DNA from: Labilibaculum manganireducens
GTDB lineage: Bacteria; Bacteroidota; Bacteroidia; Bacteroidales; Marinifilaceae
DNA length: 50,671 bases
Direction: 5' to 3'
Assembly (NCBI RefSeq): GCF_002843385.1
Contig: NZ_MVDE01000036.1
Location: 1-50,671, forward strand
Below, piece after piece: positions 1-50,671 of this stretch. Made by a program: the position numbers and the translations under genes. Position 1 is the first letter of the stretch; each line of letters opens with the position of its first letter. The notes below the pieces were generated by a model, which worked only from the letters and a program-made list of their open reading frames with translations, was not told the origin of the DNA and ran no database searches.

Positions 1-74
1 TAAGTAACCAAATAGACCATATTCCATTTTCCTAATAAAATAAACCTAGTAGTAACCAATAAAACCAAACAGCA

Positions 75-176
75 ATGAAAAATTTTGAAATAGTATCCCA
101 GGAAGAATTACAGAACATCAAAGGTGGCATCAACGAAATGACCGATAAATCAATATGTGACGATTACATCGTGTAA
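75..176 (+). CDS. Double-glycine leader peptide, copy 1
   Basis: A 33-residue peptide: leader MKNFEIVSQEELQNIKGG followed by core INEMTDKSICDDYIV. The leader has the LxxIKGG ending of double-glycine leaders that are cut by C39 peptidases of peptide-exporting ABC transporters, and resembles the leaders of Bacteroidetes natural-product precursors. The 15-residue core is acidic, has one Cys (core residue 10) and ends in hydrophobic YIV. No exporter, radical SAM or other maturase lies in the window, so whether the peptide is modified, and whether it is a signal, toxin or structural peptide, cannot be told. The start is supported by exact repetition of the ATGAAAAATTTTGAA context in all copies. 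It is too short for most gene callers. Confidence 0.85.
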   Translation: MKNFEIVSQEELQNIKGGINEMTDKSICDDYIV

Positions 177-247
177 GTAACCAAATAGACCATATTCCAT
201 TTTCCTAATAAATAACACCTAGTAGTAACCAGTCAAACCAAACAGCA

Positions 248-349
248 ATGAAAAATTTTGAAATAGTATCCCAGGAAGAATTACAGAACATCAAAGGCGG
301 TGTAAACGAAATGACTGAAAAATGCACCCTTGAGGATTGTATCGTGTAA
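248..349 (+). CDS. Double-glycine leader peptide, copy 2 (variant core)
   Basis: A 33-residue peptide with the same 18-residue leader as copy 1 but a different core, VNEMTEKCTLEDCIV. The variant core keeps the N-E-M-T start and the acidic-hydrophobic end but has two Cys (core residues 8 and 13) instead of one, so it could form an intramolecular disulfide or a two-thiol modification. Its upstream spacer is almost identical to those of the neighbours, so differences from copy 1 are concentrated in the core codons. Function unknown; the exporter and any modifying enzyme would have to be encoded elsewhere. Confidence 0.85.
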   Translation: MKNFEIVSQEELQNIKGGVNEMTEKCTLEDCIV

Positions 350-420
350 TGACCAGATTGATCATATTCCATTTTCCTAATAAATAACACCTAGTAGTTA
401 ACCAGTAAGACCAAACAGCA

Positions 421-522
421 ATGAAAAATTTTGAAATAGTACCTCAGGAAGAATTACAAAATACCAAAGGCGGTATCAACGAAATGACCGATAAATCAAT
501 ATGTGACGATTACATCGTGTAA
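421..522 (+). CDS. Double-glycine leader peptide, copy 3
   Basis: A 33-residue peptide whose leader differs from copy 1 at only two positions (S8P and I15T; the latter turns NIKGG into NTKGG) and whose core INEMTDKSICDDYIV is identical to copy 1. The sequence after its stop is unlike that of the earlier copies, so the 173-bp array ends here. The same substitution (TKGG) appears in copy 4, showing that the residue three before the cut site tolerates Ile or Thr. Confidence 0.85.
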   Translation: MKNFEIVPQEELQNTKGGINEMTDKSICDDYIV

Positions 523-542
523 GTGATATATCTTCAAAAAGA

Positions 543-573
543 TTGACAAAACAATTATAATGATTTATATTTA
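543..573 (+). promoter_or_regulatory. Possible promoter for peptide copy 4
   Basis: TTGAC at 543-547 and TATATTTA at 566-573 match the Bacteroidetes pattern (TTG near -33, TAnnTTTG near -7) with a 20-base gap, one base off in the second box. The ATG at 582 would then lie only a few bases from the start of transcription, so the call is weak. Confidence 0.3.
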
Positions 574-581
574 CTGAGCCC

Positions 582-683
582 ATGAAAAATTTTGAAGAAA
601 TATCTATACTAGAGTTGCACCTTACCAAAGGCGGTGTAAACGAAATGACCGATAAATCAATATGTGACGATTATATTGTTTAA
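582..683 (+). CDS. Double-glycine leader peptide, copy 4 (divergent leader, conserved core)
   Basis: A 33-residue peptide: leader MKNFEEISILELHLTKGG and core VNEMTDKSICDDYIV. It lies outside the 173-bp array with its own upstream sequence. The leader has diverged strongly from copies 1-3 except for the MKNFE start and KGG end, yet the core differs from copies 1 and 3 only by V for I at the first position. Retention of the core while the leader drifts is the best evidence that the C-terminal 15 residues are the functional product. The sensor-less histidine kinase gene follows 118 bases downstream on the same strand. Confidence 0.85.
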   Translation: MKNFEEISILELHLTKGGVNEMTDKSICDDYIV

Positions 684-801
684 ATAATCCAAATATATAT
701 TTCCTATAAAAATTTTATCAATAAAATTAGTGTACTTGTTTTTAAGTAGTGTAAAAAACAAAAGACTAATTGACTCTATTATTGAGACCAAATTCATTTG
801 C

Positions 802-1665
802 ATGGAGAGACGTCCTACATATAAAGAACTGGAGCAATTGCTAAAAGAAGAAAAAGCTAAAACTGCCAAGGCAGAAGTACTTAAAAATTCTTTTCTGGCA
901 AATATGTCACATGAAATTAGAACACCAATGAATGCTATTATTGGTGCTTCAGAATTATTACGTGACGATTCTCTTTCAAAAATAGAGCGAAATGAATTTA
1001 CTAACATTCTTAATACCAGCAGTAAAGAATTGTTGGATTTATTTAATAGAATACTTGAACTTTCCCAATTAGAAAGTGGTTCTATGAATTTCCAGGAATC
1101 GGAAATATCAGTTCACGCTTTATTTATCCAATTGTATTCTGTATTCGAACAAAATATTACTGATTCTCAGAAAAATTTAATTCTAAATTTTACTGAAGAT
1201 CTTCAAGAAATTAAAATATTCACGGATCTTGACAAATTAAAGAAGGTTCTATCCTATCTTCTAGAAAACGCAGTGAAATTTACTGAGAAAGGAGATATTG
1301 ATTTTGGTTGTGCAATTCAGGATAGAAATAATATTCTTTTCTATGTAAAAGATACTGGTCCCGGAATTAACGAAACTGAACAAGAACAAATATTTAAAAA
1401 ATTCACGCAAGTGGATAATTCGTACACAAGAATTTATTCAGGTGCCGGATTGGGTTTGAGTTTATGCAAAGAGATTGTAAACTTTTTGGGTGGTAAATTA
1501 TTTATCGATTCACACCTGGGACAAGGTTCCATTTTTTATTTTACAATTCCCCTAAAATATTCAGAATCAAACATCATTTTAAAAGAAAAAATAGAAGCTA
1601 TTTTAAAGCTTAATATTAACGATATATATTCTTTTTCCACTATTAAAAAGAATATTGCTATTTAG
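802..1665 (+). CDS. Soluble sensor-less histidine kinase (HisKA-HATPase_c)
   Basis: A 287-residue kinase core from the ATG at 802; a longer frame from GTG at 730 adds 24 residues without family resemblance. A short coiled coil (about residues 5-30) leads into the HisKA dimerisation helix with the H-box SHEIRTP and phospho-acceptor His37. The ATPase domain shows the N-box (ENAVKF, N156), DTGPG (184-188) and GAGLG (214-218). There is no signal peptide, membrane segment, PAS or GAF domain and no attached receiver, although this H-box type is usual in hybrid kinases. A 35-residue Ile/Lys-rich tail follows the ATPase fold. It lies directly behind four leader-peptide genes, so a link to their sensing or control is possible but inferred only from position. 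The nearest stand-alone receiver is on the other strand at 3219-3599. Confidence 0.85.
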   Translation: MERRPTYKELEQLLKEEKAKTAKAEVLKNSFLANMSHEIRTPMNAIIGASELLRDDSLSKIERNEFTNILNTSSKELLDLFNRILELSQLESGSMNFQESEISVHALFIQLYSVFEQNITDSQKNLILNFTEDLQEIKIFTDLDKLKKVLSYLLENAVKFTEKGDIDFGCAIQDRNNILFYVKDTGPGINETEQEQIFKKFTQVDNSYTRIYSGAGLGLSLCKEIVNFLGGKLFIDSHLGQGSIFYFTIPLKYSESNIILKEKIEAILKLNINDIYSFSTIKKNIAI

Positions 1666-1684
1666 GAAAATTACTAGGTAATAG

Positions 1685-1718
1685 AAAGGAGCTTGCTGGT
1701 CACAAGCTCCTTTTTTTT
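1685..1718. terminator. Bidirectional Rho-independent terminator
   Basis: An 11-bp perfect stem (1685-1695 with 1703-1713), loop of 7, flanked by A and T runs. It serves the kinase on the plus strand and the convergent membrane-protein gene on the minus strand, whose stop codon begins at 1717. Confidence 0.85.
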
Positions 1719-2046
1719 ATTTCGATTTAAAGGATATTTCTTTTAAATTCAGTAGGAGGTCAAATACAATTGTTAGTATCAAAAAGTTGAACTTTTGATC
1801 CCAATCGTAGAAAAATCCTGCACAAGCCACAATCATAAATAGAATATTTGCCAAACGCAAAACATCCAAAATTTTAAATGATTTAACGCTTTCATAATTT
1901 AGTGTACTAAATCTGTAAAATACATTAAGAACCAGTCCAAGACTTAAAACAGCCAATCCGTATTTCTCAGCCTGTAAAATAAATAAGGCACCAATAATAA
2001 TTAGTATTGTTGCAATGGTATAAACAATTGGTAATATTTTATTCAT
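1717..2046 (-). CDS. Small four-helix membrane protein, unknown function
   Basis: A 109-residue protein made almost entirely of four hydrophobic segments (about residues 5-25, 28-45, 62-81 and 87-103) with a Lys-rich C-terminus (KEISFKSK). I do not recognise a catalytic motif. It starts 12 bases after the ruvB stop on the same strand, so it is very likely co-transcribed with ruvB; no functional connection follows from that. The name is therefore only descriptive. Confidence 0.75.
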   Translation of the reverse strand: MNKILPIVYTIATILIIIGALFILQAEKYGLAVLSLGLVLNVFYRFSTLNYESVKSFKILDVLRLANILFMIVACAGFFYDWDQKFNFLILTIVFDLLLNLKEISFKSK

Positions 2047-2058
2047 CTGTTCTTGCTA

Positions 2059-3081
2059 TTAAAAAAGTAATTCAGGATCAGTAAATTTGTTTTTACCCAA
2101 ATGTGCATACGCCAGAGGAGTTACTTCTCTTCCGCGAGGCGTTCTTTTAATAAATCCTTCTTTGATTAAAAACGGCTCGTAAACTTCCTCGATTGTACCA
2201 CTATCTTCACCAACAGCAGTTGCAATTGTAGAAATACCAACCGGCCCTCCATTAAATTTATCAATCACAGTATTTAGAATTCTATTGTCCATTTCATCCA
2301 AACCGTGTTTATCAATATTTAATGCTTCCAAAGAGAATTTAGTAATACTCAAATCTATATTTCCATTTCCCTTTACCTGAGCAAAATCGCGCACCCTTCT
2401 TAAAAGTGCATTTACAATTCGTGGTGTTCCTCTGCTTCGTGAAGCAATTTCACCAGCAGCTTCATGAGAAATCTCTACGTTTAAAATTTTAGCAGATCTT
2501 TCCACAATTTTAGTTAAAATAGGAAGGTCGTAATACTCTAAGTGACAATTTATTCCAAAACGTGCACGCAAAGGTGAAGTTAGTAAACCCGAACGAGTTG
2601 TTGCACCAATTAATGTAAAAGGATTTAATTCAAGTTGGATGGAACGTGCAGCGGGTCCCTTATCAATCATTATATCGATCTTGAAGTCTTCCATAGCAGA
2701 ATACAAATACTCCTCTACAATCGGACTTAAACGATGAATTTCGTCAATAAACAACACATCGTTAGGTTCAAGATTAGTTAAAAGTCCGGCAAGGTCTCCT
2801 GGTTTATCCATTACCGGACCCGAAGTAATCTTTAATCCAACACCCAATTCGTTGGCTAAAATATTTGAAAGTGTTGTTTTACCCAATCCAGGAGGTCCGT
2901 GAAGCAGCACATGATCCAAAGCCTCTTCCCGCATTTTTGCAGCTTTAACAAATATGCTCAGGTTTTCAACTGTCTTTTTTTGACCTCGAAAATCACTAAA
3001 TTCAAGAGGTCGTAATTTCTTTTCATACTCTTTTTCGTTGTCCGAAAAATTATTATCTCTGATATCCAAGTGATCCTCCAT
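2059..3081 (-). CDS. ruvB: Holliday junction branch-migration ATPase RuvB
   Basis: A 340-residue AAA+ motor that, with RuvA, drives branch migration of Holliday junctions before RuvC resolves them. Walker [10 protein letters not shown] is at residues 62-70, Walker B FIDEIHRL around 111-118, the sensor GATTRSG follows, and the C-terminal winged helix ends in [18 protein letters not shown], the DNA-binding end typical of RuvB. Length matches the family. The open frame extends 12 codons further upstream, but MEDHLDIRD at 3081 fits the usual N-terminus. A small membrane-protein gene follows in the same operon; ruvA and ruvC are not in the window. Confidence 0.97.
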
Positions 3082-3218
3082 TAGAAGCAAGATTTGACTA
3101 CATTCATTTGTAAACAATGAAGTGATTTATACAAAAAAAGGTTACGGAAATTTATTGATCGCTCATTCAGAATAAGATTAAATCCTTTTCATGGATAAAG
3201 CTGAAGCTGCAAATTTAT

Positions 3219-3599
3219 TTAAAGATCTAAACTTTTTAGCACTTTAAACAAATTATCAATTTCAAAAGGTTTCGCGATATGACCATTCATACCATTTCTC
3301 AGACATTTTTCTTCGTTGGCAATCATGATATCTGCAGTTAAAGCTATAATTGGAATTTTCCGACCATTTTCCAGATTTCGAATTGCTCTCGTTGCATCTA
3401 ATCCATCCATTTCAGGCATCATGATATCCATTAAAATAAAATCGTAATCGCCTTGTTTAAACATCTCAATTGCCTCTATTCCGTTATTGGCAACATCAAT
3501 TAAATAACCATATCGTCTTAAAGTAAATTTAACAACGGTTTGATTTAACTTATTATCCTCAACTAATAAAATGGAATAGTTTTTTGTTTCCCAGCTCAT
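3219..3599 (-). CDS. Stand-alone CheY-like receiver protein
   Basis: A 126-residue single receiver domain with no output domain: acidic pocket E14-D15, phospho-acceptor D58 in LMDIMMPEMDG, T88 in IALTAD, and K110 in AKPF. The sequence resembles the receiver modules found at the C-terminus of hybrid kinases rather than an OmpR-type regulator. The start at MSWETKNYS is preferred over an upstream in-frame ATG (3632) because it places the first beta strand at the usual distance. It precedes ruvB by 137 bases and may share its transcript. As the closest phospho-acceptor to the receiver-less kinase at 802-1665 it is a conceivable partner, but that is inference. Confidence 0.9.
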   Translation of the reverse strand: MSWETKNYSILLVEDNKLNQTVVKFTLRRYGYLIDVANNGIEAIEMFKQGDYDFILMDIMMPEMDGLDATRAIRNLENGRKIPIIALTADIMIANEEKCLRNGMNGHIAKPFEIDNLFKVLKSLDL

Positions 3600-3632
3600 A
3601 TTGTATTTCGTGGATTTTTCAATGCAATGCAA

Positions 3633-4257
3633 GATAATAAAATCATTACAAAAATTAGATATTTGGTCGAACTAATGATTTGAATATATTTCAAGCCTTC
3701 AGAACCAAATTAACCCTTATCAACAAGTCTAATATTATTATTTGTTTTTTAAAATTTCTTAAAAGAATATAATGATTAATATATCCTGTTAATACTGTTG
3801 GTAAGAGTTTCCGTATTTTGTTGATTTTTGATTAAAATTAAACCTAGTAACAGGAAATGAACAGGTATTGTTAATTTTATTACATTTGATTTACAATGAA
3901 ATATCAACGTTATTAACAACTTGTTAATAACGTTAAATATTAATAAAAATTTAACTTATTGATATTAACAGTCTGTTGAAAACCTGTTGAGAGATGTAAA
4001 TCTTCAAATGAAAAATAAACTTGTAATGGAATAATATTTTTTCTATACAATCAGGAAATTGTATGATCCAAAGAAAAGATTGTAAAATTTAGTAAGGAAA
4101 AATCAACAGTATGTTAACTGAATGTGAACAAAAATGTTGATAGCTGTAAAATTCTAATGTAAGTGTCAGATTTACAGTCTTATCATTCATTGTTTTTATT
4201 CAGTTGTATGTAGATATTTTAAAATCTCTTTTTTTCAAGCAAATGAGTAATTTTAAT
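3633..4257. other. Candidate replication origin (oriC-like AT-rich intergenic region)
   Basis: No gene fits here. The stretch contains many copies of the word TTATYAACA (one base from the DnaA box TTATNCACA): exact on the plus strand at 3717-3725 and 3910-3918, exact on the minus strand at 3922-3930, near matches at 3787-3795 and 4135-4143, and several shorter GTTAA/GTTGA words between them. Two of the exact copies lie inside a 29-bp inverted repeat (3906-3934, 14-bp arms, central C). Genes diverge from the region (receiver protein and ruvB leftward, rpiB rightward), as is common around an origin. dnaA is not in the window, so this is a hypothesis. Confidence 0.4.
3906..3934. repeat. 29-bp perfect palindrome with 1-base centre
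   Basis: Arms of 14 bases (AACGTTATTAACAA and its complement) around a single C. It contains two opposed TTATTAACA words and is the most symmetric element of the intergenic region; it could be a protein-binding site such as paired DnaA boxes. Confidence 0.8.
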
Positions 4258-4265
4258 TAGTTTTG
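4258..4265 (+). promoter_or_regulatory. Possible -7 box upstream of rpiB
   Basis: TAGTTTTG matches TAnnTTTG, with a T-rich stretch (4230-4236) about 21 bases before it. Transcription from here would give rpiB a leader of about 200 bases that includes the palindromic repeat at 4359-4455. Confidence 0.35.
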
Positions 4266-4358
4266 TAGCCTTAAACAATGAAATATTTTTGTGAATTTTA
4301 AAGAATAGATTAAAAATTAAACATTTTTTAATCTGCTTTATTTTGAAAAATTACAAAT

Positions 4359-4455
4359 ATGAAACGTTTATGCCAAATCGATTTTGACACACAGGGAGAT
4401 AATTATTTCAGCATGAAAAGTTCTCCCGAAACAAGTTCGGGACAGGCTATATGGT
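4359..4455 (+). repeat. Dispersed palindromic (REP-like) element in the rpiB leader
   Basis: About 97 bases closely matching the tandem copies at 14565-14897. Its core hairpin TCCCGAA-ACAAG-TTCGGGA is at 4424-4442. It begins with ATGAAACG and is open for 32 codons, but indels relative to the other copies change the frame, so it is read as a repeat and not a gene. Like the other copies it lies just upstream of a plus-strand gene, here 25 bases before rpiB. Confidence 0.8.
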
Positions 4456-4479
4456 AAATAAAAAAGAAATAACAAGTAT

Positions 4480-4920
4480 ATGAAAACACTAAAAATAGCT
4501 ATTGCATCAGATCATGCAGGTTATCAATTCAAGAATAGGCTTGGAGAATTTTTAAAGAAAAACGGTTATTTAGTAACTGATTTTGGCACCGATTCGGAAG
4601 CTAGTATGGATTATCCGGATACAGCTCATCCATTAGCAGAAGCTGTCGCGTCAGAGAAATTTGATTTTGGATTTACTCTTTGTGGTAGTGGAAATGGAAT
4701 TACCATGACTGCAAATAAGCATCAAAAAATTCGTGCGGCATTGTGTTGGAATTCTGAAATTGCTGAATTAGCAAGGTTGCATAATAATGCAAATGTGTGT
4801 GGAATTCCCGCTCGATTTATTTCTTACGAAGAAGTAGAAAAAATTGCAAAAATATTTTTATCAACTGATTTTGAGGGTGGTAGACACCAAACTCGAATCG
4901 ATAAAATTCCTTTAAAATAG
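4480..4920 (+). CDS. rpiB: Ribose-5-phosphate isomerase B
   Basis: A 146-residue RpiB/LacAB-family enzyme that interconverts ribose 5-phosphate and ribulose 5-phosphate in the non-oxidative pentose phosphate pathway. The phosphate/sugar-binding start IAIASDHAGYQ has D11 and H12, the catalytic base is Cys68 in TLCGSGNG, and the C-terminal R-H-x-x-R (GGRHQTRIDKI) is present. Length is normal. It stands alone, preceded by the long AT-rich region and a palindromic repeat, and followed after 130 bases by an Rrf2 regulator. Confidence 0.95.
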   Translation: MKTLKIAIASDHAGYQFKNRLGEFLKKNGYLVTDFGTDSEASMDYPDTAHPLAEAVASEKFDFGFTLCGSGNGITMTANKHQKIRAALCWNSEIAELARLHNNANVCGIPARFISYEEVEKIAKIFLSTDFEGGRHQTRIDKIPLK

Positions 4921-4998
4921 TGTGCTATTTTTTTTGATAAACAGAATCTAAATAAGGAATTAAAGAATTAAAGATGCTTTATTAGTAGTAAATATTGT

Positions 4999-5006
4999 TA
5001 TATTTG
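4999..5006 (+). promoter_or_regulatory. Promoter -7 box of the Rrf2 gene
   Basis: TATATTTG, a full match to TAnnTTTG, with TTTA about 20 bases upstream and the ATG 44 bases downstream. Confidence 0.5.
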
Positions 5007-5050
5007 TGCTGATTGTTAGATGAATATGAGAGTAATACTAAATAGAAAGA

Positions 5051-5494
5051 ATGTTATCGAATACCTGTAAATATGCAATTCGTTCAGTAATTTATTTATC
5101 GCTGAATGGCACAGAAGGAAAGAAAATTGGAATCAAAAAGATTTCGGAAGATTTAGAAATTCCAACTCCATTTTTGGGCAAAATATTGCAAAGTTTAGCC
5201 AGACAAAAATTGCTTACTTCAACAAAAGGGCCTCATGGTGGATTTGGTATGGGCAAAAAGCCATCTGAAATAACTTTAATGAATATTGTTGAAATAGTTG
5301 ATGGATTGGATATGTTCGAGAATTGTTTGATTGGTATGAGACCCTGTAAAACACATACAAATAAACAATCACCTTGTCCGGTTCATAACCAATTTGGAAG
5401 TATCCGACAAACCATTTATGATTTATTTAATGGCAAAACAATTGGTGAATTAATAGATGAAATGGGAACAGCTGAAGAATTTATTAGTTTATAG
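5051..5494 (+). CDS. Rrf2-family (IscR-like) transcriptional regulator
   Basis: A 147-residue winged-helix regulator. The N-terminal helix-turn-helix covers about residues 5-65 (KISEDLEIPTPFLGKILQSLARQKLL, then the wing GPHGGFGMGK). Three Cys, C92, C99 and C109, sit where IscR-type members bind a [2Fe-2S] cluster, so it may sense iron-sulfur status, nitric oxide or oxygen. The spacing (6 and 9 residues between Cys) is close to but not the same as E. coli IscR, so the exact ligand is uncertain. No suf/isc genes are adjacent. The 3' end overlaps the convergent VanZ gene by 6 bases and its terminator lies inside that gene. Confidence 0.88.
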   Translation: MLSNTCKYAIRSVIYLSLNGTEGKKIGIKKISEDLEIPTPFLGKILQSLARQKLLTSTKGPHGGFGMGKKPSEITLMNIVEIVDGLDMFENCLIGMRPCKTHTNKQSPCPVHNQFGSIRQTIYDLFNGKTIGELIDEMGTAEEFISL

Positions 5495-5941
5495 TATTTT
5501 CTTTAAAAAAGATATTTTATTGAAGGGCTTGCAGTTTAACAGCAAGTCCTTTTGTTTTTTTAACCAAGGATACATTATTATAGCAAAAATACCTCCTAAA
5601 ATATCAGCGAATAAATCCCAATAATCGCCGCTTCTATGTACAAAATAGTTTTGCTGAAGGTACTCTATTAAGCCTCCGTAAAAGGCAATTAATGCTAGTA
5701 TAATTACGGCACTATAAATACGTTTTAATTTCGTTTGAATACTTAGTTCTGCAAATAAGAAAATTCCCATTATAAAGAACATTCCGAAATGAACAAGTTT
5801 GTCGAAGTGTGGTATTGATATTAGTGGAGTGTTGGGAAGGTCATCTCCAGGAATTGAGCATAGAATGAAAATGACAACTGCCCAAAGAATGTTTCTCCAA
5901 AATAATTTAGTATTCATAAAGTTTTGCTGAATTTTATTCAA
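5489..5941 (-). CDS. VanZ-like membrane protein
   Basis: A 150-residue protein with four predicted membrane helices and the VanZ-like pattern: ILCSIPGDDLP after helix 1, HFDKLVHFGMFFIMG before helix 2, IEYLQQNYFVHRSGDYWDLFADILGG before the last helix. The family is named for a teicoplanin-resistance protein, but most members have no known role and this one has no van neighbours. It is convergent with the Rrf2 gene, sharing 6 bases; its last 25 or so codons contain a terminator hairpin for the opposite strand. Confidence 0.85.
   Translation of the reverse strand: MNKIQQNFMNTKLFWRNILWAVVIFILCSIPGDDLPNTPLISIPHFDKLVHFGMFFIMGIFLFAELSIQTKLKRIYSAVIILALIAFYGGLIEYLQQNYFVHRSGDYWDLFADILGGIFAIIMYPWLKKQKDLLLNCKPFNKISFLKKIL
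5523..5561 (+). terminator. Rho-independent terminator of the Rrf2 gene inside the antisense VanZ coding region
   Basis: Stem GGGCTTGC (5525-5532) with GCAAGTCC (5542-5549), extended by two A-T pairs and followed by TTTTGTTTTTTT. It lies about 30-65 bases past the Rrf2 stop but within the coding sequence of the convergent VanZ gene. Confidence 0.75.
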
Positions 5942-6123
5942 AGGTAATACGCATTTTTAAGATTTTTATTTTTTCAGGAGAATACTTTCTTTTCTATCAG
6001 CGTAGAATTTTCACCGGAAGTGATTGTAAAGAGGAAACAATTGATCCGGCACTTGTAAAATATTGTATATTTATGATATCTAATTTTGAGTATTTATAGT
6101 TTTAAAAGGTACTTATTGGATAC

Positions 6124-6153
6124 AAAAAAAGGAATCAATTTGATCCCTTTTTA
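6124..6153. terminator. Bidirectional terminator
   Basis: A-run, stem GGAATCA with TGATCCC (one mismatch), loop ATT, then a T-run. It lies 20 bases past the stop of the minus-strand GIN-domain gene. Confidence 0.65.
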
Positions 6154-6172
6154 AGTTAGCATGCTGTTTTAA

Positions 6173-6892
6173 TCAGTACTTTTTTAAGCTGCCCAGAAAA
6201 GAAATATCACTTGTAATTTTAGGTTCTCCCTTGTATTTAACCGAACCAATTCCTGAGATACTTACCCGAAGATCTTCTTCTACACAAACTTTACCACTTC
6301 CAACTCCACTAATATCAATACTTCCTCTTTTTGCAATCAGATCGTAGGCGCTTACACTTCCTGCTCCGGAAATATTAATTGATACTTCGTCGCATTTACC
6401 AGCTAATTTAATAGTTGAAGCACCACTATTATCAATTGTTAATCGATTGGCTGAAAGTTCTAAATCAGCAGAAGATGCACCGTTTATTTCAATATCCAAC
6501 TCATCAAAACGAAGCATTTGATCGCTTTTTAAAGAAATTGCACCATTGGCTTTTAATCCGCTAAGATGTTTAAAACCAATGTATAATTTTAATTCTTTTG
6601 ATTTGTAAATACTCTTTTCGGTTGATATATAAAGTACGTCGCCTTTTACCTGGGTTTTAATAATATCCATAAGATTTTCATCGGCAACTACTTTTAGGCT
6701 GTAATCATCATCCTGAGAAAGAATAATAGTAAAGGCTCCGTTAACTTTAATGGTTTCGAAGGTGCTTACTTCTCTTTCCTCTGTTTGTACATTTCCATTG
6801 CCTTTTACTCCATCTGCCTGAGCAGGAAATATACATATAAGGCTGATAAGCAGAATCGATACTAAGGAAAATATTTTTCTAATTGGATTCAT
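6173..6892 (-). CDS. Secreted GIN-domain (DUF2807) protein
   Basis: A 239-residue exported protein from the ATG at 6892; the longer frame (to 7000) would bury the signal peptide. Residues 1-26 form a signal peptide (FSLVSILLISLICIFPAQA). The rest is the putative auto-transporter adhesin head GIN domain: repeated short beta strands rich in G-[AV]-[GS] turns (INGASSADL, NISGAGSVSAYDL, DISGVGSGKV, SISGIGSVKYKG), predicted to form a right-handed beta solenoid in the periplasm or on the surface. The ligand is unknown for the family. It is transcribed away from hemW. Confidence 0.85.
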   Translation of the reverse strand: MNPIRKIFSLVSILLISLICIFPAQADGVKGNGNVQTEEREVSTFETIKVNGAFTIILSQDDDYSLKVVADENLMDIIKTQVKGDVLYISTEKSIYKSKELKLYIGFKHLSGLKANGAISLKSDQMLRFDELDIEINGASSADLELSANRLTIDNSGASTIKLAGKCDEVSINISGAGSVSAYDLIAKRGSIDISGVGSGKVCVEEDLRVSISGIGSVKYKGEPKITSDISFLGSLKKY

Positions 6893-7082
6893 AACTACTA
6901 TTTTTAGGTAAAAGTTCACTTTAGCTTTGTTGATATAAAGACGTTTCGGGAATATAAGTGTTGCATTTTTTCGAAACTGATTGTTTTTAACAGCTAACAA
7001 AAGTTAACAAGATTTTTAATTATTCGCTTGTTGAAGAGGAAAATTTGTCAAATGAATTTACCTTGCAGAAAAATAGATTGAT

Positions 7083-8219
7083 ATGTCGGGAGTATATTTT
7101 CACATTCCATTTTGCAAACAACTTTGCCACTATTGTGCTTTTCACAAAAGTATTTCATTGCAGGCAAAAGATGATATGTTGGAATGCTTAAAGCTTGAAT
7201 TAAAACTTAGAAAAGGATATTTAGGTGATACAAGTTTAAATACCATATATTTTGGAGGAGGAACACCATCAGTGTATCAACCAAAAGAAATTGAATCGTT
7301 GATTGATGAAGTGGCCAAGTATTTTACCATTGATGTAAATGCGGAAATTACATTGGAAGCCAATCCTGATGATCTTACTGAAAAATACCTGCAGGAGCTA
7401 AGTAAAACCAGGGTAAACAGACTCAGTGTGGGAATTCAGTCGTTTCATGATGAAGATTTGATTCTTATGAACAGAAGACATACCGGTAAAGAGGCTTTTT
7501 ATGCTGTTCGCAGAGCTCAGAGTTTTGGTTTTGACAATATATCGGTAGATCAGATTTATGGCGTTCCAGGTCTGAGTATGGAAAAGTGGAAGGAGAATTT
7601 AGATCTGGTTTTTGACTTGAATGTTCAGCACATTTCATCTTACCATTTAATGTTTGATCCGAACACGATTTTTACAAAAAAGCTGGAAAAAGGACAGTTG
7701 GTTGAGATGGATGAAGAAGAGAGTTTTGAGCAGTTTAATTATTTGATTAATGAAGCCAGAAAACATGGTTTTATTCATTATGAAATTTCTAATTTTTCGA
7801 AAGAGGGATATATTTCAAAACACAATTCAAGTTACTGGAAACAGAAAAAATATCTTGGAATTGGACCATCAGCTCATTCCTACAATTTGGAGCAAAGAGA
7901 GTGGAATATTGCCCATAATTACAAATATATAAAAGCAATTAGGGAAGGATTGAGTTTCTCTGAAAAGGAAGAATTGAGTGAATTCGATCGTTTTAATGAT
8001 TTTGTTTTGACTTCGCTTCGAACTTATTGGGGAATGGATTTGGAATTGGTGCGTAAGGATTTTGGCGAAGATCTTTATCAGCATTGTATCACAAAATCTA
8101 AAAAGTATCTTTTATCTGATCATGTAAGACAAGAAAATAATTGCATCATTTTAAATGATAAAGGTGTGTTTGTATCCAATGATATTATGTCCGATTATTT
8201 TTGGATTGAGGATGAATAA
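7083..8219 (+). CDS. hemW: Radical SAM heme chaperone HemW
   Basis: A 378-residue HemN/HemW-like radical SAM protein. The [4Fe-4S] motif is FCKQLCHYC (C11, C15, C18), followed by FGGGTPSV, the SAM-binding glycine motif, and RLSVGIQSFHDEDL plus DQIYGVPG typical of the family. Members of this short clade lack the extra residues of true coproporphyrinogen dehydrogenase and are thought to insert heme into respiratory proteins, so HemW is preferred over HemN. The protein starts directly at MSGVYFHIPFC, a common HemW start. Confidence 0.92.
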   Translation: MSGVYFHIPFCKQLCHYCAFHKSISLQAKDDMLECLKLELKLRKGYLGDTSLNTIYFGGGTPSVYQPKEIESLIDEVAKYFTIDVNAEITLEANPDDLTEKYLQELSKTRVNRLSVGIQSFHDEDLILMNRRHTGKEAFYAVRRAQSFGFDNISVDQIYGVPGLSMEKWKENLDLVFDLNVQHISSYHLMFDPNTIFTKKLEKGQLVEMDEEESFEQFNYLINEARKHGFIHYEISNFSKEGYISKHNSSYWKQKKYLGIGPSAHSYNLEQREWNIAHNYKYIKAIREGLSFSEKEELSEFDRFNDFVLTSLRTYWGMDLELVRKDFGEDLYQHCITKSKKYLLSDHVRQENNCIILNDKGVFVSNDIMSDYFWIEDE

Positions 8220-8274
8220 TAGAATGTAAATACAAACGTTGATAAAGAATATATAAATTACAATTCTATTTTGG

Positions 8275-8664
8275 ATGAAAGCAATTACTTCTTTTTTACT
8301 TGCGTTTATTGTACTAGGCATTTCAAATGTTTATTCGCAAAACGATTCAATTCAAGTCTTGAGCCCAAACCATTTTAACAGGGTTTTACAGTTAAATCCA
8401 GACGTTGTACTAATAGATGTGAGACCAAAGAAGGAATTCAAAAAAGCTCATATTAAAGGTGCTCATTTAGCTCAAAATTCTGAAGAATTATTTCACTTGA
8501 TTGATTCTTTGGGAACATCGAAAGTATACTTGCTTTATTGCAAGTATGGAGAGCAAAGTGTTGATGCCGGGAAGATGATTTACGAAAAGTATAAAATATC
8601 TGTTTGTTCCCTGGAAGGAGGATTGGATGCCTGGCTTCAGGAGGGAAAAGAAATTGAGAATTGA
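8275..8664 (+). CDS. Periplasmic single-domain rhodanese
   Basis: A 129-residue protein with a signal peptide (residues 1-21, ending in NVYSQ) and one rhodanese domain: LIDVRPKKEFKKAHIKGA is the CH2A-like start, and the active-site loop is C89-K-Y-G-E-Q-S with the catalytic Cys present. The C-terminus LEGGLDAWLQEGKE is typical. It probably transfers sulfur or acts as a thiol carrier in the periplasm; the substrate is unknown. It follows hemW by 55 bases on the same strand and could be co-transcribed. Confidence 0.9.
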   Translation: MKAITSFLLAFIVLGISNVYSQNDSIQVLSPNHFNRVLQLNPDVVLIDVRPKKEFKKAHIKGAHLAQNSEELFHLIDSLGTSKVYLLYCKYGEQSVDAGKMIYEKYKISVCSLEGGLDAWLQEGKEIEN

Positions 8665-8674
8665 TATTATTTCT

Positions 8675-8859
8675 GCTGCAATTCTTCCAACAAATTAGGT
8701 TTGAATAAACAGGACTGTGTTGGGTCTGCCAATTTAAACTGTTTTGGTACCATTTCTCAAACAATTGTTCAATTCGAATTTTAAATTGTAAGAATTTTTG
8801 CAGCAATTGATTCAAACAGATTTGGTTTGAAGGATTGGACTGAGATAGATCTGGCAATT
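8675..8859. repeat. Pair of diverged 60-bp direct repeats
   Basis: 8675-8734 and 8800-8859 align without gaps at an offset of 125 bases, sharing GC[TA]GCAATT, GGTTTGA, GGACTG, GTCTG/ATCTG and CAATT blocks. The 300-base gap between the rhodanese and the next gene otherwise holds only the terminator at 8914-8943. No reading frame fits both copies. Confidence 0.6.
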
Positions 8860-8913
8860 AGAGATGTTTTTCAAAAAACTGGAACATTATAAACAGAGAA
8901 ATAGAAACAAAAC

Positions 8914-8943
8914 AAAAGGCAGACCCTTGAAGATCTGCCTTTT
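8914..8943. terminator. Bidirectional Rho-independent terminator
   Basis: Stem AAAAGGCAGA (8914-8923) with TCTGCCTTTT (8934-8943), loop of 10. It ends the TonB-receptor/lipoprotein operon on the minus strand and can serve the plus strand too. Confidence 0.85.
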
Positions 8944-8966
8944 CTAATTATCTGTATTGTAGTTAA

Positions 8967-11210
8967 CTATTGTACAATAGTAGTTCCGTTGTAAGCTTTA
9001 TTTAAAGCATCCGACAACCAGGAAGGTTTTGCAGTACCTGCACCAGCACCTGTTGCGTCAGCATTTTCTGTAACTGTTAGTCCAGTAATGGCTTTTACAT
9101 CATTACCAGTTCCCATATCAACAAATTTAACATTGGTAACAACAATATCACCAGCATCAATTCTAGCATGTGCGGCAGCATCTTTTGTTGCGTCATCAGC
9201 ATAGAAATATGCCTGAGCTTTGTTAGCTGCCAATCCGCCAATTACAATGTTGTCAATGTTCATTTTACCAGCACCTTCTTTTAAATAGAATGGTTTTTCA
9301 CCCATTCCGTAAACAGTAAGGTTTTTTAAAGTAGCATTGGTCATAGGAGTTGCAGTACCGTTATCACCATTGTTTGATCCTTCAATTCCTGATTTTGTAG
9401 AATTGATTGATAACCAATACTCTCCGGTTCCATTCCATCCGTCAGCGAAATCAATTCCATCATCTTCACTGTCAACAGAAACAAAGTGAGTAGCGTTTAC
9501 AGTTCCACCGAAAAATTCCATTCCATCGTCACCACCTTTATAAGATACGATATAATCAAGAACAGTTGCAGAACCAACAGCGAATAAAGAAAGTCCGTTA
9601 AACTCCTTGGTATCAGTATATTTGTAACCTGTATATTCCAAACGCAGGTAAGTAATGCTTCCTGAATTATCATCAGCAACATCGCCGCCATAAGTTAAAC
9701 CGGAAACTTCAGCACCAGCACTGGCGTCAGCTTTGTTGGTTGGAGCATATCCGCATAATACCAATCCACCCCATGCTTCTGCTTCTTCTTTTGCACAAGT
9801 CATAACAACAGGAGCATCAGCAGTACCATTTACAAAGATTTGAGCTCCTTGTTCAACAGCGATGTAACGAACTGCAGCATTAGCCTGAGTTACTTCCGAA
9901 GCGATAATTACAGTTCCTGCAGGTATGGTTAATTTTGCACCTTTTTTAACAATTACAGGACCATCAAGAATATAAGTAGTATTGGAATCTAATGTTTTAT
10001 CTGATGTGATATCTTCGTTTAACACCAAAGTAGCTTTTACTGCATCACCAAAAACAGTAGTTGTTGCATTAATTGTATTTAATGCGTCTGGCATCCAGTC
10101 TGGTTTGTTGATACCATTACCAGCACCACTGGCAGAAAAGTTTTCTGAAACGGTTAAACCTGCCACAGTCTTAACTGTATTTCCTTCACCCATATTTACG
10201 AATTTAACGTCGGTAACTTTAATATCACCAGCATCAATTCTAGCATTTGCGGCAGCATCTTTTGATGCATCATCAGCATAGAAATAAGCTTGAGCTTTTC
10301 CGTCTGCTAAACCACCAATAACGATATTATTGATATTCATTTTACCAGCACCTTCTTTCAAATAGAATGGTTTTTCGCCCATTCCAAATACTGTAAGGTT
10401 TTTTAAAGTAGCATTGGTCATTGGAGTTGCTGCTCCGTTATCGCCGTTGTTTGATCCTTCAATACCTGATTTTGTTGAATTGATTGAAACCCAGTATTCT
10501 CCGGTTCCAGACCATCCGTCAGCAAAATCGATTCCATCATCTTCACTGTCAACAGAAACAAAGTGAGAAGCATTAACCGTTCCACCAAAGAACTCCATAC
10601 CATCATCACCACCTTTATAAGATACGATATAATCAAGAGTAGTTCCAGAACCAACACCGAATAATGAAAGTCCGTTAAACTCTTTGGTATCAGTATATTT
10701 ATAACCTGTATATTCCAAACGCAGGTAAGTAATGCTTCCAGAATTATCAGCAGGAACATCGCCACCATAAGTTAAACCGGAAACTTCAGCACCGGCACTG
10801 GCATCAGCTTTGTTGGTTGGAGCGTATCCGCACAATACCAATCCCCCCCAGGCTTCAGCTTCTTTTACATCACTGGTCATTACAACAGGAGAATTGGCAG
10901 TACCATCAATATTTATTTTTGCTCCTTGTTCAACAGCGATGTAACGAACTTCACTGTTTGCAGAGGTTGGTGTTGTGGCTTCGATTCTTGTTCCCGCAGG
11001 AATTGTTAAAGTAGCTCCCGATTTTACAAGAAGTTTTCCTGATAACTTGTAAATTTTGCTGGCATCCAATGTCATGCTTTCGGTAACATCCCCCTTAAAA
11101 TTTTCAACTGTAAATTTATCAAGCGGGTTATCAGTCCCATTGTCATCATCTGAACAACTTGATAAAGCAATTACAGAAATCGCTAACATCGATAACAATA
11201 AATTTTTCAT
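8967..11210 (-). CDS. Surface lipoprotein with two near-identical beta-solenoid halves
   Basis: A 747-residue lipoprotein: signal peptide with lipobox LSSC (Cys19) followed by the SDDD surface-export-like acidic run. The mature part is two copies of a roughly 359-residue unit (first about 38-395, second 396-747); for example AEAWGGLVLCGYAPTN occurs in both, offset by 359. Each half starts with strands like GATLTIPAGT and VRYIAVEQGA and then right-handed beta-helix-like sequence (GGDDGMEFFGGTVN, DSEDDGIDFADGW). The halves are near 90% identical by eye, so the duplication is recent. It follows the TonB-dependent receptor gene by 36 bases and presumably acts with it as the surface substrate-binding partner in place of a SusD protein. 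Substrate not known. Confidence 0.85.
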   Translation of the reverse strand: MKNLLLSMLAISVIALSSCSDDDNGTDNPLDKFTVENFKGDVTESMTLDASKIYKLSGKLLVKSGATLTIPAGTRIEATTPTSANSEVRYIAVEQGAKINIDGTANSPVVMTSDVKEAEAWGGLVLCGYAPTNKADASAGAEVSGLTYGGDVPADNSGSITYLRLEYTGYKYTDTKEFNGLSLFGVGSGTTLDYIVSYKGGDDGMEFFGGTVNASHFVSVDSEDDGIDFADGWSGTGEYWVSINSTKSGIEGSNNGDNGAATPMTNATLKNLTVFGMGEKPFYLKEGAGKMNINNIVIGGLADGKAQAYFYADDASKDAAANARIDAGDIKVTDVKFVNMGEGNTVKTVAGLTVSENFSASGAGNGINKPDWMPDALNTINATTTVFGDAVKATLVLNEDITSDKTLDSNTTYILDGPVIVKKGAKLTIPAGTVIIASEVTQANAAVRYIAVEQGAQIFVNGTADAPVVMTCAKEEAEAWGGLVLCGYAPTNKADASAGAEVSGLTYGGDVADDNSGSITYLRLEYTGYKYTDTKEFNGLSLFAVGSATVLDYIVSYKGGDDGMEFFGGTVNATHFVSVDSEDDGIDFADGWNGTGEYWLSINSTKSGIEGSNNGDNGTATPMTNATLKNLTVYGMGEKPFYLKEGAGKMNIDNIVIGGLAANKAQAYFYADDATKDAAAHARIDAGDIVVTNVKFVDMGTGNDVKAITGLTVTENADATGAGAGTAKPSWLSDALNKAYNGTTIVQ

Positions 11211-11246
11211 TTTTTCTTTTTTTTTAATTATAAAATGGAATTTTTT

Positions 11247-13970
11247 TTAAAATGTATAGTTTGCTCCCAAACTGAATTTTACTCCTTTTTTATGGTGTTT
11301 AACTAACCAGTTTTGGGTTTCATTTTCTTGAATTCTATCTATATTTTGGTTTAATATGTTTTTTACAGAGAGGCTTACACCGAACTTTTTCAATTTGGAT
11401 TTTACAACAAAATCGAGATTGTGAATTTCCTTGTCTATCTGATTTCCCAGTGATGCATATCCAATTAGATTTAATCGGTCAGAAACATAATTGTAGGAAA
11501 GGGTAGAGGTTATTGAATTAACAGTGTTCCAAGAGTATTTATAGCTTAAATTTGCATTTGCAATAAGTGGAGCGGCTCCTTGTAATTCCTCTTTATCTTT
11601 ATTGAAATTTGCATTTACAAGACCTTGAGATTGTTCGTTAATTTTTTCACTATCCAATGTCTGCTCAGTTTTCATTAAGGTAAGATTGGCTGTTGTGTAC
11701 AGTTTTTTCGCAGAATTTCCGGAAGAAATTGTGAAAATATCTTTTTTAGCTTCCAGCTCTACTCCATATACATAAGCCCAATCTCCTGTATTTGCATAGG
11801 TAAAATCGTTGCTGGCGGATGCCATTACAAATTTGTTGATTGGGTCTACGATGTATTTACCAAAAACAGCAGCAGAAAATAGTTCATTTGGTTTAGGATA
11901 TACTTCCCACTTTAATTCTCCATTGTAGTTTTTTGAAGGAGTTAAATATGGATTTCCTAATGATTCTTCGTCTTTATCTTGAAATGAAAATAAGGCAGTT
12001 TCTTTAAATTGCGGAAGCGTATAAGTTACACCTGCTGCAAACCGCAGGTTCGATTTATCAGTTAAAGCATATCGCAAGGATAGATCAGGCAATACTTTTA
12101 ATTCCGTGAAATCATTTTGGTCGTTTCCTAAAGCAGTATTGTATTCAATTTGCTGATAAACATTTTCAATTCTAACGCCTAATAAAAGCAACAAACGGGC
12201 AGTAAAGTTGTATTCTAAGGAAGCAAATCCTGCATTGATAGCCTGTTTTCCATCGTAAGTATCAAACACAATAAAATGACTTGATCTAACCCTTAAGTCA
12301 AACAGTTTATTTTGGAGACCTTCATTGTTAAAATAGGAATCAATATCATCAACATTAGTAAGTCTATTGTTCAAAATTTTATGATTGAACTGAACAGCTT
12401 CAAAGCTTCTTGTTTTGAATTTTCCTGAATAGCCTACACTTAATTTTCCTTTGTATCCGGCATCTTCAAATCCTTCTCCAAATTTGTAATCCAGATTAAA
12501 ATTTCCTGCTATTTCATCCTCTACCAAGTCATGATAATATCTGCTGTTATTGGCCGGATCGTTGGTTGCAAATTCTTTTTCAGTATCTGTACCATTTTCC
12601 ATGGTAGTATATCTTCTGTCAGGTACAATGTTGTTTACTTTATTATAAGCAACTCCCCAATGAATATCTGTTTTAGAATTTAGTTTATGATCTCCGAGTA
12701 ACTGATTTACGAGTACTGTGTTTTTTTCATATTCCATTTTACGAACAAGTGCACCCTCTTCAGCCAAATCTTTAATGTATCCTGTTCCACTTCCAATCCA
12801 ATCTTCTGAAGTATTCATAAACATTGAATTCAAGTAGATATTGGAACTGTTCCAATTGTAATTTAAATTGATCATTCCGGTTGTTTGAGTATCGTATTGG
12901 TACTCCTCCCCTGTTAAATCCTTTCTTAAATCATTGCTGCCGTTTATTTTTCTTTCGGCAAGTTCTCCATAGTAGTATTCGTTATCGAATGACAATGTTC
13001 CAAAAACATTTAGCTTGGAATTTTCAAAATCGAAAGTTTTTCCTCCCGATAAGGCTAAACCTAAATTCGGATAGATTGTTTTCTCCTGAGGATTCCATTT
13101 GTTCTCAAATTTGTAATTTGAAAAATCAGTTGGATAATCTGAGTTATAAAATCCGGTCAAATTAGGTCCGTCACTCATATAGAATTTATCGGCATCCAGT
13201 GTGCTTGAGTTCAAACCTGTTTTTACACCTATCTTAAAAAAGTTTTCGCCATTATGCTTTTTCGAAACAATATTGATGTTGGCACCAGCAAAATCACCTG
13301 ATAAATTCGACATTGAAACTTTTTGAACATCAACAAATTCAATAATATCGGTTGAAAATAATTTCAAATCGATATTTTTAAACTGAGAATCGTTTGATGG
13401 TAAAGGCAACCCGTTAAGGGTGGTTGAGTTGTAACGATCACCCAATCCACGAACGTTTAAACCATTGGTTCCTTCTTGTTTTGAAATTCCCGTAATTTTA
13501 GTTGCTGCAGCAGCAGCATCGGAAACACCTTGGTTGGCTAATTCCTGCGCACCAATAGATTGTTTAATTACTGCAGATTTTTTCTGATCCAACAGCAATA
13601 CAACTTCAGATTCTCGTTTTGCTTTGGCAAACACTTTTACATCGTTTAGCTCCACTGTTGAAGATCCCAATACAAAATCCACACTCACCGAGTTTCCCTC
13701 ATTAACGGTGATGTTTTCTTTTGATAAGGTTTCGTAGGAAATAAAAGAACATTTAAGAGTTACAACGCCAGCAGGAATATTTGGCAGTGCATAATTACCG
13801 TCAAAATCGGTTACGGTTCCAATAGTTGTACCGTCTACATATACCGATGCTCCAATTAATGCTTCTCCGGTTTTTCCATCCTTCACATTTCCTTTAGCGC
13901 TTCCCTTTTGCGCAAATACACTAATTGATGAAATGCTTAGTAATAAAACTAAGATTACTTGTTTAATCAT
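11247..13970 (-). CDS. TonB-dependent outer-membrane receptor
   Basis: A 907-residue receptor: signal peptide (1-20), carboxypeptidase-regulatory-like domain (about 24-115, GNVKDGKTGEALIGASVYVD to VTDFDGNYALPNIPAG), plug domain (about 130-240, with GLNVRGLGDRYNSTTLNGLP) and a C-terminal 22-strand barrel ending in aromatic F (SLGANYTF). It imports a substrate through the outer membrane using TonB energy. The downstream lipoprotein is in the same operon. Upstream is 540 bases of AT-rich non-coding DNA with an 11-bp inverted repeat close to the start codon. A PhoR/PhoB-like pair is divergent to it, so control by that system is plausible but not shown. Confidence 0.93.
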   Translation of the reverse strand: MIKQVILVLLLSISSISVFAQKGSAKGNVKDGKTGEALIGASVYVDGTTIGTVTDFDGNYALPNIPAGVVTLKCSFISYETLSKENITVNEGNSVSVDFVLGSSTVELNDVKVFAKAKRESEVVLLLDQKKSAVIKQSIGAQELANQGVSDAAAAATKITGISKQEGTNGLNVRGLGDRYNSTTLNGLPLPSNDSQFKNIDLKLFSTDIIEFVDVQKVSMSNLSGDFAGANINIVSKKHNGENFFKIGVKTGLNSSTLDADKFYMSDGPNLTGFYNSDYPTDFSNYKFENKWNPQEKTIYPNLGLALSGGKTFDFENSKLNVFGTLSFDNEYYYGELAERKINGSNDLRKDLTGEEYQYDTQTTGMINLNYNWNSSNIYLNSMFMNTSEDWIGSGTGYIKDLAEEGALVRKMEYEKNTVLVNQLLGDHKLNSKTDIHWGVAYNKVNNIVPDRRYTTMENGTDTEKEFATNDPANNSRYYHDLVEDEIAGNFNLDYKFGEGFEDAGYKGKLSVGYSGKFKTRSFEAVQFNHKILNNRLTNVDDIDSYFNNEGLQNKLFDLRVRSSHFIVFDTYDGKQAINAGFASLEYNFTARLLLLLGVRIENVYQQIEYNTALGNDQNDFTELKVLPDLSLRYALTDKSNLRFAAGVTYTLPQFKETALFSFQDKDEESLGNPYLTPSKNYNGELKWEVYPKPNELFSAAVFGKYIVDPINKFVMASASNDFTYANTGDWAYVYGVELEAKKDIFTISSGNSAKKLYTTANLTLMKTEQTLDSEKINEQSQGLVNANFNKDKEELQGAAPLIANANLSYKYSWNTVNSITSTLSYNYVSDRLNLIGYASLGNQIDKEIHNLDFVVKSKLKKFGVSLSVKNILNQNIDRIQENETQNWLVKHHKKGVKFSLGANYTF

Positions 13971-14564
13971 TTTTTAAAAAATAAGTCAATACATTTTTAC
14001 TTTCTAATCACATTGCGATGTTAGGGAAGAACTGTGATTAGAATGATAAGTACGTTTTAAGTAAAAATTATCAAATTAAACTGCTGGTGTTAATTTTAAG
14101 TTAGGGATTGATTCGTTTGTAAAACAAATGTGAAGTGAATGTAAAGATGATATTTACATTGATAATTGAGGCAGTAGGTAAGTAAATTGTAATTAGTGTG
14201 TTATCTCTATTTGCTGCGTTATTATTACAATGAAATTGCGAAATTATTACAGTATTTTTTTAAGACAGTTTTTTTGATTTATTTATTTTTTCGGGTAAAA
14301 ATGATCGAAAATTTATCACGAAATATTTTTCATTATTTTATGACTAAATTATGGGACTAATTATTTTTATGTCTTAATTATTAAGATTTTATTAATATTT
14401 AAACGATTGAACTACAATAAGATTAATGAAAACTTAACATAGATTTCAACTATTATCTTACTTTTATTTAAATATTTGCTGATCGAAAAAGAAGTGATTC
14501 AGTAATCCTTATTTTACGTCGTTAGTGTTGGTTTACTTACTTGAAACAGCGTTTTAAAATATAT
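13971..14564. other. Non-coding AT-rich intergenic region between divergent genes
   Basis: No credible reading frame, tRNA or clear TAnnTTTG box was found. The only distinct structure is the inverted repeat at 14002-14043. It presumably contains the promoters of the TonB receptor (leftward) and of the repeat/two-component transcript (rightward). Confidence 0.6.
14002..14043. promoter_or_regulatory. 11-bp inverted repeat upstream of the TonB receptor
   Basis: TTCTAATCACA (14002-14012) and its exact complement TGTGATTAGAA (14033-14043), separated by 20 bases, 32-73 bases before the receptor start codon. It could be a split operator or a hairpin in the 5' leader of the mRNA. Confidence 0.45.
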
Positions 14565-14897
14565 ATGAAACGTCCGTAACAAGGATATTTTAACACTGGT
14601 GATAATTATTGGTTCATGGCAAGTTCTCCCGATAAATTCGGGACAGGCTATATTGCAATTAAAAAACATATTATAATCATATGAAACGTCCATGCCAAAG
14701 CGATTTTGACACACAGGGGGATGATTATTCCAAGCATGGTAAGTTCTCCCGAAACAAGTTCGGGACAGGCTATATGGCAAAAACATACAATTATAATCAT
14801 ATGAAACGTCCATATCAAAGCGATTTTGACACACAAGGAGATGATTATCTCAGCATGGTAAGTTCCATATGGCAACTTAAAAACAAATTATAATCAT
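14565..14897 (+). repeat. Three tandem palindromic (REP-like) repeats ending at the kinase start codon
   Basis: Copies at 14565-14680, 14681-14800 and 14801-14897. Each begins ATGAAACGTCC and ends ATTATAATCAT; the kinase gene at 14898 has the same ATTATAATCAT-ATGAAA junction. Hairpins TCCCGA..TCGGGA are at 14627-14643 and 14747-14765; the third copy has lost its hairpin. The copy at 4359-4455 is related. Small open frames run through the repeats on both strands but shift frame between copies, so they are not annotated as genes. Confidence 0.85.
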
Positions 14898-15935
14898 ATG
14901 AAATTGATTTCATCAAAAAAGGTTACAGTCTATCTAAGTTTATTTACTGCATTGCTAAGCATATTACTATACGGGCTCACCTATTTTTTACCCTTTAATT
15001 TGTTGTATCTGATTATATTTACAATTATAACAGGTTTGCTGGTTTATTTCATGGCAAAGTATCTTGTTGATCGATTTTTATATTCTAAAATCAGAATACT
15101 TTATAAAACAATTCATGATACTCAGTTAATTGATAAGGATTTAGCTGAAAAAGTTCAAAATACTGATGCTTTACATGCCGTGGAAATGGAAGTGATGGAA
15201 TGGAGCGAAAACAGGGGATCGCTGGTTTCACAATTAAAAAAACAAGAGAAATACCGAAAAGAATTCATTGGTAACGTCTCTCATGAGCTTAAGACACCTA
15301 TCTTTAATATTCAAGGTTATGTTCTTACCTTGTTGGATGGAGGTCTGGAAGATCAATCCATAAACAGAATGTATTTGGAGCGAACCGAGAAAAGTATCAA
15401 TCGTATGATTACAATTGTTAAGGATCTGGAAGTTATTTCAAAACTGGAATCAGGAGAATTAAAATTGTGTTTTGAGCGGTTTAATATTATCGATTTAATA
15501 AATGAGGTGCTGGAGATGCAGGAAATTAGAGCTAAAAAGAATAATATAAAGCTCGTTTTTGTACAAGAGAATGATAGTTCTAAATTTGTGTATGCAGATA
15601 AAAAGGAAATTTTCCAGGTTGTAAATAATCTGCTTGTTAATTCTATTAAATATGGAAAAAACAAAGGAACTACTCATATTGAAGTAATGAGTATGGATAA
15701 AACGTTTCTGATTGAAATTCGGGATAATGGTATCGGAATTGAGCCCGATAATCTTCCCCGGATTTTTGAACGTTTTTTTAGAGTAGATAAAAGCCGGTCC
15801 CGAAATATGGGTGGTTCTGGATTAGGACTTGCGATTGTCAAACACATTATTGATGCTCATAAGCAAACGATAAATGTTAGCAGCACGTACGGTGAAGGTG
15901 CAAGTTTTACGTTTACATTGGATAAAGCAAAATAA
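14898..15935 (+). CDS. PhoR-like membrane sensor histidine kinase
   Basis: A 345-residue kinase with two membrane helices (about 11-31 and 35-56) and almost no periplasmic loop, a short linker, HisKA with H129 in GNVSHELKTP, and an ATPase domain with NNLLVNSIKYG, DNGIGI and GGSGLGLAIVKHI. With so short a loop it probably senses through the membrane or a partner protein. The response-regulator gene follows after 25 bases, making a two-component operon of the PhoR/PhoB or RprX/RprY type. The three-copy repeat abuts its start codon. Confidence 0.92.
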   Translation: MKLISSKKVTVYLSLFTALLSILLYGLTYFLPFNLLYLIIFTIITGLLVYFMAKYLVDRFLYSKIRILYKTIHDTQLIDKDLAEKVQNTDALHAVEMEVMEWSENRGSLVSQLKKQEKYRKEFIGNVSHELKTPIFNIQGYVLTLLDGGLEDQSINRMYLERTEKSINRMITIVKDLEVISKLESGELKLCFERFNIIDLINEVLEMQEIRAKKNNIKLVFVQENDSSKFVYADKKEIFQVVNNLLVNSIKYGKNKGTTHIEVMSMDKTFLIEIRDNGIGIEPDNLPRIFERFFRVDKSRSRNMGGSGLGLAIVKHIIDAHKQTINVSSTYGEGASFTFTLDKAK

Positions 15936-15960
15936 ATAAAACTAAATAACCAAAAGTATA

Positions 15961-16665
15961 ATGGAAAGCAGTAATTACAAGATTTTATTGGTAGACGATG
16001 AATCTGATATTCTTGAGTTTTTGAGTTATAATCTGAAAAAAGAAGGTTTTCAGGTTGCTACAGCTGGAAATGGCGTTGAAGCCATTGACAAAGCTAAAAA
16101 ATTTCATCCCCATTTAATTATTTTAGATGTGATGATGCCGGAAATGGACGGAATCGAAACATGCGAAAAAATCCGTTCGATACCCGATTTTCAAGATGTG
16201 TTGATTTCTTTCTTAACTGCACGTGGAGAAGATTATTCTCAAATTGCAGGTTTTGAAGCAGGAGCTGATGACTATATCAATAAACCAATTAAACCAAAGG
16301 TATTTATAAGCCGGGTAAATGCTCTTTTAAAAAGATCAGGACGAATTTCTGATGATACTTCTAATCCATCAACGCGATTAATTACGATTGGGAATTTATC
16401 GATTGACAGGGAGCGTTATCTAATTATTCAAAATGGAAATGAGTTCTCATTGCCAAGAAAAGAATTTGAGTTGTTATTATTGTTGGTATCGCGTCCGGAA
16501 AAAGTATTTACCCGCGATGATATTTATGCGGCCATTTGGGGCGAAAAAATTATTGTAGGAGATCGTACAATAGATGTACATATTCGAAAACTGCGTGAAA
16601 AAATTGGCGATCGTTTTATTCAAACAATTAAAGGAGTAGGATATAAATTTGTTGATGTAGATTAG
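15961..16665 (+). CDS. OmpR/PhoB-family response regulator
   Basis: A 234-residue regulator: receiver domain (1-118) with D12-D13, phospho-acceptor D56 in LIILDVMMPEMDG, K108 in YINKPIKP; then a winged-helix DNA-binding domain (about 135-232) with LPRKEFELLLLLVSRPEKVFTRDDIYAAIWG and RTIDVHIRKLREKIG. It is the cognate partner of the upstream kinase. Its stop codon overlaps the convergent comF stop by 4 bases. Phosphate control is suggested only by family resemblance. Confidence 0.93.
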   Translation: MESSNYKILLVDDESDILEFLSYNLKKEGFQVATAGNGVEAIDKAKKFHPHLIILDVMMPEMDGIETCEKIRSIPDFQDVLISFLTARGEDYSQIAGFEAGADDYINKPIKPKVFISRVNALLKRSGRISDDTSNPSTRLITIGNLSIDRERYLIIQNGNEFSLPRKEFELLLLLVSRPEKVFTRDDIYAAIWGEKIIVGDRTIDVHIRKLREKIGDRFIQTIKGVGYKFVDVD

Positions 16666-17366
16666 GCATATGCCAGGGTGGCGATACTAACTTTTGCACC
16701 CTCGGCTTTTAATAGGGCATGAGCGCACGCCTCAAGGGTTGATCCTGTGGTTACTACATCATCAACCAATAAAATGTGCTTGTTAATTAGATTCGATGGC
16801 TCTATCAACTCAAAGATGTTATCCACATTTTGCCATCGTTCTAATTTATTCTTTTTAGTTTGTGATTCGGTATGAATCTTTCGGATTAAATTTTTTGAAT
16901 CAATAGGTTTCAGCATAGATTTTCCAAGACCAAGAGCTACTAATTCTGCTTGATTGTATCCTCTTATTTTTTCTTTTTTTGAATGCAGTGGAACAGGAAT
17001 AATAACATCAATATCTTTAAAAAATTCTGAATTTTTTAGGCTTTCACCAAAGTGTTTTCCCAATGCTATTCCAATTTCTTGTTTATTGTGATATTTCAAT
17101 TTGTGAATTAGCTTCTGAAACTGACTCCCTTTGCTAAATGTATAATACGAAGCGGCATAATTAATATTTACTCTACCCCAAAACAATATCGAGACAGGAT
17201 TGTTTTTATTCAGATGAAAATCAGTCTTGGGTAAATGAAATAAACACCTGGTACATATTGTTGTTTCATTTTTAAAAAGATAACTACCGCAAGCCTCGCA
17301 CAGTCTGGGGTAAAACAAATTGAGGAAATCATTAAACCATGTTGATATAGAAAGTTTTAATGTCAT
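16662..17366 (-). CDS. ComF-family phosphoribosyltransferase-like protein
   Basis: About 234 residues from MTLKLSIS at 17366 (an ATG at 17393 would add nine residues). N-terminal zinc-finger-like Cys pairs CEAC and CTRC, then a phosphoribosyltransferase domain with the PRPP loop LLVDDVVTTGSTLEA and PVPLHSKKEKIRGYNQAELVA. In naturally competent bacteria ComF is needed for uptake or processing of transforming DNA; in most others its role is unknown. No other competence gene is close. Confidence 0.9.
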   Translation of the reverse strand: MTLKLSISTWFNDFLNLFYPRLCEACGSYLFKNETTICTRCLFHLPKTDFHLNKNNPVSILFWGRVNINYAASYYTFSKGSQFQKLIHKLKYHNKQEIGIALGKHFGESLKNSEFFKDIDVIIPVPLHSKKEKIRGYNQAELVALGLGKSMLKPIDSKNLIRKIHTESQTKKNKLERWQNVDNIFELIEPSNLINKHILLVDDVVTTGSTLEACAHALLKAEGAKVSIATLAYA

Positions 17367-17459
17367 GTTGCTTGGGTTGTAATAATTTCTCAATAAAAAT
17401 TTAACTCTTACTTAATGGTTTGATAAGTTTATTCTAATCTCTTTCAGATTATACTGAGC

Positions 17460-17467
17460 TATCTTTG
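17460..17467 (+). promoter_or_regulatory. Promoter -7 box for the 17586 operon
   Basis: TATCTTTG matches TAnnTTTG and lies 118 bases before the ATG at 17586. No convincing -33 box at the usual spacing. Confidence 0.4.
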
Positions 17468-17585
17468 TTGTGAAAGAGAATGGTAAATAAAAGAGTTAGT
17501 AATTACCTTCTAAAATAAGAAAATTAAGTTAATTAAAAAAATATTTGAGGATTGAATGTTCTTCTTAAAACTGAAATCAAAAAAA

Positions 17586-17957
17586 ATGAAAAAATTAGTA
17601 TTCCTTTTTGTTGCACTACTTGTTTTAGGTCTTGAAAGTCAAGCTGTAAATGTAGTTACGCCTGTGGGCGATAAAGAAATGGAAGTTGCCGAAATGGCAA
17701 CAATGACAACAACAAGTTTAACTGGTGTTGTTTTGGATAATGAAACTGGTGAAGCATTAACAGGAGTTGCTATCCGTTTCGAAGGATCAAATGAAACAGT
17801 TTACACAGATTTTGACGGGAATTTTAAAATTGCCAATATAGTTCCGGGAAATTACAACATTTTATCAAGTTACATTTCGTATAGTGATAATAAATTAAAG
17901 GATGTAAATGTGAATGGTGTAAATAATGTTATTCGCCTGGTTCTTAAAAAGGATTAA
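17586..17957 (+). CDS. Small secreted protein with a single carboxypeptidase-regulatory-like domain
   Basis: A 123-residue exported protein. MKKLVFLFVALLVLGLESQA is a signal peptide; the start at 17586 is preferred over 17556 for that reason. Residues about 42-121 form one beta-sandwich domain of the kind found at the N-terminus of TonB-dependent receptors (LTGVVLDNETGEALTGVAIRFEG to YTDFDGNFKIANIVPGNYNI), here without plug or barrel. It may bind the periplasmic face of envelope proteins; function unknown. The MORN protein gene starts 9 bases downstream. Confidence 0.85.
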   Translation: MKKLVFLFVALLVLGLESQAVNVVTPVGDKEMEVAEMATMTTTSLTGVVLDNETGEALTGVAIRFEGSNETVYTDFDGNFKIANIVPGNYNILSSYISYSDNKLKDVNVNGVNNVIRLVLKKD

Positions 17958-17966
17958 TTTTTATAG

Positions 17967-18434
17967 ATGAGTAGAAAATTACCAATTGTTTTAGGCATTC
18001 TATTTTGTCTGATTACAAATCACTCCATTTCCCAGGTGATTAAGGAAGTTGAAGGATTGTATTACAATACCACCGGAGATCTGTATACGGGAACATATAC
18101 CGAATTTTACGAAAGCGGTAACAAACGAATAGAAATGAATTTAGTGGAGGGAAAGCGAAATGGAAAAATTACGCTTTACTTCGAAAATGAAAAAATTCAG
18201 GAGGTTCGTTCTTATTCGGACGGACTAATGGATGGTACCTGGATTACCTGGAATGATAATTCTGTAAAAATTGCGGAAGCAACTTATAAACGGAATAAAA
18301 AACACGGGAAATGGTATATCTGGGATGATAATGGTGTTAAAAGATACGAGATGGAATATAGTGAGGGTGAGAAAGTTGGAACCTGGTATATTTGGGATGA
18401 AAATGGAAATCTTCTAAAAGAACGCAAGTTTTAG
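17967..18434 (+). CDS. Secreted MORN-repeat (YwqK-like) protein
   Basis: A 155-residue protein with a signal peptide (1-22, ending in SISQ) and four or five MORN-type repeats with the pattern G-x-x-x-G-x-W/Y-x-x-[WY]-x-[DE]-[ND]-G (for example YESGNKRIEMNLVEGKRNGK, then DGTWITWNDNS, HGKWYIWDDNG, GTWYIWDENG). Annotation pipelines often call such proteins YwqK antitoxins, but there is no toxin gene beside it. It is co-transcribed with the preceding secreted domain protein and followed by a terminator. Confidence 0.85.
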   Translation: MSRKLPIVLGILFCLITNHSISQVIKEVEGLYYNTTGDLYTGTYTEFYESGNKRIEMNLVEGKRNGKITLYFENEKIQEVRSYSDGLMDGTWITWNDNSVKIAEATYKRNKKHGKWYIWDDNGVKRYEMEYSEGEKVGTWYIWDENGNLLKERKF

Positions 18435-18461
18435 TAAATTCAACAATAATAGTTCTCTGGA

Positions 18462-18491
18462 GTCGCTTAATGAAAATTAAGCGGCTTTTTT
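18462..18491 (+). terminator. Rho-independent terminator
   Basis: Ten-bp stem GTCGCTTAAT with ATTAAGCGGC (one G-T pair), GAAA loop, then six T. It closes the two-gene operon of secreted proteins. Confidence 0.9.
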
Positions 18492-18534
18492 CGTTTATTC
18501 TAATTGTTTGTAATGAATACATGAAAATTGTTAA

Positions 18535-18542
18535 TAATTTTG
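18535..18542 (+). promoter_or_regulatory. Possible -7 box of the TonB-like gene
   Basis: TAATTTTG matches TAnnTTTG, 53 bases before the ATG at 18595; a TTTG at 18507-18510 is a few bases further upstream than ideal for -33. Confidence 0.35.
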
Positions 18543-18594
18543 CAATAGAAGCGTTAAACTATAACAATGGTAATCTGAAATAGAATAAAATTTA

Positions 18595-19419
18595 ATGAAT
18601 TCCTTTTTCCAAATAGTAATAAATGTTAAAAACCAGCTGGTTCAATTTTTCAGTTTTCTTTATTCTGAATTTGTTGGTTTTTTGAGAAGGAATAAATATG
18701 GTGTGATGGGCACACTCGCTTTTCATATGCTTTTGATTATACTGCTTCTGGCTTTTAAACTGAATACGAAGAGAGAATTTTTAGAATCGGAAATTTTAAT
18801 TGATATTCCTCCCGAAGTGGCCGAACAGTTCCTTAAAGAAGAGAAGGAAAAAATTGAAGAAGCCCTCGAAGAAAAAAAATCTGAAATCTCTAAAAGCGTA
18901 GACGAACTTCTTCGGTCAATTGCCGTAAACCAAAACGTTGCAAAATCGAAAACGGATCCGAAACGAAACGTCGATAAAATGATTGAAGAGATTCGAAAGG
19001 ACTTGGATGATTATGGTTCTGACGATGCTGCAAGTAGTTCAGGGGACTTAAAAGAGTTTAAAAAGGATAGTTTGACCGATGCCGAGGCAAAAGAAAAACA
19101 GAAGCTTTTAGATTCTTTGGAAAGTATTGAGTACAGTGGTCCAAGCAGCGTTTATTACAGTTTGGAGGGCCGACATAAAATCTATTTGCCTATTCCGGTA
19201 TTTAAATGCGAAGGCGAAGGCTTGGTTGTTGTTCAAATTGCTGTTAATCAGGCAGGAAGAGTGATACAATCCAAAATTTTGGAACAGGAATCAGGAGTGC
19301 AGGATGATTGTTTATTTGACGCAGCATTACAAGCTTCACGAAAAACCAGATTTAACATCAGTACTAGTAGTCCTCAGCAACAAATTGGTACAATTACCTA
19401 CCAATTTGTAAAGCAATAA
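18595..19419 (+). CDS. TonB-like energy-transducer protein
   Basis: A 274-residue protein with TonB architecture: cytoplasmic start, one membrane helix (about 37-55, GVMGTLAFHMLLIILLLAF), a long charged Lys/Glu-rich periplasmic linker with coiled-coil character (80-170), and a C-terminal TonB-like domain (about 195-274) with YLPIPVFKCEGEGLVVVQIAVNQAGRVIQS. The linker is Glu/Lys-rich rather than Pro-rich. Two Cys (CEGEG and DDCLF) in the C-terminal domain could form a disulfide. No exbB/exbD is adjacent, so it may use a shared motor or have a different role. Confidence 0.75.
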   Translation: MNSFFQIVINVKNQLVQFFSFLYSEFVGFLRRNKYGVMGTLAFHMLLIILLLAFKLNTKREFLESEILIDIPPEVAEQFLKEEKEKIEEALEEKKSEISKSVDELLRSIAVNQNVAKSKTDPKRNVDKMIEEIRKDLDDYGSDDAASSSGDLKEFKKDSLTDAEAKEKQKLLDSLESIEYSGPSSVYYSLEGRHKIYLPIPVFKCEGEGLVVVQIAVNQAGRVIQSKILEQESGVQDDCLFDAALQASRKTRFNISTSSPQQQIGTITYQFVKQ

Positions 19420-19523
19420 AACTGTTGTATTGGTTTGCTGATACAGCATGAAAATATATTCTTGATTATTAAGCAATAATATATAAATTGGAAACTCATT
19501 TTATTAAAAAAAATAATTTCGCT

Positions 19524-20936
19524 ATGAGCTTTTTTTTAGCATACAAACTTCGCAAAGCTTCTGATACTCTTGATATTGAAAATAATAGAGATACTCTTAG
19601 AAAAGACTTTGAAGACTTTAAATCTTTTTCTGTTTCGGAAGAATTGAAAGATTATTATGATTTGGAAGCCTATATTCAGTCTGAGAAATTCAAATCAAAC
19701 AGAAAAACAATCGAAAGTAAGTGCTATAAAAAGAGTGATCTTTTTAAGGATGAAAAGGATTTTAAACGTTTTCAGCGATCTAAAAAATTCAAGACTTATT
19801 TTCGATTAAAAGGTTCTAATGAATTATCTACTTTTGAACTAACCAAAGTATCAGATGAAATTTCGCGATTCAAGGAATTGGATTCTATTGTTCACTCTGC
19901 AAATTTTAATAAGAAAGAACAGTTAGAAGAATTGAAGGAGTTTAAGCTGATGAAAAGTTCTCAGCATATTAAGGACTTTTTTAAGTTTGAAAAATCGAAA
20001 TCCTATAAAATTTATAATGAGCTTGAGGATTCGAAAGAACTGGAAGAGTATTTGAAATTAGAGGAAAAGATTAGTTCTGAGGAATTCCGGGAAGAAAAAG
20101 CTGATTTGCTGGATAAAAAGAGATTCGAAAAGACCGATGATTATAAGAAGCTTCAGGAATATCTGGCTCTGAAAGAATCCGACAGATATAAAAAGTACTT
20201 TGAGCTTAAAAATAAAAATCCTTTTGGAGAATTAAACAAATGGGAACTTAGCTTTTCTGAAGAATTTGATTCCAAACAATTGGATGAAGAGAAATGGATC
20301 AATAAATATTTTTGGGGTGAGGAACTGCTGAATAAGGGATATAGTTTAAATTCAGATTTACACACTTTCACCGAAGGTAAAAATATAGATCACGCGGCTT
20401 CTTCAATTCTGCTGCAGGCGCGAAAAGAAAAACATCAAGGTTTGTTGTGGAAGCCAACAATGGGTTTTGTGCCTACAGAATTTGATTACACATCTGCAAT
20501 TATCAATACCGGAAAATCATTTCGCCAAAAATACGGTCGTTTCGAAGCCAAAATAAAGCTTACAAACCCAAATCAGGTTATGCATTCATTCTGGATGGTT
20601 GCTGATAAAAATTCTCCCCATATAGATGTTTTAAAGACTTCCGGTGATGGAAAATTGTTGATAGGAAACTATTGGGGGAGTGAAAATCAAATTCATTCAA
20701 AACATTTTAAAATAAAGGGAATTGACCTTTCTAAAGGTTATTTTATTTACACCTTGGATTGGAATAAAAATGAATTGGTTTGGAAAATAAACGATGTAGT
20801 GGTAAAAACTCAGACCGAAGGCGTTCCGCAAGACCCAATGTATTTAAATTTTAGTATGGGTATTACAAAAGAACAGGCAAACGTAAATGCTTCCCTCGAA
20901 ATAGATTGGGTACGATGCTACAAAATAAAGGAATAA
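19524..20936 (+). CDS. GH16-fold protein without catalytic residues, with N-terminal helical repeats
   Basis: A 470-residue protein from the ATG at 19524; a longer frame begins with TTG at 19488. There is no signal peptide. The first 235 or so residues are Lys/Glu-rich helical repeats with recurring S-x-x-[FY]-K-x-[FY]-x-x-L and S-x-x-F-K motifs. The remainder is a glycoside hydrolase family 16 (concanavalin-like) domain: WELSFSEEFDSKQLDEEKW, KYGRFEAKIKLTNPNQVMHSFWMVAD, and the C-terminal NFSMGITKE..LEIDWVRCYK. The family motif E-x-D-x-x-E is here H366-I-D-V-L-K371, so both catalytic Glu are gone. I infer a carbohydrate- or protein-binding pseudoenzyme in the cytoplasm. Single gene closed by a strong terminator. 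Confidence 0.8.
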   Translation: MSFFLAYKLRKASDTLDIENNRDTLRKDFEDFKSFSVSEELKDYYDLEAYIQSEKFKSNRKTIESKCYKKSDLFKDEKDFKRFQRSKKFKTYFRLKGSNELSTFELTKVSDEISRFKELDSIVHSANFNKKEQLEELKEFKLMKSSQHIKDFFKFEKSKSYKIYNELEDSKELEEYLKLEEKISSEEFREEKADLLDKKRFEKTDDYKKLQEYLALKESDRYKKYFELKNKNPFGELNKWELSFSEEFDSKQLDEEKWINKYFWGEELLNKGYSLNSDLHTFTEGKNIDHAASSILLQARKEKHQGLLWKPTMGFVPTEFDYTSAIINTGKSFRQKYGRFEAKIKLTNPNQVMHSFWMVADKNSPHIDVLKTSGDGKLLIGNYWGSENQIHSKHFKIKGIDLSKGYFIYTLDWNKNELVWKINDVVVKTQTEGVPQDPMYLNFSMGITKEQANVNASLEIDWVRCYKIKE

Positions 20937-20966
20937 AAAAAGTGCCCCGGTTGCGGGCACTTTTTT
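20936..20966. terminator. Bidirectional Rho-independent terminator
   Basis: Twelve-bp stem AAAAAAGTGCCC with GGGCACTTTTTT, loop CGGTTGC, between convergent genes; the minus-strand stop codon overlaps its right edge. Confidence 0.9.
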
Positions 20967-21555
20967 AATTTAATGATGTTCCGACATTAAATACACTAAA
21001 GTAGTTATCTATTGAATCGGCAAGTTGAGATTTCAGATCATCCAATTCTTCTTTTTCCATTTCTTCTTCATCCCAATAGGTAAGGACGATATTAAGGTAG
21101 TCTTTAATTAGTTCAGGAGATGTTTCAAGACCCAGGTCACTTCTTAGCAACAAATTAAACTCGGCAAACCATAATAAGGCTATTTTGTGTTCGTGAACAG
21201 TCCCTTCAACAAATGAACTTAAAGATTTAAATTCCAAAAATTTCTTGATGGTTCGTTCTGAAGCTAAATAATACAATTTAGTTCCTAATTCTAAAAATTC
21301 TTTCTGTAGTTTTTTAAAATTACTTTTACTTTTCTTTTCGCACAATATTTTCATGAAAAATGCATTAATCCGTAAAAATTCCTCGCGTTTTTCGTTAGAA
21401 TTATTTGCAGAAGTAAGAGATCCGCTCAATTCATTTTTTATTTCAATCTCACCAGAATCCCTTGTGGTATTTCTCCTTTCCTGGATTAAAAAGGAAATTA
21501 AGAAAGCGAGTGCCGCCAAGCTTAAAATCTGTAATATCATTGAAGTGATTTCCAT
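20965..21555 (-). CDS. Membrane-anchored protein of unknown function
   Basis: A 196-residue protein with one N-terminal membrane helix (about 5-24, MILQILSLAALAFLISFLI) followed by a charged, mostly helical soluble domain (60-196) rich in Leu, Glu and Lys, with a conserved-looking acidic stretch TYWDEEEMEKEELDDL near the end. I recognise no family. It is alone between a terminator and a 385-base gap. Confidence 0.7.
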   Translation of the reverse strand: MEITSMILQILSLAALAFLISFLIQERRNTTRDSGEIEIKNELSGSLTSANNSNEKREEFLRINAFFMKILCEKKSKSNFKKLQKEFLELGTKLYYLASERTIKKFLEFKSLSSFVEGTVHEHKIALLWFAEFNLLLRSDLGLETSPELIKDYLNIVLTYWDEEEMEKEELDDLKSQLADSIDNYFSVFNVGTSLN

Positions 21556-21891
21556 GAGTAGTATTATTATAAAGATGGTTACTATAGTCGAATGTCTGTA
21601 ACAAGTTTGTAATGAAAAATTTACGAATTATTATGTTCTTACACAAAACAAGAATGTCCGTTTTTATTTATCCATGTTTTTGTTGGACAAACAGACTGTT
21701 TTCCGAGACTAAAAAATGATTTTAAGTTTTTATAAATTTCTCAGTAAAATCAATAGAATCAGACCTTTTCAGATTATGTTTACAGGTCGTAATTTGTATC
21801 ATTTTCTTTTGGTTATTCAATCTTGATTTTGATGCATAAATGAAATATTAGTTATCTTCAATTAAACAGTACGAGCATATGATATTTTATA
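21556..21891. other. Intergenic region, nothing recognised
   Basis: AT-rich, without an acceptable reading frame, repeat or complete promoter box on either strand. It should contain the promoter of the minus-strand gene ending at 20965. Confidence 0.5.
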
Positions 21892-21922
21892 AAAAAAAAG
21901 CTGACCCTTTGGCCAGCTTTAA
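21892..21922 (-). terminator. Terminator of the efflux operon
   Basis: AAAGCTG with CAGCTTT, extended by CC/GG across one mismatch, followed on the minus strand by nine T. It lies 19 bases past the stop of the RND pump gene. Confidence 0.85.
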
Positions 21923-21940
21923 TTGGATGAATAAAATAAA

Positions 21941-24900
21941 CTATTTTTTAGAAAACATATCGTATAAACGATGTTCAATTTGAGTTGAAAGGCGGAACAT
22001 GACCGGCGCAATAATTAATGTTAAAAAAGTTGCAAAACTAAGTCCGAAAATAACAGTCCACGACATAGGTCCCCAAAATGCAGTACTATCGCTGCCGAAT
22101 GATAATTGCGGATCGAATTCACTAAACAAAGTAAAGAAATCGAAATTCATACCTACGGCAAGAGGGAACAGACCAAGAACTGTTGTGATTGCTGTTAGCA
22201 TAACCGGACGTAATCTGGTTTTACCTGCTTTTGCGATACAATCAACTTCTTCGGCAGAAGTTAAATATTTGCGTTGGCTTTTGTCAATGGTCTCTATTTT
22301 GCGTTTTCGCAGCAAGTCAATGTAATCAACAAGCACAATTCCGTTGTTTACAACAATTCCGGCCAATGAGATAATACCGATTCCTGTCATTAAGATGACG
22401 AATGGCATATTGAAAATACCTAAACCAAGGAATACACCGATAGTACTAAAGAGTACGGTAATCATTATAATCAGCGGCTTAACTGCCGAATTAAATTGCG
22501 TAACCAATATAAGGGTAATTAAAGCAAGGGCAATTAATAAAGCCTGAGTTAAAAATGCTGATGTTTCATCCTGTTCTTCTTGTTCTCCGGTTAACTTGTG
22601 AGTGTATCCTTTTGGCATTTCGGAATCGGCTAAAACTTCCCTTATTTTAGCATTTATTTCATTGGCATTAAACCCTTCTTCTACGTTCGAGTAAATTGTA
22701 ACAACACGTGTGTTATCAATTCGATTAATTCTTTCATAAGTTGAACCATAGTTGTAGCTTGTAACAGCCGATATTGGAATCTGAACCATTTGGTTACTTA
22801 CCGGACTCATTACATTAATTTTCTGGTTCATAAGAGAGGGAACGTCATATCGGTATTTATCTGCCAGACGGAGCATAATGTCATATTCATCTTCGCCATC
22901 TTTAAATTTGGATACTTCCAGACCATATAAGGAATTACGGAGTGCACGTGCTACCTGATTAGTTGATAAACCAAAGCGTCGTACCTTATCGCGGTCGATA
23001 TTGATCAGCATTTCTGGTTTTCCCTGATCCAAATCGAGTTTCAATTCTTCAATACCGGCAATTCTTTCGTCATCTAGTTTCTGTTTGATACGATTTGCCT
23101 GAATTAGTAATTGTTCAAAATCATCACCTGAAACCTCAATATTGATTGGATGTCCAACAGGGGGACCTTCAGAATTTTTTTCTACAAATATTTTAGCACC
23201 GACAAAACCTTTAAAATTTGCAGTTAGTTTCTTCATTAATTCGGAAGTACTAACTCCACCTCTTTGTTTGTATTCAACAAACGAAATACTTGTTAATGAT
23301 TTATTTGCTGAACGGGAGCCTTCAAACATGCCGCCTTTACCTGAACCTACATTGGTTGAAATGGAACGAATGATATCTTTATAGGGTTCCATTGTTTTCT
23401 TTACAATTTTCTCAACCTCAACTGAAATTTCGTTCGATTTGTGAATATCAGTTCCCAATGGAAGTTCCATGGTAACGTAAACAGACTTGGGATCGTTATC
23501 CGGAAAGAAAACGACTAAAGGCTTGGTTCCAAAATAAAACATGATGGATACAATCATTAAAACAAAAGTTCCAAGAAAGAAAAGTAAGGGACGAATACCT
23601 TTAAGTGCATACCTCAGGGTTCTTTCATACGAGTTTTCGAGTGCAACCAGAAATTTTAACTGAAACCAACGTGCAAAAGGTTTTAGCACCACTAGATTTG
23701 TTACGATTAGTAAGCCCATGCATGCCAAAAGATTCGCCATGATATAAGTATCGAGCATTCCAAATGCTTTGGATACGTAGAATGGAAGTGAGGCAATTAG
23801 GAAAGATCCTGAAATAATAAGGTACTTTTTTGCGTCAATCTTTTTCGAAATATTATCGATTTTTACAAAACTAGCCGTAAATACAGGATTTAGAATTAAT
23901 GCTACAAACAGCGATGAAGATAGTACGATGATTAAGGTAATAGGCAGGTATTTCATAAACTCACCCATGATTCCACCCCAAAGCAATAATGGGAAAAAGG
24001 CGGCAAGGGTTGTTGCTGTTGATGAAATAATCGGCCCTGCAATTTCACTCACTCCTTGTTTGGTTGCTTCTAGTTTCGAAAGGCCTTCTTCATGCAGACG
24101 ATATACGTTTTCGACCACAACAATTGCATTATCAACAAGCATTCCCAATGCCAAAATCAATGAAAACAGAATCATCTGATTTACCGTGTATCCCATTTGA
24201 TTGAGAATAATAAACGAGATAAACATCGACATAGGAATTGCTAAACCTGAGAAGAGTGCGTTGCGCAATCCCATAAATAAATAAAGAATCAGGATAACCA
24301 ATAACATTCCCATAATAATGGAATTTTCAAGGTCGCTAACCTGACCACGAACATCTTCTGATGTATCATCGGTAACCGTTACCAGCAATCCTCGTGGCAA
24401 ATTCCCCAACTCTTTCTCTTTCGAGATAATTTTATAGATTTCATCGGTTGCAGCCAAAAGGTTTTCACCGGATTTTTTAGAAATTGAGAGGGAAACTACG
24501 GGATTGTTATTCAATCTTGAAATGGAAGAAAGTTCTTCATATCCATCTTCAATTTCGGCAACATCCTTAAGATAAACCACTTTACCATTGGTAACTTTTA
24601 CAATGGTATTTTCGATTTGCTGCATGTTGGTGTAATCAGCACTGGTTCGAATGCTTCGCCGGGTATTATCAGTGATTAATGTACCTGCACTCACTGTAAC
24701 ATTTTCATCGCCAATGGCAGTCTCAATATCTTGAAAGGAAACACCGTTTGCTTCCATTTTGTGCAAATCAGCATTGATCTTAATCTCTCTTTCATCAACC
24801 CCTTTAATATCAGCCTCAGAGACTTCAGGTAAGGCTTCAAACTTATCTTGAAGATCTTCTGCAAATTGTTTTAATTCGTTCAATCCAAAATCGCCCGAAA

Positions 24901-25378
24901 GGTTAATGTTTAGGATTGGAAAATCAGCAAAATCTATGTCTTCAACAATTGGATCCGTATCCAAATCATCAGGCAATTCACTTAAAGATTTGTCTACTTT
25001 GTCTTTTGTATCCTGAAGAGCTTGTTTTACATCTACATCAGTGTTAAACTCAACAACAATCAAACTCATATCCTGATAGGAGGCTGAAGACATTTTCTTA
25101 ACTCCTTTTAAGGATTTTAACTCCTTTTCGATGGGTCTGGTTATCAGATTCTCGATATCAACCGGAGAGTTTCCCGGATAAGGAGTTGAAATTAAAATGT
25201 TCGGAATCACTACTTCAGGAAAATATTCCCGAGGCATACTTTGGTACGAAAACCAACCAAACATGCAGAGAATTGCAGTTAGAATAAAAATGGAATTCTT
25301 ATTCTTTAATGCTCCGAATGTTGGTTTAAACTGCCTTTGATTTTCTTCGGCAGAGCTTGTATCTTTGATTTTATCCAT
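21941..25378 (-). CDS. RND-type efflux pump, inner-membrane permease
   Basis: A 1145-residue AcrB/HAE1-like resistance-nodulation-division permease: N-terminal membrane helix (about 28-46), first periplasmic porter loop, helices 2-6 with GMLVDNAIVVVEN in helix 4, a membrane-spanning linker, second porter loop, and helices 8-12 with AGIVVNNGIVLVDYIDLLR. Helix 4 normally carries the Asp-Asp pair that relays protons; here the second is Asn. The last gene of a four-gene operon tetR-outer-membrane factor-adaptor-pump, it exports unidentified drugs or metabolites using the proton (or another ion) gradient. Confidence 0.95.
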   Translation of the reverse strand: MDKIKDTSSAEENQRQFKPTFGALKNKNSIFILTAILCMFGWFSYQSMPREYFPEVVIPNILISTPYPGNSPVDIENLITRPIEKELKSLKGVKKMSSASYQDMSLIVVEFNTDVDVKQALQDTKDKVDKSLSELPDDLDTDPIVEDIDFADFPILNINLSGDFGLNELKQFAEDLQDKFEALPEVSEADIKGVDEREIKINADLHKMEANGVSFQDIETAIGDENVTVSAGTLITDNTRRSIRTSADYTNMQQIENTIVKVTNGKVVYLKDVAEIEDGYEELSSISRLNNNPVVSLSISKKSGENLLAATDEIYKIISKEKELGNLPRGLLVTVTDDTSEDVRGQVSDLENSIIMGMLLVILILYLFMGLRNALFSGLAIPMSMFISFIILNQMGYTVNQMILFSLILALGMLVDNAIVVVENVYRLHEEGLSKLEATKQGVSEIAGPIISSTATTLAAFFPLLLWGGIMGEFMKYLPITLIIVLSSSLFVALILNPVFTASFVKIDNISKKIDAKKYLIISGSFLIASLPFYVSKAFGMLDTYIMANLLACMGLLIVTNLVVLKPFARWFQLKFLVALENSYERTLRYALKGIRPLLFFLGTFVLMIVSIMFYFGTKPLVVFFPDNDPKSVYVTMELPLGTDIHKSNEISVEVEKIVKKTMEPYKDIIRSISTNVGSGKGGMFEGSRSANKSLTSISFVEYKQRGGVSTSELMKKLTANFKGFVGAKIFVEKNSEGPPVGHPINIEVSGDDFEQLLIQANRIKQKLDDERIAGIEELKLDLDQGKPEMLINIDRDKVRRFGLSTNQVARALRNSLYGLEVSKFKDGEDEYDIMLRLADKYRYDVPSLMNQKINVMSPVSNQMVQIPISAVTSYNYGSTYERINRIDNTRVVTIYSNVEEGFNANEINAKIREVLADSEMPKGYTHKLTGEQEEQDETSAFLTQALLIALALITLILVTQFNSAVKPLIIMITVLFSTIGVFLGLGIFNMPFVILMTGIGIISLAGIVVNNGIVLVDYIDLLRKRKIETIDKSQRKYLTSAEEVDCIAKAGKTRLRPVMLTAITTVLGLFPLAVGMNFDFFTLFSEFDPQLSFGSDSTAFWGPMSWTVIFGLSFATFLTLIIAPVMFRLSTQIEHRLYDMFSKK

Positions 25379-25389
25379 TTTATTTGAAA

Positions 25390-26511
25390 TTATTTGGTGC
25401 TAATCAGCGATCCGTTCACAACTTGAGAAAACCCATCTGTTATAATTTGGTCACCTAGCGAAAGACCAGAATCAATCATCGAAACATTGTTGTAGGTTTT
25501 GGAAACAGTTACATATGTTTTTCTGGCCACAAGGTTTTTCCCCTCTTTTTTAGCTATGTAAAGGTAGTTTCCTTCAAAATCTTTTTTAATAATGATTGAA
25601 GGAACAACCATGGCATCCTGAACTTCATAATCTTTGATTTTCATTACCGAAATCAAATTTGGCTTGATCATGTGTTTTGGATTGTTAAGGTTGATTCGAA
25701 TTTTAAAACTTCTGTTTGCAGGATCAATTACATTTGATGTGCGGTAGATATTTGCTTTGGTCTGGTAATTAATAGCCGGGAAATCCAGTTCTACAGCTTC
25801 TCCTGCTTTAATAAAATTTAAGAATGATTCAGACACATCACCTTCAACATAGACTTTATCAATATTAACCAATTGAGCAAATGGAATAGAAGGTCCTGCC
25901 AATTCGCCTTTTTTCTGATGTATTTCATCAACAATACCACTAAAGGGAGCCATGATAATTGCCATATCTTTTTGAGCTTCCAAACCTTCCAGTTTGCGTT
26001 CGAATCCTTCTTTATCCGCTTTTGCCTGCAAGTATTCTATTTCAGAACCAATCTTTTGGTTCCATAAACGCTCCTGTCTTTCGAAGATTGTTGTGTTTAG
26101 TGCAAGATTGGTTTTTACTTCGTCAATTTGCTGCTGAATTTGAGATGTATTCAATTTTCCTAAAATATCACCTTTGTTCACATGCTGTCCTTCACTTACA
26201 TCAACAGAAATAATATTCCCGGCAGTTTCCGGAGTTATCGTTATGTTTTTATCGGCTTCCACATTACCGGTTACTTGTATATAATGTTCAAATTTTGATG
26301 TCGCTAATTTTTCAACAATCACATTTATCGTTTCTTCTTCGTTATTTGTACTTCGAATTTCATTTTCCAAATCTGCTATTTTGGTTTTCAAAATAGAAAG
26401 TTCTGATTTATACTGTTTTAATTGTTCAGATTTGTTCTCATTTTTTTCCGAGTTTTTTGCAGAACAGGCAAAAAGTAATGGAATAATACAGGCTATAAGT
26501 AAGTTCTTCAT
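25390..26511 (-). CDS. RND efflux adaptor (membrane-fusion) lipoprotein
   Basis: A 373-residue periplasmic adaptor. Lipobox LLFAC (Cys16), then a coiled coil (about 25-60), a split biotinyl-lipoyl domain (VTGNVEADKNITITPETAGNIISVDVSEGQHVNKGDILGKLN; and IMAPFSGIVDEIHQKKGE), an alpha-hairpin between its halves, and beta-barrel and membrane-proximal domains to the end. It joins the pump to the outer-membrane channel. The pump gene starts 11 bases downstream and the channel gene ends 29 bases upstream. Confidence 0.95.
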   Translation of the reverse strand: MKNLLIACIIPLLFACSAKNSEKNENKSEQLKQYKSELSILKTKIADLENEIRSTNNEEETINVIVEKLATSKFEHYIQVTGNVEADKNITITPETAGNIISVDVSEGQHVNKGDILGKLNTSQIQQQIDEVKTNLALNTTIFERQERLWNQKIGSEIEYLQAKADKEGFERKLEGLEAQKDMAIIMAPFSGIVDEIHQKKGELAGPSIPFAQLVNIDKVYVEGDVSESFLNFIKAGEAVELDFPAINYQTKANIYRTSNVIDPANRSFKIRINLNNPKHMIKPNLISVMKIKDYEVQDAMVVPSIIIKKDFEGNYLYIAKKEGKNLVARKTYVTVSKTYNNVSMIDSGLSLGDQIITDGFSQVVNGSLISTK

Positions 26512-26540
26512 TTAATAATGTTTTTTGTAGGATGTTAGTA

Positions 26541-27887
26541 TTACATTTTACCCAAGGCTTTTTCAAAGGCAATTTTCGAATTTAAAAGCGAGAGTGTTGA
26601 ATTAATATATGCGGAATGCGAATCCAGGTACTGTTTTTCATTTTCAGATAATTCTGTACTTGTAGATATTCCTTCCTTAAATTTGATTTGTGTTCTATCG
26701 AAAATTCGTTTGGCAATTTTTAAGCCTTCGATATCATTTTCGTATTTTTCCTGAGCATTCAACAAGTTGGTAAAGGATAGAGTTACATCCATTTTAAGAT
26801 TTTGTTGAGTCATTTCCTGTTGATTTTCCAGCTTCATAAAATTGATTTTCTCTTGCTTAATTTTTGAACGCTTTTGGCCTGCCGAAAAAATCGGCATTTT
26901 TAATTGAAATCCAAGAACTGATGATTTAAACCAGGGAACATCAGATCTGAATACATTGGTATAATCTGAACTGGTGTTTTTACCATAGTTGTAAAAGGCC
27001 GAAATAGTTGGTAAATAAGCCGCTTTTTCATTTTTTATAATCAATTCCTGCGCTTTTAATTGGGTTTCAATAATTCTGAAATCAATATGATCAGACATAT
27101 TAAAATTCGAAATTACAGGCGATTCTGTTCTAATAGGATCAACCAGTTCTTCCAGGCTATTGGTCAACTCAATTTTTTCATCAATTTCGATCCCTAAGCC
27201 AAATTTTAATATAATTAGGGAGGTTTGAATAGCTCTTTTGGCATCTGCTAATTGATTTTTATTTGTATTGAGCATCAGGCGAATTTGATCTACATCCAAT
27301 TCTTCTCTAAAACCATTTTGGTGATACGCATCAGTTTCGGTTAGGAGTTTCTGATTAATTTCGAGATTTTCCTGAACGGTTTTGTAATTTTCTTCGGCAA
27401 CCAAAACGGTAAAGTAGGCTTGAGACACAGTATTTTTAATCTCAATTTCTGATTTCTCTTTTTGATTCTGAGAAAGTTGTACAAAAACTTTGGCAGCCAT
27501 GGTTCCAACAATGTAAGATCCGTCGAAAATTTTCTGACTAACACTAACTGAAGCAGAGCTGGTATATCGCTGACCAAATTTAATTGGAGTATAAGTTCCT
27601 GGTGTGCCTCCAAAAAATTCAGAAGGAAGCAAGGAAACAGATAAATTTAGATTATTGTTGTAATCAAGAGCTGCGTCAATTTGAGGCAAACCATCTGCAA
27701 TTGTTTCCCAAACCTTTTTTCTGGCCACTTGTAAATCATATTCGGTTGCTTTTACCGAGTACGAATTCTCCAAAGCATACTGTTGTGCTTCGGCTAAGGT
27801 AAGTTTTAAGTTGGATTCAGTTTGTGCTTTTGCGGGAGTACCGAGTCCAATAAAAATCACCATTAATGCTGGTAGGATGTTTTTCAT
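26541..27887 (-). CDS. TolC-like outer-membrane efflux channel
   Basis: A 448-residue outer-membrane factor. MKNILPALMVIFIGLGTPAKA is the signal peptide, so the start is at 27887 and not at the longer frame from 27944, which would overlap tetR. The mature protein has two OEP repeats of long alpha helices and short beta strands (LTLAEAQQYALENSYSVKATEYDLQVARKKV; KQEKINFMKLENQQEMTQQNLKMDVTLSFTNLLNAQEKYENDIEGLKIAKRIFDRTQIKFKEG in the second). It forms the exit duct of the pump. It begins 4 bases after the tetR stop. Confidence 0.94.
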   Translation of the reverse strand: MKNILPALMVIFIGLGTPAKAQTESNLKLTLAEAQQYALENSYSVKATEYDLQVARKKVWETIADGLPQIDAALDYNNNLNLSVSLLPSEFFGGTPGTYTPIKFGQRYTSSASVSVSQKIFDGSYIVGTMAAKVFVQLSQNQKEKSEIEIKNTVSQAYFTVLVAEENYKTVQENLEINQKLLTETDAYHQNGFREELDVDQIRLMLNTNKNQLADAKRAIQTSLIILKFGLGIEIDEKIELTNSLEELVDPIRTESPVISNFNMSDHIDFRIIETQLKAQELIIKNEKAAYLPTISAFYNYGKNTSSDYTNVFRSDVPWFKSSVLGFQLKMPIFSAGQKRSKIKQEKINFMKLENQQEMTQQNLKMDVTLSFTNLLNAQEKYENDIEGLKIAKRIFDRTQIKFKEGISTSTELSENEKQYLDSHSAYINSTLSLLNSKIAFEKALGKM

Positions 27888-27891
27888 TGTA

Positions 27892-28500
27892 TTATTTAAA
27901 TTTATTTTTAAAATATTCAATTCCTTTATTTGTACAAATACCATAAAGATGATAGAGTGTCAATTCTCGGTGGATATCAATATTAAATACTTCTTCCATT
28001 GAAAAAACCTGATATTCGGTTGTACCAAGATTCAAGTAGAACCCAACCAAATTCTTACTAATGAAATCAATATTTAATTCCGGTCGGTATAAGCCTTCGT
28101 CAATTCCCTTTTGCAGATTATAAAGTAATTCTCGTTGAAATAGTTTAATCTTTTCATCTTTAAAATTATTCCAAATCTCCGGGTAGTATTTTTTTAGATC
28201 ATAGTCCAGAGAATCACATTTTTTAAGAATTTTTTCGTTAATAAAACTAAAAAACTCAAAATACTGGTCGAGTGCGTTTAAATTGATTATTTGATCAGAT
28301 TTAAAGGAAAACTGAGGATTCTTAATATCCCATTCGCAGGCTTCATTTATTAATTCATTTTTGTTGGTGAAATAATTGTACAATGTTTTTTTAGACATGC
28401 CCATTTTTGAAGCAATGTCATCCATACTTATGCTTTTTATACCATATTGGAAAAATAATGTCCAGCTGGCAGTAATGATATTTATTTTTTGCTCATTCAT
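27892..28500 (-). CDS. TetR-family regulator of the efflux operon
   Basis: A 202-residue repressor: N-terminal helix-turn-helix (about 6-52; ITASWTLFFQYGIKSISMDDIASKMGMSKKTLYNYFTNKNELI) and a helical ligand-binding domain. The start MNEQKIN at 28500 is preferred over an in-frame ATG at 28518 because a promoter box lies between them. As first gene of the operon, 4 bases before the channel gene, it most likely represses its own operon and is released by a pump substrate. Confidence 0.92.
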   Translation of the reverse strand: MNEQKINIITASWTLFFQYGIKSISMDDIASKMGMSKKTLYNYFTNKNELINEACEWDIKNPQFSFKSDQIINLNALDQYFEFFSFINEKILKKCDSLDYDLKKYYPEIWNNFKDEKIKLFQRELLYNLQKGIDEGLYRPELNIDFISKNLVGFYLNLGTTEYQVFSMEEVFNIDIHRELTLYHLYGICTNKGIEYFKNKFK

Positions 28501-28504
28501 TATG

Positions 28505-28512
28505 CAAATATA
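28505..28512 (-). promoter_or_regulatory. Promoter -7 box of the tetR-efflux operon
   Basis: Reads TATATTTG on the minus strand, a full match to TAnnTTTG. It ends only 5 bases before the tetR ATG, so the transcript would be leaderless or nearly so. Confidence 0.5.
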
Positions 28513-28787
28513 AATCAATAAAAAACTGCAGAAACTTTTTTTGTATTAAAAGTTTCCTTTTGATGATTAAATCTTGTTAACACTAAAGTCATTTTAATTT
28601 TATAGGTTTAATATTGCAACAATAAAAATATAGATCTTGTTTTATTTCAGATCAACTTATTAGGTAACTCTTCATATTTTATCGGTAAAAGGATTGAGAC
28701 AAGCTATTTTACAGGAAGGACTCTTTGTATTTGTGAACTAAATACTAAAACGTGAATTTTGTGGTTATTAAAGGAAAGATGATTTGT

Positions 28788-29642
28788 ATGAAAAATTTAA
28801 TAGGATTTTTTTTGTTGTTTATTGCTGGTAACAGTATCGCACAAGTTTCCTTGGTTGGAGGAGAACGTATTGATTATTTCAGCAGTTGGACTGAACGGGG
28901 AGCTAAAGTGGTTCCCTCGGGGGAAATACATCTAAGTGCATTGGCTGTAAGCAGATATGGGAATTATCCCAAAACGGAAATTAATTCTCAGTTATTACTA
29001 TTTCCATTTGCTCCTAATATTGGAGTAAAACATGAATGGTTCGGACAAAACACAATTGTTTCGACCCAACACAGCTTGTATTATCCAACGCTTGGTCTTA
29101 AATGGGCACGAAGTAGTGGATTTCAAGATCAAATCCCTAAGTCGGCAGTAGTTCCGCATATTTTTACCTTTAGAAATGAATTAATTGTTAGTCATATAAT
29201 TAATCCCCAGCCTAAAGATTGTTTTATTAAACTTCCCGATTTAGTACTTACAGGAAGGCTTGGTTTTGATTTTTCGTTAACATCAGGAGACTCTCAGTTG
29301 CCATTGCTCGATTATCATTTTTTATATCACAGAACAGCATCCTATTACAACAGCCAAAAGCTTTATTTTGCAGGAGTAGAATTGGATGGGAATGTTTACC
29401 GGAATTTTAACTTTTCGATCAATGCAGATTATTATTCTATCGATTTTAATGGCGAATGGGCTGCTGAGAGTCAGGGGAAAATTCATTGGCACCGCGATAG
29501 TAAATTTTCTGTTTCGGGAGGGTATAAATTATACTACCTGAACACCAATTACGGGTCTCAGTTTTTAGCGATGCCGGTTATCGATTTTGTCTTTAAATTG
29601 AATCATACAACCCGTCTTCAGAATGGTTTATTTAAAAAATAG
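28788..29642 (+). CDS. Secreted protein of unknown function, stop codon formed by a MITE-like element
   Basis: A 284-residue protein with signal peptide MKNLIGFFLLFIAGNSIAQ; a GTG 36 bases upstream would bury it. The mature part alternates short hydrophobic and polar residues with many aromatics (HSLYYPTLGLKW, YHFLYHRTASYYNSQKLYFAG, NFNFSINADYYSIDF), suggesting an outer-membrane beta barrel or beta-rich envelope protein. I do not recognise a family. The TAG stop is T-A of a presumed TA target plus the first G of the element at 29641-29778; without the insert the frame would continue YFYS and stop. Confidence 0.8.
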   Translation: MKNLIGFFLLFIAGNSIAQVSLVGGERIDYFSSWTERGAKVVPSGEIHLSALAVSRYGNYPKTEINSQLLLFPFAPNIGVKHEWFGQNTIVSTQHSLYYPTLGLKWARSSGFQDQIPKSAVVPHIFTFRNELIVSHIINPQPKDCFIKLPDLVLTGRLGFDFSLTSGDSQLPLLDYHFLYHRTASYYNSQKLYFAGVELDGNVYRNFNFSINADYYSIDFNGEWAAESQGKIHWHRDSKFSVSGGYKLYYLNTNYGSQFLAMPVIDFVFKLNHTTRLQNGLFKK

Positions 29643-29778
29643 AAGAGGGTGTCCAAAAAGTAAAGTTTCACTTGAAAACGTCATGTTGAGCGAAGTCGAA
29701 ACATCTGTTTTTCAAAGTAAAGATTCTTCGACAGGCTCAGAATGACAATAAGATTGAACTTTTTGGACACCCTCTTCT
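29641..29778. mobile_element. 138-bp MITE-like element with perfect terminal inverted repeats
   Basis: Bases 29641-29661 and 29758-29778 are exact 21-base complements, containing GAGGGTGTCCAAAAAGT. Flanks allow a TA duplication (TA-GAAGAGG...CCTCTTC-TA), as Tc1/mariner-IS630-type elements make. Inside is a second imperfect inverted repeat, GTCATGTTGAGCGAAGTCGAA and GACAGGCTCAGAATGAC, a motif I have seen as a common Bacteroidetes repeat. No transposase is encoded. Lying between convergent genes, the long hairpin may also terminate both transcripts. Confidence 0.8.
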
Positions 29779-29782
29779 ATTT

Positions 29783-31441
29783 TTATTCGTGATACAAACT
29801 AGTGTACAAATATCTTTTTATATTTCTTTTGGGAGTTTTTTTAAATTCCTCGGGAAATACTATGACCCGTGATATTTTCATATAGGCAGGAAAGCTTTTG
29901 TTTAAAATTTGCTTGTCTTTATTAAGTGCCTCTTCAATTTCGTCTTTGTTTAATCCTTCCGCATCACAAGCTTCGTAATCCGGATAGATCAGTGCAATTA
30001 GCTTGTGATCTTTATCATCAGTAACAATTGATTCCTGAATAAACGGCATATTATTTAAGCATGCTTCAATTTCTTCCGGATAGATATTCTGTCCGGATGG
30101 ACCAAGCAGCATATTCTTACATCTGCCTTTGATGTATATGTTATCGTCTTTATCAATGATTCCAAGATCACCTGTTCCCAACCAACCGTCCTTATCAAGA
30201 GCTTCTTTTGTCGCTTCAGAATTTTTGTAGTAGCCTTTCATTACGTTGGAGCCCTTCACCTGAATTTCACCAACAATATTAAACGGATCGTCAGATTTGA
30301 TTCTAACCTGCATGCGATCAACTACTTTCCCACAGGAATGTGCACGAAATTTACTGTTTGGACTATAACTAATTAATGGACCACACTCCGTCATTCCGTA
30401 ACCAACAGAAAATGGAAATTCTATTTTTAGAAGAAAATCTTCCACTTCTTTGCTTAAGGCCGCGCCTCCAATAATCACTTCGATAAATTTCCCGCCAAAG
30501 GTTTCTGTGAGTGAATTTCGAATCTTTTTGTAAATTTTCTTTTCCAGTAATGGAATCTTAAGCATCAGTTTCACTCTTCTGCTTTCCAATACAGGCAATA
30601 TTCTTTTTTTATAGATTTTCTCCATTATAAGAGGAACCAAACAGATTAACCGAGGTTGTACTTCCTGAAAGGCTTTGGTTATTATTTGAGGAGTTGGCAC
30701 TCTTGAGAGAAATATAACATGACAACCACAACAGAATTCGGTGAGGAATTCGAACATACAGCCGAATACATGTGCCAATGGCAAAAATGAAACGATCTTG
30801 TCCTGAGGACGGAAATCCATATAATCGAAGCCGATTTGTATATTCGAATACAGAGACTCATAGGCCAGCATTACTCCTTTCGAAAATCCGGATGTTCCTG
30901 ATGTATACGATAAAACTGCAATATCTTCATCTTTAGGATTGGCGTAATCCAGTTTGTTTTTATCAACCCTATTTTTTAGTGATTCTGCATTGGCTTTTTC
31001 AACTGATTTTTTCAATTTGTCGCACGATGAACAAAAAACGTTATAATCCTCCAATGAAATAATACCTTTCAGTTTTTCAATTTTTGAATCATCAATTTTA
31101 TTGAAAATATTTTCGGTCGTAAAAAGTAATGTAGATTCGGAATGGTTAACAATGTGATGAATATCGCTGGAATTAAAATCGGGGAGAATGGGTACAATTA
31201 CAGCTCCATAAGTTATGGTTCCCAAATAAGTAACGGCCCAATTGTTTAAATTACGACCAATAACTGCAATTTTGTCTCCTTTTTTTATTCCTAACTCTTT
31301 AAAAAGAAGATGCATCCAATGTATTCTTTGAGCAACTTCCTGATAAGTTAAGGTGTCTTTTTGGTAATTGGTAAATGCTGGTTGCTCCCAGTTTTTATGT
31401 ATGGTTTTTCGAATCTTTTCGATTAACTTATTCTCAATCAT
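29783..31441 (-). CDS. Long-chain fatty acid-CoA ligase (AMP-binding)
   Basis: A 552-residue ANL-superfamily enzyme that activates fatty acids to acyl-CoA through an acyl-AMP. Seen: ATP-binding loop YTSGTSGFSKGVML (about 177-190), LPLAHVFG, the A5 motif GYGMTECGPL, the A7 region WLGTGDLGIIDKDDNIYIKGRCKNM, and the catalytic Lys near KKTPKRNIKRYLY at the C-terminus. Somewhat shorter than the 600-residue long-chain type. It stands alone; its stop is five bases from the MITE-like element. Confidence 0.9.
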   Translation of the reverse strand: MIENKLIEKIRKTIHKNWEQPAFTNYQKDTLTYQEVAQRIHWMHLLFKELGIKKGDKIAVIGRNLNNWAVTYLGTITYGAVIVPILPDFNSSDIHHIVNHSESTLLFTTENIFNKIDDSKIEKLKGIISLEDYNVFCSSCDKLKKSVEKANAESLKNRVDKNKLDYANPKDEDIAVLSYTSGTSGFSKGVMLAYESLYSNIQIGFDYMDFRPQDKIVSFLPLAHVFGCMFEFLTEFCCGCHVIFLSRVPTPQIITKAFQEVQPRLICLVPLIMEKIYKKRILPVLESRRVKLMLKIPLLEKKIYKKIRNSLTETFGGKFIEVIIGGAALSKEVEDFLLKIEFPFSVGYGMTECGPLISYSPNSKFRAHSCGKVVDRMQVRIKSDDPFNIVGEIQVKGSNVMKGYYKNSEATKEALDKDGWLGTGDLGIIDKDDNIYIKGRCKNMLLGPSGQNIYPEEIEACLNNMPFIQESIVTDDKDHKLIALIYPDYEACDAEGLNKDEIEEALNKDKQILNKSFPAYMKISRVIVFPEEFKKTPKRNIKRYLYTSLYHE

Positions 31442-31677
31442 ATACTTACTGATTATTTGAAGGCCTTAAAGATACTAATCTTGACAAAAAATCATAATCA
31501 TACTTGTATTAAATTCCTTTGTGATATAAATAAGTGTCATTAAATCAATCGTTTGCACAACTGCCTTATTGTTGAAAAAAAAAGGTATTTCAGTTTATTA
31601 AGAGAATAAATATCCAGTTTGTCTTACGATTTTGACTGATTATTTACTTAATAAGACCATAATTGAATCCAATTTTA

Positions 31678-31685
31678 TATTTTTG
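31678..31685 (+). promoter_or_regulatory. Promoter -7 box of asnS
   Basis: TATTTTTG matches TAnnTTTG, 33 bases before the ATG. No clear -33 box at ideal distance. Confidence 0.45.
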
Positions 31686-31718
31686 TAAACTTATTATCTC
31701 ATTAACCAGTAATATAAA

Positions 31719-33164
31719 ATGGAACAGAAAAGAATTAAGATCAAAAAGCTGTTGATTTCAAATGAAGTTGGCAGTGAAGTAAATGTGAAAGGTTGGGTTA
31801 GAACCAAGCGTGGAAATAAGCAAATTAATTTTATCGCTTTAAATGATGGTTCTACTATTAATAATCTTCAGATCGTTGTTGATGTTCCAAATTTTAATGA
31901 GGATTTATTAAAGAAAATTTCTACCGGGGCAGCAATTTCTGTTGTTGGAGAGGTTATCGCATCGCAGGGAAGCGGACAAAGTGTTGAGATTTCTGCTACA
32001 AAAATTGAGGTTTTAGGTGTTGCCGACCCCGAAAAATACCCACTTCAACCAAAGAAACATTCTTTGGAATTTTTGAGAGAAAAAGCGCATTTACGTTTTC
32101 GTACCAGTACATTTAGTGCGGTTTTCCGTATTCGCCATGCAATGGCTTTTGCGGTGCACGAATTCTTTAATAAAAAAGGCTTTTTCTATATGCATACGCC
32201 GCTTATTACAGGTTCGGATGCTGAAGGTGCCGGTGAAATGTTTAGAGTAAGTACTTTGGATGCTAAAAATCCACCTTTAAACGAGGATGGAAGCATTAAT
32301 TATAAGGAAGATTTCTTCGGGAAGGAAACGAATCTTACAGTTTCCGGTCAGTTGGAAGGTGAATTGGGAGCAATGGCTTTGGGAGAAATTTATACTTTTG
32401 GTCCTACATTCCGGGCTGAAAATTCAAATACAACCCGTCATCTGGCAGAGTTCTGGATGATAGAACCTGAAATGGCTTTCTATGATATCACCGATAACAT
32501 GGATTTGGCCGAAGAGTTTTTAAAGTATATGATTAAATATGCTTTGGATAACTGTATGGAAGATCTTGAATTTTTGAGTAAGAGATTAAAAGAAGAGGAA
32601 AAAGGGAAAAAAGCAGATGAACAATCAATGGAATTGATTGAGAAATTGAAATTTGTTTTGGAGAACGACTTTGTTCGTTTAACTTATACTGAGGCAATTG
32701 ATATTCTTCGTAACTCTCAGCCCAATAAAAAGAAGAAATTCCAATATTTGATTGATGGTTGGGGAGCTGATCTGCAGTCGGAGCATGAGAGATATCTGGT
32801 AGAGAAGAAATTCATGAAACCGGTTATCTTGATTGATTATCCAAAGGAGATTAAATCTTTCTATATGAAACAAAATGAGGATGGAAAAACTGTAGCTGCT
32901 ATGGATATTCTATTCCCGGGAATTGGTGAGATTATTGGAGGATCGCAGCGTGAGGAAGATTTGGATAAATTGGTGACCCGTATGAAAGAAATGGGTATAC
33001 CTGCTGAAGATATGGATTGGTATTTAGATACCAGAAGATTCGGAACAGCTACTCATAGTGGTTTTGGATTAGGATTTGAAAGAATGATGTTGTTTGTTAC
33101 CGGAATGGGTAATATCCGCGACGTAATTCCTTTCCCAAGAACTCCAAAAAATGCTGAGTTTTAA
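31719..33164 (+). CDS. asnS: Asparaginyl-tRNA synthetase
   Basis: A 481-residue class IIb synthetase that attaches asparagine to tRNA-Asn. N-terminal OB-fold anticodon-binding domain (about 1-110, [23 protein letters not shown]), then the catalytic domain with motif 2 [24 protein letters not shown] and motif 3 [27 protein letters not shown]. The AEFWMIEPE stretch and the [14 protein letters not shown] loop distinguish AsnRS from AspRS. Length is typical for bacteria. A terminator follows. Confidence 0.97.
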
Positions 33165-33188
33165 GAGGGTAAAAATCAAATGATATTG

Positions 33189-33221
33189 AAAACCGTATTG
33201 CATATGTAGTACGGTTTTTTT
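33189..33221 (+). terminator. Rho-independent terminator of asnS
   Basis: Stem AAAACCGTA with TACGGTTTT, 12-base loop, then further T. Confidence 0.85.
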
Positions 33222-33484
33222 GTGCTCTAAATTATGAATGTTGAAATTGAAATTTGGGGTTTTATTGGATGTTTTATCCTGATAAGGCAAAGCCTGACAG
33301 AATTATTTATAAAAAAAACGATGAACTAAGCTACTTATTTTGAGCTTTTTGAGTACACCTGTTATGCTTAAGATTTTGATACTTACCACTTATGGCTTGA
33401 AAATTGTACTTGAGTGATGATCTTCTTGTAAGTTCACAAGAGAATATGTACCTTGCTTCATTCAAAAAAAAGAACGGAATCAGT

Positions 33485-34939
33485 ATGCTAAAGCAAAGTT
33501 TACAGCAAAAGTTATTACAGAAATTATCGCCTCAGCAAATTCAGGTGATAAAATTGTTGGAGCTTCCAACTTTGCAGCTTGAAGAGCGAATTAAAAAGGA
33601 GTTGGAAGAGAATCCTGTTCTGGAAGAAGGAAATAATGAAGAGGATTATCAGGATGATAATCAATCTGATGAAGCTCCGGAGAAAGACAAGGATCAGGAA
33701 GAATTTTCTTTGGAAGATTATATGAATGATGAAGATACTCCATCTTATAAACTTTCTGCACAAAATTATTCGCAGGATGACAAGCACGAAGAAATCCCTT
33801 TTTCGGGAGGAACAACTTTTCATGAATTGCTGATATCACAATTGGGATTGCGCATTCTTACTCCAGAAAAATATGCTTTAACGGAATATCTGATTGGAAA
33901 TATTGATGAAGACGGATACCTGCGAAGAGAGATTGAAAGTATTGTGGATGACTTGGCTTTTTCGATGGGAGTTGAAACTTCTTATGAAGAATTAGTGGAA
34001 TTGTTACGGGTAATCCAGGATTTTGATCCGGCAGGAGTTGGTGCACGCGACTTGCAGGAGTGCTTGCTTCTTCAGATTGAACGCAAAGGGAAATTTAATC
34101 CAGATGTAAAATTAGCTAAGCTGATTCTGAAAAAGAATTTTGAAGAGTTTACCAAAAAGCACTACGATAAAATTCAGAAGAGAGTTGGCGCAAGTGATGA
34201 AGATTTTAAATGTGCTGTTGACGAAATTTTAAAGTTAAATCCAAAACCGGGAAGCACATTCAATAACCCATTAGATAAAGCATCGCCTACTATTATTCCC
34301 GATTTTATATTGGAAGAAGAAGATGGTGATTTGTTGCTTAGTTTGAATTCACGAAATGTTCCCGAACTGCATATTAGCAGAGCTTATTCCGAGATGCTCG
34401 AGGATTATTCCGGCAATAAGAAAAATCAGTCACGAGAGAATAAAGACGCTGTTATGTTTGTGAAGCAAAAGCTTGATTCTGCAAAATGGTTTATTGATGC
34501 AATTAAACAAAGACAAAATACATTGTTGATAAGTATGAACGCGATTATTGATTTTCAGCGGGAATATTTTCTGGAAGGTGATGAACGTAAACTCAGACCA
34601 ATGATTTTGAAAGATATTGCTGAAATAACAGGGCTGGATATTTCAACTATATCACGGGTATCAAATTCGAAATACATACAAACTCATTTTGGTATTTTTT
34701 CCTTAAAATATTTCTTCTCAGAAGGTTTGCAAACCGATTCGGGAGAAGAGGTTTCGACTCGTGAGATAAAGAAGATATTACAGGAGTGTATTGATAATGA
34801 GGACAAGAAGAAGCCATTAACTGATGATAAGTTAGCCGTTATTTTAAAGGAAAAATCGTATCTGATAGCCAGGCGTACTGTAGCTAAATACAGGGAACAA
34901 TTAAATATTCCTGTGGCCAGATTAAGAAAAGAATTATAA
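33485..34939 (+). CDS. rpoN: RNA polymerase sigma-54 factor
   Basis: A 484-residue sigma-54 from the ATG at 33485 (MLKQSLQQKLLQKLSPQQIQ, the usual N-terminus that meets activators); longer frames upstream lack homology. Region II is strongly acidic (about 45-110). The core-binding domain and helix-turn-helix follow, and the RpoN box ARRTVAKYRE lies near the C-terminus. It needs AAA+ activator proteins for open-complex formation; none is encoded in the window. Confidence 0.96.
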   Translation: MLKQSLQQKLLQKLSPQQIQVIKLLELPTLQLEERIKKELEENPVLEEGNNEEDYQDDNQSDEAPEKDKDQEEFSLEDYMNDEDTPSYKLSAQNYSQDDKHEEIPFSGGTTFHELLISQLGLRILTPEKYALTEYLIGNIDEDGYLRREIESIVDDLAFSMGVETSYEELVELLRVIQDFDPAGVGARDLQECLLLQIERKGKFNPDVKLAKLILKKNFEEFTKKHYDKIQKRVGASDEDFKCAVDEILKLNPKPGSTFNNPLDKASPTIIPDFILEEEDGDLLLSLNSRNVPELHISRAYSEMLEDYSGNKKNQSRENKDAVMFVKQKLDSAKWFIDAIKQRQNTLLISMNAIIDFQREYFLEGDERKLRPMILKDIAEITGLDISTISRVSNSKYIQTHFGIFSLKYFFSEGLQTDSGEEVSTREIKKILQECIDNEDKKKPLTDDKLAVILKEKSYLIARRTVAKYREQLNIPVARLRKEL

Positions 34940-34963
34940 ATTTTGTTAAAGAATAAACGAGTT

Positions 34964-34996
34964 GGTGCAAAGACAATTATCTTTGCACCTTTGTTT
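34964..34996 (+). terminator. Rho-independent terminator of rpoN
   Basis: Perfect 10-bp stem GGTGCAAAGA with TCTTTGCACC, loop CAATTA, then TTTGTTTT. Confidence 0.88.
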
Positions 34997-35066
34997 TGTT
35001 AAAGGGCTTGGATAAATGATGTAATCTTTTTCCACATTTTCTATTCTGCATTTTAAATCTACTATT

Positions 35067-35669
35067 ATGAATTTCGCTCGAATAATATCAGGAGTGGCAC
35101 ACCCAATGTTAATGCCATTAATTTCTGTTTTTGTTATATTTCATTCAGGAACCTATCTTGACTTTGCACCCCATCAATTGGTACGTGTAATTTATATGAT
35201 TGTAGTAATTTCAACAGTATTACTTCCCTTAAGTATTTTGCCTTTACTGAAGAATCAGAATATCATTTCAGATATTGGTTTGGAAAAACGTCAGGAAAGG
35301 CTCATTCACTTAGTATTAACACTACTATTTTACTTTTTAGGCTATTACATGTTGCTTAAATTTCCAATCACAAGGATCGTTGCTAATTTACAACTGGCTG
35401 CTATTATTTCTATCCTTATAGTTACTCTTATCTCACTAAAATGGAAAATTAGTTTGCATATGGCAGGTATTGGGGGCTTTTTAGGAATGGTAATTGCGTT
35501 TACCATACTTTATTCCAGTTCTCTAAAACTTGTATTTATGGTGGGGATTATTTTTGCCGGATTAATAGCATATTCCCGGTTAAAATTAAACCTGCATACT
35601 CCATCTCAGGTTTACGCAGGTTTTATAGTTGGTTTAGTAACAATCTGTTCTTGTATGCTGCTAATATAA
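35067..35669 (+). CDS. PAP2-like integral membrane protein
   Basis: A 200-residue protein with six predicted membrane helices. The C-terminal part resembles PAP2-type phosphatases: KWKISLHMAGIGG in place of PSGH and SRLKLNLHTPSQVYAG in place of SR-x5-H-x3-D, with the last Asp replaced by Gln. The first motif K-x6-RP is not evident. It may be a lipid-phosphate phosphatase of a divergent clade or an inactive relative; annotation as PAP2 family is the most that can be said. Confidence 0.7.
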   Translation: MNFARIISGVAHPMLMPLISVFVIFHSGTYLDFAPHQLVRVIYMIVVISTVLLPLSILPLLKNQNIISDIGLEKRQERLIHLVLTLLFYFLGYYMLLKFPITRIVANLQLAAIISILIVTLISLKWKISLHMAGIGGFLGMVIAFTILYSSSLKLVFMVGIIFAGLIAYSRLKLNLHTPSQVYAGFIVGLVTICSCMLLI

Positions 35670-35680
35670 AATTCTATTAT

Positions 35681-36100
35681 TTATTGGTGCAACAACCACA
35701 AATCCGGTGTTTTATTCAATTTCCGTAAGCGAATCAGTTCTTTTACTGCAGTTTCTTTTTTATTAAATGATTGCATTATAACGCGGAACTTGCCGTTTTG
35801 TTCCATTACAATACTTGGATATCCTTTTTGGTACAATTTATCTTTAAAATTTTTAGCCTGACTAAAATTATTGTAGCTGGCGGCTACAATGTGATAATCA
35901 AAAGAATTCCTGTTTTCAGCAATTTGCTCACTTGTAAATTTTGGATCTGGTTTGTTTGGTTCAGGTGTTAATTCAGGAATCAATCGTTTTGCTGTCTGTT
36001 CTACAACCTTACCTTTTTCAATCGGAGTTATTGTTTTTTTATCTTTACATCCGGAAAAAAGAAGAAATACAAGAATTAAAAAGAAGTTAAATTTTACCAT
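35681..36100 (-). CDS. SPOR-domain lipoprotein (paralogue B)
   Basis: A 139-residue lipoprotein from MVKFNFFLILV at 36100 with lipobox FSGC (Cys18). After a Pro/Lys/Glu-rich linker the C-terminal SPOR-type domain (about 70-139) reads YHIVAASYNNFSQAKNFKDKLYQKGYPSIVMEQNGKFRVIMQSFNKKETAVKEL. SPOR domains bind denuded peptidoglycan glycans at division sites. The paralogous gene lies 20 bases upstream in the same operon. Confidence 0.88.
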   Translation of the reverse strand: MVKFNFFLILVFLLFSGCKDKKTITPIEKGKVVEQTAKRLIPELTPEPNKPDPKFTSEQIAENRNSFDYHIVAASYNNFSQAKNFKDKLYQKGYPSIVMEQNGKFRVIMQSFNKKETAVKELIRLRKLNKTPDLWLLHQ

Positions 36101-36119
36101 TTCGATTTCAAGTTTCAAA

Positions 36120-36551
36120 TCATCGTTTAATATAAAGCCAGTTTTCTTTATGCTCCTCAGATGCTCTAGCCGATTTTAGTTCCTGAAAAGCAAGAGTTCG
36201 ATCTGAAAAAGCTTTATAAGAAACCCTGTGAAAACCATTTGCAGCTTCAATAATTTCAGAATTATAACCATCCTTGGTTAATTTTTGCTGCAAACGTTCC
36301 GCATTTTTCATATTTTGAAAACTAGCTAAAATTAAAAAATATTTGTTCGGAACCTGTTCAACTACAGGTTTAAGTTTCTTTTTAGCTACTACGGGTTCTG
36401 CCTTGGTTTCAGTTTTTGATGATTCTTTTTTTGCCTCCACCTTTTCAGCAACTTCTTTTTTTACGGGAGTCTTTTTTTCATCCTTGCAGGCCGAGACACC
36501 AACTGAAAGAATAAGTGAAGCAATAAATACGGTTTTAATATATCTTCTCAT
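36120..36551 (-). CDS. SPOR-domain lipoprotein (paralogue A)
   Basis: A 143-residue lipoprotein with Cys22 in SVGVSAC, a Lys/Glu/Val-rich low-complexity linker (about 23-68), and a SPOR-type domain (70-143) with KYFLILASFQNMKNAERLQQKLTKDGYNSEIIEAANGFHRVSYKAFSDRTLAFQEL. With the next gene it forms a tandem pair that arose by duplication and diverged. Probably periplasmic, attached to a membrane and to peptidoglycan. Confidence 0.88.
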   Translation of the reverse strand: MRRYIKTVFIASLILSVGVSACKDEKKTPVKKEVAEKVEAKKESSKTETKAEPVVAKKKLKPVVEQVPNKYFLILASFQNMKNAERLQQKLTKDGYNSEIIEAANGFHRVSYKAFSDRTLAFQELKSARASEEHKENWLYIKR

Positions 36552-36576
36552 AAGGGTAGGATTAATATTATAGTAA

Positions 36577-36605
36577 CAAATTTACAATTTTATTAATGAT
36601 TTCAA
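36577..36605 (-). promoter_or_regulatory. Promoter of the SPOR operon
   Basis: On the minus strand, TAAATTTG (36584-36577) matches TAnnTTTG, with TTG at 36605-36603 18 bases upstream. The start codon is 26 bases downstream of the box. Confidence 0.5.
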
Positions 36606-36802
36606 TAATACTTCGTTTATTTGTTATTTCATTAGTGTCAGATCAACCTTATTCAAATCGGGCTTTGATTCCTGTCATTTCATGAAAACACGAATATTTT
36701 GCCAAAACACTAATATAAGTATGAATTTTTGATTAAAAAAAGGATTCTTAAGTCATGCTTCGTGAAATATATTAAATTACAAAACAATTAAAAAATAAAT
36801 GT

Positions 36803-37177
36803 ATGAAGACAATCGCGTTGGTTGCTCACAATGAAAAGAAGAGTGTGATGCTTGCCTGGGTAAAAAGGCATAAGGATGAGCTTAAAAAGCATAAATTAAT
36901 AGGGACTACAAATACATCAGAATTATTAAATTCTGTTTTGGATCTTGAGGTTAAAGGTTTTGGTCATGGTCCTAATGGTGGAGATATTCTTTTAGCTGCT
37001 CAGATATTGGAAGGCAAGGTAGATGAAGTAATTTTCTTAATTGATGCTGAAACACCGCACGGACATGAGCATGATATTCAAACTTTAATAAGAACATGCG
37101 TAATAAATAATGTGCCAATGGCCTTAAATGTGGCTACTGCAGATTATTTGGTAAAACTTAATCAATCAGAGGCATAA
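36803..37177 (+). CDS. mgsA: Methylglyoxal synthase
   Basis: A 124-residue enzyme that converts dihydroxyacetone phosphate to methylglyoxal and phosphate, a bypass of lower glycolysis under phosphate shortage or sugar-phosphate stress. Seen: IALVAHNEKK, LIGTTNT (phosphate binding), GHGPNGGD with the catalytic Asp, and AETPHGHEHDIQTLIR with the second active-site Asp and His residues. Somewhat shorter than E. coli MgsA but complete. The phosphate transporter gene follows. Confidence 0.93.
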   Translation: MKTIALVAHNEKKSVMLAWVKRHKDELKKHKLIGTTNTSELLNSVLDLEVKGFGHGPNGGDILLAAQILEGKVDEVIFLIDAETPHGHEHDIQTLIRTCVINNVPMALNVATADYLVKLNQSEA

Positions 37178-37179
37178 AA

Positions 37180-37200
37180 GTGTTAACGTTAAATTAACAC
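37180..37200. promoter_or_regulatory. Inverted repeat between mgsA and the phosphate transporter
   Basis: GTGTTAA and TTAACAC around a 7-base centre. It lacks a T-run on either side, so it looks more like an operator than a terminator. Confidence 0.3.
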
Positions 37201-37241
37201 AAAGATAATGTTTGTGAAATATTAGCGTCTCCATGTGTTTG

Positions 37242-37249
37242 TATGTTTG
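37242..37249 (+). promoter_or_regulatory. Possible -7 box of the phosphate transporter gene
   Basis: TATGTTTG matches TAnnTTTG, 24 bases before the preferred ATG at 37273. It overlaps the ATG of the longer frame, which argues for the shorter protein. Confidence 0.4.
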
Positions 37250-37272
37250 CGGGGAATTTACGAACTTATAAC

Positions 37273-39561
37273 ATGGAGAACTTTTACTTAATTATTGTAG
37301 TAGTGCTTTTTGCACTGGCTATTTCTGACCTTATTGTTGGGGTTAGTAATGATGCCGTTAATTTCTTAAACTCTGCATTTGGCTCCAAGGCAGCCCCGCG
37401 TTGGGCGATTTTAGCGATTGCCAGTCTTGGAGTTTTGGTTGGAGCTACTTTTTCCAGTGGAATGATGGAAGTTGCCCGTAAAGGGATATTTCATCCCGAC
37501 CAATTCTATTTTGCAGAAATCATGATCATTTTTATTGCGGTAATGCTAACGGATATCATTCTGTTGGATTTTTACAATACCGTAGGTTTGCCAACCTCAA
37601 CAACCGTATCGATTGTATTCGAATTACTGGGTGCTGCCGTGGCTGTGGCCGTTGTAAAGATCATGAACTCTTCTGATCAAACAATGCTTGACTTAGGAAG
37701 TTATATTAATTCGGCAAAAGCATTGGCGATTATTACAGGTATCCTGTTGAGTGTGGTAATAGCTTTTTTCTCAGGTGCTCTTGTGCAGTACGTTAGCCGT
37801 TTGATTTTTACTTATAAATTTGAAAAAACATTTAAGTATTTCGGAGCACTTTTTGGTGGGTTTGCAATTACTGCAATTACCTATTTCATTTTAATAAAAG
37901 GAGCCAAGGGGTCTTCTTTTATAACGAAAGAAACTCTTAGCTGGATAAAAGAAAACACACTAACAATTATTTTGGTTTGTTTTGTAGGTTGGACAGTAGT
38001 TCTGCAGGCTTTGGTGTGGTTTGTCCGTTTAAACATCCTAAAAGTAATTGTTTTGGTCGGAACCTTTGCTTTGGCAATGGCTTTTGCGGGTAACGATTTG
38101 GTAAACTTTATTGGAGTTCCGTTGGCGGGTTTCAAATCGTTTCAGGCATTTATCGCCAATCCAGGTACAGATGCTTACGGAATGACAATGGAAATTTTAA
38201 ACGACAAGGTGAAAACAGAGACTTATCTGTTGATTATTGCCGGTTTAATAATGACAATTACTCTTTGGTTTTCTAAAAAAGCCAGAACAGTTACCGAAAC
38301 TGAAATAGGATTGAGTAATCAGAATGAAGGCGAGGAAAAATTTGGATCATCCTTTTTTGCCCGTCTTTTGGTTAGACGTTCTTTGTCTGCAAATAGTAGC
38401 TTAAAAAGTATATTACCTGTTAAGTTTCAGGAGGGGATTCAAAAACGATTTGCCAAGCCTTCAGCTCCGGCAGGTATCGATAAAAAGGATGTACCTGCTT
38501 TTGATATGATTCGTGCTTCGGTAAACCTTACTGTTGCAAGTATCTTAATTTCTATAGGTACATCTCTAAAATTACCTTTGTCTACAACCTATGTTACATT
38601 TATGGTTGCAATGGGTTCTTCACTTTCCGATAGAGCATGGGACAGAGATTCTGCAGTTTACCGAATTACAGGAGTACTTACCGTAATAGGTGGTTGGTTT
38701 TTTACAGCATTTTTTGCTTTTACCGCAGCTTTTATTTTCGCAAGTTTAATTAATTGGCTTGGTGGATACGCGATCATTGGTTTATTAGTTGTAGCTGTTG
38801 CATTTGTTGTGCGGTCACATGTATTCCATAAACGCAAATCGAAGGGGCAAGACTCTGCCGAAGAAATTGACGAAGAAGATGCTTCTATTATTAGTAAAGG
38901 AGAGATTCTTGAACAGCTTACTCATGCAGTGTCGGTTGTAACTACTAAGATTCCTAAGGTTTATGCTAAAATTGTTAACGGTTTGGCTTTTGAAGAACGT
39001 GGTACTCTTAAAGAATCTCTAAAAAAAGTAAGGAAGCTCGACAAGGAAGCTAAATCACTGAAAGATCAGGTTCCTTTTGTTGTTCAGAAACTTTCTGAGG
39101 ACAGTATAACAACAGGACCATTTTACGTTCAATTGCTTGATTACTTAAGAGAAATTGCTCACTCGATTAATTTTATTGCTGAGCCTGCTTTCGATTATGT
39201 GGATAACAATCATAAATCATTGGTTCCTGAACAAATCAATGAGTTAAATATAATTCAAACAAAGCTTGAGGATTTCTTCAAAACCATAAACCGTTTGTTA
39301 AATGACAATAATTATGATTTAAATCAAATCGAAAAAGCTTTTGGAAAGCAAAAAGATTTACTGTCATCTTTAAGTAAGTTTAGAAAAGAGCAAATTAAAA
39401 GAATTAAGGCTGAGAAGGTTGGAACCAGAAATTCGGTTCTTTATTTGGGAATTATTAATGAAACCAAAAACCTTGTGCTTTATTCCGGAAATCTTTTGAA
39501 AGCATCCCGCGATTTTACAACGACAAATGGCGTGATCGATCTAACAAATGACGATTTGTAA
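37273..39561 (+). CDS. Pit-family inorganic phosphate transporter with C-terminal PhoU-like region
   Basis: A 762-residue protein. The membrane part (about 1-530) has the inverted Pit signatures VGVSNDAVNFLNSAFGSKAAP and AMAFAGNDLVNFIGVPLAGF, plus LPLSTTYVTFMVAMGSSLSDRAW, and about a dozen helices; the middle contains a cytoplasmic loop (about 340-410). After the last helices comes a 220-residue helical cytoplasmic tail resembling PhoU-type regulators (FEERGTLKESLKKVRKLDKEAKSLKDQ). It probably imports phosphate with a cation. A methylglyoxal synthase gene, also linked to phosphate physiology, precedes it. Confidence 0.92.
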   Translation: MENFYLIIVVVLFALAISDLIVGVSNDAVNFLNSAFGSKAAPRWAILAIASLGVLVGATFSSGMMEVARKGIFHPDQFYFAEIMIIFIAVMLTDIILLDFYNTVGLPTSTTVSIVFELLGAAVAVAVVKIMNSSDQTMLDLGSYINSAKALAIITGILLSVVIAFFSGALVQYVSRLIFTYKFEKTFKYFGALFGGFAITAITYFILIKGAKGSSFITKETLSWIKENTLTIILVCFVGWTVVLQALVWFVRLNILKVIVLVGTFALAMAFAGNDLVNFIGVPLAGFKSFQAFIANPGTDAYGMTMEILNDKVKTETYLLIIAGLIMTITLWFSKKARTVTETEIGLSNQNEGEEKFGSSFFARLLVRRSLSANSSLKSILPVKFQEGIQKRFAKPSAPAGIDKKDVPAFDMIRASVNLTVASILISIGTSLKLPLSTTYVTFMVAMGSSLSDRAWDRDSAVYRITGVLTVIGGWFFTAFFAFTAAFIFASLINWLGGYAIIGLLVVAVAFVVRSHVFHKRKSKGQDSAEEIDEEDASIISKGEILEQLTHAVSVVTTKIPKVYAKIVNGLAFEERGTLKESLKKVRKLDKEAKSLKDQVPFVVQKLSEDSITTGPFYVQLLDYLREIAHSINFIAEPAFDYVDNNHKSLVPEQINELNIIQTKLEDFFKTINRLLNDNNYDLNQIEKAFGKQKDLLSSLSKFRKEQIKRIKAEKVGTRNSVLYLGIINETKNLVLYSGNLLKASRDFTTTNGVIDLTNDDL

Positions 39562-39587
39562 TTAGACTATTATTCAAATTAATATAG

Positions 39588-39619
39588 AAAGGGTATCCGA
39601 TTTTTTTGGATACCCTTTT
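39588..39619. terminator. Bidirectional Rho-independent terminator
   Basis: Eleven-bp stem AAAGGGTATCC with GGATACCCTTT between convergent genes, with a T-rich loop and T-run. Confidence 0.9.
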
Positions 39620-39621
39620 GT

Positions 39622-40143
39622 TTATTTTATTTTTCGCTCGAGAATGCCTTCCACATCAAAATATTTTTCAAATTCTTTTGTATGTGTTTCAATATACTCT
39701 TTAAAACTTTTCGAGTTGGGAAATACCTTGTTAAACTGATCTTTTGATAAAAAGAAGACTTTGTAGCGATTCCCGGCAATTGGCTTGTAACGATAAATCA
39801 TAAAACCCTTATCGCTGTCTGCACCAATAAATTGCATATTAAAATAAACATTTTCGTTTACTTCCGACGAAAACATTCTAATGTTGATAATCGATTCAAT
39901 ATTCTTCGTTGAGTCTGCAATTTCTTTTAATTGAACAAGGTACTCTGTATCATTAAAAGGAATCACTTCGATATAACCCGATGCTTCTTCTTTTTTATTC
40001 TCGGAACTAAGAATCCATTCTCCCAATAAACTTTTTTCGATTACAGAATTCCCCGAAGGCGATATTGGTACTTTCGATTCATAATGATTACAAGAAGTCA
40101 AAACTAAAATTCCCAATAGTAGTAACAGCACTTGTTTTTTCAT
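39622..40143 (-). CDS. Lipoprotein of unknown function
   Basis: A 173-residue lipoprotein, lipobox LTSC (Cys18). The mature part is beta-rich (GEWILSSENKKEEASGYIEVIPFNDTEYLVQLKEI), like small lipocalin-type or copper-resistance-like envelope lipoproteins, but no family is recognised with confidence. It starts 13 bases after the Sir2 gene stop and is probably co-transcribed with it. Confidence 0.8.
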   Translation of the reverse strand: MKKQVLLLLLGILVLTSCNHYESKVPISPSGNSVIEKSLLGEWILSSENKKEEASGYIEVIPFNDTEYLVQLKEIADSTKNIESIINIRMFSSEVNENVYFNMQFIGADSDKGFMIYRYKPIAGNRYKVFFLSKDQFNKVFPNSKSFKEYIETHTKEFEKYFDVEGILERKIK

Positions 40144-40156
40144 AACTCAATGGTAT

Positions 40157-40837
40157 TTAATGAAGAAGTTCGAACAGTTTTTCCATTCCAACGCTCGCCT
40201 TTTCTCTAATATAAGTAATATTTCTGTTTGATCGCATTAATGGCTGATTTGGATCGATGACATAAACAGCTGTTTTATTTGGAATATAGTCGATTAAACC
40301 TGCTGCCGGATACACATTTAATGACGTTCCAACAATCACAAAAACATCCGCTTTACTAACAATAGCCACCGCTTCGCCAATTGCCGGAACACTTTCGCCA
40401 AACCATACAATATGAGGCCTCAATGGTGAACCTTTTTCACAAGTGTCGTTTAAAGTTAGTTCCCAATGATCCAGATCATAAATTAATTCAGAATCAACTG
40501 TACTTCTTGCCTTTTTTAACTCACCGTGAAGATGCAATACATTTGAACTTCCGGCTCGTTCATGCAAATCATCAACATTCTGAGTAACAATTTCAACCTC
40601 ATAATGTTTTTCAAGTTCCGCAATAAGCAAATGTCCCTTATTGGGAAAACAATCAAATAACAGTTTACGGCGCTCGTTGTAAAATTGATGCACTAAATGC
40701 GGATTTTTTTTCCAGGCATGCGGACTGGCAACTTCCATTACATCGTATTGGTCCCAAACACCACCCATGTCTCGAAATGTTCGGATACCACTTTCAGCAC
40801 TCATGCCGGCACCACTTAACACAACCAATTTTTTCAT
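40157..40837 (-). CDS. Sir2-family NAD-dependent protein deacylase, zinc site mostly lost
   Basis: A 226-residue sirtuin that removes acyl groups from lysine using NAD. Seen: LSGAGMSAESGIRTFRD (NAD-binding), TQNVDDLHERAG, catalytic H104 in LHLHGE, VGTSLNVYPAAGL. FYNERR (Tyr54, Arg57) is the class III pair that favours succinyl and malonyl groups. Of the four zinc-binding Cys, only C133 remains in this region; the first pair is replaced in KKARSTVDS. This may be general in the clade. The lipoprotein gene follows in the operon. Confidence 0.92.
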   Translation of the reverse strand: MKKLVVLSGAGMSAESGIRTFRDMGGVWDQYDVMEVASPHAWKKNPHLVHQFYNERRKLLFDCFPNKGHLLIAELEKHYEVEIVTQNVDDLHERAGSSNVLHLHGELKKARSTVDSELIYDLDHWELTLNDTCEKGSPLRPHIVWFGESVPAIGEAVAIVSKADVFVIVGTSLNVYPAAGLIDYIPNKTAVYVIDPNQPLMRSNRNITYIREKASVGMEKLFELLH

Positions 40838-40945
40838 ACAATAAATAGATCTTTTCGACTCAATTTAGTTATAAAATAAGATCGTTCAAAATTTATCAAT
40901 TCGGGCAATTATCTCTTTAAACGAATTAAGCAAGTATGAGCATAT

Positions 40946-41791
40946 CTATTTTGCTAACTTTTTAAAATCACTCCCCAAAAATCTGTCGGTTTGCTTGCCT
41001 TTTACCATATGGTAATCGAAATAATAAAATTTTGCGTCGCCGGCACCAATAAGCATTTTAAAACATCTGGCCTTGTTTTTTGTTTTTTCGGGGCCAACTT
41101 TATGCAAAAAGATAATATCGTTGTTCTTATTTCGAATGGCTTCCTCAATTTCATTGGCTTCTACCAATTTCACTTTGCCAGAATATATCTTTCGTATTTT
41201 AGCTGCGGAATTAATGTCGTCATTCATTTCATTCTTTAGCAAATAGAGAGTTTTGTCTTTAGTTTCGGAACTGTTTTTATTGTAGTATTTCAGTATGTTT
41301 TCAGATATAATGTCAGGATTTTTAGTCACCAGTGCAATATGATTTTGCATAAACAGAACCAAAGAGGTGAGTTTATAAATGTAACTTTCTTCATCAACCT
41401 GCACATACGATAATGGGATTGAACACAGGTCAGGCATATCACCAATAACATTTGCCTGTCCTCCCAAAAGCAGACTTAAAAAATTGTATTTGGCCTTGGT
41501 TTTGTCTTTATTAAAAGTAACAATACTTGTTACTAAAAATGAATACTTAGGATTGAATCGTTGTTTTTCGAATTCTGCGTTCGAAATAAATTCATACTTG
41601 GTAATCGTCCAGTTTTGTTTAACCGCTTCTTTTATCTTGTCATTAAAATCGGAAAACAGATTATCTTCCAAAACCACAAGTGTTTTTGTGTTGTGAAATC
41701 TATTGTAGTCAGATGCGCTTGGCAAGTGTTCTTGTGAGAATGACTGGATTCCTGCCAGACAAATTGCGATTGTTATAATGATTCTATTCAT
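40946..41791 (-). CDS. Secreted protein of unknown function
   Basis: A 281-residue protein with signal peptide MNRIIITIAICLAGIQSFSQ. The mature protein is mixed alpha/beta with Lys-rich segments; the stretch LVVLEDNLFSDFNDKIKEAVKQNWTITKYEFIS resembles a family of Bacteroidetes periplasmic proteins without known function. No lipobox and no membrane helix. It may share a transcript with the sirtuin gene 108 bases downstream. Confidence 0.8.
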   Translation of the reverse strand: MNRIIITIAICLAGIQSFSQEHLPSASDYNRFHNTKTLVVLEDNLFSDFNDKIKEAVKQNWTITKYEFISNAEFEKQRFNPKYSFLVTSIVTFNKDKTKAKYNFLSLLLGGQANVIGDMPDLCSIPLSYVQVDEESYIYKLTSLVLFMQNHIALVTKNPDIISENILKYYNKNSSETKDKTLYLLKNEMNDDINSAAKIRKIYSGKVKLVEANEIEEAIRNKNNDIIFLHKVGPEKTKNKARCFKMLIGAGDAKFYYFDYHMVKGKQTDRFLGSDFKKLAK

Positions 41792-42040
41792 GGTTTTACA
41801 TCTTGATAATGTGTTGATTTTCTTGTTCTTTTATGGTTTTAATACAATTCAAGTATTGAATTTAATCAAAAAAATTATGTCCATCAAAATGTAGAACGAA
41901 TTGTTGTTGGTATTATTTTCGATCCCGGAAGAATTTTCAAGAGAATGATTGCATGGTTTTTCTAATTGGGTTTAATTTAGAATTTCTAAAATCTGCCGAT
42001 CTTTCCATTTTTATCAATCTTGTTTCCTATTTTTGTTGCT

Positions 42041-43996
42041 ATGATTGATCAGTCAACAGTTGCACGAATTTTCGACTCAGCCGAAATTACCGAAGTAGTT
42101 TCCGATTTCGTGACTCTAAAAAAAAGAGGCGTTAATTTTCTGGGATTGTGTCCTTTTCATAACGAAAAGTCGCCATCCTTTACCGTTTCTCCTGCCAAAG
42201 GCATTTACAAGTGCTTTGGTTGTGGAAAAGGTGGAAATTCCGTGAACTTTATTATGGAGCATGAGCATCTCGATTATGTAGGTGCATTAAAATATCTGGC
42301 AAAAAAATACCACATCGAGGTTGTTGAAAAAGAGCTTTCGCCCGAACAGGAACGACAAAAGAATGATCGGGAGAGTATGATGATTGTAAATTCTTTTGCT
42401 CAAAAATCATTTACCCAGAATTTGTATGAGCATGCTCAAGGCATGGCCATAGGAATGGGATACATGCGGGAACGCGGATTTCGAGATGACATTATCAAGA
42501 AGTTTCAGGTAGGTTATTGTTTAGAAGCTTGGGATGCTTTTTCGAATCATGCTCTTGATTGTGGTTATAAAAAGGAGTATCTGGTGAAAACCGGATTAAG
42601 CATCGAAAAAGAAAACCGATTGCTCGATCGCTTTCGCGGAAGGGTTATTTTTCCGATTCACGGAATTGCAGGCCGTGTTCAGGCATTTGGTGGTAGAATA
42701 CTTAAAAATGATGCCAAAGCAGCCAAATATTTAAATTCCCCCGAATCAGAAGTATATCACAAAAGCCGGATTTTGTATGGAATTTTTCAAGCCAAGAAAT
42801 CCATTGTTCAGAACGAAAAGTGTTTTTTAGTTGAAGGATACACCGATGTACTTTCATTCCATCAGGCTGGAATCGAGAATGTTGTTGCTTCATCGGGAAC
42901 GGCTCTTACTGCCGACCAAATACGTCTCATAAAAAGATTCACCAATAATATTACCATTATATACGATGGCGATGCCGCAGGTATTAAAGCTTCACTTCGG
43001 GGAATCGATCTAGTATTGGAACAGGAAGTAAACGTAAAAGTTTTACTATTGCCGCAAGGCGAAGATCCTGATTCATTTTCACGAACCATGGGTGCCAGTG
43101 AATTAAAGGAATATATCGAGAAGAATGAGAGTGATTTTATTGTTTTCAAAACCAATTTGCTTCTAAAAGACGCAAAAGATGATCCGGTAAAAAGAGCCAA
43201 TCTCATTATTGATATTGTGCGTTCCATAGCCATAATTCCCGACGGTATTGTTCGGGCAGTTTATGTGCGGGAGTGCAGTAATATACTAAATGTAGATGAA
43301 AGAGTATTGTATACCGAAATCAATAAAATAATTCATAGAGTAAAAGAAGATAGCTGGAAGAATGAACAAAGATCCAATTTACCGGAAGATCAGACTACAG
43401 ATAAGTTGTCGGAGAATTCTGCATTTCTGCGTTCAGCAAATGAATGCGATTTGGAGGAACGGGCATTGATTCGAATATTGCTCAATTTTGGAAGTGAAAT
43501 TCTCTATAGTCAGAAAGACGAAGCAGGAAATGAGGAGCAGTTGTTGGTTGGACAGTATATTATTACAGAGCTCTCCAATGATGAACTGGAATCAGTCAAT
43601 CCATTGTATCAATTGGTATTCGATCAGTACGGTGAAAATATGGAAAAGGAAGCTTTCAATACAAAAACCTTCTTTCGTGATCTTCCCAACGAAAAAGTAA
43701 ATCAGTTAGCTGCCGATATTCTTAGTGAACCCCATCAATTAAGTGGTTTGTGGACTCGTAATGAAAGCGTTGTTGAATCAGAGGAAATGAAACTGAAAGA
43801 GATCGTTCCTAAATTGGTGAATGAATACAAAGGGAAAAAGGTTCGCTTGTTAATGAAGGAAGTTATGCAGGAAATGCAGAAGGCTCAGGATACCGGTAAT
43901 GCCGATCGAATGATGGAACTGATGAAGCAAAAAATGGTGCTCGATCAAATTAAAAATGCGATTTCAAAAGAACTGGGAAATCGAACCATATCATAG
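42041..43996 (+). CDS. dnaG: DNA primase
   Basis: A 651-residue primase that makes RNA primers at the replication fork. The zinc-binding domain has C37, H40, C58 and C61 (CPFHNEKSPSF, YKCFGCGKGGN); the RNA polymerase domain includes RFRGRVIFPIHG, the TOPRIM Glu in VEGYTDVLSFHQAGI and the metal-binding DGDAAG; the C-terminal DnaB-binding helicase-interaction domain ends in KRTLSN-like polar sequence. The ATG at 42041 (MIDQSTVARIF) is the family-typical start. A TATTTTTG box ends 5 bases before it (42028-42035). Confidence 0.96.
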   Translation: MIDQSTVARIFDSAEITEVVSDFVTLKKRGVNFLGLCPFHNEKSPSFTVSPAKGIYKCFGCGKGGNSVNFIMEHEHLDYVGALKYLAKKYHIEVVEKELSPEQERQKNDRESMMIVNSFAQKSFTQNLYEHAQGMAIGMGYMRERGFRDDIIKKFQVGYCLEAWDAFSNHALDCGYKKEYLVKTGLSIEKENRLLDRFRGRVIFPIHGIAGRVQAFGGRILKNDAKAAKYLNSPESEVYHKSRILYGIFQAKKSIVQNEKCFLVEGYTDVLSFHQAGIENVVASSGTALTADQIRLIKRFTNNITIIYDGDAAGIKASLRGIDLVLEQEVNVKVLLLPQGEDPDSFSRTMGASELKEYIEKNESDFIVFKTNLLLKDAKDDPVKRANLIIDIVRSIAIIPDGIVRAVYVRECSNILNVDERVLYTEINKIIHRVKEDSWKNEQRSNLPEDQTTDKLSENSAFLRSANECDLEERALIRILLNFGSEILYSQKDEAGNEEQLLVGQYIITELSNDELESVNPLYQLVFDQYGENMEKEAFNTKTFFRDLPNEKVNQLAADILSEPHQLSGLWTRNESVVESEEMKLKEIVPKLVNEYKGKKVRLLMKEVMQEMQKAQDTGNADRMMELMKQKMVLDQIKNAISKELGNRTIS

Positions 43997-44017
43997 AATC
44001 TAATAAAACACATATAT

Positions 44018-44530
44018 ATGAAGACCATATTTATTGAATCCAAAGAGCAAATCGACGAAATTATCAACTCATGCGATACCTGCTTTTTGGGAGTCGTCGA
44101 TCCGGAAAACAAACCATATGTTATTCCTATGAACTTTGGCTTTCACGATAATTATATTTATTTACACGGAGCAGGCTTTGGAAAACTAATAGATTGTTTA
44201 AAATTGAACCCGGAAGCATGTGTTACTTTTTGTACACCTCCAGTTTTGGCTTATCAGGATGTTCACATGGCATGCAGTTACCGCATGAAAGGAAAAAGTG
44301 TTGTGGCACGTGGCCCTATCGAGTTCATTATCGATATGGATCAAAAAGTTGATGCGCTGAACATTACCATGGCTAATTATACAGATCACAAATTTACCTA
44401 CAACACGCCAGCCGTTCGTAATGTAGAAGTATACCGTTTGAAAATTGACGAAATTACCGCTAAGGAATTTGGTGCGCCGCATGGCAACAATTTCCCCTGG
44501 CAAATGAAACGAGACAATAAAGAATCTTAA
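44018..44530 (+). CDS. Pyridoxamine 5'-phosphate oxidase-like (Nim-like) flavoprotein
   Basis: A 170-residue split-barrel FMN-binding protein of the PPOX-like family to which the nitroimidazole-resistance proteins (Nim) belong. Seen: DTCFLGVVDPENKPYVIPMNFGFHDNYIYLHGAGFGKLID, and a central SYRMKGKSVVARGPIEFI strand pair. It probably binds FMN and reduces an unknown substrate; resistance cannot be inferred. It begins 21 bases after dnaG and is followed by a terminator. Confidence 0.87.
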   Translation: MKTIFIESKEQIDEIINSCDTCFLGVVDPENKPYVIPMNFGFHDNYIYLHGAGFGKLIDCLKLNPEACVTFCTPPVLAYQDVHMACSYRMKGKSVVARGPIEFIIDMDQKVDALNITMANYTDHKFTYNTPAVRNVEVYRLKIDEITAKEFGAPHGNNFPWQMKRDNKES

Positions 44531-44548
44531 AAAGACCTATAATACAGC

Positions 44549-44580
44549 AAGCCTTCTCATCTCGGGGAGGCTTTTTTTTT
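44549..44580 (+). terminator. Rho-independent terminator
   Basis: AAGCCTTC with GGAGGCTT, then nine T; ends the dnaG operon. Confidence 0.8.
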
Positions 44581-44928
44581 GTTTAGGGCGTTTCCCTCAT
44601 AAATTCGGGTCAGGCTTTCCGTTCCTACTCCTCGCTTTACTCTTCTCTTATATAGCAGCAAGTAAATTAATCAACTTGCCTCTTCCAATTTCTCAAATGA
44701 TTTTATACAGCGCTGTGGGGTATCCACTTCAATCCTTAACGCAATAATATACAATTTGCTCAACTTGGCACATTTGACAGTTGTAATTTGTTTCTCATAA
44801 GCATATATTTGCTTATTAACAAAATAACATGTGATTTGTGCTTGTTTCACTATTACAGTGCAAAATAGATGATTCAAATAAACATATTTAAATAATATTA
44901 TTTGTAAATACTTAACATTTAATCGATT
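44581..44928. other. Intergenic region with a fragment of a dispersed repeat
   Basis: The first part (about 44585-44640: GGGCGTTTCCCTC, AATTCGGGTCAGGCTTTCCG) has the look of a widespread Bacteroidetes repeat and shares AATTCGGG-CAGGCT with the repeats at 14565-14897. The rest is AT-rich; a 68-codon minus-strand frame at 44671-44877 lacks any recognisable feature and is not accepted. The promoter of the next gene should lie near 44890-44915 (ATTATTTGTAAAT). Confidence 0.5.
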
Positions 44929-46869
44929 ATGAGAAAATTAATTTTTGCATTCTTATTTCTTTCCTTTGTTTTTGCAGCTTGCGATAATGGAAGTGATAAG
45001 AATTTAGATGATTTAAAAAAAGAAAATCAAGAGTTGAAAGATGCGCTTGCTGCCAGCTCTAAAATTACCAATGTAGAATTTACAGCATCTGAAATGATAT
45101 TAACCTATACTAATGGGTTAAAGTTGACAACTTCCATACCAGATGTATTAAGAGGTGAAGATGGTACTACGCCAAAAATTGGAGAGAATGGAAATTGGTG
45201 GATTGGTACTACTGACACTGGAGTTCTTGCACAAGGACAAAATGGTGCCGATGGCACTGATGGATCTGACGGTACAGATGGAAGTTCTCCAATTATTGGC
45301 GAGAATGGAAATTGGTGGATAGGCGATACCGACACAAATGTTGCTGCTACGGGAGCTTCTGGTGTTGCTGGTGTAGGAATTCAATCAATAAGTTTCGATC
45401 AGTCAACAGGAGTAATGACCATCACCTTAACAAATGGAACTGAATCAAAATTTGTTATCGACAACAAAGATGGAAGCTTGGCAGCATACATCATGGAAGA
45501 TTTAAATGGAAAGTATTTGGTGAAAAGCATTACCATGGGAGATATTCCATACGCTGAGTTTGAATATAACGATGATCACCAAATTACTAAATTGACTTCT
45601 TATTCGGCTAATGGGTATCAAACCTTTAAAAGGTTCGAAGTTGAAAAAGAGTATGCAGATGGGAAGCCAGGTAAAGTGCTTACCAGACGTTTTGCAACAG
45701 AAAAAACTACAAAATATAGTGATGAAGAGTATATAAATACAATAACCAAGTATGTTGAGTTCGATGAAGATAAAGGAGAATGGTTTTTGAGTGAGGAGTA
45801 TGGAAGAATATACTATTATAGCTTCCGTAATAAAACTAATGGTAAATTTAAATACTATAGATATATTGCAGTTAAAGATGATCGATTGTATAACGAGATA
45901 TCAGAAAATTATGATGGTACATATAGAGTTTATTATTATCAATCTAGTGTAAAGGTTTATAATGAAGAAACAAGTACTGATGATTACTATTATTATTACG
46001 ATGTTTTTGATGAGTGTTATGTATATGAAAATAGTCAGGACTATTGGGAAAAATCGGTGAAAATTTCTGATAATGAATTTAAAATATATAATCAAGGCAC
46101 TGACTATTTCAATGTTAATGGAAGTAGTGATTATCGGGAATATTATCATTTGGTAAGTACTAGAACTATTAAAGGAGAATTTAATATTGGAGAATTAATG
46201 AGTGAAACCTATTCTGATTTTGTTTATGATTCAAGTAATAAAGTTGAAAAAATCTATGAAAGCCAAGAAGAAGGTGTAGAAGCAACCTCATACATTCGAA
46301 ATTCTTATAATGGGGATAATTTAGCCAAAACAGAACGTTTTAATAAAGATGGTGATAGTTGGGTGAAAGAAGCTAAGTATTCAACCTATCAATACAACTC
46401 ACAGAATTTATTAACTCAAGCCATCGAACACGATGCGGAAGGAAATGAGAAAGTAATTTCTAAAATTGAGTACGATCAGGAGGGTAATCCTATTGAGATA
46501 TTCAAATACTATAGTGAACAGGTTGGTCGTTACGGAATAGTTAATCCAGAAACTGGAATCAGAGAGTATCAGGATGTTGTAGTCGCTGAAGCTGGCTTGT
46601 ATTCTTACGCTAAATTGGAATACAATTATACCATGAAAAATTTCTTTGGAAATACGATTGCTGGTTTATTCCCAGAATTGTATGGATTTAATTTTAACAA
46701 TTCCTTGAAAAGCGGGACTTTTTCAAATTCTATAAATGCAGGTGCTATAGAGTACAAGAATTTCAATGATGGGGGTTATCCTCAAATAATGGAATTTATT
46801 GGATCGGGAGATGATGATTCATCATTCATTGGTCAATTAAAAATTGAATACATCAAAATTGAAGATTAA
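44929..46869 (+). CDS. Surface lipoprotein with collagen-like stretch and Tyr-rich repeats
   Basis: A 646-residue lipoprotein, Cys18 in VFAAC. A short coiled coil (DDLKKENQELKDALAAS) is followed by two copies of PKIGENGNWWIG/PIIGENGNWWIG with a Gly-x-x run (GQNGADGTDGSDGTDGSS) between, as found in DUF4988-type Bacteroidetes surface proteins. The rest (about 190-646) is full of Tyr, Asp and Glu with YD-like units (YSTYQYNSQNLLTQAIEHDA; ISKIEYDQEGNPIEIFKYY). It is probably exposed on the cell surface and binds a polymer or surface; the ligand is unknown. Single gene closed by a hairpin. Confidence 0.8.
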   Translation: MRKLIFAFLFLSFVFAACDNGSDKNLDDLKKENQELKDALAASSKITNVEFTASEMILTYTNGLKLTTSIPDVLRGEDGTTPKIGENGNWWIGTTDTGVLAQGQNGADGTDGSDGTDGSSPIIGENGNWWIGDTDTNVAATGASGVAGVGIQSISFDQSTGVMTITLTNGTESKFVIDNKDGSLAAYIMEDLNGKYLVKSITMGDIPYAEFEYNDDHQITKLTSYSANGYQTFKRFEVEKEYADGKPGKVLTRRFATEKTTKYSDEEYINTITKYVEFDEDKGEWFLSEEYGRIYYYSFRNKTNGKFKYYRYIAVKDDRLYNEISENYDGTYRVYYYQSSVKVYNEETSTDDYYYYYDVFDECYVYENSQDYWEKSVKISDNEFKIYNQGTDYFNVNGSSDYREYYHLVSTRTIKGEFNIGELMSETYSDFVYDSSNKVEKIYESQEEGVEATSYIRNSYNGDNLAKTERFNKDGDSWVKEAKYSTYQYNSQNLLTQAIEHDAEGNEKVISKIEYDQEGNPIEIFKYYSEQVGRYGIVNPETGIREYQDVVVAEAGLYSYAKLEYNYTMKNFFGNTIAGLFPELYGFNFNNSLKSGTFSNSINAGAIEYKNFNDGGYPQIMEFIGSGDDDSSFIGQLKIEYIKIED

Positions 46870-46884
46870 CTTTTATTAAAATAG

Positions 46885-46923
46885 ATATTGATTCGCCGCA
46901 AACACTGTGGCGAATCAATATTT
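46885..46923 (+). terminator. Terminator-like hairpin
   Basis: Thirteen-bp perfect stem ATATTGATTCGCC with GGCGAATCAATAT, loop of 11, followed by only a short T-run. Confidence 0.7.
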
Positions 46924-46960
46924 GAGTTTAAAAGAAAAATTAAATTATTAATATCTTCGG

Positions 46961-46995
46961 TGGCTGCTTCAGTAATAAATTGAAGCAGCCATTTT
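46961..46995 (+). promoter_or_regulatory. Hairpin in the leader of the TonB receptor gene
   Basis: Eleven-bp perfect stem TGGCTGCTTCA with TGAAGCAGCCA, loop GTAATAAAT, then TTTTAT, 16 bases before the ATG at 47008. It could be a second terminator or an attenuator of the receptor operon. Confidence 0.5.
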
Positions 46996-47007
46996 ATCTT
47001 CTGCCAC

Positions 47008-49290
47008 ATGTCTCAATTTTTACGACTGAATTTATTGATTTCAGTTTTGCTTGTACTTATACAACCTTCGTTTGCTCAAATGTCAATTAAAGGGATTGTT
47101 GTGGATCAATCAAGTGGTTTGCCAATCGAACGGGTAAGTTTAAGTGGTTTATCGGTAAATAAAAATGCTGTAACCAAAACGAATGGAGTATTTTTAATCG
47201 AAAATGTTCAAACGGATTCGGTGTTATTTGCAATTCGTCATGTATCGTATCGTGCAGATACTTTATGGATTAGTGCGAATACGGAAAATTTAATTATTGA
47301 GCTTGCTCCTTTGGTAATTAAATTGGACAACATTAGCGTATCAGCTATGGCGCAAAGAAAAAGTAAAAGACCGGTTGATAATGTAATATTGGGAATAAAG
47401 GAAATTGAAGCTTTACCAATCCAACTTGGCGAAGTAGATGTTTTGAAAGCATTAGAAGTTCAGCCAGGAGTCTTTAGAACCAGTGAATTGAGTTCGGCAA
47501 TAAATGTAAGAGGTGGATCTGGTGGACACAATAGTTTTTTGCTAGACGGGCAAACCATATTTAATCCGAATCATCTATTGGGCTTTATGAGTACATTCAA
47601 TGCTGATTTAATAGAAGGGGTTGAAATGAGCAAAAGTGGTTATCATCCAAATTTGGGAGGTAGTTTATCTTCATTTATCCAGATATACAATAGAATTGGT
47701 AACACCGATCAATATAAAGGCAAAATAGGAATTGGATTACTGTCTTCCAGGTTAATGATAGAAGGACCTCTAAAAAAAAATAAATCATCGATAATAATTG
47801 GTGCTCGCAAGTCTTATTTCGACCTTTTCACAAAAACCTATAATAGAATTCATGAAGGGAAAATTGATTTTACTCCTCTTCCGGAATATAGTTATAATGA
47901 TATTCAGTTTAAACTTCATTCGAGTTTAGGCCGCAAAAGTTTTATTGAATTTATTGGTTTTAATAGCTCCGATAAATTGGATTTGATAAAAGAGAGCAGT
48001 AAAAAACTAAACACTGGTTGGAGCAATAAATTTTTGGCACTTCACTTAAAATACTATCCTTCAGGCAAAAATTATTTTAGTTTTAATTCAGGAGTTAGCT
48101 CTTATTCGTTTGATTTGGATAGAGATTTTAATAGTCATTTGTTAATGCGTAGTGATATTTATCGTTGGAACAATTCTTTTAATTGGGAAAGGGAGTTTTC
48201 TAAAGTATTAAATATTTCAAGTGGATTATTTTTTGATCGAACCTGGTATAGGCATAACAACAGGAAACTAGAGAACCAATTACTGCTTGAAGAACAAAGT
48301 GAAAAGCTTCAATCAATATATACAGGAGCGTATATTCAATCGGAAATAAATTTGTCTTCCACAGTCAGGTTTGATTTGGGATTAAGGCTAAATAGTTTCT
48401 TTCAAGACAAATGGTTTTTGAAACCTGCTCCCCGATTAGTTTTGGCTTATGCAAAAAATGATTTACGAATCAACCTTACATATGCCCGGACTTATCAGTT
48501 TGATCATTTGATTACAGCATATGGCATGAATTTGCCTAACGATATTTGGTACCCATCTGGCAGCGATTTTCCGGAAGAGAGCTCTGATCAGGTGACTATA
48601 GGAGCTAAAAAGAAGTTCAATAAAATTTTACAGGGCGGTATTTCTTTGTTTTACCGAAAAATGAATCATCAGTTCGATTATAAGGAAGGAGCAGATATAG
48701 TATTCGAAAGTGTAAGTGAGCAAATACTTATAGGAAAAGGTGAGGCCAAAGGAATAGAGGCTAATTTCAATTTATCCTTAGGTAATATAGCGAGTGATAT
48801 TAACTATACTTTGGCAGACACATGGCGAAAAACAGATGGTATTAATAATGGACAGAAATATCATCCTTCATTTGATATTACCCATAATGTTAATGCATCG
48901 TTTCAATACAAGATAAAAGCAAATTTGTCTTTTTGTGCATCTTGGTTTTTTGCTTCAGCTCAATATATCACTTATCCCCAAGGATTAATGTTGGTTCAAG
49001 GATTTGGAAATGACATTGCAAAACAAAATTTGGTTCCTTTGTATGGGAAGAGAAATAATGTTCAAATGCCTTCAACTCATCGTCTTGATTTGTCCTTAAA
49101 TTATTCAAAGGAGCATTCAAAGGGGCGGTCTGCAATAAGTATAGGTGTGTATAATGTTTACAACAAGGCAAATCCATATTTCGTTTATTTTGATACAGAG
49201 AAATCAGAAATAAATTCAACCCGAATAATACCTAAACAAAAATCAATGATTCCATTTTTACCCAGTTTTAATTACAGCTATGAATTTTAA
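47008..49290 (+). CDS. TonB-dependent receptor paired with a DUF4249 protein
   Basis: A 760-residue outer-membrane receptor: signal peptide (1-23), a carboxypeptidase-regulatory-like domain (about 25-110, IKGIVVDQSSGLPIERVSLSG), plug (about 125-230, LPIQLGEVDVLKALEVQPGV, SSAINVRGGSGGHNSFLLDG) and a barrel ending in FNYSYEF. This shorter receptor type with a following DUF4249 gene is a recurring Bacteroidetes pair of unknown substrate, distinct from SusC/SusD. Two hairpins lie just upstream. Confidence 0.92.
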   Translation: MSQFLRLNLLISVLLVLIQPSFAQMSIKGIVVDQSSGLPIERVSLSGLSVNKNAVTKTNGVFLIENVQTDSVLFAIRHVSYRADTLWISANTENLIIELAPLVIKLDNISVSAMAQRKSKRPVDNVILGIKEIEALPIQLGEVDVLKALEVQPGVFRTSELSSAINVRGGSGGHNSFLLDGQTIFNPNHLLGFMSTFNADLIEGVEMSKSGYHPNLGGSLSSFIQIYNRIGNTDQYKGKIGIGLLSSRLMIEGPLKKNKSSIIIGARKSYFDLFTKTYNRIHEGKIDFTPLPEYSYNDIQFKLHSSLGRKSFIEFIGFNSSDKLDLIKESSKKLNTGWSNKFLALHLKYYPSGKNYFSFNSGVSSYSFDLDRDFNSHLLMRSDIYRWNNSFNWEREFSKVLNISSGLFFDRTWYRHNNRKLENQLLLEEQSEKLQSIYTGAYIQSEINLSSTVRFDLGLRLNSFFQDKWFLKPAPRLVLAYAKNDLRINLTYARTYQFDHLITAYGMNLPNDIWYPSGSDFPEESSDQVTIGAKKKFNKILQGGISLFYRKMNHQFDYKEGADIVFESVSEQILIGKGEAKGIEANFNLSLGNIASDINYTLADTWRKTDGINNGQKYHPSFDITHNVNASFQYKIKANLSFCASWFFASAQYITYPQGLMLVQGFGNDIAKQNLVPLYGKRNNVQMPSTHRLDLSLNYSKEHSKGRSAISIGVYNVYNKANPYFVYFDTEKSEINSTRIIPKQKSMIPFLPSFNYSYEF

Positions 49291-50092
49291 TCGAAGACAA
49301 ATGCGTAGTGCTTTTATATGGACAGTATTGATTGTGATCACCCAAACGCTGCTATCATGCATGCTCAAAGATGATGTAGATATTGAATTCCCGGATGTAG
49401 AAAGCCAAATGATGCTTGAATGTTATTTATGTCCGGAGGAAAATTATGAGTTGACATTTATGGAAACGAATAAGCTTAGTGAAGATCTAATTCTTCAGCT
49501 CAATTGGAATGCAGATATCACTATTAGATCCTATCATGACACTATTTCCCTTTTTAATATTTTGAATATAGAGAAAGAAACGGGGTATGTATTCAATTAC
49601 GGTACTCCATCAATTGTACCGAATAATGAGAGCGGAACTTACTATCTGGATGTTGTTACAGAATCTGGCATTAAAATTACAGCTCAAACGAATATTGTAT
49701 CTCCTGTTAAAATTAGTGAAATACAGCTTAAAGATAAAAATCTAAGTGTTCTTTTCACAGCAGATACTGATTCAACTCAACGGTATTATTCTTTGTTAGT
49801 GGAAGGATATCTGGATGGTGAATATACAAAAGTAAGAGACTATATAAATGCAAGTAAAACAAATGAGAATGAAATTACTTATTCGGTTAAAGCGAGTTTT
49901 TATAAATGGGAATCAATAAAAGTAAAGTTATTTCATATTACTATGGATAACTATCATTTTCAAATGTCAGCGAAAAATGCCTTAGCCGCTAATATGGATC
50001 CATTTTCTGTTCCAGAGGAGATTAAGTCAAATGTAAGTGGCGCAAAAGGGGTATTTACGTACTTTACTGTAGATTCTTTACAGATTAAATAG
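49280..50092 (+). CDS. DUF4249-type lipoprotein
   Basis: A 270-residue lipoprotein with Cys27 in TLLSC; the ATG at 49280 overlaps the receptor stop by 11 bases, and an ATG at 49301 is a possible alternative. The mature protein is beta-rich (MMLECYLCPEENYELTFMETNKLSED; YYLDVVTESGIKITAQTNIVSPVKISEIQLK), matching the DUF4249 pattern of small extracellular lipoproteins encoded next to TonB receptors. Translational coupling supports a joint role. Confidence 0.88.
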   Translation: MNFNRRQMRSAFIWTVLIVITQTLLSCMLKDDVDIEFPDVESQMMLECYLCPEENYELTFMETNKLSEDLILQLNWNADITIRSYHDTISLFNILNIEKETGYVFNYGTPSIVPNNESGTYYLDVVTESGIKITAQTNIVSPVKISEIQLKDKNLSVLFTADTDSTQRYYSLLVEGYLDGEYTKVRDYINASKTNENEITYSVKASFYKWESIKVKLFHITMDNYHFQMSAKNALAANMDPFSVPEEIKSNVSGAKGVFTYFTVDSLQIK

Positions 50093-50328
50093 TTTAGTAG
50101 TTCGCATATTTCTGATTTCGATTTTCATTAACAATACTTCACGTGGTATTACAAATACCAGTCATATCTTTATTTCAAAGATTAAAGTAGTTTTATTTTA
50201 TCGGGTTATAAAATGCTTGTAATTTGGAACACCATCAGGAATCATTCACTCATTTACTTTTCATCAAAAATTATTCAATCAGGTTATCAATGAGTTAAGA
50301 TAATGTTTAGAAATACTTTCCAAATGCA
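50093..50328. other. Intergenic region before the tandem promoters
   Basis: AT-rich; no gene, repeat or convincing hairpin seen. Confidence 0.5.
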
Positions 50329-50361
50329 TTAGGAATTAGGAAAAATAATCATTTATCTTTG
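50329..50361 (+). promoter_or_regulatory. Strong promoter 1 of 3 (rRNA-type)
   Basis: TATCTTTG at 50354-50361 followed by CACCGCTTTC; TTAGGAATTAGG lies upstream at 50329-50340. The same -7 box and downstream GCAC(C)CGCTTTC recur twice. Confidence 0.65.
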
Positions 50362-50458
50362 CACCGCTTTCAAGGGAAAGTGTCCGGTGTTTAGAGTGAT
50401 TTGGGGAGTAATTTTTTTATCACAGGAACGGGCTTTATTTTTTTTGAAATTTTTTCAC

Positions 50459-50498
50459 TTAGGGATTAGGATTTATTAAAATAAATGATTTATCTTTG
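50459..50498 (+). promoter_or_regulatory. Strong promoter 2 of 3 (rRNA-type)
   Basis: TATCTTTG at 50491-50498 followed by CACCCGCTTTC, with TTAGGGATTAGG at 50459-50470. Confidence 0.65.
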
Positions 50499-50588
50499 CA
50501 CCCGCTTTCGGAGCTAACGAGCTTGTGAGTCACCAGGAAACTTGGGGATTACAGCGAAATTACCCTGAAAAAAAAGTTGAAAAAAGAT

Positions 50589-50620
50589 TTGCAGATTAGG
50601 AATTAAATTCTTTATCTTTG
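50589..50620 (+). promoter_or_regulatory. Strong promoter 3 of 3 (rRNA-type) and start of a leader
   Basis: TTG at 50589-50591 and TATCTTTG at 50613-50620 (21-base gap), followed by CACTCGCTTTC. Downstream is the small hairpin GACAG-AAACGA-CTGTC (50636-50651) and AGAGAATGAAA, consistent with the start of an rRNA leader. The transcript runs out of the window. Confidence 0.7.
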
Positions 50621-50671
50621 CACTCGCTTTCAGAGACAGAAACGACTGTCTTACAGAGAATGAAATTTTAG

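Follow-up and report, generated by a model that had tools for sequence, protein, structure and literature searches.

What is a tandem array of minute double-glycine (GG) genes doing next to a histidine kinase that has no evident sensor? The window considered here, a stretch of 50,671 nt from Labilibaculum manganireducens, is the complete contig C36 of genome G000 and opens within such an array. A preliminary description had reported four 33-codon genes, with leaders ending in KGG and acidic cores of 15 residues, and had proposed that the array begins before the window. All four are found as open reading frames on the forward strand between 75 and 683 (Table 1), with the other copies 76–97% identical to copy 1, start-to-start distances of 173, 173 and 161 nt, and core variants that in this organism can be written I/VNEMTDKSICDDYIV. 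A fifth, most upstream copy closes contig C38 (C38:48306-48407), and because the first 52 nt of the window repeat the end of that contig, the two contigs very probably join inside the array, which thus does start further left. As the array spans a contig break, copies could have been collapsed and their true number may be higher; the single-contig genomes G027 and G033 carry five copies each.

Table 1. Coordinates of features in and near the array (positions in the window unless another stretch is named)
Feature	Position	Strand	Remarks
Array spacer	1..52	+	Identical to last 52 nt of contig C38
Copy 1, GG-leader precursor, 33 codons	75..176	+	ORF; core INEMTDKSICDDYIV; TIGR01847 19.3 bits
Copy 2, GG-leader precursor, 33 codons	248..349	+	ORF; core VNEMTEKCTLEDCIV
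Copy 3, GG-leader precursor, 33 codons	421..522	+	ORF; core INEMTDKSICDDYIV
Copy 4, last copy	582..683	+	Divergent leader type (NFEEIS..ELHLTKGG); core as in array mates
Soluble histidine kinase, 287 aa	802..1665	+	HisKA and HATPase_c; H, N and G boxes; same strand as array
Single-domain response regulator receiver	3219..3632	-	PF00072
TIGR04148 maturase	L003:7059-8285		Own GG precursor adjacent

Coding nature, leaders and cores of the array genes

Relatives had been named as a place to look for homologous mini-genes, and a peptide-model search finds them in 21 of 56 genomes of the family, covering 6 of 17 genera. The copies stand in tandem at every locus that no contig end cuts, the exception being a single-copy locus of a second type (L075 in genome G037). 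Within G000 itself, a protein model of the five copies returns those five and two weaker places, one on contig C15 that matches over the leader only (E 7e-5) and one on C42 that is likely a chance match (E 0.8). The array genes are coding, with a pattern beyond chance: differences between genomes fall in excess at the third codon position in three groups (positions 1/2/3: 100/118/304 for the first copies of eight genomes in genera g1 and g14; 48/52/100; 24/21/50), and codons with a single change are synonymous in 180 cases versus 85 non-synonymous in g1 and g14, the signal in g2 being weaker (27 versus 24).

Within the genus of the window (six genomes), the likeness of leaders is 0.84 between species versus 0.87 within a genome, and that of cores 0.69 versus 0.90. 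The last copy has a different leader in several genomes, and its core is more like that of its own array (0.84) than like those of other last copies (0.77; four genomes). We interpret such homogenised, species-differing cores as what would be expected of a specific signal. Array cores are 12–15 residues long (36 and 33 in a pair from genome G025), carry a net charge of -2 to -5 (one example per array genus) and have no conserved Cys. Among 32 hand-chosen peptides, one per genus or locus, 30 have acidic cores, and 21 contain an acid-x(0/1)-[ILV][ILVW] motif, as in DEDIL, EEDIL or DDYIV, versus a shuffled mean of 7.1 and a maximum of 14, the motif having been picked after the data were seen.

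The leaders had been described as targets of C39-type exporters, and this assignment holds up: copy 1 and the copy on C38 (19.4 bits) exceed the TIGR01847 cut-off of 15.7, with no match for copies 3 and 4. In the 32 peptides, position -12 is L, M, V or I in all, -8 is E, D or Q in 29 (E or D in 24), -7 is L or M in all and -4 is I, V or L in 31; residues -7, -4 and the GG were partly imposed by the search pattern, -12 and -8 being free. Together, these positions fit the C39 recognition pattern, as set out in the available part of its source (PMC6363468). The leader suggests that the array peptide is exported and cut after the GG. Gathering scores of class II bacteriocin models were not reached by copy 1 (PF10439, 19.8 against 27.1; PF04369, 20.8 against 23.1), and copy 4 matched none of the class II bacteriocin Pfam models.

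Neighbours of the array and candidate exporters

To the left of the array, and divergent from it, lies a gene for a 947-aa TPR-CHAT protein (PF12770, 194.7 bits), which holds this position in 20 of 20 genomes assembled there, 14 of them with CHAT and kinase on one contig; in genera g2 and g14 the outer flanks differ while CHAT, array and kinase persist. The protein carries the His/Cys motifs HLAMH (at 767) and SACN (at 816), and from the N-terminal hydrophobic stretch and C-terminal transmembrane stretch, present in all six CHAT proteins examined, it is predicted to face the periplasm. Beside CHAT is an ECF sigma factor (TIGR02937, 59 bits, above 42.9), adjoined by a protein of 258 aa that has a single transmembrane segment, resembles TPR proteins in its C-terminal part and is its putative anti-sigma factor. 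This pair lies left of CHAT except in g14, where it is found elsewhere.

CHAT and sigma each occur in 22 of the 56 family genomes, and these 22 are identical; since the genomes are kin by descent, the co-occurrence represents one or few events, not 22. The 22nd genome, G025, was missed by the peptide model and has two GG peptides divergent to CHAT, both ending ..SDDPIEEDILFD. GG peptides thus stand beside CHAT in 21 of the 22; in G037 contig ends cut the region, so that adjacency is not visible.

The structure model of CHAT is moderate (pLDDT 66, pTM 0.44). Its best Foldseek matches include plain TPR proteins, and it aligns with Craspase chains over about 700–930 columns (E 6e-9 to 2.5e-7), with low TM-scores (0.24–0.35 of the query) and 10–13% identity. 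The anti-sigma model was poor (pLDDT 47) and unusable; in searches of the PDB, the anti-sigma sequence gave weak TPR matches only and the sigma sequence no match at E 0.001. PADLOC returned uninformative matches, a weak TPR match on CHAT (0.004) and PDC-M43B over the kinase part (2e-10). Kinesin-light-chain TPRs bind tryptophan-acidic peptides, and matches to them had raised the idea of a similar ligand here; acid-x-W occurs in 5 of the 32 cores versus 5.1 when shuffled, so that this mode of binding is not used as support.

Several loci depart from the common layout. A second CHAT type, of 702 aa, is found at L075 (G037:C461, 2622-5375) with a single divergent GG peptide and no family kinase nearby. 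In the single-contig assembly G033 (L057, 5527-9367), the CHAT and anti-sigma genes appear frameshifted, by sequencing error or decay, and Ancylomarina euxinus (L171 / L066) has two tandem CHAT genes of 957 aa each beside a peptide pair.

On its other side the array is followed by the kinase, whose orthologue adjoins it in all 20 genomes with that side assembled. Its start is best placed at 802 (an ATG that gives the length of most orthologues), the listed start at 730 being an upstream GTG, and neither a transmembrane segment nor a sensor domain was found in it. The response regulator nearby belongs to a BLAST cluster present in 15 of the loci compared, with conserved synteny near the kinase, and is a possible partner of it. 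The preliminary description had set the array next to this kinase, calling it an orphan; as the main partner of the array we reject it: the kinase is soluble and sensorless, small kinases were found near a minority of distant CHAT genes (11 in 42 loci scanned), and the recurrent partner outside the family is TPR-CHAT with an ECF sigma/anti-sigma pair.

A leftward search for an exporter had been advised, and C39-ABC exporters are indeed encoded in G000, one of them 16 kb from the array and flanked by a biotin-lipoyl-like fragment. A C39 peptidase occurs in 21 of 21 genomes with the array versus 13 of 35 without it, all of these genomes being related by descent, so that Fisher values for such counts overstate their independence. 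In 18 of the 21, a C39-ABC gene is on the same contig, 12–46 kb from the array and not adjacent to it; in the single-contig genomes G027 and G033 it is the sole C39. An HlyD-cluster gene accompanies C39-ABC in 17 of 17 stretches from relatives (one checked by Pfam).

A maturase had likewise been suggested. A TIGR04148 radical SAM enzyme is in fact encoded on C38, with the array 11 kb onward from it, past a phenylalanyl-tRNA synthetase gene and others; it has its own precursor, and a crude motif tag finds radical SAM in the exporter slot of 2 genomes and not in the other 16 of the 18, while the array stays constant, so that it is unlikely to be the maturase of the array peptide and we rejected it in this role. 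Of the outcomes that the preliminary description had named as refuting, neither a genome devoid of exporter and maturase nor relatives devoid of homologues was encountered. The region around it (G000:C38:28457-37442, that is, L003:1-8986) encodes the C39-ABC, the radical SAM enzyme, a pseudo-rSAM-like protein and the GG precursor, and this exporter and radical SAM operon lies 11–20 kb from the array. The slot before C39-ABC varies among genomes in the manner of a cargo hot spot; in G000 and several more, its first gene encodes a 65-aa HTH protein and carries the 39-bp element described below. At a second C39-ABC locus, on contig C49 (L023:4325-13405), the accompanying genes encode an adaptor-like protein, a GG precursor of another kind and a C39-like membrane protein of 535 aa.

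A 39-bp element and CHAT loci beyond the family

The gap between CHAT and the array contains a 39-bp element, GGGTTAC[CT]TTTT-N10-GGAATAAAGGGGTGTAA, with one or two bases differing in some genomes and with two blocks, GGGTTAC and GGAATAAAGGG. It is present at 20 of 21 CHAT–peptide junctions, all 20 being those of main arrays, where 26–48 nt separate it from the first ATG, and absent from L075, where a version with 3 mismatches precedes another gene. Allowing up to 3 mismatches, the element is found in 24 of 56 genomes and its reversed control in 0 of 56. In the whole of G000, three sites reach this level: the array, the edge of contig C25 and one on C42. A matrix scan of about 125 kb of the same genome also gives three sites above 10 bits, at the array (62 bits, in the training set), the sigma gene (49) and the HTH/precursor/radical-SAM operon (33.5). 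In an Rfam scan of L001 and L003 at gathering thresholds, two tRNAs were the sole matches, with no sign that the element is a known RNA.

Genes downstream of the element include the array, the sigma gene and a gingipain-like protease of family C25 with a T9SS tail. At the sigma gene, the element ends 2–3 nt before the ATG in G000 (genus g1) and in one or more genomes from each of the genera g2, g9, g10, g11, g12 and g14; in G025 it stands 2 nt before the gene with 5 mismatches. Also downstream of it are the gene for the 65-aa HTH-like protein at the head of the exporter cargo slot (three genomes), with similar ones elsewhere, and a GG precursor near another C39; the remaining element-led genes share no obvious theme (lipoproteins and an EamA-like transporter among them, as judged by eye). 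The one element-led C25 protease checked scores 198 bits with PF01364. At L158:395-3343 (reverse strand), as at similar genes in g1, g11 and g12, the element lies about 100 nt upstream of the C25 protease gene; the site at the edge of contig C25 in G000 is similar.

The same element thus precedes the sigma gene and its candidate targets, as in ECF sigma autoregulation, and may be the promoter used by this sigma factor or else an operator. Its position before the sigma gene favours a promoter. The -35 and -10 boxes usual for ECF sigma factors are closer together than the two blocks here, and with this wide spacing the element may instead be an operator.

Outside the family, the CHAT profile matches in 151 of 393 Bacteroidales genomes, and 49 of the distant matches listed were inspected. 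A GG ORF divergent to CHAT is present at 18 of the 49 (8 of 29 and 10 of 20) versus 2 with one downstream; at the other 31 no divergent GG ORF met the pattern, which requires hydrophobic residues near -7 and -4, and several of these had short upstream flanks. The 29 best distant loci have 8 with divergent ORFs (10 ORFs), 1 upstream on the same strand and 1 downstream, against 1.0 for the four sides together in shuffles. The 20 further loci, hand-picked in roughly rank order from two CHAT length classes with contig-edge and partial matches skipped, have 10, 1 and 1, respectively. Another set of 20, drawn from the 29 so that 9 loci had an upstream GG ORF and 11 had none, adds nothing to the frequency. 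GG ORFs also occur at two of four distant named loci (L176 and L177), and L245 and L252 each have an extra one that the pattern overlooked.

Near CHAT, 35 of 40 loci match the sigma profile (E 1e-3) and 34 of 40 the anti-sigma profile (E 1e-2), counts made without a background control. When the family-trained element is applied out of sample, scores above 14 bits are reached upstream of distant GG genes in 9 of 22 cases, of sigma genes in 4 of 34, of small kinase genes in 2 of 11 and of other genes in 3 of 172, and upstream of none of 40 CHAT and 41 anti-sigma genes; 13 of the 22 GG genes and 30 of the 34 sigma genes stay at or below 14 bits. None exceeded it in base-shuffled copies, the shuffles for both GG ORFs and element keeping base composition only. 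At three loci with long-class CHAT (L228, L242 and L250), the element precedes a predicted secreted protein of 409–416 aa (with a ..YHND.. motif, by eye) in the place that the GG peptide occupies elsewhere; a comparable gene fills this position in L178 and L179.

A candidate signal circuit and its rivals

The reading that we prefer, with a probability of about 0.42, is a peptide-signal circuit in which an exported peptide gates TPR-CHAT, the anti-sigma factor is cut and sigma is freed. The array would provide, several times over, the precursor of a single short acidic peptide; cut after Gly-Gly and exported through a C39-ABC/HlyD exporter, it would give the signal of the circuit. CHAT, as an inner-membrane protein exposed to the periplasm, would contact this peptide via its TPR domain and, once gated, would cleave the transmembrane anti-sigma factor with its TPR-like periplasmic part. 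The freed ECF sigma would then transcribe from the 39-bp element, its targets being its own gene, the array (with the kinase behind it), some operons of C39-exporter cargo and the secreted C25 protease. The links among genes and element are well supported, for the sequence shows the array, its coding nature, its constant neighbours, the common element, the topology as predicted and an exporter in the genome. Export and cutting of the peptide, its action on CHAT, the binding of sigma to the element, the function of the anti-sigma factor, its cleavage by CHAT and the part played by the kinase are what we infer. A wider formulation is more doubtful: an order-wide Bacteroidales system in which pherotype-like secreted peptides bind the TPR of a periplasmic CHAT, this CHAT cleaves the anti-sigma factor and sigma, with positive feedback, turns on the peptide arrays, a secreted protease and operons for the export of natural products; Craspase would be the RNA-triggered version of the same logic.

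The C39-type leader would also suit a bacteriocin or other secreted natural product, whether its maturation involves radical SAM or another enzyme, with CHAT and sigma regulating only its production or immunity. This is unlikely: the C39-ABC and the radical SAM enzyme with its own GG precursor on C38 lie 11–20 kb from the array, and that operon and some cargo operons of relatives carry the element, but the array cores are short and acidic with no conserved Cys, and the array is constant among genomes whose exporter slots seldom bear the radical SAM tag. We regard it as quite unlikely that the peptide restrains CHAT, or the co-regulated C25 protease, as an inhibitor or pseudo-substrate instead of activating it. 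A caspase-like CHAT adjoining acidic peptides with a recurrent, post hoc acid-hydrophobic motif points that way, as does the element common to the C25 protease; the C39 leader and multiple gene copies, however, fit a diffusible signal equally well.

That the peptides stay in the cytoplasm, acting for instance on the neighbouring kinase, is improbable, for the leader residues at -12, -8, -7 and -4 and the GG match the C39 pattern and the partner that recurs outside the family is CHAT and not the kinase, even though a kinase with neither sensor nor transmembrane segment stands in the same orientation behind the array and small kinases do recur near distant CHAT genes. Still more remote is an old neighbourhood, shared in position without joint function. 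Many flanking genes are likewise syntenic within the family, yet the outer flanks change in two genera where CHAT, array and kinase remain, the CHAT/GG-peptide pair recurs outside the family, and the element is common to unlinked genes; the present data already weigh against this reading.

Among known systems, Craspase offers the closest proven logic for the peptide-signal circuit, and AlgW the closest peptide-gated logic. In the former (type III-E), the TPR-CHAT protease Csx29 cleaves Csx30, an inhibitor of the ECF factor CASP-sigma, according to the portion of the source at hand (PMC10028731). The likeness lies in a TPR-CHAT gene beside an ECF sigma and what would be its inhibitor, in the His and Cys motifs and in the fold match, with its low TM-scores. 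The genes annotated around CHAT, however, include no gRAMP/Cas7-11 or other Cas protein, and no CRISPR array was noted among them; CHAT here bears a hydrophobic segment towards its N-terminus and a transmembrane one towards its C-terminus, the putative anti-sigma factor has one transmembrane segment, and a GG-leader peptide takes the place of the guide RNA complex.

DegS and AlgW are inner-membrane proteases that, after binding a peptide C-terminus, cut a transmembrane anti-sigma factor (RseA or MucA) and so release sigmaE or AlgU. The predicted topology of CHAT and of the transmembrane anti-sigma factor fits this scheme, but those are serine proteases with PDZ domains and this is a caspase-like CHAT with TPR, whose ligand would be a dedicated multicopy exported peptide; AlgW senses the C-termini of OMPs or MucE, as stated in the accessible part of its source (PMC8545111). 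The CHAT model also matches, weakly, the transmembrane anti-sigma factor DdvA (PDB 8rw5; E 3.5e-7, TM 0.22–0.24), which ties such folds to ECF control; protease and putative anti-sigma factor are separate genes here, and they come with a peptide array. We take DdvA to be of Myxococcus origin and TPR-CHAT make-up.

With C39/PCAT double-glycine precursors, including Bacteroidales GG-leader and TIGR04148 loci, the array shares its leader register and a C39-ABC in the genome. It differs from them in lying beside CHAT, kinase and usually ECF sigma and not beside a maturase or exporter (the precursor-next-to-maturase arrangement of TIGR04148, GG_samocin, does not apply), in its tandem, near-identical copies and in its short acidic cores. 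What is new is that a protease/sigma logic is combined with dedicated peptides whose genes are multicopy and encode export leaders: tiny genes of an overlooked class are tied to a protease, a putative anti-sigma factor and a sigma factor through gene position, co-occurrence and an element in common. If the circuit is real, it would give the Bacteroidales a route of peptide signalling with species-specific cores and ECF sigma feedback, propose a role for TPR-CHAT proteases outside CRISPR and indicate what the sigma-control arm of Craspase is related to.

The open-access literature yielded no Bacteroidetes circuit of CHAT-TPR and ECF sigma, its CHAT/anti-sigma papers concerning CRISPR proteases and those naming TPR-CHAT in title or abstract likewise dealing with CRISPR, and no paper on double-glycine secreted peptides in Bacteroidetes; a prior description outside that literature is possible. 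A survey of Bacteroidales RiPPs has TPR and HK/RR genes in some clusters, with no mention of 'CHAT' or 'sigma factor' in the available part of its text (PMC10352776), and a graspetide survey mentions TPR genes, with neither 'CHAT' nor 'sigma factor' in the part of its text at hand (PMC8939145).

Elsewhere in G000, contig C15 encodes a GG peptide with an array-like leader and the core EMREGGRTVGAGQITEIIE (L022:5806-5925, reverse strand). Its neighbour is a 640-aa protein, by eye a histidine kinase of the LytS type whose TPR domain is periplasmic, and the two are possibly a sister pair of peptide and TPR receptor.
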